Below, one piece after another: positions 1 through 64,000 of a stretch of 64,000 nucleotides of DNA. The translations under genes and the position numbers were made by a program. The notes under the pieces were generated by a model. It made no database searches. It was not told where the DNA came from and was given only the letters and a program-made list of their open reading frames with translations. The DNA is from Bacillus cereus (lineage in GTDB: Bacteria; Bacillota; Bacilli; Bacillales; Bacillaceae_G). The stretch is from contig NZ_NUOT01000046.1 in the NCBI RefSeq assembly GCF_002584535.1, positions 62,001 to 126,000 on the forward strand. The letters are read 5' to 3'. Position 1 is the stretch's first letter; every line of letters begins with the position of its first letter.

Positions 1-1022
1 ATTTCGCCGACGATTTCCTCCAATATATCTTCAAGCGTTACAATTCCGGCCGTGCCTCCGTATTCATCATATAAAACAGCCATTGGAATTCGCTTTTTCT
101 GCATTTGCAGAAGTAAATCGTGAATTGGAGTTGTTTCCATAACTTCAATAATCGGACGCATATACGTACGAATAGATGATAAATCTTTTGTATCGCCTTT
201 CATATATCGAATAAAGAAGTCTTTTACGTTAACCATACCAATAATATCATCTTTATCTTCTCCAAAGATTGGATAACGCGTGTATCGTTCACTTTGGATG
301 ATGTTCATGTGCTCTTCTACTGAATCTTCGAGATAGAAACCGACAATTTCCGTCCGTGGTACCATAATCTCTTTCGCAATGCGGTTATCAAATTCAAAGA
401 TATTATTTACATACTTATATTCTGCTTGATTAATTTCTCCACTTTCATAGCTCTCTGAAAGAATTAATCGTAATTCCTCTTCAGAATGGGCTACTTCATG
501 TTCAGAAGCCGGTTTCAAGCCGAACAAACCAGTTATAACACGTGCTGAACTATTTAGCATCCAAATAAAAGGATACATTACTTTATAGAACATCATGAGC
601 GGTCCAGCAAATAATAAAGTTACTCTTTCCGCCTTTTGAATTGCCATTGTTTTTGGTGCTAATTCACCTACCACAACATGTAAATATGTCATAATCATAA
701 AAGCAAGACCAAAAGTTAATACATGAGATATAGAAGGAGTTATATTCCATTTCTCAAATAGCGGACGCAAAAGCTTCTCTATTGTCGGTTCACCTAACCA
801 ACCCAGTCCCATTGCCGTAACTGTAATTCCTAACTGGCAAGCAGATAAATATTCATCTAAATTTGTTGTTACCTTTTTTGCTGCTAACGCACCGCGTTTT
901 CCTTCCGCAACAAGCTGATCTATACGACTTGAACGTACCTTAACAATCGCAAATTCTGCTGCTACGAAAAATCCAGTAAATGCGATTAAAATCGCAACCA
1001 TGACTAAATTAAATATTCCCAA
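1..1022 (-). CDS. HlyC/CorC-family membrane protein (CNNM + CBS pair), 3' end outside window
   Basis: The translation begins [19 protein letters not shown] with a hydrophobic CNNM-type N-terminus. [14 protein letters not shown]-like stretch follows, then a tandem CBS region ([41 protein letters not shown]). This is the standard order for CorC/HlyC proteins, which are membrane proteins linked to Mg2+/Co2+ or Na+ transport. I chose the TTG at 1022: an AAGGGG ribosome site lies 5 nt upstream, an in-frame TAA sits just before it, and the next ATG would cut into the first membrane segment. About 340 residues are visible, and the corC C-terminal domain runs off the left edge. The family call is secure; the transported ion is not known. 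Confidence 0.9.
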
Positions 1023-1146
1023 TGAATCCCCTTAGTAAAAAAACTAAGGTGTTCACCTCCTGTATACTTATAATGTTTTCTGATTCTCTATTTCTTTAGA
1101 AAACATAGCGCTATACAGAAATTAAAAGAGTCGGATCCAATTTCAA

Positions 1147-1554
1147 CTATAAAAATAGTATCAATGTTTGTATTAAAGTCGTCGTTTGACCAGATAAAGA
1201 CTTCGATATTTTTTCACGTTGTGAATCTGTTAACCCATCTAATAGAGGTTTCAACTGTGTTAGTTCTGCTTCTAATTGATGGATATGGTTTGTCACTTCA
1301 TTCACTTGTTTCGAAACGTGTTCATTGATACCGAGCAGCTTCTTTCTCTCCTCGATCCTCTCTTTAATCTCACAAAGCGGCATATGCATTTCCTTGCATT
1401 TCTCAATAAATTGTAATGTCTCAAATGCTGTTTCATCGTAATAGCGATAATTAGATTGAGATCGCTCCGCTTTTAAGATACCTAGATTCGTATAATAATC
1501 AATCGTTCGTTTCGATACGTGAGCCAAGTGAGCCAACTGTCCGATTCGATACAC
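1147..1554 (-). CDS. MerR-family transcriptional regulator, small, no large effector domain
   Basis: The 135 aa protein opens with a MerR helix-turn-helix (VYRIGQLAHLAHVSKRTIDY, then YYTNLGIL and NYRYYDE). A coiled-coil dimerisation helix follows (HVSKQVNEVTNHIHQLEAEL) and a short tail with no recognisable ligand domain. I start at the GTG at 1554. An upstream in-frame ATG at 1602 overlaps the -10 box of the likely promoter (1594-1622), so it cannot lie in the transcript. The start codon still has some doubt because the best purine-rich stretch (GGGGAGGG) is rather far upstream. A perfect ACTGTACAGT palindrome inside the promoter spacer suggests autoregulation. The signal sensed is unknown. 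Confidence 0.85.
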   Translation of the reverse strand: MYRIGQLAHLAHVSKRTIDYYTNLGILKAERSQSNYRYYDETAFETLQFIEKCKEMHMPLCEIKERIEERKKLLGINEHVSKQVNEVTNHIHQLEAELTQLKPLLDGLTDSQREKISKSLSGQTTTLIQTLILFL

Positions 1555-1593
1555 CTTCCCAACGATTTTTCCCTCCCCATTTATGTTAAGAAC

Positions 1594-1622
1594 ATCATAC
1601 AATACATAAACTGTACAGTCAA
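1594..1622 (-). promoter_or_regulatory. SigmaA promoter of the merR gene with palindromic operator
   Basis: On the minus strand a TTGACT -35 box (1617-1622), a 17-nt spacer and a TATGAT -10 box (1594-1599). The spacer contains the perfect palindrome ACTGTACAGT (1610-1619 region), the position where MerR proteins usually bind. Its place rules out the longer ATG start of the downstream gene. Confidence 0.7.
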
Positions 1623-1738
1623 ACGTGACAGTTTTCTAGCTCTGAATATGAATGACCAATTCGCACTTGATCTCCCTTCTCTAAACTAATTGACTTTGGA
1701 TAATTACTAATGTGAGACTGAATCACAACATATTTCAT
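1619..1738 (-). pseudogene. Truncated SH3-like domain protein remnant (39 aa)
   Basis: It reads MKYVVIQSHISNYPKSISLE, then KGDQVRIGHSYSELENCHV and a TGA. From memory this matches the N-terminal half of a roughly 65 aa Bacillus SH3-like protein (MKYVV.ESHVSNYPNPI..EKG..V.IG), whose C-terminal WVPEQ part is missing. The ORF runs into the -35 box of the merR promoter, so it was probably cut off by a rearrangement here. A weak ribosome site (GGGATAGG) precedes the ATG. The family memory cannot be checked here. Confidence 0.5.
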
Positions 1739-1832
1739 TTTACCTATCCCATATTCTGAAAATTAAGTTATAATTTTATTATAAAACTTATTTACGATAA
1801 ACAAATTCAAAATATTGAGAGGAGAAATTCTT

Positions 1833-1883
1833 ATGTACTACAGCAACCTTTTCGAAAATGATCAACCTGTAATCCGTCTATAA
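1833..1883 (+). CDS. Leader peptide of the EamA exporter (16 aa)
   Basis: A 17-codon ORF encodes MYYSNLFENDQPVIRL and has a strong ribosome site, GAGAGGAG at 1817-1824, 8 nt before the ATG. It ends 89 nt before the exporter ATG. Its last codons (CCGTCTAT, 1874-1881) are the perfect complement of ATAGACGG (1953-1960), which leads into the exporter's ribosome site. This is the layout of translational attenuation leaders such as those of cat and erm genes. No homologous leader is known to me. Confidence 0.6.
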   Translation: MYYSNLFENDQPVIRL

Positions 1884-1963
1884 TCTAAGGCGGGCATGCT
1901 TATATTTTTATAAAAAATATGCCTCGTCTTAGGACTTGTAAGAATCCTACAAATAGACGGAGG
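1874..1963 (+). promoter_or_regulatory. Translational attenuator: ribosome-site-sequestering stem
   Basis: CCGTCTAT (1874-1881, end of the leader ORF) pairs over 8 bp with ATAGACGG (1953-1960); the latter runs directly into GGAGG, the exporter's ribosome site (1959-1963). Between them is a second long stem, CTAAG at 1885-1889 against CTTAG at 1928-1932, topped by an A/T-rich helix and the pair GCAT/ATGC. Seen in sequence: the complementarity. Inferred: ribosome stalling in the leader frees the ribosome site. Confidence 0.55.
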
Positions 1964-1972
1964 TATTTCACA

Positions 1973-2860
1973 ATGAAACAAACAATTTTAGGTGCCATAT
2001 GTTTATCACTTGCAGCAAGTATTTGGGGTGGTATGTACGTTATCAGTAAATATGTACTAGACTTTGTTCCCCCTCTTACACTTGTTTGGCTTCGCTTTAT
2101 CATCGCTTTTTTCGTTCTATATATTATTTTGAAAATAATTGAACGAAAAAATAAAAAGAAACTCCTCATTCATAAACGAGACTGGTTACTTTTTGCTTGG
2201 ATCGGTTTCATTGGCTATTTTATTTCAATTACATGCCAATTTTTTGGAACAAAATTATCAGATGCTCACACAGGTTCTTTAGTTACATCAGCCACTCCAG
2301 CATTTATGGTTGTATTTGCTGCTTTGATTTTGAAAGAAAAACTAACTGCACGTAGAATACTCTCTACCATCTTAGCTACAATAGGCGTCACAATTGTCAT
2401 CGGATGGGATATAGAGATGGGTTCTTATTTTATTGGCACAATCATTTTAGTTGGAGCTGCCATTACATGGGCTTTACTATCTATTTATGTAAAAATTGCT
2501 TCTAGCCGTTTTTCATCCTTGGTCATTACAACGTATGCAATATTCTTTTCGTTATTTTTCATTACACCGTGCATGATTTGGGAGTTACAATCAAGTCCAA
2601 TTGAAAACTTAAATCCCACAATCATTTTAGGTATTCTATATTTAGGAATCATCTCCACTGCAGGTGCCTTTTTTCTTTGGAATAAAGGACTTGAGTTAAT
2701 GGATGCCAGCATCGGTTCATTATTTTTCTTTTTTCAGCCCATCGTTGGTTCATTACTAGGGTGGCTATTATTGAATGAAACATTAAACAGCAACTTCTTT
2801 ATTGGTGGTGCCCTGATTATATTTAGTGTAGTGATTACTACACTTGAAAAGAAGGGCTAA
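1973..2860 (+). CDS. EamA/DMT-family transporter (drug/metabolite exporter)
   Basis: The 295 aa protein begins MKQTILGAICLSLAASIWGG and has about ten hydrophobic segments in two EamA repeats, the second starting near IGTIILVGAAITWALLSIYV. Both the length and the SIWGGMYV opening are typical of the drug/metabolite transporter superfamily. The ATG at 1973 is chosen because GGAGG lies 9 nt upstream; an in-frame ATG at 1919 falls within the leader stem-loop and has no ribosome site. A leader peptide and pairing RNA precede it, so expression is probably induced by something that stalls ribosomes. A terminator follows. The substrate is unknown. Confidence 0.88.
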   Translation: MKQTILGAICLSLAASIWGGMYVISKYVLDFVPPLTLVWLRFIIAFFVLYIILKIIERKNKKKLLIHKRDWLLFAWIGFIGYFISITCQFFGTKLSDAHTGSLVTSATPAFMVVFAALILKEKLTARRILSTILATIGVTIVIGWDIEMGSYFIGTIILVGAAITWALLSIYVKIASSRFSSLVITTYAIFFSLFFITPCMIWELQSSPIENLNPTIILGILYLGIISTAGAFFLWNKGLELMDASIGSLFFFFQPIVGSLLGWLLLNETLNSNFFIGGALIIFSVVITTLEKKG

Positions 2861-2868
2861 CAATAGCA

Positions 2869-2906
2869 AAAAACACAGGCTGTATAATACTCCAGCCTGT
2901 GTTTTT
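2869..2906 (+). terminator. Rho-independent terminator of the EamA gene
   Basis: AAAACACAGGCT (2870-2881) pairs with AGCCTGTGTTTT (2894-2905) around a 12-nt loop and is followed by a T run. It starts 9 nt after the EamA stop. Confidence 0.85.
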
Positions 2907-3005
2907 AATTTCTGTTATACACTGTTAAATATTGATGTTGACAATAATCAGAAGTATATTGGGCCTGTTTTTATATCCACTTCTTTAAATCCTTATTTAC
3001 AAATG

Positions 3006-3446
3006 TCAAACATACCAAGCATCCTCAGTGAATCTATTCCATTCTAATGTAAAGTTGTTTGCTTTAAGTTTGATACTGCAAAATTGTTTTGTTTTCCAAT
3101 CAGTGCCGAACATTTTAAAAATAAAATTATTTCTAATTGAACTTTGGCTAAAAGTCAAAAACTCCATTTCTTCCAATTCAACTATTGGGACTTCCTTATC
3201 AATTCCATCATCAAAATGGATAATGAGTTTAATCATTGTTACACCTTTAAAAGTAAGTTTGCATCTATCCGTTGCCTTTGCAACTTTATAAGGATTGAGA
3301 GGATGAATTTTGGAAATATAAACAAATTCAAATTCAAAAATAGCCATATCTTTTTCAACCTTTATTTCTTCAACACAGCAATCGTGAAAATCTAAGTAGT
3401 CAAAATAATGATTTGTGGTTTTATATTCCCAAGAATTCAAATTCAC
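3006..3446 (-). CDS. Conserved-looking hypothetical protein, 146 aa
   Basis: This starts at a GTG with GGGGGG about 9 nt upstream. It has no signal peptide or membrane segment. The sequence alternates charged and aromatic residues (YFDYLDFHDCCVEEIKVEKD, later IHFDDGID) and appears beta-rich. It resembles small cytosolic proteins found near Bacillus toxin-immunity genes, but I see no domain I can name. It stands alone between an exporter and a pentapeptide protein. No function is proposed. Confidence 0.6.
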   Translation of the reverse strand: MNLNSWEYKTTNHYFDYLDFHDCCVEEIKVEKDMAIFEFEFVYISKIHPLNPYKVAKATDRCKLTFKGVTMIKLIIHFDDGIDKEVPIVELEEMEFLTFSQSSIRNNFIFKMFGTDWKTKQFCSIKLKANNFTLEWNRFTEDAWYV

Positions 3447-3544
3447 TCTATTTAACCCCCCTCAATTAGAAATTACGATAAATGAATAATCTAGGTTTAT
3501 CCTAAGTGGTAATTGTTATGAAACATTTACATATTATCTTTTCC

Positions 3545-4414
3545 TCAAGCAGACCAGTGCGCCGGACGAGAAAGCAATCTTGGTAATTTCGTGTTGACAT
3601 CCCCTTTCGCTGCGTTAACCTGAACTTGAGTCAGAAAAACACTCTCAGTAAGATCTGCCCCACGAAGATCAGCGTCTCGTAAATCGGCACCAATAAAGTC
3701 AGCCATTCTTAAATCTGCTCCTCGAAGATCAGCTGCAATTAAGTATGCTCCTCGTAAATTTGCTCCCTTAAGATCTGCCTTTCTAAGCTTTGCCCCCATA
3801 AGGTTTGCTCCTCGATGATTAATCCTTTTATTTTTTTTCGAACTCTTATACTTGTAACGTGACTCCGTCCATACTAATTCGCTTGTCTTTAATAGAAGTT
3901 CATTTACATACGCTCGGTGTGATGGAATGTTTAAATCCATCAGCAATTCTGGACTAAGCTGAGAAAGTCGTTCCGTCTCTGCAATTGCGTCAAAAATTCC
4001 CTTATGAATCGTACGTGTCGCTTTTAACGCTAAAGCCTCATTCAAATACCACAGCATCTCATGAAGTTGGTGCATAATTGGGAAAACGTCATACATTTTC
4101 TTGGCATGTTTTGAATCTCCCCTCCAGTCAACTCCCTCAAAAGTAACCTGTGAAACTTTTTGTCCCGCACCAAAACACTCAAATACAGTACATCCTTTAA
4201 AACCTTTCTGCCTTAGATTTTTATGAATGCTACAACGAAAATCTGATTGCAGATTAGAGCAAGGCTTACCAGCATCCTTATTAACGGCAAAATCTGCCGA
4301 AGCTGCAAAAGGTAATGCAACGCAGCACAAACTGAAGCAATTCTCACAGTCAGCTCGTAAACTATTAAAACTCACATCAGTTTTTGCATCCAAAAAATTA
4401 TTATTCTCTAACAA
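3545..4414 (-). CDS. Pentapeptide-repeat protein with Cys-rich N-terminal domain
   Basis: Of 289 aa, the C-terminal third (about residues 200-262) is a run of A(D/N)LxG pentapeptides: [20 protein letters not shown], then [17 protein letters not shown]. Such runs fold into a right-handed beta-helix; a few family members protect DNA gyrase from quinolones, but most have unknown roles. The N-terminal part has Cys-rich motifs ([24 protein letters not shown]) that could bind metal. The start is a TTG with GGGGG 8 nt upstream. No partner gene is adjacent. Confidence 0.85.
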
Positions 4415-4601
4415 AACATGTACCCCCTGTTGTTCTACCTTTTATTTCATTTTAAATACATAATCAATTCGTAAATCAAATATCATATTTCATTTCAAAC
4501 GCTACGCTAACTTCCAAATATAATTTCATATAAAAAGGACATATTCTCCAACCTATATTATCATTAAATTATAAAGATTCATACAATCAGGAGGGAATCA
4601 T

Positions 4602-4778
4602 ATGACATTAGAAATGAAAACAAACTGCCAAACTTGCAATACTTCACTTCAAACGGATTCGGAAGCTTATATTTGCACTTACGAATGTACATTTTGTGCA
4701 CCGTGCACGGAAAAAACAAATCATGTTTGTCCAAACTGTGGTGGTGAATTAGTGCGTAGACCCAAAAGAAAATCATAA
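4602..4778 (+). CDS. DUF1272 zinc-ribbon-like small protein, 58 aa
   Basis: A short gene with a strong ribosome site (GGAGG just upstream of the ATG). Its eight cysteines form repeated C-x2-C pairs (CQTC, CTYEC, CAPC, CPNC) ahead of a basic tail, RRPKRKS. That pattern and size are typical of DUF1272, a presumed zinc-binding family of unknown role. It ends directly at a bidirectional terminator shared with the convergent esterase gene. Confidence 0.85.
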   Translation: MTLEMKTNCQTCNTSLQTDSEAYICTYECTFCAPCTEKTNHVCPNCGGELVRRPKRKS

Positions 4779-4806
4779 AAGCAAAGCTATTCATAGCTTT
4801 GCTTTT
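4779..4806. terminator. Bidirectional terminator between DUF1272 gene and SGNH esterase
   Basis: AAGCAAAGCTAT (4779-4790) is the reverse complement of ATAGCTTTGCTT (4793-4804), with T runs on both strands. It serves two convergent genes. Confidence 0.8.
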
Positions 4807-4817
4807 CATTTGAACAC

Positions 4818-5387
4818 TTATTTAAAAATCTCTTTCAATTCACTTCCAATTAACTCAGATAAATATTCATAACCAACAGCATTAAAATGTAAGCCGTCAC
4901 GCTCTTCATTTCCTACGAATTTCTTATAATCTAATTCTTCAATCATGTGAGAATGTAGATTAAGAAAATGAACTCCTGTTTGTTCTGCCACTTCTCTTAC
5001 TACTTCCGCATACTGTAATAATACTTCATTTGTTCTTGCGTACTGCCTTTCCTCATCCACTGGTGCTGGACTTATGAGAAGCACTTTTTCTGGTGAAATT
5101 CTTTTCACAATCGTAATTAAATTTTCTTCATATTCTTGTAGTGATACTTGTTTATGAAATGCTGCATCATTCGCACCAAAAAAGACTGTTACAAATGTTG
5201 GCTCGTAACATAAGACATCCTCTTCTATTCGTTTTAATGCGTCAAACGTATTGTCACCAGAAACCCCTGCATTTACCACTTTCCATTCAGGAAACAGACT
5301 TTGTAAACGCGGTGTTAATCTAGGTTCGCCATTCCAGAATGTTTCACCGTCTGTAATACTATCACCAAAACATACTAATGTTTTCAT
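4818..5387 (-). CDS. SGNH/GDSL-family esterase or lipase
   Basis: The 189 aa protein contains the family blocks in order: FGDSITDG (catalytic Ser in GDSIT) near residue 9, a Gly in AGVSGDNT, FFGANDA (Asn block) and DGLHFNAVGY near the end, which supplies the Asp and His. No signal peptide is seen, so it is likely cytosolic. The family hydrolyses ester or acetyl groups on lipids or sugars. The start ATG is close to the metallo-hydrolase stop (5402), so the two are probably co-transcribed, with the metallo-hydrolase first. Confidence 0.88.
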   Translation of the reverse strand: MKTLVCFGDSITDGETFWNGEPRLTPRLQSLFPEWKVVNAGVSGDNTFDALKRIEEDVLCYEPTFVTVFFGANDAAFHKQVSLQEYEENLITIVKRISPEKVLLISPAPVDEERQYARTNEVLLQYAEVVREVAEQTGVHFLNLHSHMIEELDYKKFVGNEERDGLHFNAVGYEYLSELIGSELKEIFK

Positions 5388-5401
5388 TTCCGTTTCCCTT
5401 C

Positions 5402-6226
5402 TTATGTATGAAATAATTTTCCTTCTAATGCTGAAATATAGCGCTGAGCCGAACGTTCTACAGCTTCATTTGCATTCTCTTTTACTACCCTGTGAAAAGC
5501 GTTGTATAAACGATTAAAAGGAAGTGACTTTACCCTTTTGGCCATTTCTTCAACTTTATTTACTGGTAACGGAATTAAATTGGGATAGCTATACATAAAG
5601 CTCACCCACTCTTGATCCGCTACAACTTGAATAATGTCCCCTGTTAATAAAATCCCTTTCCCTTCATTCCCCTGTGACCAGTGTAAAACAGAACCACCTT
5701 TAAAATGTCCGCCTAGACGATGCACAGTGAGTTCATGAGATAATTGCAATGATTCTCCTGACCAAAAAACAATATGTTTACTTGGACGCATGACCCACTG
5801 TTTATCATCTTCATGAATATAGATTGGTACATCGAATCTTTCCGCCCATTCTACTTGAGTAGAATAATAGTGCGGATGGGATAACGCAATTGCATCTAAT
5901 CCCCCTAATTCTTTCACCTTCTCAATCGTATTTTCATCGAAGTATGTAATACAGTCCCATAACAAATTATACGATTCTGTTTTTACCAAATAAGTTGTTT
6001 GACCAATCGCAAATTCTGGTTTCGTTGTCATGCTATATAATCCTGTTTCTTCTTCAATGATTTCATTTTGATATGTATGGCTCGCTTGTAAATCATCAAG
6101 TGTTGTCCAAGATTGCCCTTTCGGATTCACATACTGCCTCTCCTCATTACAAATCATACAATTCACTGGTTCTTCTGTACTCGCTGCATATTGCACGCCG
6201 CACGTTGTACACACAAAATTCTTCAT
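5402..6226 (-). CDS. MBL-fold metallo-hydrolase with N-terminal zinc ribbon
   Basis: This 274 aa protein starts with a small zinc-finger-like domain (CTTCGVQY...CMICNEE) and continues into a metallo-beta-lactamase fold (SHPHYYS near residue 135, GGHFKGG, LLTGDI, and a terminal AFHRVV). The usual HxHxDH metal motif is here HPHYYS, so the Asp-His pair is missing and the metal site is altered. ATG 6226 is chosen for AGGAG 7 nt upstream rather than an earlier in-frame start. It sits in a tight run with the SGNH esterase and an APH-like kinase. Confidence 0.85.
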   Translation of the reverse strand: MKNFVCTTCGVQYAASTEEPVNCMICNEERQYVNPKGQSWTTLDDLQASHTYQNEIIEEETGLYSMTTKPEFAIGQTTYLVKTESYNLLWDCITYFDENTIEKVKELGGLDAIALSHPHYYSTQVEWAERFDVPIYIHEDDKQWVMRPSKHIVFWSGESLQLSHELTVHRLGGHFKGGSVLHWSQGNEGKGILLTGDIIQVVADQEWVSFMYSYPNLIPLPVNKVEEMAKRVKSLPFNRLYNAFHRVVKENANEAVERSAQRYISALEGKLFHT

Positions 6227-6275
6227 AAAAATTCTCCTGTCCCTATTTATTTTTTTATCTATCAATCTTTCATTG

Positions 6276-7139
6276 TTAATGAATTTGATCCATCCAATAA
6301 CGCCAAGCTTGTAAATAAGCTTCTAAATCTTCAGGATGATGTCTCATACAAGTGTCTAATCTGCAATATAAAGCGATTACAACTTCTTCATATAAAACTT
6401 TTCTCGTTCTATTATGAAATACACTCTTTTCTACTACCTCGCCGATTGTTTCCTTCGTTAGATCTTCCGGCGTCGAACAAAATGCATAAATGAAATCATA
6501 TATTGGATCTCCCAAAACTGGCAGAGGGTCAATCACACCATATAGTCTATGCTCATTAAATATAAAATTATGAAATCCACAATCCCCATGTAATAAATAT
6601 GGTTGATTACTATATCTCGTTCTATTTGGACTGTGTACTAATTTAAGAACAGTATGAAAATCTTCTTCTGTTATATAGGATTTTACAGTTTCATTAGCTT
6701 CCATCACCCTCTCTAAAAGAAAGACCTGCCAAGAGTCTACCGGTTCTTCTTTCCATTCCCACTGATCCATTTTCATAGCTGGTTTATATGTATGAATCAC
6801 TTTCTGTACAAGTGTAAAAAGAATATCTTTTTTATTCTCAACATCATAACTTGTGGAACCAGGGATAAATGAATAGACCATATATCTATTGAGTGAATCT
6901 ACATACAAAAGCTTAGGAAATACACTTTTGTCTTCATAAAATTTAAGGAAATAAGCCTCTTCTCCAATTACTTTCGGTTCATTCAACTTAACAACGCACG
7001 GCTCATTTCCTTCTATAAGGTACAGTCTACTTGTAGTACCGCCGGTTAATCTCTTGCACCCTTTTGGATAATGATCAATGACTTCATTAACAATTAATTG
7101 TTCAATAATTTCTGAAATATCCACTTTTCCTATTCCCAC
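6276..7139 (-). CDS. Aminoglycoside phosphotransferase/choline-kinase-like protein
   Basis: The 287 aa protein has the APH-fold signature: LLHGDCGFHNFIF (the Brenner-type catalytic Asp) around residue 185 and GVIDPLPVLGDPIYD (the metal-binding Asp) about 25 residues later. The N-terminal half (LTGGTTSRLYLIEG, CVVKLNEP) supplies the nucleotide-binding strands. Most such stand-alone Bacillus proteins phosphorylate small unknown substrates, so a drug-resistance role is not implied. The start could be the GTG at 7139 or the GTG five codons further in, which has AGGA near it. Confidence 0.8.
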   Translation of the reverse strand: MGIGKVDISEIIEQLIVNEVIDHYPKGCKRLTGGTTSRLYLIEGNEPCVVKLNEPKVIGEEAYFLKFYEDKSVFPKLLYVDSLNRYMVYSFIPGSTSYDVENKKDILFTLVQKVIHTYKPAMKMDQWEWKEEPVDSWQVFLLERVMEANETVKSYITEEDFHTVLKLVHSPNRTRYSNQPYLLHGDCGFHNFIFNEHRLYGVIDPLPVLGDPIYDFIYAFCSTPEDLTKETIGEVVEKSVFHNRTRKVLYEEVVIALYCRLDTCMRHHPEDLEAYLQAWRYWMDQIH

Positions 7140-7240
7140 TCTGCAAATGTATTTGAAATTCCTATAAATAAGACAACGTTATTATTATTTGACAAATATA
7201 AGGAAACTCCTTTAATTTTTATATTATAAAAAAGCAATCC

Positions 7241-7516
7241 TCATTTCTCCGACACCGATAATGCTGCAACTAATATCTCTATACAAATTTCATTCCACTT
7301 TGGATAATATAATGTAATCTCATTTGGTTTCACAAATACCATACTACTCGATTCGTACTCACCGCTAAAATCATACACTTCTGTAATATCCATCCGGTAA
7401 AACGGTTGATATCCTACCTTAGGCTATGGATCATTGGCATTCCAATTCGGGTTTTCACCATGGTTTACAGCAATATATCCAAGTAAAAGACATTCTCCTT
7501 TTACATATCCTTCTTC
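7241..7516 (-). pseudogene. Remnant of a hypothetical protein gene with internal stop
   Basis: One reading frame is coding-like: EEGYVKGECLLLGYIAVNHG, ENPNWNANDP, then an in-frame TAG, then PKVGYQPFYRMDITEVYDFS and on to LVAALSVSEK and a TGA at 7241. The start has been lost and the stop splits the middle, so it is dead. I do not recognise the family. It is the only content of the 518-nt gap between the kinase-like gene and the 7658 gene, apart from the latter's promoter. Confidence 0.5.
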
Positions 7517-7657
7517 CTAATACATATTTTATTTTCACACAACAAAAACCTGCTACAAATTGGAGGTTATATAAAATGAACCTTACTTGTATTCTCTTTT
7601 AATTTTTATAAATAAGGGAATGCTATAAAAACACCCGTATAATAGGAGGTTTTATAT

Positions 7658-7867
7658 ATGAAACACGATTTTTTACAAGCCGTAAATCAAGCTATCGGTA
7701 AGGTTGAACATATTCATATTGAAGAAAGTGGCGCGGACAGCCTACTGATTCATCACGATGATGTAAGGCAATTGAAACAAGTTGCTGAAACGTTAGAAAA
7801 TAACAATTTCCATTCCGTTATGAGGCAAAATGGGAATACATCTTTTATTGAAGTAGTAAACAGATAA
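7658..7867 (+). CDS. Small hypothetical protein, 69 aa
   Basis: MKHDFLQAVNQAIGKVEHIH starts after a clear AGGAGG ribosome site, with TATAAT directly before it. The protein is soluble, acidic and His-rich, and a strong terminator closes it, so it is a real monocistronic gene. I cannot name a domain. Confidence 0.7.
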   Translation: MKHDFLQAVNQAIGKVEHIHIEESGADSLLIHHDDVRQLKQVAETLENNNFHSVMRQNGNTSFIEVVNR

Positions 7868-7899
7868 AAAAAGTTCGGTCATATACCGAACTTTTTTTA
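7867..7899 (+). terminator. Rho-independent terminator
   Basis: AAAAAAGTTCGGT pairs with ACCGAACTTTTTTT around a 5-nt loop. It serves the 69 aa gene and can also act on the opposite strand for the convergent GNAT gene. Confidence 0.85.
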
Positions 7900-7917
7900 T
7901 CCTCTCAGCCCCTAAAC

Positions 7918-8685
7918 CTATTTAAAAGTTTTGCAATACAATTCCGTTTCTGCCTTTATAGAGCATCCGTTTTTCAAAAAAACCTTTTGCATTTTTTCAT
8001 TTGTCATATGGGTACTTCCTATATAATAGGTAGCTCCCATTTGCTTTAACAAACGTAAAGATTGAAGATGAATATGAGCACTAAGTCCTTTTCCACGTTC
8101 CTCTGGCAATAATCCGAAATAAAATAATCGTCCTTCCTCCTTCGTACCAGGTTCAATATGAGGAATAGATATTCCAATCGGTTGCTCCTTATCATAAAAG
8201 GCAATACATGATTTTTCCCAACCCTGGCCTAATTCTGCTTGTATAGCGTAAAAATGTTCATTGATATTAAGAATGGATGATTTATTATCTGACCCTAGCA
8301 TACATCGCTCCCAAAGTGATTTAAATTCTTCTTCAGACAATGTCCCTTCATCTATAGAGCGAAAATTATACTGTTTCTCTGGAACTACGATACACGAAAG
8401 TTTGCGAAACACTTCTATTTTTGCTGCATAAAGCTGAAAACCAAATTCACGTAATATTTTTGCACTCGGAGTATAACTGTTAAAACTTTTATCTAGTAAA
8501 ACACTCGCTCTTTTTACCTTCCAACTTGAGCAAACCTCTACAAATCTTTTTATCTTCTCTTTATAATTTTGAAGATCATACAGCGCATCTTCTTCAATTT
8601 CTTCAATTGTTACTGCATTTGGTAACCCATTTAATACTTTTTTGGAGGAACCAAATATGTTTTGAACCGTTGTAAGATTACACAT
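7918..8685 (-). CDS. GNAT-family acetyltransferase, 255 aa
   Basis: The C-terminal half carries the GNAT core: RLFYFGLLPEERGKGLSAHI, which holds the acetyl-CoA-binding R/Q-x-x-G-x-G/A turn, then LRLLKQMGATYYIGSTHMTN, then a final FLKNGCS. The N-terminal 120 residues are a divergent arm. I use the ATG at 8685 (MCNLTTVQN), which has AAAGGTG 6 nt upstream; a longer frame has no ribosome site. The substrate is unknown. Confidence 0.82.
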   Translation of the reverse strand: MCNLTTVQNIFGSSKKVLNGLPNAVTIEEIEEDALYDLQNYKEKIKRFVEVCSSWKVKRASVLLDKSFNSYTPSAKILREFGFQLYAAKIEVFRKLSCIVVPEKQYNFRSIDEGTLSEEEFKSLWERCMLGSDNKSSILNINEHFYAIQAELGQGWEKSCIAFYDKEQPIGISIPHIEPGTKEEGRLFYFGLLPEERGKGLSAHIHLQSLRLLKQMGATYYIGSTHMTNEKMQKVFLKNGCSIKAETELYCKTFK

Positions 8686-8845
8686 TGTGTTCACCTTTCT
8701 ATGCAAAAGTTAAAACTACCAATCATAGAGTACAAACATCCGAAATTATACTATTCGGGTTACCCCCATTAAATCCCTTTCAGTTCTAGAATAAAATGTT
8801 TTCAGTTTAATGAAAATTTAACCGTAAACATACAGATAAAAAATG

Positions 8846-9145
8846 GGCTCCTAGCATTTACATTTCCGTTTCATTCCGCCTACTTCTATAGCGAATTAAT
8901 TAAGTGTAGCGTGAGACATACATCTATATAACGCTTCGGTAAATACAGATAACCCTTGTTTTTATGCCTATTCATAAAAAGCACGACACCCTTTCTCATT
9001 AACATAAGAGAACAGTAATGCACTTTTAATCTCAAGAATTTGAAATGTCTCCAAAACGAAAAATTTATTATTTTACAGTTATTTATGAGAATTCGACTCA
9101 TTTTTTTCGTTTTTGGCGCAACCCATTTCTAAAGTTCATGGGCAT
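8846..9145 (-). mobile_element. Decayed IS231-type (IS4 family) remnant, transposase N-terminal end only
   Basis: The right boundary, TTCTAAAGTTCATGGGCAT (9127-9145), is an IS231-like terminal repeat. Leftward, in shifting frames, it reads LSVFTEALYRCMSHATLN, stop, FAIEVGGMKRKCKC. That lines up with LSLFAEEWYRYMSPATFN and LAIEAGVMKRKRKC in the second remnant at 41.5 kb. At least one frameshift and two stops are present, and the rest of the element is gone. Confidence 0.75.
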
Positions 9146-9331
9146 ATGACGAGAACCCAAAATGTATTCATTCATATTCACAGATGATATCTTTTTAGTT
9201 TACTTCTTATGCTGAAGCAGCAAGAAATTGTTGTACTTTGCGTATTAATTTGATATTTTATGGAAAGATATACTAGTAAGTATACGATTTGAACATTCTA
9301 TTTTTTAGAGTGTAACAGGAGGAGAATGAAT

Positions 9332-9601
9332 ATGTCTGAAATTGAAGTAGGCGAAATTTTCACCCTTAGCGATGAGAGTAATGAGGAGCAGGAAGTTGAA
9401 GTGCTCGGAACGATGAATGTCGAAGGAGCAGAATACATTGCTGTTGGCTTTGTAGAAGACATTGAAACGGAAACAGAGGAAGACATTGATATCTTCTTTT
9501 TAAAAGTAGAAGAAGATAGTGAATTCTCATACATTGAGAGTGATGAGGAATTTGAAAAAGTATCTGCTGCGTTTGAGAAAATGATGGAAGAGCATGAATA
9601 A
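9332..9601 (+). CDS. DUF1292-family small acidic protein, 89 aa
   Basis: MSEIEVGEIFTLSDESNEEQ is followed by EVEVLGTMNVEGAEYIAVGF and a strongly acidic C-terminus. The length and the E/D-rich beta pattern match DUF1292 proteins, widespread in Bacilli with no assigned role. The AGGAGG at 9318-9323 is 8 nt from the ATG at 9332 but only 2 nt from an upstream in-frame ATG at 9326, so the inner start is preferred. Confidence 0.85.
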   Translation: MSEIEVGEIFTLSDESNEEQEVEVLGTMNVEGAEYIAVGFVEDIETETEEDIDIFFLKVEEDSEFSYIESDEEFEKVSAAFEKMMEEHE

Positions 9602-9617
9602 TATTAGTTGGACACAA

Positions 9618-9648
9618 GAGGGGGATGCATATCACCCCTCTGTTTTTG
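9618..9648 (+). terminator. Rho-independent terminator after the DUF1292 gene
   Basis: AGAGGGG (9618-9624) pairs with CCCCTCT (9635-9641), followed by TTTTT after a G. Confidence 0.8.
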
Positions 9649-9655
9649 CATATAA

Positions 9656-9720
9656 GGGTGCCGCCCATCTCCATCAAGCTAAGATGTTGAATTACCCCCA
9701 AAACGAAATTTTTCTCACCA
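9656..9720 (+). mobile_element. Left end of an IS231-like MITE joined to a Tn3-type end fragment
   Basis: GGGTGCCGCCC (9656-9666) has the GGG-N5-CCC form of an IS231 target and also resembles the outer 11 nt of a Tn3-family end (GGGGTACCGCC). CATCTCCATCAAGCTAAG follows immediately, a terminal repeat like those at 36.0, 37.4 and 52.3 kb. The TTACCCCCAAAACGA inside is shared with the 36.0 kb copy. No right end is visible, so this copy is truncated. Confidence 0.6.
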
Positions 9721-9733
9721 AATTTATTTGCGT

Positions 9734-10010
9734 TAATTAAGTTCAACTTTTTTGTTTTTGTAGCATTTAATTTCATTAGGTTGAATACCCATTTTTTTGA
9801 GAATTTCCTGATTCATTTTAAGATGGAGGCGGAAATCCATAGCATTTCTCGAAACACTTTGCTAGATCACACTACTTGCATTCTTGCAATCTATATAACC
9901 ATTATGTGCATTATGCATCAAAGGCTGTATTTTAACAGATTTACTAATCTCTTCACGGTGCTTTCTAATTTTACAAATCAATCCTAGAAAAAACGATCCA
10001 AATAACGAAC
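9734..10010 (-). pseudogene. Unrecognised gene remnant with internal stop
   Basis: The frame reads SSLFGSFFLGLICKIRKHRE, then EISKSVKIQPLMHN, and is split by TAG after KNASSVI. It resumes (with a shift) as RNAMDFRLHLKMNQEILKKM and ends ELN-stop at 9734. It looks like the C-terminal half of a membrane-anchored protein. I do not recognise it. It lies directly inside the truncated MITE end. The rest of the gap to 10252 holds only the hairpin at 10078-10116. Confidence 0.35.
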
Positions 10011-10077
10011 TGCTGTTGGTTTGAAATAGTGTTTGATTAAAATGGAACTACAAACGCTGGATTTATAACATAAGAAA

Positions 10078-10116
10078 AACTCACATTTTGAAAAAAGATT
10101 GATCAAAATATGAGTT
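10078..10116 (-). terminator. Strong inverted repeat, probable terminator of the M23 gene
   Basis: AACTCACATTTTG (10078-10090) and CAAAATATGAGTT (10104-10116) are reverse complements except for one base. The T tract is poor on either strand, so the terminator call is tentative. Confidence 0.45.
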
Positions 10117-10251
10117 CGATTTGTTATTTGATGATTATTGTTTATAAAAATGGTTGATCATTTTTAGGTTCGTTTTGTTGAATGTTAGTGCTCGTTAACT
10201 GAATCAAATCGATTAATCTTTCAGATGTAATTTTTCTGAAATAAAAAATTG

Positions 10252-11151
10252 TTACTTCAATGGAGTATTTTTGGGTTTTATAACAGCATCTTTTTTCGGC
10301 ATTAAGTCACCGTTTATACCTTTAAAAAAGAGAGGTAATCCTTCTGCTAAGACAGGGTGTATAACTTTAGTTGGATCTTGCCTTTGATGATGAATATGTA
10401 AATGAGGTTCTGAAGATGAACCGCTATTCCCAACACGTCCTATTACATCCCCTGGTTTTACATGATCTCCTACTTGAACAGAGATACTATCTTTTTTTAA
10501 ATGGTTAAGTAAAAGATAAGTACCTGTTTCTTTTATTTTTATGTACACATGATTTCCTTCCATTGAATTAAAATTTTCTGATCCTGGTTTAATGTCAGCT
10601 TCATCATCTGAAACAGCAACTACTATTCCAGAAACCGGCGTATGAATTTCTTTATTCCATATTCCGTAATCTTCATTCCTATCACTTTTAATATTATATG
10701 GTTCCATTACTAAATCATATGCCCATCTCTCTGATGCCCATGTTGCATGAGGTAAATTATCTTTGACACTATCTCCCCCCCAACCAACTACAGTTTTTTC
10801 GGCTAAAGGCCAACTTACCGTTATAGATGGTTGTGCACGCTTAATATTGTTTGGATAAGCACAGAGAATAATATTCATGGTCATTAAAATTGGAAAGATT
10901 AATACTATGTTTATCATTACATTAATAAACAACTTTAAACTTTTTTTCTTTTTAACAATTAAAATGATAAACATGACAAAATTAATTAATAATCCTAGTG
11001 CTCCTATGATAGGTAAAACTAATTTGAGTATTGCCCATGAATACGCACCAAATATACCACCAATAAAAAAAGAACTGATCCATAATAGTAAAATGAGCCC
11101 TATTAACACACAATTTGGATAACCAATCTTTCGCAATAATTTTTTTAAAAT
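10252..11151 (-). CDS. Membrane-anchored M23-family metallopeptidase (LytM-like)
   Basis: The protein has four hydrophobic segments in the first ~115 residues. An extracytoplasmic M23 domain follows: WAYDLV (Asp ligand), HTPVSGIVVAV, VGDHVKPGDVIGRVGNSGSS and EPHLHIHHQ, the HxH metal motif. The family cleaves peptidoglycan cross-bridges. A TTG at 11136 is available, but AGGAGGGG lies 21 nt upstream of it. The same ribosome site is 6 nt from an in-frame ATT at 11149-11151, which would add LKKL, so a rare ATT start is likely. No immunity-type partner is adjacent. Confidence 0.85.
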   Translation of the reverse strand: MLKKLLRKIGYPNCVLIGLILLLWISSFFIGGIFGAYSWAILKLVLPIIGALGLLINFVMFIILIVKKKKSLKLFINVMINIVLIFPILMTMNIILCAYPNNIKRAQPSITVSWPLAEKTVVGWGGDSVKDNLPHATWASERWAYDLVMEPYNIKSDRNEDYGIWNKEIHTPVSGIVVAVSDDEADIKPGSENFNSMEGNHVYIKIKETGTYLLLNHLKKDSISVQVGDHVKPGDVIGRVGNSGSSSEPHLHIHHQRQDPTKVIHPVLAEGLPLFFKGINGDLMPKKDAVIKPKNTPLK

Positions 11152-11194
11152 AAACTACCCCTCCTTATATCTAAAATCTATTAGGATTAATATT

Positions 11195-11300
11195 TCAGTA
11201 GGCTCTTAACTCAATCTGTTCATCTATTGCCAAATAATAAGAACCATCCCCATTAAATATAACAATTTAAGGATAAAATTTCCATGCAACTTTAGGTGTA
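11195..11300 (-). pseudogene. Short C-terminal gene fragment with internal stop
   Basis: One frame reads ESTPKVAWKFYP, stop, then IVIFNGDGSYYLAIDEQIEL ending RAY-stop at 11195. It looks like the C-terminal end of a secreted or wall protein, but I cannot name it. The rest of the 11152-11722 gap is AT-rich with no gene or clear signal; it holds two similar short strings, CGTGACTTTATTCAAAAC and CGCGACTTTATTTCAAAT. Confidence 0.3.
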
Positions 11301-11722
11301 GATTCAGTCCGTTATTATTTTCTTATTAAGCAAATCTGTTCCTATAGTTAAAAAAGAAACCTACCCTTCGACAAAAATTATCTAAGGGAAAAAATATCGT
11401 AACATTTTTAGAAACGTCGTGACTTTATTCAAAACATCGCGACTTTATTTCAAATCCACAACTGCATCTTATTGAATAGAAAGTTCATTATTTGGTCTCT
11501 TTTGATGTACCCGTATAGGAAAAAGCAATTTCATATTGATAGTAAAGATAACTACAGAATAATTATGATGTTATGTAGCATATATATAGTCTAGTTGCCT
11601 GAACTATTAATCATAAAAAAATCATATCAGTAACACTCTAATACTTTTCTTTTACCATTTAGGTGTTACTCGTATAAGGCAATATATTTCTGTTTAATTC
11701 CTGTTTAAAAGGAGATGGTTGA

Positions 11723-12142
11723 ATGAAGTTAAATCATTTGAATCTATGTGTTGATGATTTATCAGAAGCTAGGCATTTCTTTGAAACATTTTTTGATTTC
11801 CAATTTTTAGAGCAAAAAGGAAAAGCTCTTGTAGTCATGAGTGATGAAAATGGATTTATTCTCGTGTTAAGTGATCCAAAAGCATTCAAGGGAAACAAGG
11901 CTATTACATATCCTGAAGCTTTTCACATTGGTTTTTTGGTGGAAACTTCAAGTGAAGTTGATCAAGCATATAATCGTTTAGTTGCTGGAGGCATCGAAAT
12001 AGATAAGGAACCTTATACAATGAGAGGTAGTAGTTACGGGTTTTACTTTACAGTATTTAATGGTTTATTAATTGAAGTTTCTTGCCTTGACTATAAAGAT
12101 GGTAAGAAAGTTTCAAAAGCCAATGACACATTCCTTACATAA
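11723..12142 (+). CDS. VOC-superfamily (glyoxalase/bleomycin-resistance-like) protein
   Basis: The 139 aa protein has paired beta-alpha-beta-beta-beta modules: MKLNHLNLCVDDLSEARHFF at the N-terminus (His ligand at position 5), then HIGFLVETSSEVDQAYNRLV, and LLIEVSCLDY with the Glu ligand. The size fits a single-chain VOC dimer. It could be a dioxygenase, a lyase or a drug-binding protein; nothing decides. AGGAG precedes the ATG. It stands alone with no regulator next to it. Confidence 0.85.
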   Translation: MKLNHLNLCVDDLSEARHFFETFFDFQFLEQKGKALVVMSDENGFILVLSDPKAFKGNKAITYPEAFHIGFLVETSSEVDQAYNRLVAGGIEIDKEPYTMRGSSYGFYFTVFNGLLIEVSCLDYKDGKKVSKANDTFLT

Positions 12143-12300
12143 CAACTTTCAACCGAACAAGTCATATCTCATATAAATTAGTTACGAAAAAGGTCTCTTT
12201 TTTCTATTCAGGGGCCTTTTATATTGAGTAGCGATCAAGAATATAAAATACCTTACGTACATAAAAATGAGGCTTCTACATAAGTTTTAAGCAAACTTTT

Positions 12301-12420
12301 TTATAAAATGAAATGTTCATCCATACAAAAAGAATCCATTTGTTCAAACCTTATTCCAAACCAATCCATTACATAAGTAAGCGTCAAATATTTTCCACCA
12401 GCCATTTGTATATAACCCAT
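12301..12420 (-). pseudogene. Small ORF or gene fragment, 39 aa
   Basis: It reads MGYIQMAGGKYLTLTYVMDW, then FGIRFEQMDSFCMDEHFIL and stops. It looks like protein sequence rather than random translation, but no ribosome site precedes it and I cannot name a family. It is probably the tail of a lost gene. Confidence 0.3.
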
Positions 12421-12458
12421 GAGATAATCTCTTTACACACTACATGTGGAGGTTTTTT

Positions 12459-12605
12459 ATGGAAAAACACCTATTAGAAAAAGAATGGGAAGTTTAGTTT
12501 AGAAAACCTTGCAACAGAACCAAGTTAATAAGCGATTTTGACCCAAAGGCGGCAAAACATATTCCTCCGATAGCTTTGCGGTCTATTCATACATTACCAA
12601 TTTAA
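12459..12605 (+). pseudogene. Small gene with in-frame stop
   Basis: GGAGG lies just upstream of an ATG that opens MEKHLLEKEWEV, a TAG at codon 13, then FRKPCNRTKLISDFDPKAAK and HIPPIALRSIHTLPI-stop. The good ribosome site and readable frame on both sides of the TAG point to a recently broken small gene of unknown family. Confidence 0.4.
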
Positions 12606-12645
12606 GCCCATTATGATATAATTTTTGTAAAGAGAGGTGAATTTT

Positions 12646-12963
12646 TTGGAAAGGAAAAATCTGAAGGTATTCACTAAAATCTCGTTCTTTACAGCACTGA
12701 CTACGATTATTGTTATACCAACCTCCCTATTCATTTCATCTATAACTTCGGACGAGAGTGTGGAATCTATCCTAAGTGTCTTTATATCACTTGCGTTTTT
12801 TACTTCCTTATTTGGCATTCCCTTGAGCATCGTTTCAATGTTCAGTAAAGAAAATTTAGCTAAAAGAAGTTTTGCTTTAATTGTAAATTCACTGCCAATC
12901 ACTCTTTTTGTTTATGCTCTAATTATGGAATTTATAGATGAATTCCTTCGAATTGCACCTTAA
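12646..12963 (+). CDS. Small membrane protein, three hydrophobic segments
   Basis: The protein has about 105 residues with hydrophobic stretches at roughly 10-28 (ISFFTALTTIIVIPTSLFIS), 42-65 and 75-95. I use the TTG at 12646, 8 nt after AGAGAGG; a GTG three codons earlier overlaps that ribosome site. No domain was recognised and no neighbour suggests a job. Confidence 0.55.
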   Translation: MERKNLKVFTKISFFTALTTIIVIPTSLFISSITSDESVESILSVFISLAFFTSLFGIPLSIVSMFSKENLAKRSFALIVNSLPITLFVYALIMEFIDEFLRIAP

Positions 12964-13334
12964 ATGAGTTCAAATAAAAAGGAAATATAAATAATTTTGA
13001 GTAATTAGCTATTAGGAAAAATGATATAGAAAGTCTTTACGTGGAGTGGCGAGAATGATTGACTTGTTTCTCAAAAACGGTTCATCAATCGCAGAGACTT
13101 GCCCATTAGCTTTCAGTTGTATTAACTAAATAAATATCGAAATATTCTCACGCCCAGTTTTTAGTAATGGTACCATCCGTTGTGACGTAACTATTAAACA
13201 ATTTGAACTGGATTAAAAAATCGCACAAAAATTATTGCGGCGTTTACATGTATGAATCAACTTGAAAAGGAGTTTGTTTCATGAATATTACATCTCTTTC
13301 GACTTACTGTTTTATTATTACGTTTACTTACATA
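12964..13334. other. Gene-poor stretch
   Basis: This stretch holds no gene I can support. The only coding-like item is a 31-codon ORF from an ATG at 13281 (MNITSLSTYCFIITFTYI...), with AAGGAG 8 nt upstream, that runs into the terminator at 13335-13374. It may be the N-terminal stub of a membrane protein. Confidence 0.3.
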
Positions 13335-13374
13335 AAAAATATCCCGATACCTACAAAAGGACCGGAATATTTTT
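13335..13374 (-). terminator. Terminator of the oxidoreductase gene
   Basis: AATATCCCG and CGGAATATT arms enclose a loop, with T runs at both ends. It lies 4 nt beyond the oxidoreductase stop on the minus strand. Confidence 0.7.
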
Positions 13375-13377
13375 AAA

Positions 13378-13908
13378 TCATATATAAAGATTACGTTTAT
13401 TCATAATATAGTTAATATACTTAGCTGCACTGCTCTCGATATCTTCATCCTTTAGTTGATATTCCGCTCCATACAACGTAAATGTTGGTATAAATTTCAT
13501 CCCCGTATATAGACAAGTCGCCTGGAATGGTTTTGTTAGTTCGTTCATTGTAAACCCATCTTTATACTGCGTCTCTAATCCCCCTATAGAAATCGCCAAA
13601 CCAAACTCTTTATTACGTACTTTATCCCCTGTAGAACCATATGCAAAGCCGTACGTCAGCACATCATCAAACCACTTCTTTAATAATGGTGGTGAACTAT
13701 ACCAATAGAACGGAAATTGAAATATGTAACGATCGTGTTCTAATAATAACCTCTGTTCATAATCAACATCGAATTCCCAATTAGGAGCTGTTTTATATAA
13801 TTCATGCACTGTTATCTCATTAGAATACTTTTCCAATTCTTCTTTCCATCTTTTATTAATCCGTGACTCTTCAATATTAGGATGTGCTACAATTACAAGT
13901 GTTTTCAT
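13378..13908 (-). CDS. NAD(P)H-dependent flavin oxidoreductase (MdaB/KefF/YwrO type)
   Basis: This 176 aa flavodoxin-like protein begins MKTLVIVAHPNIEESRINKR with the FMN phosphate-binding turn. It contains the family stretch FQFPFYWYSSPPLLKKWFDD around residue 75 and ends with a conserved TLYGAEYQLKDEDI. Relatives reduce quinones and nitro compounds with two electrons. It is divergent from an HxlR regulator with a palindrome between them; that arrangement (compare YodB-controlled genes in B. subtilis) suggests induction by quinones or other electrophiles. Confidence 0.88.
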   Translation of the reverse strand: MKTLVIVAHPNIEESRINKRWKEELEKYSNEITVHELYKTAPNWEFDVDYEQRLLLEHDRYIFQFPFYWYSSPPLLKKWFDDVLTYGFAYGSTGDKVRNKEFGLAISIGGLETQYKDGFTMNELTKPFQATCLYTGMKFIPTFTLYGAEYQLKDEDIESSAAKYINYIMNKRNLYI

Positions 13909-13975
13909 CGATTATTTTCCCCCTTATAAAAAAATGAAATCCTTAAGTATTAGTATGTGTTAGTTACATATAATT

Positions 13976-13992
13976 GAAAAGTACGTACTTTC
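13976..13992. promoter_or_regulatory. Palindromic operator in the oxidoreductase/HxlR divergent promoter
   Basis: GAAAAGTACGTACTTTC contains the perfect 14-nt palindrome AAAGTACGTACTTT (13978-13991). AAAGTACC and a TAGTATGTG string nearby are related half sites. It is a likely binding site for the HxlR protein encoded at 14039. Confidence 0.6.
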
Positions 13993-14038
13993 AGGTGCTA
14001 TAGGAACCTCAAAGTACCTATGGAGGTGTAATATATAG

Positions 14039-14374
14039 ATGAATCAGAATCATAACTTTCCTATCGCTACCACCCTTGAAGTCATCGGAGGAAAATGGAA
14101 GAGTAGTATTTTATGCATTCTCATGAGCGGAAAGAAACGGACACACGAACTGAAACGTGCAATCCCAGATATTACACAAAAAGTTCTGACGCAACAATTG
14201 CGACAACTTGAAGCTGATGGAATCATCCATCGTACTGTATATAAAGAAGTTCCACCAAGAGTTGAATATACAATAAGTGAATATGGAAAATCTTTAATTC
14301 AAATTATGAATGAAATGTGTGAATGGGGAAAAGATCATCAAGTCAAAAAATCAACAAAACAAAAGAACCCTTAA
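14039..14374 (+). CDS. HxlR-family winged-helix regulator
   Basis: The 111 aa protein has the hallmark opening PIATTLEVIGGKWKSSILCI and the recognition region TQKVLTQQLRQLEADGIIHR, then wing YKEVPPRVEYTISEYGKSL. HxlR proteins such as YodB sense electrophiles, often through an N-terminal Cys. Here there is no Cys near the N-terminus, but one lies at residue 29 (SILCILMS) and another near the C-terminus (MCEWG). It is divergent from the oxidoreductase and likely its repressor. Confidence 0.88.
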   Translation: MNQNHNFPIATTLEVIGGKWKSSILCILMSGKKRTHELKRAIPDITQKVLTQQLRQLEADGIIHRTVYKEVPPRVEYTISEYGKSLIQIMNEMCEWGKDHQVKKSTKQKNP

Positions 14375-14386
14375 ATGGGTTCTTTA
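14362..14386 (+). terminator. Terminator of the HxlR gene
   Basis: AAAGAACCC pairs with GGGTTCTTT around a 6-nt loop. It overlaps the 3' end of the HxlR gene, and the BcII remnant ends 5 nt beyond it. Confidence 0.75.
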
Positions 14387-14390
14387 TATA

Positions 14391-14720
14391 TCACTCTTGA
14401 AATTTCTTTTCAGTCATCTCTATTAATTCCTTTGTAAATTTATCATCCCAGGAAGAATCAATAAGTACCAACCCTTTAGAGATATTTAATATTAAGCCAT
14501 TTGAAGGGACTGCGTCCCCATTAAAGTAACCAAGTTCTGTATGAACCCATACTTTTGAGTTTATCTGAGAGATTGAAATAGTCCTCTCCTGATTTTTAAT
14601 TACGCTTTGTTCTTCTTTTACTACCGCATGCACTGGCTTTACAAAACTAGCAAACTGTCATCCCCCTAGTAAGGCTATGCACACCCCTACTTTTAACGCT
14701 TGTTCTTTTCTCATAATCAT
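14391..14720 (-). pseudogene. Truncated, stop-interrupted BcII-type metallo-beta-lactamase (subclass B1)
   Basis: The sequence reads MRKEQALKVGVCIALLGG, TGA, then [20 protein letters not shown] and [20 protein letters not shown]. The latter is the BcII N-terminal half, continuing through VLIDSSWDD to EKKFQE and a TGA. In BcII that point is followed directly by the HAHADR zinc site, which is absent here together with the rest of the enzyme. So it has a nonsense codon in the signal peptide and has lost all zinc ligands. The fragment cannot be a working enzyme. The deletion joint lies at the HxlR terminator. Confidence 0.88.
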
Positions 14721-14748
14721 TACTTCCCCTCGTTTTGTCTGCACATTT

Positions 14749-15570
14749 TTATTTACTAGGAAGCTTTGATAGACGCTCCTTATAATTTTTAGATAATAAA
14801 ATATTTAGCACACCTATCATATTATTTGTTTCTTGTCGTGCTTTTTCATATGCTTCTGAAAAGGCCACTTTATTTTCCTTTGTTTTTTCAATGTTTGCCA
14901 CTTCACGCCAACTTTTCTTCATCATTTCATATTTTGCATATAACCCGGAATCTGTTTCAGATTGTGCTACTGGGGCCATATAATCAGATTCTCCACCTTT
15001 CCGAAGATATGCAAGTGCCCCTGTAATCTCATCATTTGAAAAATCACCTTGTCTTGCGGGTGCTTCTAATACACGAAGTGACCGAACAGATACGTATACA
15101 GCCTTTACAAGTGCTCTTTCTAAATTCGATATTTCATCCCATGGTTTATACTGAAAAGAAGGATCCTGTCCTCTAGTCATAAATGTAAACCCTTCTTTAA
15201 TCAAATCAGTTGGCGCATTTTCCAGCGGCTCCCCTGTATGAACATTTACAATTAAATCCCCATAATTAGATATATCAGTTCTTCGACCATCTTCACTCGT
15301 AACACGGCGAATCGGATGATCTGTGTAAAGTATGTATCCACGTTTATCAATATGTTGCTTTAATTCCTCTACTGTTGTTGCAATTCCAATTTGTCCCTCT
15401 TCTTTCTTTTGTACTTCTTCTTTTTTCTCTGCAGAATTTTTTCCTTCTTGATTCAATGCCGTATTTTCTTTTTTCTCCTCTGCTGGCTTTACTGCTTCTT
15501 TTTCAGCACAAGCAGACAATGTTAATAATGCAACCATTGTTATTAGATTTAGTAACCGTCTAAATTTCAT
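14749..15570 (-). CDS. Putative lipoprotein of unknown function, 273 aa
   Basis: It has a signal peptide with a clear lipobox, MALLTLSAC-like (LSAC at residues 18-21). A charged Lys/Glu-rich linker (residues 22-58) follows, then a soluble domain. That domain contains GYILYTDHPIRRVTSEDGRR and a helical C-terminal half. It is probably tethered to the outer face of the membrane. I recognise no domain. It was followed on the same strand by the BcII remnant, but the order appears to be coincidental. Confidence 0.75.
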   Translation of the reverse strand: MKFRRLLNLITMVALLTLSACAEKEAVKPAEEKKENTALNQEGKNSAEKKEEVQKKEEGQIGIATTVEELKQHIDKRGYILYTDHPIRRVTSEDGRRTDISNYGDLIVNVHTGEPLENAPTDLIKEGFTFMTRGQDPSFQYKPWDEISNLERALVKAVYVSVRSLRVLEAPARQGDFSNDEITGALAYLRKGGESDYMAPVAQSETDSGLYAKYEMMKKSWREVANIEKTKENKVAFSEAYEKARQETNNMIGVLNILLSKNYKERLSKLPSK

Positions 15571-15744
15571 GTCATTTCCCCTCCATATTCATTATACATA
15601 CAAAAATTAACAAAAACTAACATAATCTTCTTATCATTCATACTTTTCTAATTGTACAATTACATACTCTATTCCCTCTTGAAATGCGCTATTTGTCCAA
15701 TAGAACATCTACGATTATTTTAATATCTGCGATGTAGCATAAAA

Positions 15745-15773
15745 AAAGAACTTGGTGTATCCCAAGTTCTTTC
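15745..15773. terminator. Rho-independent terminator
   Basis: AAAGAACTTGG pairs with CCCAAGTTCTTT around a short loop, with an A run on one side. It lies just beyond the HAD-like remnant on the minus strand. Confidence 0.7.
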
Positions 15774-15774
15774 T

Positions 15775-16000
15775 CCTCTTTATTCATTAAAGATAACTTT
15801 TTAAACTTCTCTACAGTCTCAAAATAATAATCTGATTCCTTTTCCCTTTGCTTATTAATTCCCGGAATTTGATGGGACCAACCAGCTGCAAATGTAACGT
15901 TACAGCTTTTTGCTATTTCTAGTGCAGATTTTAAATCCTCTAATACAATAACTTCATCTTCACGTAAATTCCTACCTATTGCATTCCTTTCACTATTATT
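15775..16000 (-). pseudogene. C-terminal fragment of a HAD-like hydrolase (tentative)
   Basis: One frame reads GRNLREDEVIVLEDLKSALE, then IAKSCNVTFAAGWSHQIPGI and NKQREKESDYYFETVEKFKK. It has an in-frame TGA just upstream (16001-16003) and no start. The D-x-x-SALEIAK pattern followed by a Gly-rich turn recalls the end of HAD-superfamily hydrolases, where the phosphatase is regulated by a late acidic motif. The identification is weak; the fact of truncation is clear. Confidence 0.4.
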
Positions 16001-16034
16001 TCATGTTAGTGTCATATCATCCAACTTTATATCT

Positions 16035-16316
16035 TTACCACTCTCTATCTCGATTGATTTTCATCTTTTCCTGAAATGCTTCCTCTAAATCAATTTCTAA
16101 TTTATTCGCTAAATCGCACACATTCCAAATTACATCAAACATCTCTAAGCCTATTTCTCTATTCGTATTCTGATCCTCATTTCGCTTTACGATTGCTTCT
16201 GCTAGTTCCCCTAATTCCGCCATTAAGTACATTGTACGCATTTCAATCGTTGTATTCTGAAATCCTTTTTCTTCACTGAAGTTTGCTACATACTGCTGAA
16301 ATTCAGAAAGCTTCAT
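16035..16316 (-). CDS. MazG-like nucleotide pyrophosphohydrolase, 93 aa
   Basis: The all-alpha MazG fold is shown by MRTMYLMAELGELAEAIVKR, which holds the first metal Glu pair (E-x2-E), and IGLEMFDVIWNVCDLANKLE, where the usual EExxD appears as LEMFD. Single-domain relatives hydrolyse non-canonical or excess NTPs to NMP and pyrophosphate. The ATG starts 1 nt after the stop of the C45 gene, with GAGGG upstream, so the two are translated from one transcript controlled by the MerR operator at 17.4 kb. Confidence 0.82.
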   Translation of the reverse strand: MKLSEFQQYVANFSEEKGFQNTTIEMRTMYLMAELGELAEAIVKRNEDQNTNREIGLEMFDVIWNVCDLANKLEIDLEEAFQEKMKINRDREW

Positions 16317-16317
16317 T

Positions 16318-17334
16318 TTATATCCCTCTTCCCTTTTTATGAATTTCTTCTACCAATCTTCTATCTTCTTTATATTTGCAGCGATTTGGCTGCCCTTCTG
16401 CACGATGTATTCTTAAGCTATTTAACTCATATACAACTGAATATAACGTCCCAAAATTATATTTTTTTAGATTTAAACAGACATGTTCTTTACTATTCGA
16501 TAAGATACCCTGTACACTTTCTCGATTTAACTGCGCATTTTTTCTTAACTGTTCCTCCATATAGATATATCTATTTTGGGATTTACTCCAATCATTATTA
16601 ACATTTTGTTGTAAACCTATCATTTCTTTACTTACAAAATGATTTGTACAAATGATAAAATTTTCATCCTCTCTTGGTCTCCGTACAAACATGTTATGTG
16701 GCGCTTTTTCTACTACTGCCATATTTCCTGACCCGTCTGCTAATAAGTAATTATTACAAATTGAAGACGGGAATTCACTTATAATATGTATCGCCTCTTC
16801 TACCGTACTTGCATTTTCTAATATTTTGCGAACTGCCACATAAAAATTTAATCCCACTTCTTTATATTCACTTTGTACAAGCGTAATCGCCACTGCTAAT
16901 CCTTGTTCATTCATCCCATCTACTTTCCCTAAAAACACATCAGAATGTCCAACATACGAATATTTCTCGTTAGGACAAACGAGTGAACTCTCCGTATATT
17001 TTTTCATATCTAAAATCAAATCATAGTTTCTTCCCATAATCACTTCTGAACCGTTATAACATGCAAATATACTACATTGCGCTTCTGGTTCGAATACGCC
17101 TATACTCAATATAAAAGAACTGACCTCTTCATACGTTACATAACAACCTTCAGCAAACCCTTTCATTTCTTCTATAAGTTCTGGGTAAAAGTCTTTTAAT
17201 AAACCATGACTTTGTCTCCCAAATATTAATTTTTCTTCTGAAACTTTTGGGAATCGAAAACCATTTTTATATAAAATGCTTCCATAATGTTTTCCCATCT
17301 CATAATGTGTTCCCCGTAGCCTTGGGTGATACAT
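16318..17334 (-). CDS. C45-family peptidase/acyltransferase (Ntn hydrolase)
   Basis: The 338 aa protein matches the penicillin-acyltransferase (AAT)/C45 group. The N-terminus is YHPRLRGTHYEMGKHYGSIL, and a candidate autoprocessing nucleophile is Cys in EAQCSIFACYNG near residue 88. MGRNYDL and GKVDGMNEQGLAVAITLV follow, then NYLLADGSGNMAVVE and FIICTNHF. Relatives autocleave and hydrolyse amide bonds in beta-lactam precursors or small dipeptides. AGGAGAGGG precedes the ATG. It heads an operon with MazG and is behind a textbook MerR-type promoter, so it is probably induced by a small-molecule ligand. Confidence 0.85.
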   Translation of the reverse strand: MYHPRLRGTHYEMGKHYGSILYKNGFRFPKVSEEKLIFGRQSHGLLKDFYPELIEEMKGFAEGCYVTYEEVSSFILSIGVFEPEAQCSIFACYNGSEVIMGRNYDLILDMKKYTESSLVCPNEKYSYVGHSDVFLGKVDGMNEQGLAVAITLVQSEYKEVGLNFYVAVRKILENASTVEEAIHIISEFPSSICNNYLLADGSGNMAVVEKAPHNMFVRRPREDENFIICTNHFVSKEMIGLQQNVNNDWSKSQNRYIYMEEQLRKNAQLNRESVQGILSNSKEHVCLNLKKYNFGTLYSVVYELNSLRIHRAEGQPNRCKYKEDRRLVEEIHKKGRGI

Positions 17335-17364
17335 ATAACCCTCTCCTTTTCTCTTCCTAAGGAT

Positions 17365-17395
17365 AAGGTATATCCTCCTGTAACAGGAGGGTCAA
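17365..17395 (-). promoter_or_regulatory. MerR-type promoter/operator with 19-bp spacer
   Basis: On the minus strand TTGACC (17390-17395), a 19-nt spacer and TACCTT (17365-17370). In the spacer is the perfect dyad CCTCCTGT-A-ACAGGAGG (17374-17390). An overlong 19-nt spacer with a centred dyad is diagnostic of activation by MerR proteins that twist DNA. It lies directly between the MerR stop (17396) and the C45 start (17334). Confidence 0.85.
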
Positions 17396-18241
17396 TTAAG
17401 AATAGACCGGAACACACACTTTCGTTATAAAATGTAACGGATTATGTTTGGATGCCGGCCGAATGTTTTTATAATCGATTTGTTCAGTAAACACTCCCTG
17501 TTCATACACTTCAAAAGGTGAATCCCTTACTACATATCCCTTTTCCTCAATGAAATCCATTATTTTTTCATATGCAATTTCTAATTCCGAATACGGTCCT
17601 TTTACAATCGCGCAAATATGTTTTCCCCCCTCTAAACAACGAACATTTGAAAGTGCACGATCGTACTCTTTTATAGGTACACAAACTTCTAAATCTATCG
17701 GTGCATTCCCTTTATCAAATTGATGAAAAACTGTCATCATTTTCCCATCTGCTTCTAGCCCATATGCGTATAACCTTTCAAACAATTTTTTTACAGTAAA
17801 ATCGATTTCTCGCATACATACTTTTTCACGAACGCCATAAATCCATTGTCTTTCCCGTATTTCTTCAAAGCATTCTGTTACATTTGAAACAGTTACAAAC
17901 GGCTCATTTCTTTTCAAATCATTAATAGATTGATGAATCCCCTCCAAAGTTTGCTGTATTTTTATCATTTTCCGCTCTAACTGTAGAGCCTTTTCTTGCA
18001 AATGATTCACTAATCCGGTGTCATCATGACTTTCTATGACTTCCTGTATTTCTTGTAATGAAAAACCGAAACTCTTTAGCTTTTTTATATATTGTAACGT
18101 TTTTATTTGCCCATAATCATAATACCGATATCCTGTTACAGAATCAGTATGCAAAGGTTTTACAAGATGAATTGCATCATAGTGATGTAACGTTTTTATA
18201 GATACACCACATATTGTTGAAAACTGTCCAACTGTATACAT
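17396..18241 (-). CDS. MerR-family activator with GyrI-like ligand-binding domain (BmrR/TipA type)
   Basis: The 281 aa protein begins with a MerR wHTH (MYTVGQFSTICGVSIKTLHH, then GYRYYDYGQIKTLQYIKKLK). A coiled coil follows (LQEKALQLERKMIKIQQTLE) and a C-terminal GyrI-like domain from about residue 120, with the beta-strand CAIVKGPYSELEIAYEKIMD and the ending YKNIRPASKHN. Such domains bind hydrophobic drugs or small ligands. Its stop is 1 nt from the -35 box of the C45-mazG promoter, so it almost certainly activates that operon. The ligand is unknown. Confidence 0.88.
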   Translation of the reverse strand: MYTVGQFSTICGVSIKTLHHYDAIHLVKPLHTDSVTGYRYYDYGQIKTLQYIKKLKSFGFSLQEIQEVIESHDDTGLVNHLQEKALQLERKMIKIQQTLEGIHQSINDLKRNEPFVTVSNVTECFEEIRERQWIYGVREKVCMREIDFTVKKLFERLYAYGLEADGKMMTVFHQFDKGNAPIDLEVCVPIKEYDRALSNVRCLEGGKHICAIVKGPYSELEIAYEKIMDFIEEKGYVVRDSPFEVYEQGVFTEQIDYKNIRPASKHNPLHFITKVCVPVYS

Positions 18242-18448
18242 GTACGATCCCAGCCTTTATTTTCAAATTATTTCCTATCAAACTATATTTTACTATATAA
18301 CGTATTTATTTTTTCACTCAACTTATTTTAATCTATATGTGTACCTTATTGAACTAATGGTCAGAATAGTTGAACACCGCCCTTAATTGCTATAATATTC
18401 AAACTATAATAAACCATAACAGTATTTAAACTTTAGGGGGAGATTTAT

Positions 18449-18826
18449 ATGTCTTTAAAAGCAGGAGATATCATTACGTTTGAACGAACTTTTTCAGTAA
18501 GGGACGTTGAATTATTCACAGAGGTTTCAGGTGATGAAGGGATTCACCATATAACACTAGATGAACAGGGAAGACTTGTAATTCAAGGATTACTAACGGC
18601 AACTCTACCAACGAAAATAGGTGGAGATAATAACGTACTGGCTCGTACTATGAATTTTGAGTTTTTAAGACCTGTATTTACAGGGGATACGATAATTTGT
18701 GAAGTTAAAATTGAAAAGTACGAAAGGCAAGAAAATAATAGAACAGCTATTATTACATCCTTTTCATGTGAAAATCAAAATGAAAAAGTAGTATTAAAAG
18801 GCAACTTTTCAGGTGTAATACTTTAA
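18449..18826 (+). CDS. MaoC-like hotdog-fold dehydratase, 125 aa
   Basis: This single hotdog domain contains VRDVELFTEVSGDEGIHHIT, matching the MaoC (R)-hydratase pattern F-x-x-x-S-G-D-x-N-P-x-H with the catalytic Asp and His present, and GLLTATLPTKIG. Such proteins act on (R)-3-hydroxyacyl-CoA or similar thioesters. GGGGG precedes the ATG. It is a lone gene between the MerR operon and the PadR operon. Confidence 0.8.
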   Translation: MSLKAGDIITFERTFSVRDVELFTEVSGDEGIHHITLDEQGRLVIQGLLTATLPTKIGGDNNVLARTMNFEFLRPVFTGDTIICEVKIEKYERQENNRTAIITSFSCENQNEKVVLKGNFSGVIL

Positions 18827-18935
18827 ATACTAATTGTTCCGTCACTCCACCATTCAATGAATTGCTTTAAAGAAGGAACAACCTAAGTACGACTATCATC
18901 TTCGTGATTCCAGACATAACTTATAATCATTAAGT
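18823..18935 (-). pseudogene. C-terminal fragment of a SMI1/KNR4-like protein
   Basis: It reads MIISYVWNHEDDSRT, TAG, then VVPSLKQFIEWWSDGTISI and TAA, the last overlapping the convergent MaoC-gene stop. The ending LKQFIEWWSD is typical of SMI1/KNR4 (SUKH) proteins, often immunity proteins of contact toxins. The stop and absence of an N-terminus show it is dead. Confidence 0.5.
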
Positions 18936-18939
18936 AAAG

Positions 18940-18975
18940 AACCCCCCTGATTTCAATTAAAAAGCAGGAGGTTTT
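18940..18975. terminator. Terminator after the MaoC gene
   Basis: AACCCCCCTG pairs with CAGGAGGTTTT, with one mismatch, around a 15-nt loop. It ends in TTTT on the plus strand. Confidence 0.55.
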
Positions 18976-19059
18976 GGTATTTTAATAGCCTTAGCGAAAT
19001 GAATAAACTATTTTTGCTTATTCAAGAAAAACAATGATTAATTGAAAAAGAAATACGGA

Positions 19060-20061
19060 TTAACGAATTTTAGCCTTGCGGAAACCATCAAATGCACTGA
19101 TTACTGCAGATATTGTAAAGATGAAAATACCACCGCCAACTATCCATGTTTTAAATTGATTAGTAGTAATAGTAAATACATCCGCCATATACGTAATGAA
19201 ATCTTTGTTTAATAAATTAGGATTTAATAATATTACAATGAATACAACGGTTCCAATTAGCTGAAGGACCGCATTGCATATTGCCATTCTTTGCGTCCAT
19301 TGTCCCTTTATTAATTTATAAAGGGACAATGCTATTTCTAAACCTATCATTATAACAACGATTGGCCAATATCGAAGCAAAACATCTTGACTGAAAGTTG
19401 GCGCTACAAATTCAAGTCCGTTTCTACCTCCTTCATATACACCTACAAGATGATTCGCATAAAAATAAAGAGTTGACCAAATTGCAGTCCACAATAAACT
19501 TCCAAATACCTCGCCCTTTGAAATCGTTTTTTTCTTAGGGACATTAGGGATATTTTTCAAATCATCAGGAGTCCATTTTTTAAGGCTTGCTGTTAATGGC
19601 TGCTCATCTCTTCCATTATCTGTTCTTTCTAAAATAGCAAACACAACTGTTAACCAAAAGAATACTTGGATCCCAACTTCAATGATGGTCCATGCTCCTT
19701 TGCCCATAAGACTCAAAACAATATTTATAACCGCTTGTTCTCCACTATATCCAATAAAATATACGGCAATCATCGAAATTAACGAAACGACAGCGGCAAT
19801 CGGTAAAATCATTTTTAATAGCGCCACATATACATCAAAATAACGTGGACCAATTAAGTGCATTGGCCGATCTCGATAACCACTAGCCAATGTGACTGGA
19901 CTCCCTAATTTTTCAAGAACCGCCTTTACATCTTCTTCACTGTAATCATCAGGAAGCATATCCTCTATGGTTGATCGTAACTCAAGTGTAATATCTTCAC
20001 GATTTTTTTCAGGTAGCCTTCTTGTAACTTCCTGAATATAAATCTCAATTAGATTCATCAT
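19060..20061 (-). CDS. HAAS-domain membrane protein partnered with PadR
   Basis: This 333 aa protein starts with a HAAS-type helical domain (LIEIYIQEVTRRLPEKNRED, then LEKLGSPVTLASGYRDRP). Six or so membrane segments follow (near 82-104, 122-145, 190-210, 230-250, 262-280 and 300-320). The start codon overlaps the end of the PadR gene by 17 nt, showing translational coupling. HAAS proteins occur in PadR operons and are thought to link envelope state to the regulator. No enzyme function is visible. Confidence 0.85.
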   Translation of the reverse strand: MMNLIEIYIQEVTRRLPEKNREDITLELRSTIEDMLPDDYSEEDVKAVLEKLGSPVTLASGYRDRPMHLIGPRYFDVYVALLKMILPIAAVVSLISMIAVYFIGYSGEQAVINIVLSLMGKGAWTIIEVGIQVFFWLTVVFAILERTDNGRDEQPLTASLKKWTPDDLKNIPNVPKKKTISKGEVFGSLLWTAIWSTLYFYANHLVGVYEGGRNGLEFVAPTFSQDVLLRYWPIVVIMIGLEIALSLYKLIKGQWTQRMAICNAVLQLIGTVVFIVILLNPNLLNKDFITYMADVFTITTNQFKTWIVGGGIFIFTISAVISAFDGFRKAKIR

Positions 20062-20392
20062 CTTCTTCCCCTTCTAATAAGTTATAGAGCTTTTTTGAAT
20101 TCTCCATCCATTCCCTTCTTAACTGTAAAAAGATATCTAGCCCATATTCACTTAGAACATAATATTTACGAGGTCTACTTTCAGATGTATCCCAACTACT
20201 TGTCACCAAATTCTGTTTCTCTAATCGGCGAAGCAATGGATATAAAGTACTTTGATCAATCGTAATACCTGATTCCTCCAATAACTGAACAAGTGAATAT
20301 CCATACTGTGGTGTTCGTAATTGACTTAAAACGGCTAATGTCAATGTTCCTCTCCTAAGCTCTGTCGTTAACGAATTCAATAAATTACTCAT
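20045..20392 (-). CDS. PadR-family transcriptional regulator
   Basis: The 115 aa protein has the PadR winged-helix: RRGTLTLAVLSQLRTPQYGY, SLVQLLEESGITIDQSTLYP and LLRRLEKQNLVTSSWDT, then SRPRKYYVLSEYG and a short C-terminal dimerisation helix. It is the first gene of a two-gene operon with the HAAS protein. A near-perfect dyad lies 20 nt upstream of the start codon, so it probably represses its own promoter. Confidence 0.9.
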   Translation of the reverse strand: MSNLLNSLTTELRRGTLTLAVLSQLRTPQYGYSLVQLLEESGITIDQSTLYPLLRRLEKQNLVTSSWDTSESRPRKYYVLSEYGLDIFLQLRREWMENSKKLYNLLEGEEDDESN

Positions 20393-20411
20393 TCACCCAC
20401 CTCATTTTTAT

Positions 20412-20430
20412 TACTATATGTCATACAGTA
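20412..20430. promoter_or_regulatory. Dyad operator upstream of padR
   Basis: TACTATATGTCATACAGTA (20412-20430) is a near-perfect inverted repeat (TACT-TATG-CATA-AGTA outline) in the promoter region, typical of PadR-type autoregulation. Confidence 0.55.
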
Positions 20431-20491
20431 TTTAATTTATGCTATGCAACATACACCATTGTTGTGAGAGAAATATTTTAAATTTAGAAAT

Positions 20492-20538
20492 AAAAAGAAA
20501 CCAGAAATTAGATACGTCTAATTTCTGGTTTCTTTTTT
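20492..20538. terminator. Strong bidirectional terminator
   Basis: GAAACCAGAAATTAGA and TCTAATTTCTGGTTTC are perfect complements around a 4-nt loop, with A and T runs outside. It lies downstream of the GyrI-like gene on the minus strand and shields it from the padR upstream region. Confidence 0.85.
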
Positions 20539-20563
20539 AGTTTTACTTTAGATGTGCAGAAAG

Positions 20564-21016
20564 TCATGATTTTATAGGCACGCAGATTTCGCAATAATGA
20601 TCGCGAACCATCTCTCCAATGTATCTTTCGAAAATTGGCCGAGCGTCAATCTGATAACCATAGTTTGACAACGCAGAAAAAATTTCGCTCCACGCTTTTT
20701 GAATATCTTCAGCTGTGTGTTTGACTTTGAAAATCGCATATTTCCCACCAAAAAGTTTGCTTTCACCGACGAGATCATCAATTTGATAATCGTCTGAAAT
20801 AACGATACCGGCATCGTATCGGCAGTTTTCAGGCAGTGTTGTTTCAGGGGTGTCATGTGAAATCCCAAGAATTATTGATGTGCTAGAGAAAAGATTTTTT
20901 TCCGCAGCCCATTGCTTTAATTTTTGCATCGCTTGAACATTAGCAGGACCATATGGACCAACTTGTCGTACATATGCGATGCGATATTGTGGAAGAGTTT
21001 CGACCTTAATATTCAT
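20564..21016 (-). CDS. GyrI-like small-molecule-binding protein, 150 aa
   Basis: The stand-alone GyrI/AraC-effector fold is shown by PQYRIAYVRQVGPYGPANVQ at the N-terminus, then YDAGIVISDDYQ and FGGKYAIFKVKHTAEDIQKA (second repeat) and CEICVPIKS at the C-terminus. There is no DNA-binding domain. Relatives bind hydrophobic drugs or hydrolyse ligands, and a few inhibit gyrase. It stands alone, so I make no pathway claim. Confidence 0.85.
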   Translation of the reverse strand: MNIKVETLPQYRIAYVRQVGPYGPANVQAMQKLKQWAAEKNLFSSTSIILGISHDTPETTLPENCRYDAGIVISDDYQIDDLVGESKLFGGKYAIFKVKHTAEDIQKAWSEIFSALSNYGYQIDARPIFERYIGEMVRDHYCEICVPIKS

Positions 21017-21242
21017 ATTTTTTATTTCCTTTCTGCATCAATATTTACTACATTTCAAATGCTATCACAATATAAAAATAGAATCATTTGATTTTTTAAA
21101 ATTTTGAAACACCAAAATCACCAATGAAATTCTACTCCTAATCTAGTTAAATACGATACACCCCTCCCCCTCTATATTCCCCTTTATTTTACATCCAGTT
21201 TATAATATAGTGATTATAATAGTATGGAGGAAGAATAATCAT

Positions 21243-22280
21243 ATGATACTCAAAACACTACATATATATGAAAAAATGAATCAATATTCGGTATCCGGAC
21301 TAAGCTTAGCTATTATTCGTAACGGAAAATTAGAACACACTGAAGGTTTTGGCTCACTTGAGTTGGGTACAGCTAGGAAGGTTAACGTAAATTCTATTTT
21401 TAGCGCTTGTTCTATAAGTAAATTCCTCACAGCGATGCTCGTATTGAAATTAGCAAATCAAGGGATACTGAACTTAGATGAAGATGTGAATAATAAACTT
21501 GTATCTTGGAAAGTTCCTGAGAATAAGTTTACTAGTAGCAAAAAAGTTACCTTACGAAATCTATTAAGTCATCAATCAGGAATCATTGATCCACCTGAAA
21601 GCTTTGATATATATCATTCTACAAAAGGAAAACCTACCATTCTTCAAATTCTTCAAGGTCAAACATTTTATTGCCCAGTCCCAATTGAAGTGCAATATGA
21701 ACCGGACAGTACCTTTCACTATTCAGATGCAGGATTTTGTATAATAGAACAACTCATAGAAGACGTTACTGGGGAACCTTTTAATCTTTTATTACAAAAA
21801 TTCATATTTGATCCTTTACATATGAATAACAGTACACTCCTGCACCCAATGCAAGATACGACAAATAATCCTTTCGCTTGTGGTCACGATAAAAACGGAC
21901 ATGTGGTAGATGGAAAATATCCATCCTATCCATATTCAGCTGCTGCAGGAGTTTGGTCAACTCCGACAGATTTATCCACTTTAGTAATAGAAGTCATCCA
22001 GTCTTTACAAAGCAAAAGCAAACTCGGTCTTTCCTCCAAAATCGTCAAAGATATGATTTCTCCACAAGGTTGTTCAAAGTGGACTGGATTGGGTATATTT
22101 CTTGACACTCCAAACCAAGAAATAGAAATTTCTTCACTTGGTTGGGGCGTTGGGTTTCAATGTTTAATGCTTGCATATCCTTATAGAGGTACTGGCGCTG
22201 TCATTATGACAAACTCGGATTTAGGTGTTCATCAAAACGAGGGGATTATTGGAGAGATTGTTAACTTATTAAAACTATAA
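21243..22280 (+). CDS. Serine hydrolase, beta-lactamase family (S12/class C fold)
   Basis: The 345 aa protein contains the S-x-x-K motif in FSACSISKFLTAML (near residue 63) and the fold marker LLSHQSGI. The Tyr motif appears as YSDAGF rather than Y-S-N, and GWGVGFQ stands where HxG is expected. No signal peptide is seen, so it is probably cytosolic. Such proteins range from esterases to D-amino-peptidases and are usually not true beta-lactamases. I take the ATG at 21243, although GGAGG lies 12 nt upstream, slightly far. Confidence 0.82.
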   Translation: MILKTLHIYEKMNQYSVSGLSLAIIRNGKLEHTEGFGSLELGTARKVNVNSIFSACSISKFLTAMLVLKLANQGILNLDEDVNNKLVSWKVPENKFTSSKKVTLRNLLSHQSGIIDPPESFDIYHSTKGKPTILQILQGQTFYCPVPIEVQYEPDSTFHYSDAGFCIIEQLIEDVTGEPFNLLLQKFIFDPLHMNNSTLLHPMQDTTNNPFACGHDKNGHVVDGKYPSYPYSAAAGVWSTPTDLSTLVIEVIQSLQSKSKLGLSSKIVKDMISPQGCSKWTGLGIFLDTPNQEIEISSLGWGVGFQCLMLAYPYRGTGAVIMTNSDLGVHQNEGIIGEIVNLLKL

Positions 22281-22305
22281 GAAGCTTTAGTAACAGGCCT
22301 ATAAT

Positions 22306-22334
22306 AAAAAAGCTAGCAAAAAGCTAGCTTTTTT
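22306..22334 (+). terminator. Terminator after serine hydrolase
   Basis: AAAAAAGCTAGC and GCTAGCTTTTTT are perfect complements around an AAAAA loop. It is symmetrical and can serve both strands. Confidence 0.85.
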
Positions 22335-22363
22335 CGTTCTGACAAGCATAGAAAGATCCAATA

Positions 22364-22729
22364 CTACACAGAATGTAGAGCACTTAAAGCCGATTCTTCA
22401 TCTGCTAAAAAGAATACTGCCTTCCCTTTATTACATTCATATATAAAATCCGCAAGACTTTTACTATTATATACACTGAAATCCCCGACAATAGCTAATT
22501 TTACGCCGTAGTTCATATACTTTTGTAAAATTTCACCCGCTAGACGAGTTCTTAAGTTGAAAAATTCCTCTGTAATATTCATTTTTTTCATCAATATTTT
22601 TTGGCAATCATGCTCATAATTGATGGATGCCATTAAGTCTAATGCTCCTTGTACATCACCTATTACGATATCAGTACTTTCTATAATGGCAACTTTAGAA
22701 TTATCTTTTTCATGAATACTTATTTTCAT
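22364..22729 (-). CDS. DUF4180 protein
   Basis: The 121 aa protein opens MKISIHEKDNSKVAIIESTD and contains QGALDLMASINYEHDCQKIL, then FFNLRTRLAGEILQKYMNYG and VKLAIVGDFSVYNSKSLADF. I know this pattern as DUF4180, a soluble family of unknown role in Bacilli. It stands upstream of no obvious partner except the 82 aa gene 56 nt further up (22785), which may be co-transcribed. Confidence 0.85.
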   Translation of the reverse strand: MKISIHEKDNSKVAIIESTDIVIGDVQGALDLMASINYEHDCQKILMKKMNITEEFFNLRTRLAGEILQKYMNYGVKLAIVGDFSVYNSKSLADFIYECNKGKAVFFLADEESALSALHSV

Positions 22730-22784
22730 CTGTATCCCTACCTAACAATAGATTTTTCATTACATTATGATTCCTCTTTTTTCT

Positions 22785-23033
22785 TTATATAATATTTTTA
22801 GCTACAATCTTGAGATGCTCAGGGGCGATGATTTCCTTTATATTTTCTTGAAGATCCTCGTGTAGCATGTCTTCAAGATACTCCAATGATACTTCAAGAG
22901 GTGTACACTCTAGTGTTTCAATGTTTAATAGGGAATAATGTTCTTTTTTCTTTATTACCATGTACCGATTCTCTTCCGTTAAAAGTAAAGAACCTAATCG
23001 AATTCCGAATAAACGTTGATCATCAAATTTCAT
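22785..23033 (-). CDS. Hypothetical protein, 82 aa
   Basis: The sequence opens MKFDDQRLFGIRLGSLLLTE and contains ENRYMVIKKKEHYSLLNIET, ending in an amphipathic stretch. It is soluble with no named domain. It appears to be the upstream partner of DUF4180 on one transcript, with a gap of about 55 nt. Confidence 0.55.
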   Translation of the reverse strand: MKFDDQRLFGIRLGSLLLTEENRYMVIKKKEHYSLLNIETLECTPLEVSLEYLEDMLHEDLQENIKEIIAPEHLKIVAKNII

Positions 23034-23285
23034 ACTATATACCTCTCTCCATTGATAAACATACTTTAATATTATTTATACACAAATCAATATCCATATT
23101 ATAACTTTAACAGAATATATATCTAAATAACATAAAAATTGGTATTATCGTCTTTATACATGCAACCGACACTACACTTTTTATATGCAAGATTCTTAAT
23201 ACTCCATATATTACGGTGTAAAAAAACTTTCTCAACATATAAAAATCATTTTTTAGTTTTCTAAATTATCAGAATATATTATAAT

Positions 23286-23363
23286 GAATTTAATAAAAGT
23301 TTGACCTCTCCTAATTATGTACATATTGCTGATCGGTAGGAATTGCTACCGATCTATTTTTTT
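23286..23363 (+). ncRNA. Candidate small RNA ending at an orphan terminator
   Basis: A terminator hairpin (GATCGGTAG, 23331-23339, with CTACCGATC, 23346-23354) followed by a T run faces the plus strand, where there is no gene upstream. TATAAT at 23280-23285 could serve as a -10 box, but the -35 is poor. The transcript would be about 75 nt and its 3' end would be antisense to the end of the FAD monooxygenase gene. This is an inference from the terminator alone. Confidence 0.35.
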
Positions 23364-24412
23364 ATTAACATTAAATCTTCTTTTCGAATAATTGAAAATA
23401 AAAACTCTGCATCTCGGCCCACACCACAAAGAAGCGCGGACCCTCTTTGATGTTGCCAAGGCAATCCAATATAATATAACCCTTGCATCCCGCTAACGCC
23501 TCTTGTATGAACGGGTAATCCTGCTTGATTCACTGCACCTTCTACGTCAATCCAATGATAATTTGGTATAAATCCTGTAGACCATACTACATTCTGAACC
23601 TGGCATGTGTTATCATCTGAAAACACTACTTTGTTCCGCAATGCATTTACGACCTTAGACTTCACTGGTATTGTTCCATTACGAATAAGCTCTCTACATT
23701 CATAACCAAATATAGGATCTTTCTGCTTCTGAAACCACCTTCCCCGCCTTGTATGGGTTCCTGCATATAATAATCCTATTTTCTCAAGCCAGGAAAAAAT
23801 ACTCCTTCCCATTATTTTTAGTGGTAAAAAAGAAAGCGGATGACTTATCGCAATCGTAACATCACGAGATTTCGCAAGTTCTACTGCAATTTGTGCACCT
23901 GAGTTTCCTCCCCCAACTACAAGAACTGCTCCTTCTGGAATTTGCTTTGGTGATTGATATTGTGAAGAATGAATTTGAAAGATATCATTTGAAAGATTTT
24001 GAGAAATGGAAGGAATGAAAGGTTGATCAAAAGCGCCTGATGCGATAATAACACGTTTGGATCGTAGTACTTCTTTAGGCGTATAAACCTCAAATTCATC
24101 CTCTCTCTTTCTTACTTTAAAAACATTTGTTTGTAGCCTCACTGGTAAAGAAAAACGCTGTGCATACGCTTCTAAATAATTGGAGATTTCATCTTTAGTA
24201 GGAAATTCATTTTGATTTCCCTCTAGCTTCATACCCGGCAGTGTACAATAAGCTCTTGGTGTAAACAATTGTAAAGAATCGTATCGCTTTCTCCATGAAT
24301 CACCAATTCTTTTTTCTCCATCTAATAATACAAAATTATAGTTTCCTTGCCGCAAGTAATACCCCATAACCAAACCTGCTTGACCAGCTCCTACTATAAT
24401 TACATCTAACAC
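23354..24412 (-). CDS. FAD-dependent NAD(P)-binding oxidoreductase (CzcO/FMO-like)
   Basis: The 352 aa protein has an N-terminal FAD Rossmann motif, VGAGQAGLVMGYYLRQ, and an internal NADPH-binding motif, VVGGGNSGAQIAVELAKS. Between them is the FMO-like QLFTPRAYCTLPGMKL, and NVVWSTGFIPNYHWIDVEG (the ATG-type motif) comes later. The lone gene has an ArsR-like operator 30 nt upstream, and arsenic or metal-linked relatives are common. The substrate is unknown. Confidence 0.85.
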   Translation of the reverse strand: MLDVIIVGAGQAGLVMGYYLRQGNYNFVLLDGEKRIGDSWRKRYDSLQLFTPRAYCTLPGMKLEGNQNEFPTKDEISNYLEAYAQRFSLPVRLQTNVFKVRKREDEFEVYTPKEVLRSKRVIIASGAFDQPFIPSISQNLSNDIFQIHSSQYQSPKQIPEGAVLVVGGGNSGAQIAVELAKSRDVTIAISHPLSFLPLKIMGRSIFSWLEKIGLLYAGTHTRRGRWFQKQKDPIFGYECRELIRNGTIPVKSKVVNALRNKVVFSDDNTCQVQNVVWSTGFIPNYHWIDVEGAVNQAGLPVHTRGVSGMQGLYYIGLPWQHQRGSALLCGVGRDAEFLFSIIRKEDLMLIKK

Positions 24413-24441
24413 TTTTTATCCCCTCGTTTCATGTCACAAAA

Positions 24442-24471
24442 CATATGAATATTTGTTCATATGTTCATATG
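24442..24471. promoter_or_regulatory. ArsR-like operator upstream of the FAD oxidoreductase
   Basis: CATATGAA-N6-TTCATATG (24442-24463) is a perfect dyad, and a third TTCATATG follows (24464-24471). The form fits the dyads bound by ArsR/SmtB repressors. No such regulator is encoded in the neighbourhood, so one elsewhere may act here. Confidence 0.65.
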
Positions 24472-24544
24472 TTTGATTTCATCATATACATTTTCTTTTT
24501 ACTAATCAAGGAAAATGATTCTTTTTCTGCTCAACCTGTAAATC

Positions 24545-24595
24545 TAAAAAAAACACAATATTGGTGATAAGAAATTTTTCACTACCAATATTGTG
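24545..24595 (-). terminator. Terminator with long stem
   Basis: CACAATATTGGT (24554-24565) and ACCAATATTGTG (24584-24595) are perfect complements. An A run at 24545-24553 gives a T tract on the minus strand, so it ends transcripts coming from the esterase side. Confidence 0.75.
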
Positions 24596-24688
24596 CTTTA
24601 AAATTTGATAAAAGTAACACTTTAAGTAACTCATTTTTTACTCTCTTTTTGAAATACCACTAGACATATGTTTTTACATTCTCTTTAT

Positions 24689-24796
24689 TTATAAACATCT
24701 GCCGCAAGCTCTTGTAATCATTTGAAAAATTAAATTGGAAACCGTGTCTGAAAGGACATAGCTGAACCGTTCTCCCCAGCCTACTTGTTTCTTCAT
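24689..24796 (-). pseudogene. N-terminal fragment of a GPH-family sugar permease
   Basis: It reads MKKQVGWGERFSYVLSDTVS, then NLIFQMIT, and diverges to RACGRCL and a stop. The GWGERFSYxxSDTASNL opening is typical of glycoside-pentoside-hexuronide (MelB-like) transporters, of which about 420 residues are missing. It lies downstream of the GH3 and esterase genes on the same strand, so the three probably once formed one uptake-and-hydrolysis operon. A terminator (24824-24869) now separates them. Confidence 0.65.
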
Positions 24797-24823
24797 CCTG
24801 ACAATCCGCTTTTTCGATAAAGT

Positions 24824-24869
24824 AAAAATTCCATCAGTGAGGAATTTTCTTCATCCCTCACTGATGGAA
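24824..24869 (-). terminator. Terminator of the esterase gene
   Basis: TTCCATCAGTGAGG (24829-24842) and CCTCACTGATGGAA (24856-24869) are perfect complements, with a T run on the minus-strand side. It closes the GH3-esterase transcript. Confidence 0.8.
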
Positions 24870-24913
24870 AGCTCTCACCAATCGAGCACATGCCCGTGAA
24901 TCGCAGAATAATA

Positions 24914-26023
24914 TTAAGCAAACACTCGCTTGATCTCTTTTGCAATTTCATTCATTAAATCTTCTGCTTGCGGATATAAACCACTTTTATCCATAAAAGC
25001 ATGATCTGTACCATTGTACTGAATCAGCTTCGTAGGAACCCCGCTACGTACTAGTTTTGCCGCGTAAGCTTCACACTCTACTTTTAAATAATCAAATTCG
25101 GCAGTTACAATTAGCGTCTCCGGCATTCCGCTTAATTGATCCGACAACAGTGGAGAAACATGGGGATCTGTGATTTCCGCATTATTTTGCAAATAGATTT
25201 GGAAGATCCCCCTACTACTTTCACCCAATGCTGTAACCAGTGGCGTGATTATCTCTACATGGTTACGAATCTCATACTGATCAATGCTCCAGTTGAAATC
25301 CTCGGTTTGGACGCCGGCCATATTTACTGACGGATAAATAAGCGCCTGAAATTTAATCATTTCCGTCCCATTCTCACGATCCATTAACGCACAGACTGTA
25401 GACAAATTCCCCCCCGCACTGTCTCCAGATATGGCAATTTGCTGTGGATTCACACGAATTTCTTCAGCGTGCTCATACACCCATGTTACGGATTCGAAAC
25501 AATCTGTTAGACCTGCTGGATATGGATGCTCAGGGGCTAAGCGATAATCAACGGAAATAACAACGGCACCTGCCTTTTCTGCCAATGCTTTACACGGATT
25601 TTCCACGACGTCAACACTTCCGGCTATGAATCCTCCGCCGTGAATGAAGACAACAGCAGGCAGAATCCCTTCATTAGAAGGCGTATAGATCCGCAGAGGA
25701 ATCGGCCCATTTGTGCCATCAATTGTTTTATAAGTGGTTTCGACTTTACTTTTCGTAACATCGTCATTGTTCCAACCAAACATAGCTCGCATTCCTTTAA
25801 CAAAGCCCATAGTATCTGAAGGGTCAAATGGCTGGTTTTCCATCGCAGCCATTTTTTCTGCCGTTTGTAAAGTCACACCGAGGACTCGAGGGTCTAATTC
25901 ACCAATCGCATCAGAATCAGGAATCGGTTTAGCAATAAAATCGAATCCTCTTTTTTTGACAACTGGTATCTCCTCGCTCAGTTTAGAAACTAGATTAACG
26001 TAAGAAGTTGTATTACTCATCAT
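24914..26023 (-). CDS. Alpha/beta hydrolase, HSL-type esterase
   Basis: The 369 aa protein shows the oxyanion motif HGGGFIAGS (around residue 128), YRLAPEHPYPAG, the nucleophile elbow SGDSAGGN (Ser near 202), and FDYLKVECEAYA and GTDHAFMDKSG supplying the Asp and His. This is the hormone-sensitive-lipase-like esterase family acting on short acyl esters. GGAGACGG lies upstream of ATG ATG. Base composition appears higher in G and C than its neighbours. It lies 92 nt downstream of the GH3 gene, probably in one operon. Confidence 0.88.
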   Translation of the reverse strand: MMSNTTSYVNLVSKLSEEIPVVKKRGFDFIAKPIPDSDAIGELDPRVLGVTLQTAEKMAAMENQPFDPSDTMGFVKGMRAMFGWNNDDVTKSKVETTYKTIDGTNGPIPLRIYTPSNEGILPAVVFIHGGGFIAGSVDVVENPCKALAEKAGAVVISVDYRLAPEHPYPAGLTDCFESVTWVYEHAEEIRVNPQQIAISGDSAGGNLSTVCALMDRENGTEMIKFQALIYPSVNMAGVQTEDFNWSIDQYEIRNHVEIITPLVTALGESSRGIFQIYLQNNAEITDPHVSPLLSDQLSGMPETLIVTAEFDYLKVECEAYAAKLVRSGVPTKLIQYNGTDHAFMDKSGLYPQAEDLMNEIAKEIKRVFA

Positions 26024-26115
26024 TACCGTCTCCTTTTTTGATAATTTTAATTTCGGAAAACTTTATTACCGAGTTCTTCAGTATGTTGCTGTACGAGAAT
26101 CCTCATTCTCACCGC

Positions 26116-28407
26116 TTAACGATTCACTTTCTCATTGTTTAATAGCTCAATCATTTCACTCAACATTTCCTCTGTAAAAGCACCTGCGCTAAAGTTCACG
26201 AGTGCCCTTAATGGCATATAGCCCAGCATAGCATCCATTAATTCGGAAGTATCGCTATCTCCTTCAGACATGCTAGCAAGCGGACTACCTTCTAGCGCCT
26301 TTGCCATAAGCTCTTTTGCAATTGGTGCTAAACTTTGGTCTGTAAACAAGTCCCCAAGTAACGTATTACGATGTACTGGTTTTCGAATGAAAGTCGTTGA
26401 TTGAACATAAATGCTTTCATGCAAGACGATCTCTTTTGAAGACTTTCCTACCAAAATTTCAAACTCACCTGTTTCAACATACCAGTCCTTCAATTCAACG
26501 TTATAATAAGCAAATGCTCTTTTAGCTAACGTAAAGGTAACCGTTTTTTCTTCGCCTGGCTGTAATTCCACTTTTTCAAATCCTTTTAGCTCTTTCTCAG
26601 GACGGATCACACTGCTTTCCACATCTTTTATATAAAGCTGAACAATTTCTTTACCTACTGCATTGCCAGTATTTTTCACATTTACACTGACAGAAACAGT
26701 CTCCGTATCTTTTATTTCTTTCTTATTAATTGAAAGATTACCATACTCAAATTTTGTATAGCTTAACCCAAAACCAAATGGGAACAATGGCTCAATATTT
26801 TTCGTATCGTAATAACGGTATCCGACGAACACACCTTCTTTATATTCCACTATGTCACCTTCACCAGGGAAGTTTAAGTAAGAAGGATTATCGCTTAAAA
26901 CTTTCGGGAATGTTTCCGCTAATTTTCCGCTTGGATTCGCATCACCAAATAATAAATCAGCAATCGCTCCTCCTAATGCCTGTCCACCCAAATAGCCTTC
27001 AAGTATTCCTTTCACTTTACCTATCCATGGCATTTCAATTGGAGCACCGTTACTTAAAACTACAACGATATTACTTTGAACTTCTGCAACGGCTTCAATT
27101 AATTGCACGTGATTTTCTGGCATATGTAAATGCTTTCGGTCATACCCTTCTGATTCATAGCGATCTGGAAGTCCAACGAAAAGAACCACTGTATCTGCTC
27201 CAGCTGCTACTTCTTTTGCCACATTAATCATGTTTTCATCCAAAGCATCATCGGCAAGATCATAGCCCTCGGCAAATAATACGTTCGTATTTTTACCAGA
27301 TACAGTTTCAATTTCTTCGAGAATGCTTTCCAGTTTTGTTGGATTAATATGAGAGCTTCCGCCGCCTTGATAGCGAGGTGCCTTTGCAAATCCTCCAATT
27401 ACAGCTACCGTTCCTGCCTTTTTCAATGGAAGAATGTCATCTTCATTTTTTAACAAAACCATACTTTCGCGTGCAACTTTTCTTGCAAGCTGATGGTGCG
27501 CATCCTTACTATACACAGCGTGTTCCCGCTTGTTATCAGCTGCTTTAAAAATAATGTTAAGAAGACGTTCTACTGCTTGATCAAGCTTTTCTACAGATAG
27601 CTGACCACCATTAACTGCATCAATAATCTTCTTCTCACCAATTCCAAAGCTTGCAGGCATTTCTAGTTCCAAACCGTTCGCTAAACCTGCAACACGCTCA
27701 TTTACTGCACCCCAATCAGAAACGACAAAACCTTCAAATCCCCATTCATTCTTCAAAATATCATTTAACAAATAGTTATTTTCCGAAGCATATTCACCAT
27801 TCACCTTGTTGTAAGCACTCATTACTGTCCATGGCTGTGCTTCCTTAACAGCACCTTCAAAACTAGCAAGATAAATTTCACGCAGTGTTCTCTCATCAAC
27901 AATAGCATCCGTCGACATTCTACGATGTTCCTGATTATTAGCCGCGAAATGTTTTAATGATGTTCCAACCCCTTGACTTTGTACGCCGTTAATATGATTT
28001 GCAGCCATTTGAGATGATAAATAAGGGTCCTCTGAAAAATATTCAAAATTTCTTCCGCACAGCGGCGAACGCTTAATGTTTGCCCCAGGCCCAAGAAGAA
28101 CACCGACATGTTCAGCCTGACATTCCTCTCCTAATGCAACTCCTACTTGTTTTATTAATTCTTTATTCCATGTACTCGCTAATCCTACTGCTGATGGGAA
28201 ACAAGTAGCTGGGACACTATTATAAATCCCTAAGTGATCTGCTCCCTCTGCCTGTTTCCTAAGTCCATGCGGTCCATCAGTTACCATAATTGAAGGAATT
28301 CCCAATCGCTCAATCCCTTTTGTATTCCAAAAATCTAATCCAGAACATAGACTTGCCTTTTCTTCTAGTGTCATTTGTGAAATAATTTGCTTAATATCCC
28401 TTTTCAT
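26116..28407 (-). CDS. Glycoside hydrolase family 3 beta-glucosidase
   Basis: The 763 aa protein has a GH3 N-terminal barrel ([13 protein letters not shown] near residue 46, then [12 protein letters not shown]) and the nucleophile region [20 protein letters not shown] (Asp in SDW). The C-terminal GH3 domain follows, then a fibronectin type III-like region ([20 protein letters not shown]). There is no signal peptide, so it likely hydrolyses imported beta-glucosides. AGGAGG lies 6 nt before the ATG at 28407, which is preferred to an earlier in-frame start. A cre-like site upstream and a divergent AraC gene indicate carbon regulation. Confidence 0.92.
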
Positions 28408-28435
28408 AATAGTCCTCCTAATCAAAAGATTATTG

Positions 28436-28449
28436 GGTAAGCGCTTTCT
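28436..28449. promoter_or_regulatory. cre-like catabolite-repression site
   Basis: GGTAAGCGCTTTCT (28436-28449) differs from the CcpA cre consensus TGWAARCGYTWNCW mainly at the first base. It lies about 30 nt upstream of the GH3 start, where CcpA binding would block transcription when preferred sugar is present. Confidence 0.6.
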
Positions 28450-28558
28450 TAAACCTATTATAGTTTTTATTTTTCGGATATTATGGTATTGTTTTTAGAA
28501 AAATTGTAAAATTTTTAGCTGATGTTATACTGAGTTTTAATGAATGGAGGTTAAAATA

Positions 28559-29821
28559 ATGAATTTCTCCAAACTAGAGGATTTATATTATATTTGTAAG
28601 CTGGTCTTTGACATGTATAAAATACCTATCTTTTTTCTTGATAAAAAGGGAGATGTAGCATTTGAACTCTCTCGCAACTTTCAGCATAACCCATTGTATA
28701 CTTCAAAAGAGGAGATATTTCGTCAACTATTTAAGGAGGAAAACTTCTATCGTTTTCCAGTACTAAGGGAGACCTCCTGCCTTGAAAACTATTTCTCAAT
28801 TAACCTGCGTTCAAATGACCAACTTAGCGGGAACATCATTGTCGGTCCTGTCCTTTATTCGAGGCTATCAGAAGTATCAATTAAAGGAATCATCAATGAC
28901 CTTCATCTAAAAATAAACAAAGATGAAATGGTTCGATATTATCATTCTCTCCCTGTTTTAAGCAATTTGAATTTTTTAAATTTGAGCATGGTCCTTTATT
29001 ACATGCTGTATCAATAAAAATTAGATATGGTTGATATCCTGCAAAAAAATATGCTGTTAGAAAAGGAAAAATTTGAAGTGGAACAGCCCGATATATGTAT
29101 ATCGGAACACCGTCAAAATTTACTGACTCATGTCGATCCACTGGCTGAGAAGAAAATCTTTGCATGTATTAAAGAAGGGAAAAAGGAGGATTTAATTCAA
29201 AGCCTAAGGGGATTATCTGAAGAAGGGAATCTGGGGGTGTTATCGAAAACGAGTCACCTGCGTAGCCAAAAAAATTCCGCCATCGCAGCCATCACACTTG
29301 CGACTAGAGCTGCCGTAGATGGTGGACTATTCCCTGAAATCGCATACACCCTTAGTGACTTACTCATCCAAAACCTAGAAGAAATAAAAGAAAGTAAAGC
29401 TATTATTCCATTTTTGGAGAATGCTTTACTTGAGTTTTCGGAACGAGTAAAAAATGGGAAGTTGCAAAAGTATTCAAAACCCATCAACGCATGTCAAAAT
29501 TATATATTCACTCATCTTTACGAAGATATTACACTTTCTCATTTAGCGAAAATAGCCGCACTAAATTCTAGTTATTTGTCTTTCCTTTTCAAAAAAGAAG
29601 TAGGAATTTCAGTAAGCGAATATATCCAGCGTGCTAAGATAGATGAGGCAAAAAGTTTAATGACCTATACGAGACATTCTTTATCCGAAATTTCCACACT
29701 ATTAAACTTTCATGATCAAAGTCATTTTACGAAAGTATTTAAAAAACATACTGGTGTTTCACCTAAACAATTTAAAAATGGGTGTGTTGAATTCCCCCCA
29801 CCTACCTCTACACGAGCTTGA
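28559..29821 (+). pseudogene. AraC-family regulator of the beta-glucosidase operon, broken by an in-frame stop
   Basis: A single reading frame runs from ATG 28559 (GGAGG upstream) to 29821. It is interrupted by TAA at 29015-29017: YYMLYQ, stop, KLDMVDILQ continues in the same frame. The N-terminal half (LEDLYYICKLVFDMYKIPIF, FLDKKGDVAF) is a sensor domain, and the C-terminal half ends in an AraC double HTH (DITLSHLAKIAALNSSYLSF, then SLSEISTLLNFHDQSHFTKV). It is divergent from GH3 and so likely its activator. The C-terminus runs into a remnant hairpin. A restart at ATG 29027 could still yield the DNA-binding part. Confidence 0.8.
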
Positions 29822-29833
29822 GCTGGGGGATTC
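29789..29833 (+). repeat. Inverted repeat resembling an IS200/IS605-type right end
   Basis: GAATTCCCCC (29789-29798) and GGGGGATTC (29825-29833) enclose a GC-rich loop. The C-rich arm sits inside the last codons of the AraC gene. IS605 elements often end in such a hairpin. No transposase or left end is visible, so this is a tentative remnant. The rest of 29834-30030 holds nothing I recognise. Confidence 0.3.
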
Positions 29834-30030
29834 TTCTGTTTCTGCTAGGACAAAAATAGTTCCTCTCGTTCAACAAAAAGGATACAACGATATAGAAGCT
29901 CTGTAGTGTTCCCTTGTAAGACAGACGACCTATTCTATTTTCCAGGGAAAACAAGTAGAGCTAAAGGGATATAGCGGCACGACTTTATTCTAACTCCACA
30001 AAAGTAAATAGCAAAAAGAATAATCGTATA

Positions 30031-31251
30031 TCAAACCCCGCTTGTCAACGCGACTGATTTGGGGATACAAGAAATAAACTGATTAATAAATTCATCGATT
30101 TCTGCCTTTGTAATAATATAAGGAGGGAGTAAACGAATCGTATTTCCATTTGTAACGTCCACAAGCATACCTTTATTCAATAATTCTAACTGTAGTTTTT
30201 TTACATTTTCATTCGTATCCTGAATACTAATTCCAAACATCATTCCAGAGTGACGCACTTCTTCAATAAAAGAAGAGTTTTCCTTCTGGATTTTTTGGAG
30301 TTTTTCATTTAAATATAAGGACGTTTCATAAGACTTTTGCATTAAACCATCATCAATTAATGTTTTTAATACAGCCAACCCTAAAGCCGTACCAATTGGT
30401 GAATGTGCGAATGTTGTTCCATGATCACCTGGTGAGAATATATCATAAAGTCGTGGACCTACTATTATCCCTCCTAATGGTGTACCGCCTCCCGCTCCTT
30501 TACCAAATTGAATAATATCAGGTGTAATATCAAAATGTTGATAAGCAAACAATTTCCCAGTTCTCCCTATTCCACTTTGCACCTCGTCAACAATAAATAA
30601 CATATTATATTGTCTACAAAGCTCTTCAACACCTTTTAAATATCCCCCCGACAAAGGGTATATCCCACCACTTCCTAATACTGGTTCTACCATAATAGCA
30701 ATCGGATTTTCTTTGAGTATGGTTCTTTCAAGTTCCTCTAAATTCTCTCGTTCCACTTCATATATAGGAATAGACGTACGAGGAAAATTCTGATATATAC
30801 TTTCTTGTCTTGTAAAGTGCAGAGCGCCTAATGTACGTCCATGAAAACTTTCTTTGAGTACAATCACTCCATCACGTTTTTGATTCGTTATATGTCTGTA
30901 CTTGTGGATTAGTTTTAAGGTTGCCTCAGTAGCCTCTGAACCCGAGTTTGTATAAAAAACTTTCCCATCCTTTAAAGAATAATCGACTAATTTTTTTGCA
31001 TATTCAATAGCCACTGGGTTTAAGAAATGAAAGGGAAGATGTAAGCATTTTGTAACTTGTTCAAAGGTGGCATTTATAATATTAGGATGATTGTAGCCTA
31101 ATATATTCACTCCCACACCAGAAAATAAATCAAGGTATTCTTTACCATTCACATCATAAAGCTTACAACCTTCTCCCTTTTCTATAGCAACCGGCGTACG
31201 GGGATACGTAGACATTACATATTCTTTATCTAATTGAGACCAATTGGTCAT
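30031..31251 (-). CDS. Class III PLP-dependent aminotransferase (ArgD/GabT type)
   Basis: This 406 aa protein follows the class III pattern: YLDLFSGVGVNILGYNHPNI near residue 41, GSEATEATLKLIHKYR, FHGRTLG, VEPVLGSGG, and FIVDEVQSGIGRTGKLFAYQ. The PLP Lys is in QFGKGAGGGTPLGGIIVG. Members transfer amino groups from acetylornithine, 4-aminobutyrate or similar. It lies downstream of ddl in the same orientation with a 118-nt gap, in an operon with a MocR regulator. The amino-acid substrate is unknown; a role in supplying the ligase or its control ligand is an inference. Confidence 0.88.
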   Translation of the reverse strand: MTNWSQLDKEYVMSTYPRTPVAIEKGEGCKLYDVNGKEYLDLFSGVGVNILGYNHPNIINATFEQVTKCLHLPFHFLNPVAIEYAKKLVDYSLKDGKVFYTNSGSEATEATLKLIHKYRHITNQKRDGVIVLKESFHGRTLGALHFTRQESIYQNFPRTSIPIYEVERENLEELERTILKENPIAIMVEPVLGSGGIYPLSGGYLKGVEELCRQYNMLFIVDEVQSGIGRTGKLFAYQHFDITPDIIQFGKGAGGGTPLGGIIVGPRLYDIFSPGDHGTTFAHSPIGTALGLAVLKTLIDDGLMQKSYETSLYLNEKLQKIQKENSSFIEEVRHSGMMFGISIQDTNENVKKLQLELLNKGMLVDVTNGNTIRLLPPYIITKAEIDEFINQFISCIPKSVALTSGV

Positions 31252-31369
31252 GAATGATTCCTCCTAGGTGTAAACACATTAACTTTACATTATTTCACAT
31301 GTTCTCACACGAATTTTTGGTACAACTTGTGAATTGACTGTACCATCATCCTATTTACAAAAAATTCTA

Positions 31370-32284
31370 TTAGAATCCTTCGCTCCTTCTAACCTGTAAG
31401 GAGGTTTCGATAATTATATCCAATAGCTTGTTATAGGATATTCCCGCCGCATGAGCGCTTTTAGGCAGTAAGCTATTTTTGGTCATCCCTGGCAATGTAT
31501 TCACTTCCATAACGTACGGGATTCCATCTTTTATCATCATATCCACTCTAGCATAAACACTGCATTTTAATGCTCTATAGCAGGTCATTGCAGCTACAGC
31601 GACACGTTCATATGTTGCAAGTGGAAGCTCTACAACCTCTTCAATCGTAGCGATATCATCGTATTTCGCATGATAATCAAAAAATTCAGCCGTATGTTGA
31701 ATCGAAATGATTGGTAAAAGTTTTCCGTCCAAAATAGAACATGTAATTTCTTCGCCCTTTATATATTTTTCAATCACTATTTCAGAATCCCATTTGAATA
31801 CATCCTCAAGAGAGGAAAGTAAAGAATCCTTATCGTAGACAATCTTTACCCCTACACTGGAACCACCTGAGTTTGGTTTGACCACTAACGGATATCCCAT
31901 TCTATCTATTTCATCAAGCTGCAGATCTTCCATATTTGAAAGATGAATCCAATCTGGTGTTTGAATGCCCTCATAACGAATCATTTTTTTTGATATATTT
32001 TTATCCATACAAATACTACTTGATAGCATGCCGCTTCCTGTATAGGGAACGCCAAGGGTTTCCAATGTACCTTGAATCGTACCGTCCTCCCCATATTCTC
32101 CATGAAGTGCTAACAATGCAATATCAAGATTTCTTCCCTTTTCAACAAGCTCTTTTTTATCATTTAGTTTAATAGGCACTATTTCATACTTACTCTTATC
32201 CAAATGTGCAATCATTTCTTCCCCTGTCATAAGGGACACTTGTTTTTCAGAGGACACTCCTCCCATAATAACGCCAACTCTCAT
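31370..32284 (-). CDS. ddl: D-alanine--D-alanine ligase (ATP-grasp)
   Basis: The 304 aa protein matches Ddl in order: GGVSSEKQVSLMTG, LHGEYGEDGTIQGTLETLGV, PYTGSGMLSSSICMDKN, PLVVKPNSGGSSVGV, IEKYIKGEEITCSIL, EFFDYHAKYDD, VDMMIKDGIPYVMEVNTLPG. The omega-loop Tyr in DYHAKY marks D-Ala:D-Ala specificity rather than the Phe seen in D-Ala-D-lactate ligases. It adds to peptidoglycan precursor synthesis in the cytoplasm. It begins 11 nt after the MocR gene ends. Bacilli of this group carry another ddl elsewhere (known), so this one may be conditional. Confidence 0.92.
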   Translation of the reverse strand: MRVGVIMGGVSSEKQVSLMTGEEMIAHLDKSKYEIVPIKLNDKKELVEKGRNLDIALLALHGEYGEDGTIQGTLETLGVPYTGSGMLSSSICMDKNISKKMIRYEGIQTPDWIHLSNMEDLQLDEIDRMGYPLVVKPNSGGSSVGVKIVYDKDSLLSSLEDVFKWDSEIVIEKYIKGEEITCSILDGKLLPIISIQHTAEFFDYHAKYDDIATIEEVVELPLATYERVAVAAMTCYRALKCSVYARVDMMIKDGIPYVMEVNTLPGMTKNSLLPKSAHAAGISYNKLLDIIIETSLQVRRSEGF

Positions 32285-32295
32285 TTTCCCAACTC

Positions 32296-33738
32296 CTAAT
32301 TTTCATTTTTCAAGGTATCACCAATTATCTTAATCCCATTGAAAATATCCTCTTCTTTTAAGCGAGAGAATCCTAATCGAAACGTATTACTTCCGCCTCC
32401 ATCTGTATAAAAGACATCTCCAGGAGAAAAAACAACTCCCTTTTGATAGCACTTTTTCAAAAGTATACGAGCATTTATTTCTTTTTCTAACTCTATAAAA
32501 AGATGAAGTCCGCCATCTCCAGTCATTCTTTTAAATGGAATGTATTGATTACAAGAATGAAGGGCTAGTTCATATTTTTTCTTATAAATTGACTTGGCCT
32601 TTTTTAAATATTTTTCGAAATAACCATCATGTAAATATTGATAAAGCACTGCCTGATCCAATGTGGACGTATGAATATTGCGTGCCCTTTTCATACTTTC
32701 TAAGTAGTGGATTAATTTCTTATCCGCTAATATCCATCCAACACGTAAGCCCGGAAAAAGAACTTTTGAAAAACTGCTAATATAGATAACATTGTTCCCG
32801 GGTCCAGAAAAGGTCAATAACGGCGCTAAATGTGAACCTGAATAACGTAACTCCTCATTAAATCCATCCTCCACAATTGGAATTTGATATTTTGAAAAAA
32901 GGTTCATGATTTTAGACCTTTTTTCAGAGGAGGTGACAATCCCAGTAGGGTTATGGTAGGACGGAATTAGATATGCAAAATCAAAATCTGTTTCGGACAA
33001 ACTTTTCTCAACTTGACAAATATCGATACCATCATCCTGCATCTCCATCCCGTGGATTTCATATCCATGTAATCGAAAAAGCTTTAATGCAGTATGATGG
33101 GTAGGGTTTTCGCAAATAATACGCCCGGATTTTTTAGCTAAGGAAGACAATAAAATATCCAGACCCTCAGTGAAGCCATTCGTAATGAGGATATCTTTGT
33201 TGGAAATGTCTACCCCTTTCATTTCCATATAGTGAAGAAGGTAATGAATTAAGGGTCTATAACCTTTGGCATATCCGTAGTTCAAAATGATATCTCCTTC
33301 ATCGGATAACCTGGTCAAAAAAGCCCTTTTAAAATTTTCGACATCAAAAAGCTTTTCATCCGGGGCAATACTATTGAATGAAATCATACCTTTTTCCCAG
33401 CGAACACCGTGCTTCATTAAATCTAATTCATCCGCTTGCAACGTAACTTCACTGAGCTTTTCTTTCCAGTTGATTTCGATAGATGGTGTTTGGGATGCAT
33501 CGACTTTCCCTACAAAATTCCCTTTTCCCTTTATTGCATAGATTAGACCTTCTTGTTCTAAATCTGCATAAGTAGTGAGAACGGTCGTTCTGCTAACCGA
33601 TAATAATTTACTGAGTTCTCGGGTAGATGGGAGTTTCTGATGCTCCAATAGCTGTCCTTTCATAATCATTTTTTTCAAATGATCCTTTAATTGGATATAA
33701 ACCGGACGATTTTCTACAAACTTAAAATCATTAAACAC
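32296..33738 (-). CDS. MocR/GabR-type regulator (GntR HTH + aminotransferase-like domain)
   Basis: The 480 aa protein joins a GntR winged helix (PVYIQLKDHLKKMIMKGQLL, then STRELSKLLSVSRTTVLTTY) by a linker to a class I aminotransferase-like domain from about residue 110. This includes LITNGFTEGLDIL, FAYLIPSYHNPTG, and ISSFSKVLFPGLRVGW, with the PLP Lys in SFSK. The GTG start is 8 nt after GGAGGG. It lies directly upstream of ddl, and MocR proteins of this type (DdlR in Brevibacillus) activate ddl. The direct repeats at 33991-34037 are the probable binding site. Confidence 0.9.
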   Translation of the reverse strand: MFNDFKFVENRPVYIQLKDHLKKMIMKGQLLEHQKLPSTRELSKLLSVSRTTVLTTYADLEQEGLIYAIKGKGNFVGKVDASQTPSIEINWKEKLSEVTLQADELDLMKHGVRWEKGMISFNSIAPDEKLFDVENFKRAFLTRLSDEGDIILNYGYAKGYRPLIHYLLHYMEMKGVDISNKDILITNGFTEGLDILLSSLAKKSGRIICENPTHHTALKLFRLHGYEIHGMEMQDDGIDICQVEKSLSETDFDFAYLIPSYHNPTGIVTSSEKRSKIMNLFSKYQIPIVEDGFNEELRYSGSHLAPLLTFSGPGNNVIYISSFSKVLFPGLRVGWILADKKLIHYLESMKRARNIHTSTLDQAVLYQYLHDGYFEKYLKKAKSIYKKKYELALHSCNQYIPFKRMTGDGGLHLFIELEKEINARILLKKCYQKGVVFSPGDVFYTDGGGSNTFRLGFSRLKEEDIFNGIKIIGDTLKNEN

Positions 33739-33990
33739 TTTCTTGCCCTCCTTATTATCATTTTTACATAATTTTATCTATCTCAAAAGGTCCACCACAT
33801 ATGTATTTTCTTTAACTAGTGGTATGGTTTAAAACACCATTCATACATCTTTTTACAAATGTAGTGTAGTGCTTTCCTAAGTGGAAGTAAAAAATCCCTC
33901 TTGGTAAGAGTACTATTTTTATACCGTAACCAGTTGTTTTGTATCCTTTAAAAGACTTACATGAAATTAGTGTTTGATTAAAAAATGTTT

Positions 33991-34037
33991 TAGACTATAG
34001 AAAAAAGTATTAGACTGTCAAAATATAGTTGCAGACT
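33991..34037 (-). promoter_or_regulatory. Promoter of the mocR-ddl operon with three direct repeats
   Basis: TAGACT at 33991-33996 and 34011-34016 and CAGACT at 34032-34037 are spaced 20 and 21 nt apart, about two helical turns, as expected for a GntR-type dimer array. On the minus strand TTGACA (34016-34021) and TATAGT (33994-33999) with 16 nt between fit a sigmaA promoter. Transcription would start near 33987, some 250 nt before the mocR GTG. The leader between holds no ORF I support. Confidence 0.55.
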
Positions 34038-34123
34038 GAAAAATTATTTTCTGTACATGAAAGCACCTTTTGTTAAGATAAAACCAACGTATCGCAAAAG
34101 ATTTAAAAATCTCAAACAAGCAT

Positions 34124-34151
34124 AACCCCGTTCTAAATTTAGGACGGGGTT
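34124..34151. repeat. GC-rich inverted repeat
   Basis: AACCCCGT (34124-34131) and ACGGGGTT (34144-34151) are perfect arms around 12 nt. There is no T run on either side, so a terminator role is doubtful. It lies in a gene-free stretch between mocR and the GNAT gene. Confidence 0.4.
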
Positions 34152-34236
34152 AAAAATATAGTTGCTTTATTTTTGATGTAAGATACTTCACTACACTAAA
34201 AAACATAACAATAAAGTCATATATAAATTTAAGTTT

Positions 34237-34300
34237 TATTCAACAATAGCGCCCGATTGTTGAAGATTTTATTGAAGATAAGCATCCCTTTAGCTTAATA
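34237..34300. repeat. Dispersed intergenic repeat, copy 1
   Basis: It contains CAACAAT, then GCGCCCGATTGTTGAAGAT and TTATTGAAGATAAGCA. It shares this string with 37655-37740, and a degraded copy lies at 34850-34920. CAACAAT and ATTGTTG pair. Such repeats are common in B. cereus group intergenic DNA, from memory. Confidence 0.6.
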
Positions 34301-34362
34301 ATGAAAAGACAATTTCTTACTATTAATTGATGCCTTCTCCTACAATTAAAAATCTATTATGT

Positions 34363-34782
34363 TTATTTTTTTGAAATTACAGTAAACATACCCGTCATGT
34401 TTGGTGAGTAATCTTTAAAATCATACTTTTCATAGAATGATTCTTTACCTTGTGATGCAAACAAACCGACAAACGCCTTATCAGGCGCATTTCGATTTAA
34501 GTACTCAACCAAAATATTCATTATTTCCTTCCCAATACCATTTTTCTGATAATCTGGATGAACCACTATATCTTGAATATAGAAATAGATAGCCCCATCA
34601 CCAACAATTCTCCCCATTCCCACAATTTGTTCATTATCATTGACAGTGATGCAGTGAATCGAATTCTTCAGTGATGTTTCCACCACTTCAAAATTCATAT
34701 AATTAGTCCATCCCACGGACTCGCACAAATACTTGTATTCTTCCAATGTTGGGATGTTATTTTTAAACTCATATTTCTTCAA
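34363..34782 (-). CDS. GNAT-family acetyltransferase, 139 aa
   Basis: The GNAT core is IYFYIQDIVVHPDYQKNGIG followed by KEIMNILVEYLN and FYEKYDFKDYSPNMTGMF. This is a short single-domain protein with the acetyl-CoA turn (Q-K-N-G-I-G) intact. Its opening EEYKYLCESVGW is typical of a Bacillus GNAT subgroup. The substrate is unknown and no neighbour explains it. Confidence 0.85.
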   Translation of the reverse strand: MKKYEFKNNIPTLEEYKYLCESVGWTNYMNFEVVETSLKNSIHCITVNDNEQIVGMGRIVGDGAIYFYIQDIVVHPDYQKNGIGKEIMNILVEYLNRNAPDKAFVGLFASQGKESFYEKYDFKDYSPNMTGMFTVISKK

Positions 34783-34895
34783 AATGTATCCTCCAAGTCC
34801 TTAATTTCAACAAGTATATAAATTCGACATCTCTTTATCTATTCCCTTTAGCTAAAGTACAAACCTTCACATTCTCTACGATGTTGTTCCACAAT

Positions 34896-35015
34896 CTAGC
34901 CCGATTGCGAAACAAGAAAAAATTCTTCTTCAATTTCCACCCTAACTGTAGGGACATCTATATAACTACCATCTGCTAATTTTCGCAAAATTTTATCACT
35001 AACCGAAGTACTCAT
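34896..35015 (-). pseudogene. N-terminal remnant of a DUF6792-type lipase-like toxin
   Basis: It reads MSTSVSDKILRKLADGSYID, then VPTVRVEIEEEFFLVSQSG and TAG. It lines up with MSSSVSDEALARLSGGSYKD at 44.9 kb, the start of a longer gene of the same kind, and is likewise divergent from the small membrane-protein family. Only 39 codons remain. Confidence 0.6.
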
Positions 35016-35078
35016 AATTTCTCTCCCCCCAAAAAAGATTTATAGTTATTATTATAAAGCAATTCCAGGAGGTGAAAT

Positions 35079-35389
35079 ATGGATAAATCAAAAAGAAAAA
35101 CATTATAATTTTAATCATTTTAGCACTCATAGTTTTAATAACAGGTTATACTATATCAACTATCCAAGACAGAAATACAACGAAAGAAAAAGCTGCTGGA
35201 GTTGCGAAAGAGCACATAAAAAAAGAAGAGAATATAGATTTCATGGTAACTGATGTCAAAATTGAACATTTAGAACTCGCAGGATTTATTACAGTCTCAG
35301 GATATGATAAAAATAATAAACAACAAAGACATTATGTTGTAATAAATAAGACTCAAAATTATATCATCGATCATTGGGGAAAAGAATAA
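35079..35389 (+). pseudogene. Frameshifted small membrane protein (toxin-locus family), copy 1
   Basis: AGGAGG precedes an ATG, then MDKSKRK. One A is missing from the AAAAAG run, which throws the frame. The remainder reads KEKAAGVAKEHIKKEENIDF in another frame, VTDVKIEHLELAGFITVSGY, then DHWGKE-stop. The 311-nt length is one short of a multiple of three. Intact paralogues lie at 44981 and 45395. Confidence 0.85.
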
Positions 35390-35492
35390 GGTAATTATAA
35401 TAAACTCCCAACAACTAAATACATAAAATAACATAATTATAGCAAGGGACTGCTTGTGTGCTGATTTGTAATGCATTCCCTTATTCTAGTAA

Positions 35493-35702
35493 TTTAAAAA
35501 AGAACAAGCTGCTAAAGCTGCCATAGAACATATTAAGAAAAAAGAAAATATAGATTCTGTGGTAACTAATATCAAAATTCATCAGTTAGAACTCAGAGGT
35601 TTTATTACAGTTAGAGGATATGATAAAAATAATAAACAAAAAAGATTTTACGTTGAAATAAATAAAATTCAAAATTATACAGTCACTTCTTTGGGAGAGT
35701 AA
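35493..35702 (+). pseudogene. 5'-truncated copy 2 of the same membrane-protein family
   Basis: It reads KKEQAAKAAIEHIKKKENID, then SVVTNIKIHQLELRGFITVR and NKQKRFYVEINKIQNYTVTS-stop. The membrane-spanning N-terminus is missing and a stop precedes the first codon. It is a remnant of tandem duplication, as at 44.9-45.7 kb. Confidence 0.75.
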
Positions 35703-35812
35703 TAATCATTTTCCAACAGAAAACTCTCACCTTCAAATACTATGTTAATAGGGTACCTTAATGGTGTCTTTTCTTTATTTATTAAAGGACCTGCTCAATT
35801 AGTTCGTAACAG

Positions 35813-35821
35813 CATAAAATA
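35813..35821 (+). promoter_or_regulatory. SigmaE/K-like -10 box upstream of yjcZ-type gene
   Basis: CATAAAATA fits the CATANNNTA -10 element of sporulation sigma factors. The -35 match is weak. It lies 62 nt upstream of a YjcZ-family gene, a group made in the mother cell during sporulation. Confidence 0.35.
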
Positions 35822-35883
35822 AACCGAATCCGTTACATGTGAACTCCTATGTTTTTCCCCTCTTACTTAAAGGAGGAACTATT

Positions 35884-35991
35884 ATGGGCTTTGGTGGTAG
35901 TTGTGGAGGCTGTGGCTTTGCTGGAGGATTTGCTTTACTCGTTGTACTTTTCATATTATTAATCATCGTTGGAGCTGCTTGCTTCTGCTAA
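35884..35991 (+). CDS. YjcZ-family sporulation membrane protein, 35 aa
   Basis: MGFGGSCGGCGFAGGFALLV is followed by a hydrophobic stretch ending CFC-stop. The glycine-cysteine-rich head and single membrane helix match YjcZ/YhcZ-type small sporulation proteins. GGAGG lies 7 nt upstream and a terminator follows. It is too short for most gene finders. Confidence 0.85.
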   Translation: MGFGGSCGGCGFAGGFALLVVLFILLIIVGAACFC

Positions 35992-35999
35992 AAACAATT

Positions 36000-36033
36000 A
36001 GAAAAGGTGCTCATAAGAGTGCCTTTTCTTTAT
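36000..36033 (+). terminator. Terminator of yjcZ-type gene
   Basis: AAAAGGTGCTC pairs with GAGTGCCTTTT (two G-U pairs), followed by CTTT. It lies about 10 nt after the stop. Confidence 0.65.
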
Positions 36034-36045
36034 GGGGAACAGCCA

Positions 36046-36162
36046 CATTGCCATCAACCTAAGAAAACAGGTTACCCCCAAAACGATAAATAAGCTCTTT
36101 TTCACAAGAAAGCCCAAAAATTTCGTTCTGGGGTGTAATAAAACTTTAGCTTGATGGGCATG
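36046..36162. mobile_element. IS231-like MITE, 117 bp
   Basis: CATTGCCATCAACCTAAG at the left matches inverted CTTTAGCTTGATGGGCATG at the right. Inside, TTACCCCCAAAACGA and TTTCGTTCTGGGG form a further pair. It carries no gene. The flanks are GGGAACAGCCA and GGGTAGCACCA, both of the GGG-N5-CC form of an IS231 target but not identical. Confidence 0.7.
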
Positions 36163-36175
36163 GGGTAGCACCACA

Positions 36176-36295
36176 CATCCATCAACTTAAGGATTTAGAC
36201 TATTTTTGAAGTTAAAAGCACGTTACTATTCTCTTATGTTAATGAAAAAGGGTGACGTGCTTTTTATGAATATGCATCAAAAACAAGGAGTTACT
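36176..36295 (+). mobile_element. IS231-type 5' end remnant with transposase start
   Basis: CATCCATCAACTTAAGG is a terminal repeat. The IS231 leader stretch AAAAGCACGTTACTATTCTC follows, then GTGCTTTTTATGAATATGCA, which starts MNMHQKQ and is then lost. It is the short front end of an IS4-family element, joined directly to the MITE at 36046. Confidence 0.65.
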
Positions 36296-36342
36296 ATTTG
36301 TTTTTATGATATAATTTACATATATAGGAAAGGTGGGAGATT

Positions 36343-36555
36343 ATGAAAAAACGTTCATTAACAGGAAAAATATTGGTTTTTTTGGGGGCTATTTTATTTG
36401 TTTGGGGACTAATTATGCTTAATGTGATTACAGATGTTATACGGTTTGAAAACATAAATAAAGTATTATCATTTAGTGTTCTTATTGCTGGAATAGTTTG
36501 TTGCATTGCATCTAACTTTTTCAAAGATTCTAAAGGATCTTCTAACAAAATATAA
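36343..36555 (+). CDS. Small two-helix membrane protein, 70 aa
   Basis: It reads MKKRSLTGKILVFLGAILFV with a membrane helix to about residue 30, a second near 44-62 (VLSFSVLIAGIVCCIASNFF), and a basic tail. GGTGGGAG precedes the ATG and TATAAT-like DNA lies just upstream. It follows the IS231 5' remnant and precedes a Tn3-type end. Function unknown. Confidence 0.6.
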   Translation: MKKRSLTGKILVFLGAILFVWGLIMLNVITDVIRFENINKVLSFSVLIAGIVCCIASNFFKDSKGSSNKI

Positions 36556-36577
36556 AACCTGTATAAAAGTGGTATAA

Positions 36578-36614
36578 GGGGTCTCGCGAGCATTTTGAAA
36601 AAAACCACGTTAAG
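36578..36614 (+). repeat. Solo Tn3/Tn4430-type terminal inverted repeat
   Basis: GGGGTCTCGCGAGCATTTT begins a 37-nt string ending GAAAAAAACCACGTTAAG. It matches the 38-nt ends at 51022 and 52284 with a few changes and one missing base. It is preceded by TATAA, as is the 51022 end. No partner end in the opposite orientation is visible nearby, so it is an orphan. Confidence 0.7.
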
Positions 36615-36702
36615 CAAAAAATACAATAAGCTGCCCATATGGACAGCTCATTTACATAAAATTCGAAAGAGGAAGCAATTTTTTGTTATGTTATTTATCA
36701 AT

Positions 36703-37086
36703 TTATCTCCTGAAATCGTATGTATCTTCGGGAACATTTAATGTATGTCCGTTAATGATTACTGTATCATTGTCTTGCCAAACAATTTTTGCCGTATCCT
36801 CTCGGTAATTCCAATACACATTCTTTGTCTTAAAATATTTGCGGTGATTAAATACTAACTCTCCTCTAACAGCAAAACTCGTTGTTGCTCCACCGTCTGT
36901 TACATAAGCTTTAAATGTATATGTTCCGTCAGGAGATTGTTTTTCAGCAATCTTTTCACCTGTCGGTAGTCGATCCATACTGAAAAACGCCCAATACACT
37001 CCGTATACGAACAAACCAACTATACAAAATAATATAATTAATGATTTTCGTTTGGTTTTCTTAATTTCCTTCTTTGCAAAATTCAT
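36703..37086 (-). CDS. DUF5412-type single-pass membrane protein
   Basis: The 127 aa protein has a basic N-terminus, one membrane helix (SLIILFCIVGLFVYGVYWAF) and an extracytoplasmic part, MDRLPTGEKIAEKQSPDGTY, then FAVRGELVFN and NVYWNYREDTAKIVWQDNDT. This matches DUF5412, known in Bacilli with no role. It sits inside the stretch bounded by the orphan Tn3-type end and a MITE. Confidence 0.8.
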   Translation of the reverse strand: MNFAKKEIKKTKRKSLIILFCIVGLFVYGVYWAFFSMDRLPTGEKIAEKQSPDGTYTFKAYVTDGGATTSFAVRGELVFNHRKYFKTKNVYWNYREDTAKIVWQDNDTVIINGHTLNVPEDTYDFRR

Positions 37087-37141
37087 GTTTTAGCTCCTAT
37101 TAATGACTTTTATGGCAAACTTCTCTCGTTCTCGGAAGTAG

Positions 37142-37321
37142 TTATTTGATTCGTTCAAAGATAATCTCAAAATAATTCGCGTATCCTGCGATTGCTGGAG
37201 TAAAGATTTGAACAAGTTTCCAACCGTCTTCAGAATGTTCGGCAATAATACGTTTATAATCTTCTTTAGGCTGTCCTTTCCATTTATCTACTTCAATTTT
37301 CACGAATTTGTAATCGTACAT
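37142..37321 (-). CDS. DUF4177 small protein, 59 aa
   Basis: MYDYKFVKIEVDKWKGQPKE is followed by HSEDGWKLVQIFTPAI and IIFERIK. The D-Y-K-F-V and GWELV patterns are typical of DUF4177. ATG 37321 has AGGAGGG 6 nt upstream and is preferred to a longer upstream frame. It may be co-transcribed with the DUF5412 gene downstream. Confidence 0.82.
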   Translation of the reverse strand: MYDYKFVKIEVDKWKGQPKEDYKRIIAEHSEDGWKLVQIFTPAIAGYANYFEIIFERIK

Positions 37322-37413
37322 ATCCTTCCCTCCTTTTCCTAATTGTACCATTTTAGAGAATTGATTCGTTAAGATATTTGGATGTATATTTTATTCATAG
37401 AGGGATACCGCCA

Positions 37414-37524
37414 CATCACTATCAAGCTAACAAAATAAAATACGCTTTCTTTCTGTAGATTTATAGGAAAGGATGGCCTTTTTTTACACTTGGGGGTAAA
37501 GCAAATTCTTAAGTTGATGGGCAG
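37414..37524. mobile_element. IS231-like MITE, about 111 bp, in a Tn3-type end
   Basis: CATCACTATCAAGCTAAC is the left end and TTCTTAAGTTGATGGGCAG the inverted right end. The inside string CTTTCTTTCTGTAG is shared with the IS4 leader at 57.4 kb. The left flank GGGATACCGCCA (37402-37413) matches the outer bases of a Tn3-type end, a known preferred IS231 target. Confidence 0.65.
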
Positions 37525-37601
37525 GGGGGGGGGTAGCAATGGAACTTTTTTACACAACAAATACTTTATCAAGACCTAAATCGTAAAAAGTCATAAAAAA
37601 T

Positions 37602-37645
37602 AAGGAGTGAAACATATTAGTCATGTATAATATGTTTCACTCCTT
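37602..37645. terminator. Strong hairpin terminator
   Basis: AAGGAGTGAAACATATTA and TAATATGTTTCACTCCTT are perfect 18-bp arms. A T run follows on the plus strand. No gene on either strand ends here clearly, so it may be a leftover of a lost gene. Confidence 0.7.
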
Positions 37646-37654
37646 TTACTTTTT

Positions 37655-37740
37655 CTTCAACAATCGCGCCCGATTGTTGAAGATGCTTATTGAAGAAAAG
37701 CACTCCTTTACTTTAAGTACAGGACTTCACAACCTTTTTT
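37655..37740. repeat. Dispersed intergenic repeat, copy 2
   Basis: CAACAATCGCGCCCGATTGT followed by TGAAGATGCTTATTGAAGAA, shared with 34237-34300. Beyond it, to 37990, I see no gene: only a partial third string, GCGCCCGACTGTT, near 37805. Confidence 0.6.
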
Positions 37741-37990
37741 TACGGCTCATTAAACTCAATTCCTATTGTGTTGTACATGCAAAAAGACGCTTCTTATTTA
37801 AGAAAAGCGCCCGACTGTTAAACCATGAAATATGCGAAAGATCTCTCTAATTTATTTGACTATCACATCCGTTTAGCCATCCATAAAGCAGGAAAATCAC
37901 CCACTTCACCATATAGAGAATGTAAAGGGGTTTCACACCTTCAATACTGCTTCTACGGCTAGGCGAGGAAGGTCGCTGAATTATGGTGCT

Positions 37991-38488
37991 TTAGGACCAA
38001 TCAACGCCATCCCAAGAGGATTGCAACTTTCGCAACAGAACAATTTGGCCGAGATGATATGTATCGTGCATCATGATATTGCTGAGTAAACACTCAATAG
38101 AGTACCTGTTAGCTGCATACGGAACTTTTAACTTTTCATCGTCAAGGTCCGCAATGACCGTTTTTAATTTATTCATGACTTCATTGAGGCGCTGCACTGT
38201 CTGGGCCCACCCAATTTCGTCTTCTGGATCCCCCGGATTTCCAAAGGTTTCTTCATTGTCTTCTGCCTTATGCGGATTCTCTGTGACCTTAATTCGATGG
38301 ATTATGTCTTCATTCCAAAATATCAAGTGGTTGACAATCTGCCAAATCGAATTGCTGATTCCCGAACTTGTCCATGCTGCCTCAGCTGCGCTGACTCCAT
38401 GAAGCGCCTGATCCATGGATGCAAACCAATCATTCTCATGACAATGCATGTCTAGTTGTTCTAAAAACATTTTGGTTACAACTTGCAT
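37991..38488 (-). CDS. DinB-family protein
   Basis: The 165 aa four-helix protein has the metal-ligand pattern of the DinB fold: NHLIFWNEDIIHRI (first His), and MMHDTYHLGQIVLLRKLQSS (the last two His, as H-x3-H). Some members are thiol S-transferases, most unknown. ATG lies 9 nt after GAGGAG. A long inverted repeat at 38545-38584 lies upstream. Confidence 0.85.
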   Translation of the reverse strand: MQVVTKMFLEQLDMHCHENDWFASMDQALHGVSAAEAAWTSSGISNSIWQIVNHLIFWNEDIIHRIKVTENPHKAEDNEETFGNPGDPEDEIGWAQTVQRLNEVMNKLKTVIADLDDEKLKVPYAANRYSIECLLSNIMMHDTYHLGQIVLLRKLQSSWDGVDWS

Positions 38489-38544
38489 ACAACCAATCTC
38501 CTCACTGTTTAGTGTGATTTTTCAAAGTTAAAAGACAAGAAAAA

Positions 38545-38584
38545 TATTCTCAATGAAATACTCCAATCATTTATATTGAGAATA
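38545..38584. promoter_or_regulatory. Inverted repeat upstream of dinB-like gene
   Basis: TATTCTCAAT (38545-38554) and ATTGAGAATA (38575-38584) are perfect arms 20 nt apart. It may be an operator of the DinB-like gene. No regulator is adjacent. Confidence 0.4.
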
Positions 38585-38797
38585 CAACAAAACCATGATC
38601 ACTATGACTTATTCGGCTCATCCAGCTTTTATTCCTTCATCATGACAAGTAAAGTACTCTATATCACAAATTTCATATGAACATCGCAACTTTATTTAAA
38701 ATGTTATGTCTTTTTTATAAATATTCCAACAGTATTTCAATTCTATAATGTGTGTGATAAGAAAGTTTTTTGTTAGATTCATTAATCCGTTATTGTT

Positions 38798-39148
38798 TTA
38801 ATTAGATTCCTGTTTTAAAGTTCTAAATGCAAATGCACCTGAAATGATTTGTAAAACCACTGGAAGGAATAACATAAATAAACCTAAAAACAATGAAATT
38901 ATACTTAATACAATCATGCAAATACCATAAGTTTTATTATTTATTTTATTAACACAACAAGCTAATACTAATAGGCCTATTTGAATAATTAAGGCGATGC
39001 TAGAAGTAATGATAATATATTCTTCAATACCTCCAGAACTAGTATTAGAACTTGTGTAGGAGATACAACCAATTACAATTAATAAAGAAAGTAGGAGTCC
39101 TAAGATTCCTCCGATTAAGCCGATTACAAATTCTATAGTACGCTTCAA
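38798..39148 (-). CDS. DUF4064 membrane protein, paralogue A
   Basis: The 116 aa protein has four membrane helices; it opens MKRTIEFVIGLIGGILGLLL and ends AFAFRTLKQESN. It shares opening, ending and middle (IQIGLLVLACCVNKINN) with the next gene upstream. DUF4064 proteins are common in Bacilli and have no known role. This is one half of a tandem duplication. Confidence 0.82.
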   Translation of the reverse strand: MKRTIEFVIGLIGGILGLLLSLLIVIGCISYTSSNTSSGGIEEYIIITSSIALIIQIGLLVLACCVNKINNKTYGICMIVLSIISLFLGLFMLFLPVVLQIISGAFAFRTLKQESN

Positions 39149-39225
39149 ATTACAATACCACCCTTCAAAATACTATTTAAATTGGCCCTTATAAATTTAC
39201 CATGATTTTGGAGTAGCTAAATATT

Positions 39226-39561
39226 TTAATTAGATTTTTGTCTTAAAGTTCGAAACGCTAATCCACCAGAAATAATTTGAAGAATTACTGGAATAAAGAA
39301 AAGGAATAATGACATAACCCATGTTACTAATGGGAGTAATATCATACAAAGTCCGTAGGCTATATTGTTAACCTTATTTACTGAACATGCTAAAACTAAC
39401 AGCCCTATTTGAATAATTAATAAAATAGAGTAATAAGTCAAAACTTTATAATCAATATCACCATCCATAGCAGTAATAGCTATCATCAATAGAATAAGAG
39501 AACCTATAACTCCCAAAATACCACCAATTAAACCCAGTATAAATTCAGGTGTTCTTTTCAT
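39226..39561 (-). CDS. DUF4064 membrane protein, paralogue B
   Basis: The 111 aa protein opens MKRTPEFILGLIGGILGVIG and ends GLAFRTLRQKSN. It has four membrane helices and IQIGLLVLACSVNKVNN in the middle. It lies upstream of paralogue A with a 77-nt gap, probably on one transcript. The pair arose by duplication. Confidence 0.82.
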   Translation of the reverse strand: MKRTPEFILGLIGGILGVIGSLILLMIAITAMDGDIDYKVLTYYSILLIIQIGLLVLACSVNKVNNIAYGLCMILLPLVTWVMSLFLFFIPVILQIISGGLAFRTLRQKSN

Positions 39562-39665
39562 TTCTAATACCTTCCTAACTATTAATATATTATGTATTTA
39601 ATGTCCATTTATCTATATTACCAAATGTAATTTGGAAAAACTATGCATAAATGTATTGGGTTTAA

Positions 39666-39800
39666 TATTAGATGTATCTGTTCTGGTTCTGTTGGGAGTA
39701 GAAGCCATGCATATGATAAAAAAAACAGATTGATTTACGGGATCAGTCTGTCCAAAACCAGAAAGAATTCATCCATCAATTGCGTGGGCTTACAGTATAA
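39666..39800 (+). pseudogene. IS6-family (IS240-like) transposase C-terminal remnant
   Basis: It reads LDVSVLVLLGVEAMHMIKK, then with a frame slip in an A run QIDLRDQSVQNQKEFIHQLR and GLTV-stop. The GxEAMHMIKKGQI and NQKEFIHQLFGL patterns are the end of IS6/IS240 transposases. No other part of the element is seen in this 308-nt gap. Confidence 0.6.
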
Positions 39801-39869
39801 AATACAATTCCGCTAGAAATATTTGCGCTATATTCTCTTTTATTTTATCTTTGCACCAGAACCTTACAA

Positions 39870-41177
39870 TTATGATAGTTGATTAACCACACTTTCTAAA
39901 AATCTGTCTACTTTTTCTTCTGATGTATCCGGCGTATGATAACCAATCGTAAATGTAAGTCTTCCATTATAAGAGCTTGCCCCCATTGAAAAGAATGATG
40001 CATACATAATGGGTGATGTCATATACCCATCCTCAGCTTGAACTTCACCAAACCTAATAGGTTCATCTGCAATCACCCCAAAATTTGTAAGTAACGGCAA
40101 CGCCATCCCCATCTGTAAAGCCTGTTCGTATTGCTGATTATACATTTCCTTCACCACAGATAGCTTCATACCTGCCAGTAGCTCCATTCCTGCTGCTGAA
40201 GAAAGACCCGGATTTTGAGACTTTATTTTATCCATTGATTGTTTGACTCGAACGAGAGTCTGATTAAATGATTCATCATCTTCCATTTTAATCACTGGCA
40301 TTTCCATACCGGATAAGTTGCAAATAGCACCAGTTGTATAATTAGGCAGATATCGACGTAAATCAATTGTTAAACCGATCATTTTTTCTACGGTGCGTGG
40401 TTCTGCATACACAGTGAAACGTGATAAAGCTCGGAAGTATGCAGTCATGATTGCATCATTCAAGGTAACCTGTTGTGCTTTTGTCCATTGGATTAGACGT
40501 AGAGTTTGCTCATAGCTCAACCGCCGTACGGACATTTTTGGATATGTATTTTTGTTCGGTTGAGATGGAAAAGACCATAACGATGCCTGTTGTTCTTGGT
40601 TAGGACGATACGCACTTTTTACGTCTGATATTCCAGTATATTTGAATACAGGTGATTGATCACGAAAACCCTCATTCCCCTCACCAAATTCCTTTATAAT
40701 TTGATCCTTAGATTGTCCCAAGGAAAGTTGAGTATAAATTGCTCCCAGCAAATTAATATATTCCTTGACTCCTGCACCATCTGAACATAGATGAGATAAT
40801 TTCACAACCAACATATCTGTTGTAGTGCCTCGTAATAATTTTGTTTGAACCATAGGCCCCTGAATACGATCTCCAGATTCCTTAATAAAATCTATTGTCA
40901 TCATTTCAAGTTCTTGATCATTTCCTTCTGCAAAAAGACAAATAGGTGAGTTAGTACCCGATGAATGTTCCTCCCAGTAAGGAATATCATTTTCTACAAA
41001 ACGGCTGTTCAAAACCGGCTGCAATTGTAACGTTATCCTTACTGATTGTTCAAGTATTTTCTTTGATATACCTACAGGAAAATAAAGAACTGCATTAATT
41101 TGTTGATCTGCAGAATAAAGACCTAATAAATAATTCATTCGATCTTGAGGTGTTACTGAATACTTTCTTTGTTCCAT
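39870..41177 (-). CDS. Stand-alone condensation/acyltransferase-fold protein (PapA/WS-like)
   Basis: The 435 aa protein carries the condensation-superfamily motif H-x3-D-G as LSHLCSDGAGVKEYIN around residue 140 and a VTLNDAIMTAYFRALS helix. A DLRRYLP region follows, then MPLLTNFGVIADEPIRFGEV. Such proteins transfer acyl groups from thioesters to hydroxyl or amine acceptors; PapA and alcohol acetyltransferases are relatives. No peptide synthetase or acyl-carrier gene is near, so the substrate cannot be given. A GIY-YIG remnant lies upstream. Confidence 0.82.
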   Translation of the reverse strand: MEQRKYSVTPQDRMNYLLGLYSADQQINAVLYFPVGISKKILEQSVRITLQLQPVLNSRFVENDIPYWEEHSSGTNSPICLFAEGNDQELEMMTIDFIKESGDRIQGPMVQTKLLRGTTTDMLVVKLSHLCSDGAGVKEYINLLGAIYTQLSLGQSKDQIIKEFGEGNEGFRDQSPVFKYTGISDVKSAYRPNQEQQASLWSFPSQPNKNTYPKMSVRRLSYEQTLRLIQWTKAQQVTLNDAIMTAYFRALSRFTVYAEPRTVEKMIGLTIDLRRYLPNYTTGAICNLSGMEMPVIKMEDDESFNQTLVRVKQSMDKIKSQNPGLSSAAGMELLAGMKLSVVKEMYNQQYEQALQMGMALPLLTNFGVIADEPIRFGEVQAEDGYMTSPIMYASFFSMGASSYNGRLTFTIGYHTPDTSEEKVDRFLESVVNQLS

Positions 41178-41192
41178 AATTTTGTCCCCCCC

Positions 41193-41370
41193 TTAAGGAT
41201 ATTTTTGGTTATAACCTCGTTCTCCATATAGTTGTAACTTTTCTAGCCATTTTTCTTCAAGAGCTAATAATGCTTATTTTTCGATTTTTCTTATGAAGGC
41301 ATCTTTTCCGTACTGGTTCCATTCCTTTTGCAACTCTTTGTTGGTGGTATACCCATTTTTTATTGTTATT
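41193..41370 (-). pseudogene. GIY-YIG nuclease-like protein, C-terminal remnant
   Basis: It reads KNGYTTNKELQKEWNQYGKD, AFIRKIEK, stop, ALLALEEKWLEKLQLYGERG and YNQKYP-stop. The LQKEWNEYGKDAF and LEEKWLxKLxPYGERGYN parts are typical of a Bacillus GIY-YIG protein. The catalytic N-terminus is missing and an internal stop is present. Confidence 0.6.
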
Positions 41371-41422
41371 AACACTTCCTATCCCTTTTAAATAAAAATA
41401 AACACAAATTTATTTTGTTTAT

Positions 41423-41460
41423 AAATACACAAACATTTTATAATAATGTTTGTGTATTTT
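41423..41460. terminator. Bidirectional hairpin
   Basis: AAATACACAAACAT (41423-41436) and ATGTTTGTGTATTT (41446-41459) are perfect arms with a short loop, at the broken 3' side of the IS231 remnant. Confidence 0.6.
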
Positions 41461-41746
41461 CAATAAAAACCAAACGAATCATTTTTGTGTCTGTTAGGCA
41501 TACACACAAAGATAAGAAATGGTGCCCATGGCACTTACGTTTTCGTTTCATCACACCAGCTTCTATAGCTAATTGATTAAATGTAGCTGGAGACATATAT
41601 CGATACCATTCTTCGGCAAATAAAGATAATTCTTGTTTTGGATACGGATTCATAAAAAGAACGTCACTCCTTCTCATTCATATAAGAGAATAGTAACGTG
41701 CTTTTACCTTTAAAAAATAGAGCTAAATGCTTAAGTTGATAGACAT
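41461..41746 (-). mobile_element. IS231-type (IS4 family) 5' remnant with transposase N-terminus
   Basis: The right terminal repeat is CTTAAGTTGATAGACAT (41730-41746). Leftward it has the IS231 leader, then MNPYPKQELSLFAEEWYRYM, SPATFNQLAIEAGVMKRKRK and CHGHHFLSLCVCLT, and is then lost. The frame stays open to 41438. It is a front-end fragment that joins directly to the Tn3 transposase remnant at GGGTAGCACCA (41748-41758). Confidence 0.75.
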
Positions 41747-41761
41747 TGGGTAGCACCACGT

Positions 41762-42430
41762 TACCGAGATATCTACAATACAGTTCGTACATCGTTGTAT
41801 GGGTTTAAACATCCAAGCCAATATGAGGATGTATTGATCAAGCCCGTCCGGAAGATCAACATCAACCTGATTATGGAAGAGTGGGAAAATATTCAGCGGA
41901 TCATATTGTCACTTGACCTGAAAACAACAACACAAAGCATCATAGTTGGAAAGCTTAGTGCTTATGCACGTAAAAATAAAACCAAACGTGCTTTGTGGGA
42001 GTACGACAATATCATCAAAAGTCTATATTTTCTTGAATATATCGATTCCGTATCAGTTCGTCGAAATGTACAACGCGCATTAAATCGAGGGGAAAGCTAT
42101 CATAAATTGCGTAGAGCAGTATCCTATGCTAACTTTGGTAAACCCCGTTTCAAAACTGAACAAGATCAACAGCTATGGGGAGAGTGCAGCCGACTGCTTA
42201 CGAATTGTATTATTTACTACAATGCTAGCATTTTGTCTAAAATGCTGACTTATGGGGAAAGAATGGAACGAGATTCAGATATGTTGAAACGGATTTCCCC
42301 GATTGCATGGCAACATATCAATCTTTATGGTCGCTACGAGTTTAATAAAAAACAAGAATCGATTGACATGAGCGAAATTATACAGGAATTGATCCAATCA
42401 AAGGTTATACCAAGTGTGGATTTGAAATAA
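41762..42430 (+). pseudogene. Tn3-family transposase, C-terminal third
   Basis: It reads YRDIYNTVRTSLYGFKHPSQ, then KININLIMEEWENIQRIILS, RRNVQRALNRGESYHKLRRA and VSYANFGKPRF. LTNCIIYYNASILSKMLTYG follows and HINLYGRYEFNKKQESIDMS ends it. This is the end of a Tn3-type DDE transposase (normally nearly 1000 aa). The N-terminal two-thirds are replaced by the IS231 end at 41746. No transposon end follows the stop, so the 3' boundary is also lost. Confidence 0.8.
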
Positions 42431-42760
42431 GGTTGCATTGTTTTGAAAAAGTGAAACTGTTTTTAATGAATTAGGAACTGTTGAGCGATAATAGAATTGT
42501 TCCGTTAAGAGCCATTTAGTTTAACGAGCTGTGTTCCAATTAATTACTTCAATTAAATGGAATTTAATGTTAATATGGTAAAAATACTGGGGATTATTTT
42601 TACTAAGTTTTCTTTTATTTTTAATTAGTGAGATTCATCTATGGTTTATGTTAAAAAGAAGGTTTTAATATCAAAATAAAAATTTTCTTTAATAACCCAA
42701 CATTTTTTATCACGCAAAATAAGTATTAAAAAAAGTGCAAAATAATATGGGGTGAGGATT

Positions 42761-42790
42761 TTGGTAACAAGCATGGATTTAGCCTCCTAA
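42761..42790 (+). CDS. Leader peptide of the Tet-like exporter (9 aa)
   Basis: A short ORF opens at TTG 42761 (or GTG 42752) with GGGGTGAGG in front and reads MVTSMDLAS-stop. Its last codons GCCTCC are part of the stem that hides the exporter's ribosome site. The role as a drug-responsive leader is inferred from tet(L), erm and cat precedents. Confidence 0.5.
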   Translation: MVTSMDLAS

Positions 42791-42819
42791 AATAACAACA
42801 AATAATTTTAGGAGGCTAA
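42779..42819 (+). promoter_or_regulatory. Translational attenuator of the MFS exporter
   Basis: TTAGCCTCCTAAAA (42779-42792) and TTTTAGGAGGCTAA (42806-42819) are perfect 14-bp arms around 13 nt. The second arm contains AGGAGG (42810-42815), the exporter's only ribosome site, 8 nt before its ATG. The first arm overlaps the leader ORF stop. Confidence 0.75.
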
Positions 42820-42823
42820 TATA

Positions 42824-44254
42824 ATGAAATTTAATATAAAGTCTAAAGAATTTAGTCCATCAAAAAAGGAAGTATCTACAAGGATCTTAATGATGGTACT
42901 CGCTCTATCTGTACTTGTGGCTGCTATAACGGTTGATTTGGTCAATCCAGTTCTTCCACTTATAAGCGAAGATTTAAAAGCTTCGAAAGCTCAAGTCAGT
43001 TGGGTGGTAAGTGGTATAGCACTCGTACTTGCTATTGGCGTTCCCATTTATGGGCGTATGTCGGACTTTTTTGAGTTGAGAAAGCTGTTCTCTTTTGCCA
43101 TTTTGATATTGGCGATTGGAAGTCTTATCTGTGTACTTGCTCCTAACCTTCCCTTATTGGTTTTGGGACGAATGGTTCAAGGTGCTGGAATGTCAGCTAT
43201 TCCGGTTCTTTCAGTCGTAGCCATTGCGAAGGTTTTTCCTGAAGGAAAACGAGGGGGTGCCCTAGGCCTCATAGCAGGATGTATCGGTGTCGGAACTGCT
43301 GCGGGTCCGATTTTTGGAGGATTAGTCGGTCAATTATTAGGTTGGCAATCTCTGTTCTGGTTCACGTTTTTGTTGTCCATCATTATCATTCTCGGTGCAC
43401 TCTATGCACTCCCGACTATCACACCGACGTTAGAGGACGGGAGCCATCGGAGCTTTGATCTTATCGGTGGGATTTTGCTCGGACTTACAGTAGGTTTACT
43501 TCTTTTTGGCATAACACAGGGGGAGACGTTTGGTTTTTCTTCGTTCTCTTCGTTTGGTAGTCTAATTGGCTCTCTATTGGCTTTGTTAGGGTTTATCTGG
43601 CGCATTGTCACCGCAGAGAATCCATTTGTACCTCCTGTCCTGTTCAAAAATAAGTATTATGTAAATTCGGTAATCGTAGCGTTCTTTTCGATGTTTGCCT
43701 ATTTTGCAGTTCTTGTTTTCGTTCCATTGCTGGTCGTAGAAGTGAATGGACTCTCTCCTGGAGAGGCAGGAATGATACTATTGTCGGGAGGTGCGCCTGT
43801 GGCGATTTTTTCTCCTTTTGTTGGTCGTATTTCTGATCGTTTGGGGACTAAACGTTTGATTATCGTAGGGCTGACAATTATGGGGATTTCAACTTTATTC
43901 TTGTCAACATTTGCTTCTGGAGCTTCTTCTATTTTGGTGTCAGCAGGAGTCCTAGGCGCAGGTATTGCCTTTGCGTTTCTAAATTCCTCAGCCAATAATG
44001 CTGCGGTAAGTTCCCTAGTGAAAGAACAAGTCGGAGTGGGAATGGGAATTTTCTAGGGTGCTTTGTACCTTGGAGCAGGTACAGGGGATGGAATTATTGG
44101 AGCAATATTATCAGCTCGACGAGAAGCTGATCATTCCATAAATCCTCTCTATGTACTGGACGCTGTATCGTACTCAGATGCATTCCTGGCAACGACAACC
44201 GCTGTGATCATCGCGCTAGTAGCCTCATTTGGATTGAGGGGCGACGGTCAGTAG
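42824..44254 (+). pseudogene. Tet(L/K)-like 14-helix MFS exporter disrupted by an amber stop
   Basis: The frame reads from ATG 42824 to 44254 with one TAG at 44054-44056. The join is VGVGMGIF, stop, GALYLGAGTGDG, so a single C-to-T change of CAG would explain it. It has MFS motifs of the tetracycline/multidrug DHA2 group: YGRMSDFFELRKLF, GRMVQGAGMSAIPVLSVVAI and AAGPIFGGLVGQ (motif C-type G-x3-G-P-x2-G-G). The missing C-terminal part carries the last two or so helices, so function is doubtful unless the stop is read through. The leader is intact. Confidence 0.85.
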
Positions 44255-44337
44255 CAGCATAGCCTTTTAGTTTCACGATTGTGGAAGAGAATCATAGGTA
44301 GATAATGATCAAACTTTTAAAGACGGTTGAGCTTACG

Positions 44338-44376
44338 AAATTCCTCCTGAATCTTTTACATTTCAGGAGGGATTTT
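44338..44376 (+). terminator. Terminator of the MFS gene
   Basis: AATTCCTCCTGAA pairs with TTCAGGAGGGATT around a 10-nt loop, then TTTT. Confidence 0.7.
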
Positions 44377-44440
44377 CATAATAAACCTTTTCGGGGGGAT
44401 ATGCAAAAATACCCATTTTTTTGTTTAGAGTGTTATTAAA

Positions 44441-44462
44441 TTCTTAAGTTGATGGATGTGTG
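44441..44462. mobile_element. IS231-like right end, orphan
   Basis: TTCTTAAGTTGATGGATGTG joins GGTGCTACCCC, in the same orientation as other right ends. It truncates the toxin-like gene at 44444, whose last codons (GSTTHPST) are this end read in frame. The rest of the element is not recognisable. Confidence 0.65.
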
Positions 44463-44917
44463 GTGCTACCCCTATACTTTTTTACTTCTTTTACTAAATC
44501 ATCTGCATTAGTAAATTGACTTTCTATAATAATTTTTTGAGCTCTTTCTTTAGATGCAGCAAAATTAAATTGTTCAGTTAAAGGAAGTGAAGAAATATCT
44601 AAACCATTCAATTTATCTAAGCTGTCTTGATGATTTCTCATACGCGGTCCCAAAAGCACATCATTTGCGTTGGCACCATAAAAATCAGGTGCTTCTTGAG
44701 AACCACGAAAAGCAATAACAACTTGTTTCGTTTCATCATTTTTATAAATAGTTGCATCAAAACTATTTTTTGGATTATGCAATGATACAGAAGTAGGTAT
44801 TTCAACACGTTTCCAAGTTTCTAAATGGTCCCCAACTTCTACGTCAACACTAGGCTTATCTTTATAACTACCTCCTGATAAGCGAGCAAGAGCTTCATCA
44901 CTAACAGAACTACTCAT
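44444..44917 (-). pseudogene. DUF6792-type lipase-like secreted-toxin gene, truncated by an IS231-like end
   Basis: The 157 aa product opens MSSSVSDEALARLSGGSYKD and continues RVEIPTSVSLHNPKNSFDAT and NDETKQVVIAFRGSQEAPDF, the N-terminal half of a family of lipase-like proteins (DUF6792). The GHSLGG lipase motif expected further on is absent. The reading frame enters the IS end and stops. It is divergent from two intact 104-106 aa membrane proteins, a layout repeated at 34.9-35.7 kb. A role as a toxin is inferred from family members with nuclease or lipase tails. Confidence 0.7.
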
Positions 44918-44980
44918 AGTTTCCCTCTCCTTAAAAAAGATTTATAGTATGAATTATAAAACAATTTCAGGAGGCAAAAT

Positions 44981-45295
44981 ATGGGTAATTTAAAAAAGAA
45001 AAATATTATCATTTTAATCATTTTAGCAATTATAACTTTAACTATAGGATGTACAGCCAAATTTATTCATGATAGAAATACTGCAAAAGAAAAAGCTACT
45101 AAAGTTGTAATACAGTACATGAAAAAAGAAAACAATATAGAACTTGTGGTAACCAATGTGAAAATTGAACACTTAGAACGTGAAGGTTTTATTACAGTTG
45201 GAGGATATGATAAAAATAATAAACAAAAAAGATATTACGTTGTAATAAATAAGATTCAAAATTACACAGTTGATTACTGGGGAGATGCTAAGTAA
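44981..45295 (+). CDS. Small membrane-anchored protein of the toxin locus, copy 3
   Basis: The 104 aa protein has an N-terminal membrane helix (NIIILIILAIITLTIGC) and an outer domain, AKEKATKVVIQYMKKENNIE, NVKIEHLEREGFITVGGYDK and YYVVINKIQNYTVDYWGDAK. The fold pattern resembles DUF1433/DUF3139-type proteins near Bacillus toxins. AGGAGG precedes the ATG. It is divergent from the DUF6792 remnant, as copy 1 is at 35.0 kb. An immunity-like role is an inference. Confidence 0.7.
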   Translation: MGNLKKKNIIILIILAIITLTIGCTAKFIHDRNTAKEKATKVVIQYMKKENNIELVVTNVKIEHLEREGFITVGGYDKNNKQKRYYVVINKIQNYTVDYWGDAK

Positions 45296-45394
45296 AAAAT
45301 GAACTAATTGTAATTTATAATAAACTCCCAACAGCTAAATACATAAAATTAATTTTCAATAGATTTCAATGATACAAAAAAATCAAAAGATTTT

Positions 45395-45715
45395 TTGGGA
45401 GAAAATATGGATAAATTAAAAAAGAAAAATATTATCATTTTAGCAATTATAGTTTTAGCCATAGGCTCTACTTCATTAATTATTCACAATAGAAATACTG
45501 CAAAAGAAAAAGCTGCTGAATCTGCCATACAAACTATGAAAAAAGAAAAAAATATAGATTTCGTGGTAACGGATGTGAAAATTGAACACTTAGAACTCGA
45601 AGGTTTTATTACAGTTAAAGGATATGATAAAAATAATAAGCAACAAAAATTTTATGTTGTAGTAAATAAGATTCAAAATTATAAAGTTGATTATTGGGGA
45701 GGAAAAAACAACTGA
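45395..45715 (+). CDS. Small membrane-anchored protein of the toxin locus, copy 4
   Basis: The 106 aa paralogue of copy 3 reads MDKLKKKNIIILAIIVLAIG, AKEKAAESAIQTMKKEKNID, NVKIEHLELEGF-like and KVDYWGGKNN at the end. The start ATG is preceded by GGGAG. The 3' flank of copy 3 (ACTCCCAACAGCTAAATACA) is also found behind the 35.1 kb copy, showing the unit was duplicated with its flank. Confidence 0.7.
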   Translation: MGENMDKLKKKNIIILAIIVLAIGSTSLIIHNRNTAKEKAAESAIQTMKKEKNIDFVVTDVKIEHLELEGFITVKGYDKNNKQQKFYVVVNKIQNYKVDYWGGKNN

Positions 45716-45745
45716 ATAAACCAAATTATTTCTATGTATATTCTA

Positions 45746-45790
45746 TGTATACTCTATACATAACAAGTCAACATAACGTAACATTATCGG
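45746..45790 (+). repeat. Cassette-like repeat, copy A
   Basis: TGTATACTCTATACATAAC leads to CAACATAACGTAACATTATC then GG. It shares the outline TGTATAYTCTATACAT ... AACATAACG ... ATATCGG with copies at 46918 and 47907. Confidence 0.6.
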
Positions 45791-45815
45791 GATTCAATGT
45801 ATTTAGAAGACTATT

Positions 45816-45850
45816 AAAAGTCCTCCAGATTGTTTAACTGGAGGACTTTT
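45816..45850. terminator. Terminator of the NUDIX gene
   Basis: AAAAGTCCTCCAG (45816-45828) pairs with CTGGAGGACTTTT (45838-45850); T runs on both sides. It also limits transcripts from copy 4 upstream. Confidence 0.8.
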
Positions 45851-45882
45851 GTGTTCACATAATTATTGTTAGCGGAAGTTAG

Positions 45883-46341
45883 CTATTTAGCTTGTATAGA
45901 CCAATGAAGGATTTTTTTATCAACGGGATCTAGTCCATCGATTGGGCTATTTAAATCCCATAATTTGATTGAATTTGTTTCCTCATTTTCTTGAAAGGGC
46001 TGTAATATACTTAAATTAGTTATATAAATTGCACTGTAACTTATATTTTCATTAGGTCTTTGAATCTTAATAAGTCCTCTAAATTTCAAGCTTTGAGCTT
46101 TTTGTGAGGTTTCCTCGTATAGTTCTCTTTTTGCACATTCTCGTAAAGACTCATTTTGTTCTCTTCCACCAGCTGGTAATTCCCATTGCTTTCGATATGT
46201 ATTGAAACATAAGAGATATTTATCATTATAATTTGCGACTATAAAGGAACTACCTATAGGTGAATAATGATTTATAGCATGCTCTTCTATGTTTAGAAAT
46301 TCTAATAAACTATAACCATGAGAATTAACTGCAATACTCAT
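45883..46341 (-). CDS. NUDIX hydrolase, 152 aa
   Basis: The Nudix box is present as GGREQNESLRECAKRELYEE followed by TSQ, matching G-x5-E-x7-R-E-U-x-E-E-x-G-U except that the terminal Gly is Ser. The upstream strand YLLCFNTYRKQWELPAGGRE is typical. It hydrolyses a nucleoside diphosphate linked to another group. AAGGAGG lies before the ATG. It is separated from the next genes by the repeats at 45746 and 46918. Confidence 0.88.
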   Translation of the reverse strand: MSIAVNSHGYSLLEFLNIEEHAINHYSPIGSSFIVANYNDKYLLCFNTYRKQWELPAGGREQNESLRECAKRELYEETSQKAQSLKFRGLIKIQRPNENISYSAIYITNLSILQPFQENEETNSIKLWDLNSPIDGLDPVDKKILHWSIQAK

Positions 46342-46404
46342 ATATCGTTTCGCCTCCTTTCTTTTTTACATAAAATTCGAACTCGGAAGTCAATGAATCT
46401 CTTT

Positions 46405-46854
46405 TTATAAATTTAGATAATGCGTAGTATGGGGATAGATATCATCTTTTAGGAATCCTGTGGAGATGTAGAATTTGTCAGCCTGTTCTGTGTCTGTATA
46501 AAGTACCAAGACTTTATAATGCTTTCTTGCATCACAAATGATGGTATTTAACAGGAGCTTTCCTAGCCCATTTCTCCGACTATCCTTAGCAATATAAAAT
46601 CTTCTTAATCGTCCAATTTCTTGTCTCTTTGAGGATGGGTCTATATTAAGCCCTCCAATACCAACTAATATATTTTCTTTGTTAAACACACCGTATAAGG
46701 ATTCTCTGGGCTTATCAAAGGTGTTGATACCAGCCTTATAATCATTAACTAGTCTTTCAAGAAAACGAAAGCCATCTTTCTTGCTCTCTTGCACTAAATA
46801 AGTGAGATCATTATAAAAGAGATCTTGTATCTGTCTGACTTCAAAATCTTTCAT
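46405..46854 (-). CDS. GNAT-family acetyltransferase, 149 aa
   Basis: The GNAT core reads RRFYIAKDSRRNGLGKLLLN followed by CDARKHYKVLVLYTDTEQAD and FYISTGF. The R-R-N-G-L-G turn binds acetyl-CoA. It lies 63 nt upstream of the NUDIX gene and could be co-transcribed with it. The acceptor is unknown. Confidence 0.85.
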   Translation of the reverse strand: MKDFEVRQIQDLFYNDLTYLVQESKKDGFRFLERLVNDYKAGINTFDKPRESLYGVFNKENILVGIGGLNIDPSSKRQEIGRLRRFYIAKDSRRNGLGKLLLNTIICDARKHYKVLVLYTDTEQADKFYISTGFLKDDIYPHTTHYLNL

Positions 46855-46917
46855 ATTTCCCTCCCTGATGATTAAGTTTATACACTATATTCTTGTTAAA
46901 AAAGAGTAATCCCTTTC

Positions 46918-46968
46918 TGTATACTCCATACATGCTTGGTTAACATAACGTCTCAATATCGGAAGTAA
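46918..46968 (+). repeat. Cassette-like repeat, copy B
   Basis: TGTATACTCCATACATGCTT leads to GGTTAACATAACGTCTCAAT then ATCGGAAGTAA. It ends 2 nt before the stop of the alpha/beta hydrolase gene, and lies 63 nt upstream of the GNAT start. Confidence 0.65.
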
Positions 46969-46970
46969 AT

Positions 46971-47828
46971 TTAAGTTGTTTTTAGAGTAGGTATAGCTAA
47001 TCCAAATTCCTGAATTGCACGCCTGAATTCCTCTTTGTTTTCTAAATAAGGATGATGTTTATCTTCTAAAATAGTAACGGACATATTAGGAAACTTAAAT
47101 TTTTTATAATGATCTGGGCCAACAGCATCATCATACTTGCCACTAATTACGAGAGTTGGTACTGAAATTTCAGCTGTGATTCGAGTATAATCTTGAAAAA
47201 ACTCAGGATCCGCATGTACATATTTACGAAAATCAGGACGGTGTTTAAGCTCTTTATCTAAGGTTTCTAAAACTTTAAGGTTTTTTCTATCTGTGAACTG
47301 TAAATCATAATACTTTCCCATTTCTAGCAGTTTTTCAGCTATTGCAAAGAAGTCTTTATAGAAAGAATCGATTGACACATAAGAATCCATAATATTATCT
47401 TCTTCTAACCAGCTTCTTCCTACATTCATTTGATGCATGTTTGACTCTCGCTTGTTTAGTGTACAATTAAGCAAGATTAAACTTAAGACACTGTCAGGGT
47501 GTTGTTTGGCGTAATTAGTAGCTAAAATACCACCAAATGAGTGTCCCATTACAATCCATTTATCTATCTTTAATTCTTGCCTTATTTCCTCAAGATCTAA
47601 AAGTAATCTTTTAAGTGAGTAATCCCCTTTCGGAGCGAGTGAAGAGCGACCACACCCCCGCTGATCAAGATAATGCATTTCCATAAAACTTTCCAAAAGA
47701 GGCCCGCCTGTCTGTTCAAAAGGATAACTCCAATAACCAGGACCTCCATGTAAGAAAATACAAGGTAATCCTTGTCCACTTTTGCTGATATGTAAGGTAG
47801 TACCATCACTTGTCATTAAATTTTTCAT
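46971..47828 (-). CDS. Alpha/beta hydrolase, proline iminopeptidase-like (S33)
   Basis: The 285 aa protein has the oxyanion motif FLHGGPGYWS near residue 25 and LDQRGCGRSS, the nucleophile elbow MGHSFGGILA (Ser near residue 98), and SGKYDDAVG with a His in EDKHHPYLEN to complete the triad. This matches S33 iminopeptidases and related amidases. It lies between repeats B and C. AGGAGG precedes the ATG. Confidence 0.85.
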   Translation of the reverse strand: MKNLMTSDGTTLHISKSGQGLPCIFLHGGPGYWSYPFEQTGGPLLESFMEMHYLDQRGCGRSSLAPKGDYSLKRLLLDLEEIRQELKIDKWIVMGHSFGGILATNYAKQHPDSVLSLILLNCTLNKRESNMHQMNVGRSWLEEDNIMDSYVSIDSFYKDFFAIAEKLLEMGKYYDLQFTDRKNLKVLETLDKELKHRPDFRKYVHADPEFFQDYTRITAEISVPTLVISGKYDDAVGPDHYKKFKFPNMSVTILEDKHHPYLENKEEFRRAIQEFGLAIPTLKTT

Positions 47829-47906
47829 TTTATGAATCCTCCTTAAAATGAACTTTTCTTTATTAATAGTTCGTGACTGTTCCTTAGAAAACCTACCTTA
47901 AAAACC

Positions 47907-47957
47907 TGTATATTCTATACATACTCAGTTAGCATAACGCCTCAATATCGGTAGCAA
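47907..47957 (+). repeat. Cassette-like repeat, copy C
   Basis: TGTATATTCTATACATACTC leads to AGTTAGCATAACGCCTCAAT then ATCGGTAGCAA. It shares spacing and order with copies A and B. The 390 nt to the next gene hold only a weak AT-rich stretch and the operator at 48296. Confidence 0.65.
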
Positions 47958-48295
47958 GGATAAGATGGATCCCTACTCTCACAAAGAATCCCCGGCCTAT
48001 CAACATTCTGTGAAACATCCTCTTCACCTACGTATGTAGTTTCTTATTCATCCCATTATATTAGTGGTTAAAAGCAAACATTGTCTTTATTTTTTTCCTC
48101 CATATGCATAAAATTCCTCATAAACTAACGGCTAGCTTATGGGATAATCATTAACTCAAGGCCAATTTATGTTTCCAATTCCGTTAGATAATTAGATAAT
48201 CACCTATAAAAGTAAGTGTTTTCCGGCCAACTAATGCTTCCAAATGCAATCGACTTATGGGTAAAGTGACATTAAGTCCTTTTTATTTGCAAATT

Positions 48296-48338
48296 TATGT
48301 GATATATTTTTAACATAAGGAGCGAAATATATCACATA
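48296..48338. promoter_or_regulatory. Operator dyad upstream of the DUF3796-XRE pair
   Basis: TATGTGATATATTT (48296-48309) and AAATATATCACATA (48325-48338) are perfect 14-nt arms 15 nt apart. They lie directly upstream of the DUF3796 start (48349), a likely binding site of the XRE regulator two genes on. Confidence 0.6.
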
Positions 48339-48348
48339 GGGGGATTGT

Positions 48349-48708
48349 ATGAAAAATAAAATAGCTTATTTAGGATTTATCGGTTTTTTAGGTTTTTTGG
48401 GTCCTTTCACATTTTTAGGTGATATTACGTGGGCAGGTCTCTTATTCAGTTTCTTTTTCTTCTTCGCATATGCAAAAGTAGTACCAGATGAGCTTTTTAT
48501 ACTACATGTTCGCATCTCTGCTACAAGAGCTTTTTTCGTAGCATTGGTACTAGGTATCATACTAGTTTTGAGTATTTTTATTTTTGAAAATCTACATATA
48601 ATTCGTTTCCTTGTTATTATTTCAGTTTTTGCACCATTAGGTACCTTCTTAGTTAATTTAGAAATATTTGAGCGTAGAGAAAAGAAAGGAATGCAAGATG
48701 CCACTTAA
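48349..48708 (+). CDS. DUF3796 membrane protein, 119 aa
   Basis: Four hydrophobic segments: [20 protein letters not shown] at the N-terminus, then [38 protein letters not shown] and [18 protein letters not shown], with a basic tail. The composition and length match DUF3796. It overlaps the XRE gene by 11 nt (48698-48708), so the two are translationally coupled. Confidence 0.82.
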
Positions 48709-48898
48709 GACTCGAATGAAAGAATATAGAGTAAAGTTAAATATGTCTCAGGAAGATTTAGCTAATAAGGTTGGGGTTAGAAGAGAAACAATTGGCAATC
48801 TCGAAAACGGAAAATATAACCCTTCATTCAAACTTACTTATGATATTGCAAAGGTTTTGGAAGCGCCTATTGAGGCTCTGTTTTGGTTTGAAGAATAG
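48698..48898 (+). CDS. XRE-family helix-turn-helix regulator, 66 aa
   Basis: [20 protein letters not shown] opens a Cro/C1-type [23 protein letters not shown], then [20 protein letters not shown] and LFWFEE. The start at ATG 48698 is chosen because AAAGGA lies 7 nt upstream and it overlaps the upstream gene end. This is the known DUF3796-plus-XRE pairing, and the dyad at 48296 is its probable target. Confidence 0.88.
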
Positions 48899-48987
48899 AT
48901 TAATTCTAGTACAAGTAAGTAAACTTTTGTAATTGATATGTTCATGAGTTTTGATCAATCTTTTTTATAAAATCTACATCCAGACTT

Positions 48988-49150
48988 TTAACATGGGAAT
49001 CCATTTTGATTAATCTTGATATGCTCCCCATTAGGTAGACAGATAAAAAATAAAATTTGTTTTCCTCGAGGTGTATTTGTATCAAACTGACCCTTAATGC
49101 TAATGCCTTTATTCTCAAGTTTGTTGAAGGCTTGGTTCAGGATATTTACG
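48988..49150 (-). pseudogene. Unrecognised C-terminal gene fragment
   Basis: One frame reads DVNILNQAFNKLENKGISIK, then GQFDTNTPRGKQILFFICLP and NGEHIKINQNGFPC-stop (48988). No start codon or ribosome site is seen. It is the tail of a lost gene of unknown family. The rest of 49150-49400 is AT-rich and uninformative apart from the next entry. Confidence 0.35.
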
Positions 49151-49213
49151 TCTTAATTTGTTTAACTCTATATTTATTAGATAGATTTTATATAACAAGG
49201 AAAAAGTAGGGAA

Positions 49214-49315
49214 ATGAACGACAAAACTGCACAGTTAATTTCTTTGGAATCTAGATGAAACTTATACCAAATTCAAGAGAATATTTTTTATCGTGCGATT
49301 AAAAATTGTCGTTGA
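49214..49315 (+). pseudogene. Short stop-interrupted ORF
   Basis: It reads MNDKTAQLISLESR, TGA, NLYQIQENIFYRAIKNCR-stop in one frame. It could be a broken small gene or chance. No family recognised. Confidence 0.2.
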
Positions 49316-49408
49316 GGCACAATTTAAGTATTGAAATTTTCTATACTTAGATGTATTATATTTTTGTATTTTTCTCTATCTGAAACAGAGAAAACATCAT
49401 CACTTCTG

Positions 49409-49438
49409 AAAGGACCCGAACTTCAACGGGTTCTTTTT
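49409..49438 (+). terminator. Rho-independent terminator
   Basis: AGGACCCG pairs with CGGGTTCT around an 8-nt loop and is followed by a T run. No plus-strand gene precedes it clearly; it may belong to a lost gene. Confidence 0.6.
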
Positions 49439-49505
49439 CTACTTGAATTCATTTCTGATGCATTGTATTATATTTTCATGTCTTACTTACATAAATCATT
49501 ATCGG

Positions 49506-49536
49506 AAAGAATCTGCATTCGAGCAGATTCTTTTTT
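49506..49536 (+). terminator. Second rho-independent terminator
   Basis: AAAGAATCTGC pairs with GCAGATTCTTT and runs into TTTTT. It lies 70 nt after the first terminator, again with no gene between. Confidence 0.6.
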
Positions 49537-49553
49537 ATGGGTTGGTATTTGCT

Positions 49554-49574
49554 TTTCTTAGCTTGATGGGTATG
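49554..49574. mobile_element. IS231-like right end, orphan
   Basis: TTTCTTAGCTTGATGGGTATG is joined to TATGGTGCCCCC. It has the same orientation as the ends at 44.4 and 41.7 kb. No left end is visible. Confidence 0.5.
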
Positions 49575-49619
49575 TATGGTGCCCCCTGCCAGAAAATAAA
49601 TCATATCCTATAATTATGC

Positions 49620-49730
49620 TTATTTCACAACAATTTTAACTTCGGCCCCATCTGGTAATTCCTCACTTTATAGCCTAGATAGGAGCCAGCACCGCTATTA
49701 TCAGCTGGTTTTATATTTCTCACTGTATTT
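49620..49730 (-). pseudogene. Gene remnant with frame damage
   Basis: Frames read NIKPADNSGAGSYLGYKV and then EELPDGAEVKIVVK-stop, so two parts of one protein lie in different frames. The family is not recognised. Confidence 0.3.
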
Positions 49731-49767
49731 AAAAAGATGCTCTTGGATTTCTCCAAGAACATCTTTC
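49729..49767 (-). terminator. Terminator of the DUF2187 gene
   Basis: AAAGATGCTCTTGGA and TCCAAGAACATCTTT are near-perfect arms with a short loop; T run on the minus strand. Confidence 0.7.
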
Positions 49768-49999
49768 ATAAAACTTCATTTTTCGCTTGTTTATCAGCTA
49801 CCTTATGATAACAACCATGTTTTACTACTTGTCTAACATCAATTGATTCATTTTTTTCAGTTTCCACCATGTCTGAAATGTCTACAACAATTGTATTCGT
49901 TAAAATACTTACCACATATCCAGTTAATTGTAAGGAAGGATTCTCTCGATAAGGGAATCGAACGTAATCCCCAACTTCTACTTTTGTTGTAAGTTTCAT
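49766..49999 (-). CDS. DUF2187 small protein, 77 aa
   Basis: It reads MKLTTKVEVGDYVRFPYREN, then LTGYVVSILTNTIVVDISDM and NESIDVRQVVKHGCYHKV. The pattern x-x-G-D-x-V-x-F...GxVxxxxxNTVIVD...VRQVVxHxxYxxL is typical of DUF2187, a small beta-barrel family. It lies just downstream of the resolvase on the same strand. Confidence 0.85.
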   Translation of the reverse strand: MKLTTKVEVGDYVRFPYRENPSLQLTGYVVSILTNTIVVDISDMVETEKNESIDVRQVVKHGCYHKVADKQAKNEVL

Positions 50000-50040
50000 A
50001 TAGTAACCTCCTAAATCAACATTAATTATTCAGTAGATTT

Positions 50041-50658
50041 TTATCTTTTTGTTTCTTCATACTGCTTCGCAAGTTTGTAAAATGAAGAACGTTTGATACC
50101 ATATTTCTCCATAGCCCCTACTGCTGTAATGGCACCAGATTTCCATTCTTTATAGGCTGTAATGAATTCTGCTGTAATTTCTACTGGAGGACGTCCTAAA
50201 CGTCTCCCTTGCTTCTCGGTCAGGGCGATTCCCTCCGCTTGCCGTTGTTTAATAGCATAACGCTCTTTTTCTGCAAAAGCAGATAAAATTGTAAGAGTTG
50301 CTTTTTGAATAGCACTTTGAATGACATCATTCGTAGTCTCACCTTTGTAATTTACATTAATGAACGGTTCTTTTATAAATTGTAAGTTAATCTCATGCCT
50401 TTCGTAGTATCTGAATTCTTCTAAGACATCGTTCATACTTCTTCCCAGTCTAGTTAAAGAATCAAATACAATAGTATCTCCTATACGAACTAAACGTTTT
50501 AACATTTGATAATTTTCACGTTTCATGTTTTTACCGGATTGTTTATCAATGAAAATATCTCGATCCTCTATCCCTAAATCCTTCATATTCTGAATTTGCC
50601 GTTCTTCATTTTGATCTTTACTTGAAACTCGTACATATCCAAATTTTTTATGTTTCAT
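50041..50658 (-). CDS. Serine recombinase (Tn3-type resolvase)
   Basis: The 205 aa protein reads MKHKKFGYVRVSSKDQNEER with the catalytic Ser in VSSKDQ. It then has DKQSGKNMKRENYQMLKRLV, FDSLTRLGRSMNDVLEEF, ILSAFAEKERYAIKQRQAEG and a C-terminal HTH (ITAVGAMEKYGIKRSSFYKL). It is full-length for a resolvase. ATG 50658 is chosen because GAGGTG lies 6 nt upstream. A set of repeats at 50690-50805 lies directly upstream, as a res site would. It is next to Tn3-type ends but its own transposase is missing. Confidence 0.9.
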   Translation of the reverse strand: MKHKKFGYVRVSSKDQNEERQIQNMKDLGIEDRDIFIDKQSGKNMKRENYQMLKRLVRIGDTIVFDSLTRLGRSMNDVLEEFRYYERHEINLQFIKEPFINVNYKGETTNDVIQSAIQKATLTILSAFAEKERYAIKQRQAEGIALTEKQGRRLGRPPVEITAEFITAYKEWKSGAITAVGAMEKYGIKRSSFYKLAKQYEETKR

Positions 50659-50689
50659 GTGATGCACCTCATCAAAAATTATAGCAAAA

Positions 50690-50805
50690 ACATCTGTAAA
50701 TGTGCAATTAATATACAGACATCTGTAAAATAAGAAGAGGGCATTTACGGATGTAATTTTTTATAGTTTTATATATATCTGTAAAAGTATACCTTTACAA
50801 ATGGA
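50690..50805. other. res-like repeat region upstream of the resolvase
   Basis: ACATCTGTAAATG (50690-50702) and ACATCTGTAAAAT (50719-50731) are repeats; GCATTTACGGATGT (50741-50754) is the inverted partner. TATCTGTAAAAG (50777-50788) and CCTTTACAAATGG (50792-50804) form another inverted pair. Tn3-type res sites have such subsites with 12-nt arms, and their place directly before the recombinase gene fits. Subsite borders need footprinting. Confidence 0.6.
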
Positions 50806-50983
50806 TGGTCGCTTTTCCCATTAGAGAAAGTAATATTCCAGTTGATATTTTAGAAAACATGGAATTTCCAGTGCTAGATAGTCTCTATTTAGCCGAAAAA
50901 TAGCCTTAGCGTACACCAAATATCTTAACTTATGTCCAAATCGTGTCTAAACGTACAATTTTCTTTTTTTGATACGGTGAGGC

Positions 50984-51021
50984 CATGCCCATCAACTTAA
51001 GATTTTTCACTGCCCCTATAA
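50984..51021. mobile_element. IS231-like left end interrupted by the Tn3-type end
   Basis: CATGCCCATCAACTTAAGA is followed by TTTTTCACTGCCCC and TATAA before the Tn3-type repeat begins at 51022. The same order, CTAAGGTTTTATACTGCCCC, occurs in the MITE at 52321. So this is the front part of a MITE, cut by the cassette. Confidence 0.55.
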
Positions 51022-51059
51022 GGGGTACCGCCAGCATTTTGGAAAAAACCCACGTTAAG
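51022..51059 (+). repeat. Left Tn3-type terminal inverted repeat
   Basis: GGGGTACCGCCAGCATTTTG continues GAAAAAACCCACGTTAAG, in all 38 nt. Its 5' neighbour is TATAA. It is a near copy of 36578-36614. Confidence 0.8.
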
Positions 51060-51075
51060 AGCAAATTGGGATATT

Positions 51076-51116
51076 AAAAGGACTGATTAATCCATGTTTA
51101 GGTTAATCAGTCTTTT
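51076..51116 (-). terminator. Terminator of the MccF-like gene
   Basis: AAAAGGACTGATTAA (51076-51090) pairs with TTAATCAGTCTTTT (51103-51116) around a 12-nt loop. Confidence 0.75.
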
Positions 51117-51130
51117 AGTATTTAATGGAG

Positions 51131-52129
51131 TTAATTTATCCAATCTTCAAGAATTGTTAATGTTTTATTTGCTGCATCCATCTCTATTTGTATACCAATT
51201 GGGACAGTTAACATCGGGTGAGTATGGCAACAATCAAATTCTGCAATAAAGGGCAGGCTAATACCATTTAAAACCTCTAATAGAATTTCATATGGTTTTT
51301 TATTTGTACCATTATCGTTAAACTGTTCATGTTTTCCGAGGATTAAACCAGAAATTTTATCAAATATTCCATTGACCTTAAGTAATGAAAAACTTCTTTC
51401 AATAGTAGCAGCATCTTTTGTTGTATCCTCGATAAGAAGGATATCCCCTTTTTTTATCTCTGGCATATACTCGCTACCCCAAATACCAGTTAAAGTGTCT
51501 AAATTCCCTCCAATTAACCTTCCTGTTGCTTTTCCGGTATTTACACAAACCCAATCATTTTTTATAGGTTGTTTTTCCTTAATTTTTTCTTCCCAGTTGA
51601 TAAATTCATCTGTCCAATAAGGTGGCTTTTTAATATAGTATGGTAGTTTTTGTTTTTCTTCCAGCATGTCGCTGAAATATTCGTATGTAAAATTAACAAA
51701 TGGCTCAAATTCACCAAATGAAGGGATTAATGCAGGTCCATAAAATGTATTTATCCCAGTTTTTGCGTATATTCCTAGTAATATCGCAGTAACATCTGAA
51801 TAACCTATCATTATTTTAGGATTTTTTATAAATGCCTCATAATCAATATAAGGCAATATTGAATTTGAATTCATTCCACCAATGGTTGACATTATACATT
51901 TGATGCTAGGGTTTCTTATTAATTCATTAAGTTCTTCTGCTCTCTCTTTAATGCTTCCAGCTCGGTAGTTATCATGTTTACCAGTTAAATTTCCTTCTAT
52001 TATATTAAATCCCTTGCTCATCAGAAATTTTTTTGCTCGATCAAATCTTTTAGGTGCTGTATAAGTTGCTGGTGATGAAGGGGAATAGATTCCAATTAGA
52101 TCACCTTTTTGTAATTTGCTGAGTTTCAT
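51131..52129 (-). CDS. S66-family serine peptidase, MccF-like (LD-carboxypeptidase fold)
   Basis: This 332 aa protein has the S66 order: IGIYSPSSPAT at the start, MSTIGGMNSNSILPYIDYEA near residue 80, nucleophile motif MIGYSDVTAILLGI (Ser near 112), DILLIEDTTKDAATIERSF (Glu), and DCCHTHPMLTVPIG (His). The GGMNSN stretch points to the MccF subgroup, which cleaves the amide linking a peptide or amino acid to a toxic nucleotide (microcin C), rather than to LdcA. It is the only gene in the cassette and so is probably the selected passenger. Confidence 0.85.
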   Translation of the reverse strand: MKLSKLQKGDLIGIYSPSSPATYTAPKRFDRAKKFLMSKGFNIIEGNLTGKHDNYRAGSIKERAEELNELIRNPSIKCIMSTIGGMNSNSILPYIDYEAFIKNPKIMIGYSDVTAILLGIYAKTGINTFYGPALIPSFGEFEPFVNFTYEYFSDMLEEKQKLPYYIKKPPYWTDEFINWEEKIKEKQPIKNDWVCVNTGKATGRLIGGNLDTLTGIWGSEYMPEIKKGDILLIEDTTKDAATIERSFSLLKVNGIFDKISGLILGKHEQFNDNGTNKKPYEILLEVLNGISLPFIAEFDCCHTHPMLTVPIGIQIEMDAANKTLTILEDWIN

Positions 52130-52283
52130 TGCTTTATCTCTCCCTTAAATGGTATCTGCATTGAAACGAAGAACTAATGCAAATAGTCTTACAATTAATT
52201 GTACCTTATATTAATTATTACCGCGCATGTATGTAGAATTAATACAACACAATTTAAAACAAGGTTCAAATAACTCAAAAGCT

Positions 52284-52321
52284 CTTAACGTGGTTTTTTT
52301 CCAAAATGCTGGCGATACCCC
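52284..52321 (-). repeat. Right Tn3-type terminal inverted repeat
   Basis: CTTAACGTGGTTTTTTTCC followed by AAAATGCTGGCGATACCCC is the inverse of 51022-51059. Its last base is shared with the start of the MITE at 52321. Confidence 0.8.
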
Positions 52322-52440
52322 ATCGCTTTCAAGCTAAGGTTTTATACTGCCCCAAAAACAATAATTTTGTATACTTTTACTCTAGGGATGTCAATTTCAC
52401 TATATTTAGGGTATTTATTTTTACTAACTTGATGGACATG
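52321..52440. mobile_element. IS231-like MITE, about 120 bp, abutting the Tn3-type end
   Basis: CATCGCTTTCAAGCTAAG is the left end and inverted TTACTAACTTGATGGACATG the right end. The inside is AT-rich with no ORF. It joins directly to the outer end of the cassette's right inverted repeat. Confidence 0.6.
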
Positions 52441-52496
52441 TGGAGTCGTCTCCCTTATAAACCCTTAAGTATTTATAATCAAATATATGTTTTTGA

Positions 52497-54014
52497 TTAT
52501 ATCATTGTCTGATTATTGTTTTTTATATTACTTCGAATTTTCGGGAAAAACCCACTAATTAATAATGCCACAATCCACGTCATTATTAGAATAAAAGTTA
52601 TTGTATTTCCGGAATTTAAACTTAAAACCTTCCACAAATAGGTAGTACAAAATACGAGCATAGCAGTAATAATAAGTAAAAATGTTCTAACTACTAATCC
52701 GATGTAAGATTTCTTCTCATGCTTAATAATAAAAGTTCTTTTACCTTTGTACAATCTAATCACAAACAGCAGCAAATATACACCAAGTGTGCCTCCAATA
52801 ACAATTGATATAATTGAGTTGTTTTTTCTTTGCTCAGCTAGAGAGAAGTAACTTTCAGGTAATTTTCCAGTTTCATATTCAATCCATGCGTGGTAAATAT
52901 CCTGTCGTAAGTCTATACCACCTTCACTATTCGTAAGAATTACCAATCCATCCTTTGTATTAGGAATGAAACCATAAAAAGAATGCCAGCCTCGATTGTC
53001 ACCAGAATGATAAATTAATTTCCATTGATTAGATAACTTTTTTTCAAATACACCTAAACCATTCTCACCTAATACCAGCTTTTGCATTTCATCGACACGT
53101 TCATTTTTAATGACAGCATTACCTTTATTATTTGCATCCATGCTTGCAAGTATCAATGTCATCATATCGGTAACATTTGTCTTGAGGCCTGCAGCAGCCT
53201 GTTCGGTAAATTGGTAACTAGGAAGTTCCTCTCCAAAATATCCATAGGCTTTCGAAAGATTAGGATTTTCAGGACGTTGTATGAATGAACTAGATCTCAT
53301 TCCTAAAGGTTTCATAATTTGTTCTTCCATATAACGATCAAAAGATATTCCGGTAACCTCTTCAATTACAAGTTGTAAAATTGTATATCCGCCACCAGAG
53401 TAAATTGCTTCTGAACCTGGTTTATTGGTAACCTCCACTGGTTCATTAAGCCACCCTTTTCCAGACAGAGACTCCTCGATAGAATCAAGATGTTTCCCTG
53501 GTGCAACCCCAAGGTATCCTTTATGTGCAGACAGCCCCGCTGTATGGCTTAATAATCTTCTTATCGTGACTTCATTATTATTGAACTCTGAATTAGGTAA
53601 TTTCCATTTGGTTAGAAATTTTCCAACGGGATCATCTAGTGATAAACGACCTTCATCTACAAGATGTAGGATTCCCCACGCTGTAAGGCTTTTAGATATG
53701 GAACCAGCCTGAAACAAAGTATCATCACTCACCGCTTTTTTTGTCTTTTTATCTACATAACCGTAGTTAAGTGTATAAGCAATACGCCCCTCATGTACAA
53801 TTCCTATTGCAACCCCTGGTACATCATAATCTTCCTGCCATTTTGGTACCTGTTCATCCATCTTTTTCTTGAAGTTTTCTATACTCCTAGCAGTCAATGC
53901 GCCCGATTCTGCCCTCACCACTTTCGTAAACCACGCTTCATTCGTAATTAATATGAAAATAATTAAACATAAAATGCTTTTGAAAATTATCGATGCTTTT
54001 TTCCTATTCTTCAT
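52497..54014 (-). CDS. Membrane-bound serine hydrolase (PBP4*/beta-lactamase-fold, S12)
   Basis: The 505 aa protein has an N-terminal signal/anchor (ASIIFKSILCLIIFILITNE), then the S12 fold: S-x-x-K in FQAGSISKSLTAWGILHLVD near residue 105, LLSHTAGLSAHKG, and YSGGGYTILQLV at the Tyr position. YHSGDNRGWHSFYGF carries the His-x-Gly. Three to four membrane helices follow from about residue 395 (SIVIGGTLGVYLLLFVIRLY, etc.). The domain is outside the cell. Function may be D-peptidase or esterase; true beta-lactamase activity is not implied. Confidence 0.85.
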   Translation of the reverse strand: MKNRKKASIIFKSILCLIIFILITNEAWFTKVVRAESGALTARSIENFKKKMDEQVPKWQEDYDVPGVAIGIVHEGRIAYTLNYGYVDKKTKKAVSDDTLFQAGSISKSLTAWGILHLVDEGRLSLDDPVGKFLTKWKLPNSEFNNNEVTIRRLLSHTAGLSAHKGYLGVAPGKHLDSIEESLSGKGWLNEPVEVTNKPGSEAIYSGGGYTILQLVIEEVTGISFDRYMEEQIMKPLGMRSSSFIQRPENPNLSKAYGYFGEELPSYQFTEQAAAGLKTNVTDMMTLILASMDANNKGNAVIKNERVDEMQKLVLGENGLGVFEKKLSNQWKLIYHSGDNRGWHSFYGFIPNTKDGLVILTNSEGGIDLRQDIYHAWIEYETGKLPESYFSLAEQRKNNSIISIVIGGTLGVYLLLFVIRLYKGKRTFIIKHEKKSYIGLVVRTFLLIITAMLVFCTTYLWKVLSLNSGNTITFILIMTWIVALLISGFFPKIRSNIKNNNQTMI

Positions 54015-54292
54015 TTACTCTACCCCTTTTTTTTCAGAATATTCTCTCCGTTATTCAGGGTACCTCATTCGAATATCCATTTCTATCGATTTTTATTACC
54101 TAACCTTACAAAATTGTAATAAAAATCAACAAAACATATTAATCAGTGACTTTACTGTCCTTTATCCACGGGCAATGAATTTAATCCACAAAATAGACAT
54201 GGGGTTATTTATTGTTTAAATTAATGCCCCTAAGATACTAGTTTAGTAGACCTGATATCTATATTTCCGTACCCTTAAAAAATTTATAATAA

Positions 54293-54326
54293 AAAAGGTA
54301 AAATCGTGGAATACGATTTTACCTTT
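54293..54326 (-). terminator. Terminator of the SgrR-like gene
   Basis: AAAGGTAAAATCGT and ACGATTTTACCTTT are perfect arms with a 5-nt loop. It lies beyond the stop of the SgrR-like gene (54388). Confidence 0.8.
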
Positions 54327-54387
54327 GACATAAGGGAAATTAAATGGGTTGATAATTATTACAAGTGGATTAGGTTTCTTGTGAGTT

Positions 54388-56034
54388 TCAAATTAAAGGT
54401 TTCACCCAAAGTTGAGAAAAATCCACATATCCAAAATATTTCATCTTAATATTCGTTAAATCTGATGAAAAAGGAATTTGACGTGTATCATAGTATAAGG
54501 GAACCATAATAGAGGATTCTATCAGTTCTTTTTCAAGATTCGCATTTAATGAAGCCCACTTTTCAAAATTTGTATGTTTGTATTTAGAAAGGTGTTTTTT
54601 TAGTGATTTATTTGTTTTTAAAACTTTAGCCAGTGGTGAATATCTAGCTGTTAAAAAATAATAAAATGATATCTCTTGATTCATCTCGAATACTTCACCA
54701 TGAATAAAGAGATCAACTTGTTCATTAAGTTTTTCATCCCTAAGATAGTTTTCAAATGGAACCCATTTAACTTGAAAAGGTATATTTTCTTTTTCTAAGA
54801 TATTCATTAACCATTTTGTTGTCGCTTCTGTATACTGAGTCGCTTTTATAATAAGTGGTTCTTTAAATTCGGGACGTTTTCTTTTTGGAATATCGATTTG
54901 ATGATCTATGTCTTTTAAACAGCTTTTGATATTTGAAATTTTTTGAGTATCATATTTATGAATATGATTCATATTGTTAACGATAATAGAATGTAAATAA
55001 TTACGAACATCTATGTGTTGAATTGACGAATTACGCCAAGCATTCATAATTATAACGCCGAAACCTGAATTCTTTTCTACTTGAAATGTAGAATTACTTT
55101 TATGATGTCTGGAAGATTGATAAATAGTATCAAATTCTAGAGGGACCTGAATGAATTCTACTGTATCTAGCAAAGGTCTTTCTTGAAAATAATCATGAAA
55201 TGCTATCAATGATGTTTTCTCCAGGTTATTCTCTCCTATATAAAAACCACCGGTTCCTATGATTTGGCCGTTATTTTCCTTATAAATGCTTGTATTTATC
55301 ATGCATAACATTTGTAAACAATAACTACAACTATCTGGATAATGTATATCAATAATTAATGGTGATACAATCTCTATTTTTTCTATGGGTAACCATAAGT
55401 CTTTATAATATTTATGACTACGTAGTTTTGAGAGACATAGTTTCACGTCAGCCGCTGTTAAGATGGATCCATCATGAAATTTTATAGACTTTTTTAAATA
55501 TAGTCTAAGCTTAGATTGAGTTAAATCCCAACTGTGAGCTATTTCAGGGAATATGTTCCCCTTTTCATCCATATAAACAAGTCGATTGAAAACGTTCGCG
55601 ACAATATGTGCACTATGTACATCGGCAGCCTCGAGCGGGTGTGTTGTTAAAAAGGGCTCTCTTCTAGGAATAATTAATTTATCATCCGAATTATGTATAT
55701 AGCCAAATTTTGAATGAAACTTAGTCATCAAGCGTAGTTTACTGTTTGGAGACCAATTATATAGTAAATATTTACTGCTTTTTTCAACAGGCTGTTGATC
55801 CATAATTTCCATTACTTGTGACTCATAGATTTTTTCTATATTTTTTAACCATTGAAGAGAGGAGGAATTTCCTCTGCCTTTTCCAGAAGTGAAAGTCAGC
55901 CAACCTTCATCCATCCATTTATGTAAGTAACGTACTGTTTGCTTTGTACTTAAATTTAAAAAATCTGCTAGGTCTTGTATTTTTATATTTCCTGAAGAAA
56001 ATGATTGCCATAGATTCAGTAAATTTTTATCCAT
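54388..56034 (-). CDS. SgrR-type regulator (HTH + solute-binding domain)
   Basis: The 548 aa protein opens with an SgrR_N HTH (LWQSFSSGNIKIQDLADFLN, then STKQTVRYLHKWMDEGWLTF) and continues into an SBP_bac_5-type solute-binding domain. The latter includes HSAHIVANVFNRLVYMDEKG, GNIFPEIAHSWDLTQSKLRL and FHDGSILTAADVKLCLSKLR. In E. coli SgrR senses glucose-phosphate; here it is divergent from an MFS exporter, the usual Bacillus pairing. Start ATG 56034 follows AGGAGA by about 7 nt; an earlier in-frame start lacks a ribosome site. The ligand is unknown. Confidence 0.88.
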   Translation of the reverse strand: MDKNLLNLWQSFSSGNIKIQDLADFLNLSTKQTVRYLHKWMDEGWLTFTSGKGRGNSSSLQWLKNIEKIYESQVMEIMDQQPVEKSSKYLLYNWSPNSKLRLMTKFHSKFGYIHNSDDKLIIPRREPFLTTHPLEAADVHSAHIVANVFNRLVYMDEKGNIFPEIAHSWDLTQSKLRLYLKKSIKFHDGSILTAADVKLCLSKLRSHKYYKDLWLPIEKIEIVSPLIIDIHYPDSCSYCLQMLCMINTSIYKENNGQIIGTGGFYIGENNLEKTSLIAFHDYFQERPLLDTVEFIQVPLEFDTIYQSSRHHKSNSTFQVEKNSGFGVIIMNAWRNSSIQHIDVRNYLHSIIVNNMNHIHKYDTQKISNIKSCLKDIDHQIDIPKRKRPEFKEPLIIKATQYTEATTKWLMNILEKENIPFQVKWVPFENYLRDEKLNEQVDLFIHGEVFEMNQEISFYYFLTARYSPLAKVLKTNKSLKKHLSKYKHTNFEKWASLNANLEKELIESSIMVPLYYDTRQIPFSSDLTNIKMKYFGYVDFSQLWVKPLI

Positions 56035-56056
56035 TTTCCTATCTCCTTTTATAAGT

Positions 56057-56080
56057 GGACATGTTTTTCTGAATATGTCC
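56057..56080. promoter_or_regulatory. Operator dyad between sgrR-like and MFS genes
   Basis: GGACAT (56057-56062) and ATGTCC (56075-56080) are arms 12 nt apart; further on AAGTCTA and TAGAC form a second pair (56094-56120 region). A regulator-binding role is inferred from the position between divergent genes. Confidence 0.45.
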
Positions 56081-56136
56081 ATTTTTAGTTTGATAAGTCT
56101 AGTTTAATATAACATTAGACAAAAGGAGGAGATACG

Positions 56137-57390
56137 ATGAATTGGAAAGACTTTGAGCAAAATATAAAAGTACGCTTAATTACATCGTTTTTTAATCGTG
56201 CTGTTACATCAGCAGTAATGCCCTTTATGGCATTGTTTTTTGCTCACGAAATAAATAAAGTATGGGCCGGATCATTTTTAATCTTAACAGTTATATTAAG
56301 TTTTGTTTCAAATTTAATTGGAGGTTACATGTCAGATCGCTTTCAACGAAAGAAAATCTTATTGTTAACTTCATTTTCTAGTACTTTAATGTTTTTATTC
56401 ATGACTTTAAGCTTATATCCTACAGATAAGATGCTTTGGTTATTTGCTATTGCTTATGTAGGTTTTATAATATCTAGCAGTCTTGGGCGCCCATCCATGC
56501 AAGCTATCATCATAGACTCAACTACACCAGAAAATCGAAAGGCTATTTATACAATTGACTATTGGCTTATGAATCTTTCTATGGCAATTGGTGCAGCATT
56601 AGGTGGTTTCTTATACATTAATCACCAAAAAGAGTTGTTTATATTACTGACTTTTGTTTCTGCTACATTACCGATTGCTTATAAAATTTGGCTAGTTGCA
56701 GAAGTTAAAGAGTGCCTAGAAAAAAGGCATGGAAATATAGTACTTGATCTAATTCAAAACTATAAAGTTGCTATTCAAGATAGAGCATTTTTAAGAGTTG
56801 TAATAGGGTCTACCTGCATATTTGCGGCAGAGTTTTCTTTAAACAGCTATATTGGTGTACGACTTTCAGAAACATTCAATCCAATAAGCATTGGGAACTT
56901 TGAAATAGTAGGAGTGAGGATGCTAAGTATTCTTAACATACAAAATATGCTTTTAGTAGTATGTTTAACGTTTATTGTAAATAAATTTACAGATCGCCTA
57001 AGTGGAAAAAAAGCGTTACTTTTAGGCCTTGTGCTCTATGGTGTAGGCTATGTGACAGTAACATCTGCAAACACTTGGTACGTACTGATTATTTTTAATT
57101 TTATTGCCACTGTTGGTGAACTTGTCTACTCCCCAATCAGAAATACAGAACAAGCTAATATGATTCCGGCTGATAAAAGAGGATCGTATTCAGCTTTTGC
57201 AGGTCTATCAGATATTGGCGCGGATCTAATTGCAAGAATGACTATTATCGTTGGTGCATTCTTGGTTCCTACGATGATGTCTGTTTACATTGGTATCATT
57301 GTAATAATGGGGACATTTCTCTTATATAATGGACTGTTCTTTAGAACTAATATTCAGTCTCAGGAAAAATTGAATAAAATGTCATCATAA
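56137..57390 (+). CDS. MFS exporter, 12 helices
   Basis: The 417 aa protein has MFS motif A after helix 2 (GGYMSDRFQRKKILL) and about 12 membrane segments. The first half contains GFIISSSLGRPSMQAIIIDS, as in the MdtH/YttB type of drug or peptide efflux. AGGAGG lies 7 nt before the ATG. It is divergent from the SgrR-like gene, which probably activates it in response to its own ligand. Substrate unknown. Confidence 0.88.
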   Translation: MNWKDFEQNIKVRLITSFFNRAVTSAVMPFMALFFAHEINKVWAGSFLILTVILSFVSNLIGGYMSDRFQRKKILLLTSFSSTLMFLFMTLSLYPTDKMLWLFAIAYVGFIISSSLGRPSMQAIIIDSTTPENRKAIYTIDYWLMNLSMAIGAALGGFLYINHQKELFILLTFVSATLPIAYKIWLVAEVKECLEKRHGNIVLDLIQNYKVAIQDRAFLRVVIGSTCIFAAEFSLNSYIGVRLSETFNPISIGNFEIVGVRMLSILNIQNMLLVVCLTFIVNKFTDRLSGKKALLLGLVLYGVGYVTVTSANTWYVLIIFNFIATVGELVYSPIRNTEQANMIPADKRGSYSAFAGLSDIGADLIARMTIIVGAFLVPTMMSVYIGIIVIMGTFLLYNGLFFRTNIQSQEKLNKMSS

Positions 57391-57458
57391 TATAATACTT
57401 TTAATGAAAAAACACGCTATTCTTTCTGTAGAATCATAGGAAAGGATGGGGTTTTTGT

Positions 57459-57638
57459 ATGTCTATTTCTGTATCTGATGAATTACAACTATTTGCTCAA
57501 GAGATTCAAAGCTTTTTATCTCCAAATATCTTACGAGATCTTAATAGCGATGTGGCGAGACCCCTATCTAATATAATGGATTACTATTTTTATAACGGAA
57601 ATGATAATCATGCAAAAAACCGATTCTCTTTACAATAA
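57459..57638 (+). pseudogene. IS4-family transposase N-terminal remnant
   Basis: It reads MSISVSDELQLFAQEIQSFL, then SPNILRDLNSDVARP and drifts into unrelated codons ending at 57638. The opening is that of IS231-type transposases. Upstream is the leader string CTATTCTTTCTGTAG, shared with the MITE at 37.4 kb. Only about 35 of ~470 residues remain. Confidence 0.65.
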
Positions 57639-57651
57639 AAAGAATCGGTTT
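57614..57651 (-). terminator. Terminator of the bla gene
   Basis: AAACCGATTCT and AGAATCGGTTT are perfect arms with a T run on the minus strand. It lies 56 nt after the bla stop. Confidence 0.75.
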
Positions 57652-57706
57652 CTAGTTTTATCCTCTAGATAATATTGCACTAATGAATGCGGAAACTGGG
57701 ATATTA

Positions 57707-58618
57707 TTACTTGAGAGCATTAATTGTAATCGTGGCAGCCTGCGCGATCAGTTCATTATCATAGGTAGCATCCTTTGTATCACGACTGGACAGAATTGCA
57801 ATGATAATGGGTTCTCTATTCGGTGGCCAAACGATTGCAATATCATTTCGTGTTCCGTAGCTTCCGGCTCCTGATTTATCAGCGACTTCCCAGTCTTTTG
57901 GTACGCCAGCGCGGATGAGTTTGTCTCCTGTAGCGTTTCCGTGCATCCAATCCGTAAGAATTTTACGTTTGTCAGCTGGGAGTGCATTTCCAACTGTGAA
58001 AGCCTTAAGATCGGTAGCAAGTGCTTTAGCTGTACTTGTATCACGGATGTCACCAGGAATAGCTTCATTTAAATCTGTCTCAAAGCGATCTGCCTGGGTA
58101 ACTCTATCACCAATCTGTTTGAGCGCTGTTTCAAATCCTTCAGGCCCGCCTAGTTCCTTAAATAAAAGGTTCCCTGCGGTATTATCACTGTAACGAACGG
58201 CAGCTTCTGCAATCTCTCCAAGTGTCATACCAGTATCTACATATTTCTCTGTAATGGGTGAATATTCAACTAAATCATCTTTTGTATAAGTGATAACTTC
58301 GTTTAATTTGTCAATTGGATTTTGCATTAGCAATGCTCCTGCAGCTAATGCCTTATATGTTGATGCGAAAGCAAACCGTTCATTTTGTTTATAAGAAACT
58401 GTTCGATTTGTACCAGTATCAATTGCATAGATACCTAGTCGAGCATCGAACTTTTTCTCAAGTTGAGCGTACTTTTGATGAGTCGCATGATTTATATGCT
58501 TTGTTTTTTCTTTTGCTTCCACTTGCAATGGTTCACCTGTAAAGAGTTTTACACTTGCAAGACTTAAACTTAGTATACCAACACACATCCCTATTTTTAG
58601 CACCCTTTTACTTTTCAA
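57707..58618 (-). CDS. bla: Class A beta-lactamase, BcI-like penicillinase
   Basis: The 303 aa protein has a signal peptide (SKRVLKIGMCVGILSLSLAS) and the class A motifs in order: S-x-x-K as FASTYKALAAG, S-D-N as YSDNTAGNLL, E-x-x-L-N in RFETDLNEAIPGDIRDTST (catalytic Glu in ETDLNEA), and K-S-G as VADKSGAGSYGTRND. It is close to B. cereus BcI but diverged, with several changes. The true start is the TTG at 58618, aligned with the BcI start, with AAAGGA 9 nt upstream. It is divergent from blaR1-blaI across the operators at 58803-58871. Confidence 0.95.
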   Translation of the reverse strand: MKSKRVLKIGMCVGILSLSLASVKLFTGEPLQVEAKEKTKHINHATHQKYAQLEKKFDARLGIYAIDTGTNRTVSYKQNERFAFASTYKALAAGALLMQNPIDKLNEVITYTKDDLVEYSPITEKYVDTGMTLGEIAEAAVRYSDNTAGNLLFKELGGPEGFETALKQIGDRVTQADRFETDLNEAIPGDIRDTSTAKALATDLKAFTVGNALPADKRKILTDWMHGNATGDKLIRAGVPKDWEVADKSGAGSYGTRNDIAIVWPPNREPIIIAILSSRDTKDATYDNELIAQAATITINALK

Positions 58619-58802
58619 AATGATCATTCCTTTCAGACTTTTAATACTTAAAACAAATGTTAAATTAGATACAATGTACACAATTCGAATAACAGTTTTT
58701 ACCATTACATGTAAATCCCCCCATTTATTGATTAGACTCTTATGTACGAATTGAAAAAACAACCGTATTTAAGGCGTTTCAAAAGATTACAGATGTATCA
58801 AT

Positions 58803-58871
58803 ACTACAAATGTAGTTCTTTACTACATTTGTAGTACCGCCACATCTGTAGTATAGTATTACATATGTAAT
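58803..58871. promoter_or_regulatory. BlaI operators between bla and blaR1
   Basis: Three TACA/TGTA-type dyads: ACTACAAATGTAGT (58803-58816), TACTACATTTGTAGTA (58821-58836) and the perfect palindrome ATTACATATGTAAT (58858-58871). ATCTGTAGTATAGT (58844-58857) is a further half site. These match the boxes bound by BlaI/MecI repressors and cover both divergent promoters. Confidence 0.85.
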
Positions 58872-58965
58872 TGGATTGAGTCAACTTTTTATTTTCCCCC
58901 ATCAAGCTACTATAAATATGCTATATACCTGTTTTAAAAAATTTTAAAATCCAAGAGAGTTGGTG

Positions 58966-60747
58966 TTGAAGGACATGTTTTTAACGCATTTTATAATTGG
59001 TTTATTGGTGTCTTCATTTTCCATTACTGTTATTCTACTTATAAGAAAATGGTTCGGCAGACAACTGACAGAAAAATGGCATTATCATTTATGGATGTTT
59101 CTTTTTATCGCTTTAGCACTTCCATTCATACCTACTCATTTATATAATTTTAGTTTTCTCTTTAGCGATGGGGATACATATCAGACTAATGTGCTCAGTA
59201 CTGATATGGGGATAAATGGAACTAATATGATACAGGGATTAAATCTAATACAAGACTTTTCTGTATCTGTCAATCGGCCAGATCTATCCTTACTTAATGT
59301 GGGAGTAATGGGAGTATGGATGTCAGGGGTGCTATTATTTACTTTTACCACGGTTCGTGGATGGATAAAACTTAGAAGGATAAAGAATTATTCTTCTACG
59401 TTTTCTAATCAAGAAGTTCTCGTGCTTTTCGAAGAATGCAAGAAAAGACTACAGATTAAAAAATCAATAAAAATTGTTATTTCCAAAAGAGTCCAATCTC
59501 CAATGATATTCGGACTTTTTCAAACATATATCGTCTTACCTTCTCAGCATGAAAACTGGCTCAGCTTAAAACATTACGAGTACATCTTTCTTCATGAACT
59601 GAATCACTATAAAAACAAGGATCTGCTGACAAATTACGTGATATTGTTCTATCAAATCATTTATTGGTTTAATCCCCTTGTCTGGCTTGCTTTTAGAGAA
59701 ATGAGATTAGATCGGGAAATCGTATGTGATACATCTGTTTTACATTTGCTAGATGATAATTCATTTAGTGAGTATGGACATACAATCATTAATTTTGTGG
59801 ATCTTTCAAAACGATCAAGTAAGCTACCATTAGTAACACAAATAAACGGTTCGAAGAGTCAAATCAAAAAACGAATTGAACAAATTGCTACCTATAAGCC
59901 TGGCGCAAAGAAATCAATAAGAAAAAGCGTCTTTATTTATGTATTGGCTAGTATCATTTTGACAGTCCAATTACCTGTCATTTCCGTATTTGCGACGGAG
60001 AACGACCGATACTATTTTAATAATGACGGAACAGTTTATGAGGATTTACATCAATTCTTTAAAGGGTATGAAGGAAGTTTTGTTTTATATGATCAGAGTG
60101 CAAAACAATATCGCATTTATAATGAAGAGAAAAGTACGTTGCGGGTATCACCTGATTCCACATACAAAATCTATAGTGCCTTATTTGCACTAGAATCAAA
60201 TGTGATATCATCAGAAGAATCCACTATTCCATGGAATGGGATAGTGCAATCCTATGACGCTTGGAATATGGATCAAGATGTCTCATCTGCTTTAAAAAAA
60301 TCTGTAAACTGGTATTTCCAAGAACTAGATCGTAGAACAGGGTTTGAAACAATCCAAGCCAATCTACAAGATATACACTATGGAAACTCAAATGTATCTG
60401 GGGGATTAGGTGAATTTTGGCACGAATCCTCATTAAAAATTTCCCCAGTTGAGCAAGTGCAACTGTTGCAGGCTTTTTATAACAATCAATTAGGATATAA
60501 GGAAACTCATATCCAAGCTTTAAAGGAAGCACTGCTCTTAGAAAAGAATGAAGAAGCTCGCCTATCAGGAAAAACAGGTACAGGAACAGTGAATGGAAAA
60601 AACATCAATGGTTGGTTTATCGGATATGTTGAGACGAAGAACAATACTTATTTCTTCGCTACCAATATACAAAATGAAGATGATGCATCTGGAAGCAAGG
60701 CTGTAGAAATTACTTTATCAATTTTAAAAGATTTAGGAATCTATTAA
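58966..60747 (+). CDS. blaR1: BlaR1/MecR1-type beta-lactam sensor protease
   Basis: The protein has about 593 residues, with four N-terminal membrane helices and the cytosolic M56 zinc site HELNHYKNKD (HExxH) near residue 212. A further helix (IYVLASIILTVQLPVISVFA) leads to an outer penicillin-binding sensor domain with S-x-x-K in SPDSTYKIYSALF, Y-G-N in IHYGNSNVSGG and K-T-G in LSGKTGTGTV. All signature residues are intact. Acylation of the sensor activates the protease and relieves BlaI repression. TTG 58966 follows GAGAG by 6 nt; TTG 58960 and GTG 58963 are alternatives. Confidence 0.95.
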   Translation: MKDMFLTHFIIGLLVSSFSITVILLIRKWFGRQLTEKWHYHLWMFLFIALALPFIPTHLYNFSFLFSDGDTYQTNVLSTDMGINGTNMIQGLNLIQDFSVSVNRPDLSLLNVGVMGVWMSGVLLFTFTTVRGWIKLRRIKNYSSTFSNQEVLVLFEECKKRLQIKKSIKIVISKRVQSPMIFGLFQTYIVLPSQHENWLSLKHYEYIFLHELNHYKNKDLLTNYVILFYQIIYWFNPLVWLAFREMRLDREIVCDTSVLHLLDDNSFSEYGHTIINFVDLSKRSSKLPLVTQINGSKSQIKKRIEQIATYKPGAKKSIRKSVFIYVLASIILTVQLPVISVFATENDRYYFNNDGTVYEDLHQFFKGYEGSFVLYDQSAKQYRIYNEEKSTLRVSPDSTYKIYSALFALESNVISSEESTIPWNGIVQSYDAWNMDQDVSSALKKSVNWYFQELDRRTGFETIQANLQDIHYGNSNVSGGLGEFWHESSLKISPVEQVQLLQAFYNNQLGYKETHIQALKEALLLEKNEEARLSGKTGTGTVNGKNINGWFIGYVETKNNTYFFATNIQNEDDASGSKAVEITLSILKDLGIY

Positions 60748-60767
60748 AGAAAATGGAGGAGATAAAT

Positions 60768-61151
60768 ATGGAGAAAAATATTCCTAGTATATCAGAATCA
60801 GAGTGGGAAATCATGAACGTGCTTTGGGATGAAGCTCCTCAAACAGCAAATGACATTATACTCTCCTTACAGGAGCGTACTGATTGGAAGCCGACAACTA
60901 TACGTACTCTTCTCGATCGGTTGGTTCAAAAAGATGTAGTAGGTGTCAATAAAGATCTAAGAGTTTACACCTTTTACCCGCTTTATATACAGGAAGAGTG
61001 CCAGCGTGCCGAAGCCGAATCATTTATTAAGCGTATCTATGGAGGTACTTTAAAATCCATGCTTGCCCAATTCATTCAGGAAGATACCCTATCTGATGAT
61101 GATATTAACGAACTACGCCTTATTTTAGATAAGAAACCTAAAAAGCAATAA
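60768..61151 (+). CDS. blaI: BlaI/MecI-type repressor
   Basis: The 127 aa winged-helix protein reads MEKNIPSISESEWEIMNVLW, then QTANDIILSLQERTDWKPTT, IRTLLDRLVQKDVVGVNKDL and YIQEECQRAEAESFIKRIYG, a match to BlaI with its Asn/Phe-region cleavage site. ATG 60768 has GGAGGAG about 6 nt upstream; a longer frame from 60753 overlaps that site. It starts 20 nt after blaR1 and shares its transcript. Confidence 0.93.
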   Translation: MEKNIPSISESEWEIMNVLWDEAPQTANDIILSLQERTDWKPTTIRTLLDRLVQKDVVGVNKDLRVYTFYPLYIQEECQRAEAESFIKRIYGGTLKSMLAQFIQEDTLSDDDINELRLILDKKPKKQ

Positions 61152-61154
61152 TAT

Positions 61155-61192
61155 AAAAAAAGCGATTTGGAATTTTTCCAAATCGCTTTTTT
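61155..61192 (+). terminator. Terminator of the blaR1-blaI operon
   Basis: AAAAAAGCGATTTGG pairs with CCAAATCGCTTTTTT around a short loop, 4 nt after the blaI stop. Confidence 0.85.
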
Positions 61193-61417
61193 CGGTCGAA
61201 CTCTAAATAGCGGAGACATATTACTTATATAATTTTATCAATCTTTTTTGTAAAGCAATGCTAAGCTTTCATTCTCATGTTTCATGTAAGTATTGATTTA
61301 CGTGAAAAATAAGAACCAACATAAAATAATCATATAACTACCTTAATTAGATATGATGTGTTTTATTCTATAGACGATTTGTTGGCTGACAACTTATCCA
61401 ACAACATTTTACATATG

Positions 61418-61456
61418 TCGGACAATCCAGATGGCTTAATGCCATCCCTTGTCCGA
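61418..61456. repeat. Inverted repeat downstream of the tandem hydrolase
   Basis: TCGGACAA (61418-61425) and TTGTCCGA (61449-61456) are outer arms; GATGGC and GCCATC form an inner stem. No T run follows on either strand. The rest of 61193-61543 holds no gene. Confidence 0.5.
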
Positions 61457-61543
61457 AACCAATTCAGCCCCCACCTACTCACTGGTTACGTCCTTCACGT
61501 TCCTTGAGGAAGAAGCCTCCTTGGCTCAATATCAGCTTTAAAC

Positions 61544-63706
61544 TTAACGGCTAAACTCCTTATTGAAAATTTTATTCCGACCCTCGATGACTTCCGGACC
61601 TACTGCGTTGATCGCAGTTACAAAAATATGCTCTCCTCCTAGAGGTCCACCGACTCTCGTTTCAAATCCGAAAGTGCCGCCGGCATGCCCCCAATATGAT
61701 TGTCCGTCCGGTGTTTTTTCTTCATAAATCCCTAGTCCGACTTTACCAATCGGTGAATCTACCGTTGTGAGCATCTGGTCCATCATCTCTTGATTTAAAA
61801 GCTTTCCTCCCAAAAGCGCACTGAAGAAAGTAATCAAATCTTTAACTGTTGAAACCATATTTCCTGCTGCGTTTGCCCATGATTGATTCATTTCTGTCAA
61901 ATCATACAAATGACCCGATTTGTCCATATTATATCCTGTAGCATGCTCTCCTGGAATGTGAGGATTTACTTCCATTACGAATGTCTCTTTTAGCCCAAGT
62001 GGCTCGATAAACCGTTTCCTAATTTGCTCTGCATACGTATCTCCTGTTACCTTTTGAATAATTTGGCCAGCAAGAACCGTATTCGTGTTCGAATAGTCCC
62101 ACCCCTCTCCTGATACAAATACAGGCGGCTTTGCAAGTGCTAAGCCGATAAGTTCATCCGTAGTATAGTAACGAAATGGATTTTGAGGCAAAGTAATATC
62201 TCGCATATCTCTATCTGTATAGGATGCAATCCCACTTGTATGGTTCAATAACTGACGAATTGTAATATTATTGCCGTCATATCCATTACCCTGTACAACT
62301 CCTGGTAACCATTTTTCGACCGAATCATCAAGATTCAATTGTTCTTCCTCGGCCAACTGCAATATAACGGAAGCAGTGAACGTTTTCGTTATACTCCCGA
62401 TACGGAATGAAAAGTTTGGCTCTACCGGGCGCGGTACCTCATAACTCGCTGTCCCTGTAGCGTAAGACCAACGCTTTCCGTCCTTTAATCCACCTGCTAT
62501 GACACTTGGAATTTTTTTATTAGTTACCACCTGATCCATTACGTACTTGACTTCTTCTCGATGTTTACTTTTCTTTTCCTTGTCCGTGAGTTCCTTTTTT
62601 GATTTTGCTGCAAATTCTGAGGCTAGAATATTGTTGATATGTTTTTCTGCTCCTAGTACATTGATATTTATCGAGATGACATGTTGACCATCTTCCGTTC
62701 CTCCTGCAAAGTTAGTAAATCCGGGAATACCACCGCCATGCCCCCATACTTCGGTACCGTCCGGCAATTTTGTTGTGTGTATGCCAAGACCATACTTTCC
62801 TAACGGAGAATCAACTGTACTAGTCATCATTTCCTTCTGCATCTCCGGTGTCAACAACTTTCCACCTAATAAGGCACGGAAAAACGTCGTCAAGTCTTCT
62901 CCTGTCGAAATCATTTCACCGCCAGCGTTAGCAAACGATGGGTTAAGCACAGTAATGTCTACTAATTTATCTCCCGTATTCAAGTAGCCACGAGCATTTT
63001 TTTTCGGAATATCCATCGAGCTTCCAGGAAGGAACGTTTCTTTAAGTGCGAGTGGCTCAATAATTCGTTTCTTAATTTGTTCGGCATATGTCTTCCCAGT
63101 AACCTTCTGGATAATAAGCCCTACAATAACCGTATTTGTACTCGAGTATGCCCACCCCGTTACTGGCTTTAGCTCCAAAGCACGAGCGATTAACTGTTCT
63201 GGTGTATAATTTTCACTTGGATTTCCAAGTAATTTCGTCTTAAGCTCTGAAGTCAAGAAATCTGGAATTCCGCTTGTATGATTTAATAATTGACGAATTG
63301 TAATTTTGTTTCCATCATAGCCTTTACTCTTTATGAGCCCCGGCAACCATTTCTCTATCGTATCATCGAGACTTAGCTTCTTCTCTCCAGCAAGTTGTAA
63401 TGCAACTGTAGCAACAAATGTCTTCGTTGTACTTCCAATCCTGAAAGTAGAATCAGCGTCCACTTTATGATTTCTTTCGATGTTTGCTTCACCAGAAGCA
63501 TATGAACAGCCTGCGTCTCCTTTTTTCACGGTAACAATAACCCCTGGAATATTTTCAGTATTAGCAGCTTTATCAATAGCCTGTTGGATTGACGTCTTTT
63601 TATACACCGCGTGCACATTTCCATAAGTAGGTAATACTAGTGTCCCAGCCAGTATAGTCACTGTTAAGGTTAGTGCAGTTCCTTTTTTAATGATGAATGA
63701 TTTCAT
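61544..63706 (-). CDS. Secreted serine hydrolase with two tandem S12 domains (alkaline D-peptidase-like)
   Basis: The 720 aa protein has a signal peptide (KKGTALTLTVTILAGTLVLP) and two homologous beta-lactamase-fold domains joined by a Lys-rich linker at about 370-385. Each has S-x-x-K (RIGSTTKTFVATVALQL and RIGSITKTFTASVILQL), LLNHTSGI, and the end pattern H-x-G-G. In the second domain the Tyr motif is the normal YSN (WDYSNTNT); in the first it is YSS (WAYSSTNT). Single-domain relatives include the B. cereus alkaline D-peptidase. AGGAGAG precedes the ATG. The target is probably a D-amino-acid-containing peptide outside the cell. Confidence 0.85.
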   Translation of the reverse strand: MKSFIIKKGTALTLTVTILAGTLVLPTYGNVHAVYKKTSIQQAIDKAANTENIPGVIVTVKKGDAGCSYASGEANIERNHKVDADSTFRIGSTTKTFVATVALQLAGEKKLSLDDTIEKWLPGLIKSKGYDGNKITIRQLLNHTSGIPDFLTSELKTKLLGNPSENYTPEQLIARALELKPVTGWAYSSTNTVIVGLIIQKVTGKTYAEQIKKRIIEPLALKETFLPGSSMDIPKKNARGYLNTGDKLVDITVLNPSFANAGGEMISTGEDLTTFFRALLGGKLLTPEMQKEMMTSTVDSPLGKYGLGIHTTKLPDGTEVWGHGGGIPGFTNFAGGTEDGQHVISININVLGAEKHINNILASEFAAKSKKELTDKEKKSKHREEVKYVMDQVVTNKKIPSVIAGGLKDGKRWSYATGTASYEVPRPVEPNFSFRIGSITKTFTASVILQLAEEEQLNLDDSVEKWLPGVVQGNGYDGNNITIRQLLNHTSGIASYTDRDMRDITLPQNPFRYYTTDELIGLALAKPPVFVSGEGWDYSNTNTVLAGQIIQKVTGDTYAEQIRKRFIEPLGLKETFVMEVNPHIPGEHATGYNMDKSGHLYDLTEMNQSWANAAGNMVSTVKDLITFFSALLGGKLLNQEMMDQMLTTVDSPIGKVGLGIYEEKTPDGQSYWGHAGGTFGFETRVGGPLGGEHIFVTAINAVGPEVIEGRNKIFNKEFSR

Positions 63707-63745
63707 AACACATCTCTCCTATTATTTTAAAATTTTCTGTTACCT

Positions 63746-64000
63746 CACTCCCTTACCTCTCTCATCGTCGGTGTCGAATCACTGCGATCGTCAGTGCCAG
63801 ATTCACAGTTTGAGAGAATTGACTCACTTGTCGGCATTGCCCAGCACAGTCTGGATGATATCCGAAAGCACCTTCACCAGCTCTCTCATAATTCATTAAA
63901 CCATTCGTTAAGTGAATCGCTGAGACAATTAACAGAAGAGTTTATGAGATCGACAGGTACAACGGTTATATTCCGTGTGATTGGCAATGAGGCTCTCTCA
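63746..64000 (+). pseudogene. 5'-truncated sensor histidine kinase (HisKA_3 type), runs off window
   Basis: It reads HSLTSLIVGVESLRSSVPDS, QFERIDSLVGIAQHSLDDIR, KHLHQLSHNSLNHSLSESLR, QLTEEFMRSTGTTVIFRVIG and onward. This is the dimerisation helix of a NarL-type sensor kinase just after the His box (usually GHSLTSL...), followed by the start of the ATPase domain. The His box and the sensor part are missing, and a stop (TAA) lies upstream in frame. So the front has been replaced next to the tandem hydrolase gene. The end lies outside the window. Confidence 0.6.

What the first reader, a model, noticed from the sequence alone, without database searches (positions are those of the whole stretch)
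51022..52321. Transposase-less Tn3-type cassette carrying an MccF-like peptidase
Seen: 38-bp inverted ends of Tn4430 type bounding one gene with its terminator; the MccF subgroup motif GGMNSN. Known: Tn3-derived miniature elements can carry passengers and be moved by a Tn3 transposase in trans; MccF-type peptidases give resistance to microcin C-like compounds. Inferred: a mobile resistance cassette for peptide-nucleotide antibiotics.
Basis: partly seen in the sequence, partly recalled or inferred. Interest (0 to 1): 0.7.

Follow-up and report, generated by a model that had tools for sequence, protein, structure and literature searches.

The report
Transposase-less Tn3-type cassette carrying mccF
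A single gene for an enzyme that probably destroys microcin-like antibiotics sits between the two ends of a known kind of jumping DNA that has lost its own jumping enzyme, so it looks like a small gene cassette that could only move with outside help; the kind of element is known and this is a new example.

Summary
38-bp inverted ends (36 of 38 identical) at 51022-51059 and 52284-52321 bound 1,300 bp with one gene, an S66 peptidase of the MccF group (51131-52129, minus), and a strong terminator. Two larger units elsewhere that carry Tn3 transposase genes have near-identical ends (35 of 38). A 15-nt match to the putative resolvase-site repeat of one of them lies inside the right end and hints at Tn4430-type ancestry. 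The missing 5-bp duplication has a plausible cause: a 120-bp IS231-type miniature element (52321-52440) sits on the last base of the right end. TATAA lies directly left of the cassette and again just beyond that insertion. Two database loci show this layout with clear duplications. Other transposase-less units with Tn3-type ends carry exact duplications but different contents. Such Tn3-type mobile insertion cassettes are already in print, for example in Listeria. The mccF cassette itself was found nowhere else in what I searched; no empty site or closely related genome was available. Resistance is inferred from homology: 57% identity to the S66 peptidase of the microcin C7 plasmid, with the putative catalytic residues conserved. 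Verdict: real, a new member of a known kind, moderate interest.

The parts
51022..51059 (+). Left 38-bp Tn3-type terminal inverted repeat
   Evidence: 35 of 38 identical to all four ends of the units in L082 and L124
52284..52321 (-). Right 38-bp Tn3-type terminal inverted repeat
   Evidence: 36 of 38 identical to the left end
51131..52129 (-). mccF-like gene, S66 serine peptidase, 332 aa; putative triad S111, E234, H302
51077..51116 (.). Terminator-like hairpin downstream of the gene, inside the cassette
52130..52283 (-). Upstream arm with an AGGGAGA ribosome-binding-like stretch; no sigma-70-type promoter match
52240..52254 (+). 15-nt match to the repeat of the putative TnpI resolvase site in the Tn4430-like unit of L082; single copy, probably a relic
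   Evidence: longest shared word 15; 0 of 1000 shuffles and 0 of 412 other window stretches reach 15. With 3 mismatches allowed the word is not enriched in the window (10 matches, 7.6 expected)
52321..52440 (+). 120-bp IS231-type miniature element inserted at the terminal C of the right end
   Evidence: same position as the full IS231-like element in L121 and the literature cases
51017..51021 (.). TATAA, putative target duplication, left copy
52456..52460 (.). TATAA, putative target duplication, right copy, beyond the IS231-type element and a degraded 14-nt repeat
   Evidence: a random anchor gives TATAA in the same 9-position range in 1958 of 63970 cases (3%)
50984..51016 (+). Left-end remnant of another IS231-type element next to the cassette
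41795..42430 (+). C-terminal fragment of a Tn3-family transposase, outside the cassette
   Evidence: matches positions 207-389 of the 389-position DDE_Tnp_Tn3 model
36578..36614 (+). Lone Tn3-type end, no partner found

Best explanation
A non-autonomous Tn3-family element related to Tn4430: two transposase-binding ends around one passenger gene, mccF, with its own terminator. Shown: the ends, the single gene, a terminator-like hairpin, the match to ends of units with transposase genes, and an IS231-type element at the right end. Inferred: it entered this site by transposition at a TATAA target when a compatible TnpA was supplied in trans; it descends from a Tn4430-like transposon that lost tnpI and tnpA (a single TnpI-site-like repeat remains); and the peptidase cuts the amide bond between the peptide or aminoacyl part and the nucleotide part of microcin C-like compounds, protecting the cell. 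No microcin synthesis genes were recognised among the window ORFs read, but not all were scanned.
For: Ends and their rarity. Near-identical ends (35 of 38) on the 5.7-kb unit in L082 with a tyrosine recombinase and an 806-aa Tn3 transposase ORF and on the 6.4-kb unit in L124 with a resolvase and a 987-aa Tn3 transposase. Resolvase-site word. Masked-duplication layout clear in L121 (IS231-like element with exact 11-bp repeats TGGCGGTACCC, then TATAA on both sides of a 67-bp unit) and in L113 (repeats 10 of 11, then TTTAT on both sides). IS231 insertions just before the last base of such ends (PMC1626470) and IS231 repeats of 10-12 bp (PMC2266710). Other transposase-less units: L097 and L126-L128 with TAATA on both sides; one identical 328-bp unit at two places, L109 (AATCA both sides) and L110 (TGTATA both sides). 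MccF: best PDB matches are MccF chains, E 3e-167; 57% identical to the S66 peptidase beside ThiF, MFS and acetyltransferase genes on plasmid MccC7-H22.
Against: No second copy of this cassette and no empty site found. The right TATAA is 3 nt further out than in L113 and L121, the repeat there is degraded, and AT-rich letters often precede IS231-type targets, so the duplication is suggestive only. Both units with transposase genes, and a 760-bp pair of ends in L083, lack flanking duplications. Seven end-like matches in plasmid NZ_CP127373.1 form no clear pair, and many other ends found were single in the stretch fetched. No intact transposase seen in the window. No promoter match. No enzyme activity tested.
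Confidence: 0.72

Rival explanations
1. Fossil: the unit is an internal-deletion relic of a Tn4430-like transposon that already carried mccF and never moved as a cassette after losing its transposase.
For: Single TnpI-site-like repeat left inside; Tn3 transposase fragment 8.6 kb away; IS231-type element interrupts the right end; no second copy found.
Against: Ends are well kept (36 of 38) while the repeat beside the IS231-type element is degraded; comparable transposase-less units elsewhere carry exact duplications.
Confidence: 0.3
2. Housekeeping: the protein is an LD-carboxypeptidase for wall recycling or has an unknown substrate, and its cassette location is incidental.
For: The S66 family includes murein carboxypeptidases; NCBIfam's only match is muramoyltetrapeptide carboxypeptidase, far below its cut-off (118 bits, cut-off 378).
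Against: Scores 559 and 427 bits against the two sets of MccF chains and at most 168.5 against other S66 chains; 57% identical to the MccC7-plasmid protein.
Confidence: 0.25
3. Composite: two separate miniature elements landed on either side of a resident mccF.
For: Such composites are described (TIME-COMP, PMC4133298).
Against: Only the two outer ends were found; no inner partner ends within 11 edits of the consensus.
Confidence: 0.05

Closest known systems
Tn3-type mobile insertion cassette with a qac-type gene in Listeria plasmids pLIS12 and pLIS26 (PMC8508797, passages read)
   Same: Passenger without transposase, 37-bp Tn3-type ends, Firmicutes host
   Different: Has 5-bp duplications and near-identical copies in other species; passenger is an efflux gene with a regulator
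Tn4430 of the Tn3 family (PMC7157771, passages read)
   Same: Tn3-type ends; a TnpI-site-like word close to one end
   Different: No tnpA and no tnpI here; carries a passenger gene. The Tn4430 end letters are recalled, not from a call
MIC231 cassettes of the Bacillus cereus group (via passages of PMC3913671)
   Same: One passenger gene between transposon ends, moved by a transposase in trans
   Different: Those are moved by the IS231 transposase; here the bounding ends are Tn3-type and the IS231-type element is a later insertion
TIMEs and TIME-COMP (PMC4133298, passages and Discussion part 1 of 2 read)
   Same: Non-autonomous Tn3-family elements moved in trans
   Different: TIMEs are 262 bp; TIME-COMP has two TIMEs flanking other DNA
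MccF of the microcin C7 plasmid and MccF structure 3gjz (a Bacillus protein, recalled)
   Same: S66 family, putative catalytic residues, glycine-rich NSN motif
   Different: 57% identical to the former; here without recognised biosynthesis genes nearby

Membership tests
Tn3-type mobile insertion cassette | Tn3-type terminal inverted repeats of about 38 bp | tested here: met
Tn3-type mobile insertion cassette | Passenger gene and no transposase between the ends | tested here: met
Tn3-type mobile insertion cassette | 5-bp target duplication | tested here: inconclusive
   Not adjacent; TATAA beyond an IS231-type insertion; clear in L113 and L121
Tn3-type mobile insertion cassette | Same unit at more than one place | tested here: inconclusive
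   None found in the collections searched, which seem to hold few Bacillus cereus-group records
Tn3-type mobile insertion cassette | Movement when a compatible transposase is present | not testable with these tools
   needs an experiment; host genome not held
Tn4430 subgroup | tnpA and tnpI genes | tested here: not met
   a non-autonomous derivative at most
Tn4430 subgroup | Matching ends and TnpI site | tested here: inconclusive
   Ends match the Tn4430-like unit in L082 at 35 of 38; one repeat of its putative site only
MIC231 | IS231-type ends bounding the cassette | tested here: not met
   Bounding ends are Tn3-type; the IS231-type elements lie outside
MccF peptidase | S66 domains, conserved Ser, Glu, His and similarity to known MccF | tested here: met
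   (triad assignment recalled)
MccF peptidase | Cleaves microcin C-like compounds | not testable with these tools

The most novel reading that the evidence does not exclude
Small Tn3-type cassettes of Bacilli form a trans-mobilised pool of stand-alone self-protection genes: mccF here and an extra lspA with a C39 peptidase in Cytobacillus plasmids would be antidotes to competitors' compounds, spread without any transposase of their own.
Probability: 0.15. Interest if true: 0.55.

Novelty: new member of a known kind. Interest (0 to 1): 0.36.

Why it matters
If right, a detoxifying peptidase against peptide-nucleotide antibiotics can travel alone, apart from any microcin cluster, on an element that ordinary annotation misses because it has no transposase. 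It also suggests that IS231-type insertions at the last base of Tn3-type ends can hide target duplications, so such cassettes may be under-counted.

Tried and rejected
Searching the host genome: none held. Looking for a closely related genome through family- and order-wide searches gave only distant or partial matches: cassette DNA in 7 of 61 and 6 of 43 genomes, all end-only or weak; end pattern in 2 of 397; right flank 1 of 43, a 37-bp match; two other window regions 23 of 397 and 2 of 397. Bacillus cereus-group records seem scarce in the collections: 14 plasmid records matched the left end, none labelled B. thuringiensis or B. cereus. That is inference, and it limits every negative here. 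The genome-contig search stopped at 80 pattern matches, 59 of them relatives.

MccF relatives bounded by ends: 0 of 59 loci carry the Tn3-type end at up to 9 mismatches without gaps. In a general test 1 of 59 (L028) has long flanking inverted repeats of unrelated sequence, not followed up; for 49 of the 59 that script used a fixed match end of 5990 instead of the true end.

Reading the lone end at 36578 as half of a second cassette: no partner found. MccF in viral contigs: none. The Cytobacillus-type end in viral contigs: none. The left end in phages: none. Five further plasmid stretches with Cytobacillus-type ends were fetched but not scanned for pairs; two of them hold mercury genes with a recombinase gene, one also a Tn3 transposase gene.

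The resolvase-site word was the best of 28 comparisons (2 arms, 7 targets, 2 strands); the control does not correct for that.

Full report
What is there. The 1,300-bp unit 51022-52321 is bounded by 38-bp inverted ends identical at 36 of 38 positions. They are the only two matches to the end pattern within 3 mismatches in 64 kb; 100 shuffles gave none. Between them lies one long ORF on the minus strand, 51131-52129, 332 aa, with both S66 domains, and a terminator-like hairpin. No sigma-70-type match was found upstream of the gene, but an AGGGAGA stretch precedes the start codon.

Which element. The same kind of end bounds two larger units that carry transposition genes. In L124 (CP079755.1) positions 725-7084 hold a resolvase, a collagen-like gene and a 987-aa Tn3 transposase. 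Each window end is identical to each of their four ends at 35 of 38 positions. Neither unit is flanked by a direct duplication (for L082). Inside the right end, 52240-52254 shares an exact 15-nt word with the repeated motif upstream of the recombinase gene in L082. 0 of 1000 shuffles of the arm and 0 of 412 other window stretches reach 15. Against this, the word was the best of 28 comparisons, and with 3 mismatches allowed it is not enriched in the window (10 matches, 7.6 expected). PMC7157771 (passages read) describes TnpI-type sites upstream of tnpI in Tn4430, and an extra TnpI binding site near each end of Tn5401. I read the word as a single leftover repeat.

The missing duplication. The bases next to the ends are TATAA (left) and ATCGC (right). 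The right flank, 52321-52440, aligns end to end with six other IS231-type miniature elements from the window and a Bacillus arachidis plasmid. Its first base is the last base of the right end. PMC1626470 (passages read) reports this position, just before the last base of Tn4430-like ends, for four IS231 insertions. PMC2266710 (passages read) gives IS231 duplications of 10-12 bp and says the subgroup occurs almost exclusively in the Bacillus cereus group. In L121 a full IS231-like element with a DDE transposase domain sits in this position in a 67-bp Tn3-type unit. It has exact 11-bp repeats, and TATAA lies left of the unit and again one base after the right repeat. In L113 a miniature copy does the same to a 1,051-bp unit with a methyltransferase-like gene (Pfam match below its cut-off), with TTTAT on both sides. 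In the window the sequence after the miniature element is TGGAGTCGTCTCCC, T, TATAA. The repeat is degraded and 3 nt longer, and a random anchor shows TATAA in that range 3% of the time. So the duplication is plausible, not proven.

Other bounded units. One search found transposase-less units with exact duplications. Four Cytobacillus plasmids (L097, L126-L128) hold a 2,430-bp unit with a C39 peptidase and a signal peptidase II (lspA) gene, TAATA on both sides; the other three copies each differ from L097 at one position and share the same 100-bp flanks, so they look like one insertion event. An identical 328-bp unit (328 of 328) lies at two different places, L109 (AATCA on both sides) and L110 (TGTATA on both sides). 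These show that such ends can move DNA without a transposase inside; they do not show it for mccF. Against: a 760-bp pair in L083 has no duplication, and many ends were found single.

The passenger. The best solved-structure matches are MccF chains (3gjz, E 3e-167, 559 bits; a second MccF set 427 bits; other S66 chains at most 168.5). It is 57% identical to the S66 peptidase of plasmid MccC7-H22, next to ThiF, MFS and acetyltransferase genes, and 76% to the closest of 59 genome loci. S111, E234 and H302, the positions expected for the S66 triad (assignment recalled), are invariant in 14 aligned proteins: the window's, the MccC7-plasmid one and 12 of the 59 loci. PMC9239234 (passages read) describes MccF cleaving the amide bond of intact and processed microcin C and protecting E. 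coli. Stand-alone mccF near mobile genes is not unheard of: PMC9942559 (passages read) reports it with phage- and transposon-related genes in Streptococcus pyogenes.

Limits and novelty. The cassette had no match in 72,556 plasmid records in near mode. The genome searches with its DNA or protein found only ends or distant relatives (7 of 61 genomes; 6 of 43; 1 of 13). The held collections seem poor in Bacillus cereus-group records, so this is weak negative evidence. A transposase-less Tn3-type cassette with a resistance-type passenger and 5-bp duplications is already described in Listeria (PMC8508797, passages read). MIC231 cassettes, one with a fosfomycin gene, are described for Bacillus cereus (PMC3913671, passages read). 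Searches for mccF with transposon and mobile terms and for Tn4430 or Tn3 cassettes in Bacillus listed no report of an mccF cassette of this type; I saw listings and the passages named here, and only open-licence papers are searched. I therefore file it as a new member of a known kind.

Noticed in passing
window 36046-36162, 37414-37525, 52321-52440: A family of 112-131 bp IS231-type miniature elements, also in Bacillus arachidis plasmid NZ_CP127373.1, often next to GGGGTA-like sequence that resembles Tn3 ends.
   Followed up: partly
window 36578-36614: Lone Tn3-type end near a DUF5412 gene (36703-37086), no partner end found.
   Followed up: partly
window 41795-42430: C-terminal Tn3 transposase fragment, preceded by an IS231-type end.
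   Followed up: partly
L097 5001-7430 (and L126-L128): 2,430-bp transposase-less Tn3-type unit with a C39 peptidase and an lspA gene, TAATA on both sides; one insertion site in four plasmids.
   Followed up: partly
L113 4247-5297: 1,051-bp Tn3-type unit with one methyltransferase-like gene and an IS231-type element at its right end.
   Followed up: partly
CP079755.1 (L096, L124): Plasmid labelled Klebsiella grimontii whose transposon ends match those of Bacillaceae plasmids; possible mislabelling.
   Followed up: no
window 57707-61151: Class A beta-lactamase, BlaR1-like sensor and BlaI-like repressor; the stretch 58728-61168 has a match at about 90% identity to a Peribacillus plasmid.
   Followed up: no
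window 48272-49017: Small module (DUF3796 and HTH genes) 95.8% identical to the Bacillus arachidis plasmid.
   Followed up: no
L028 3818-6062: 55-nt inverted repeats of unrelated sequence around an mccF relative in a metagenome-assembled genome.
   Followed up: no
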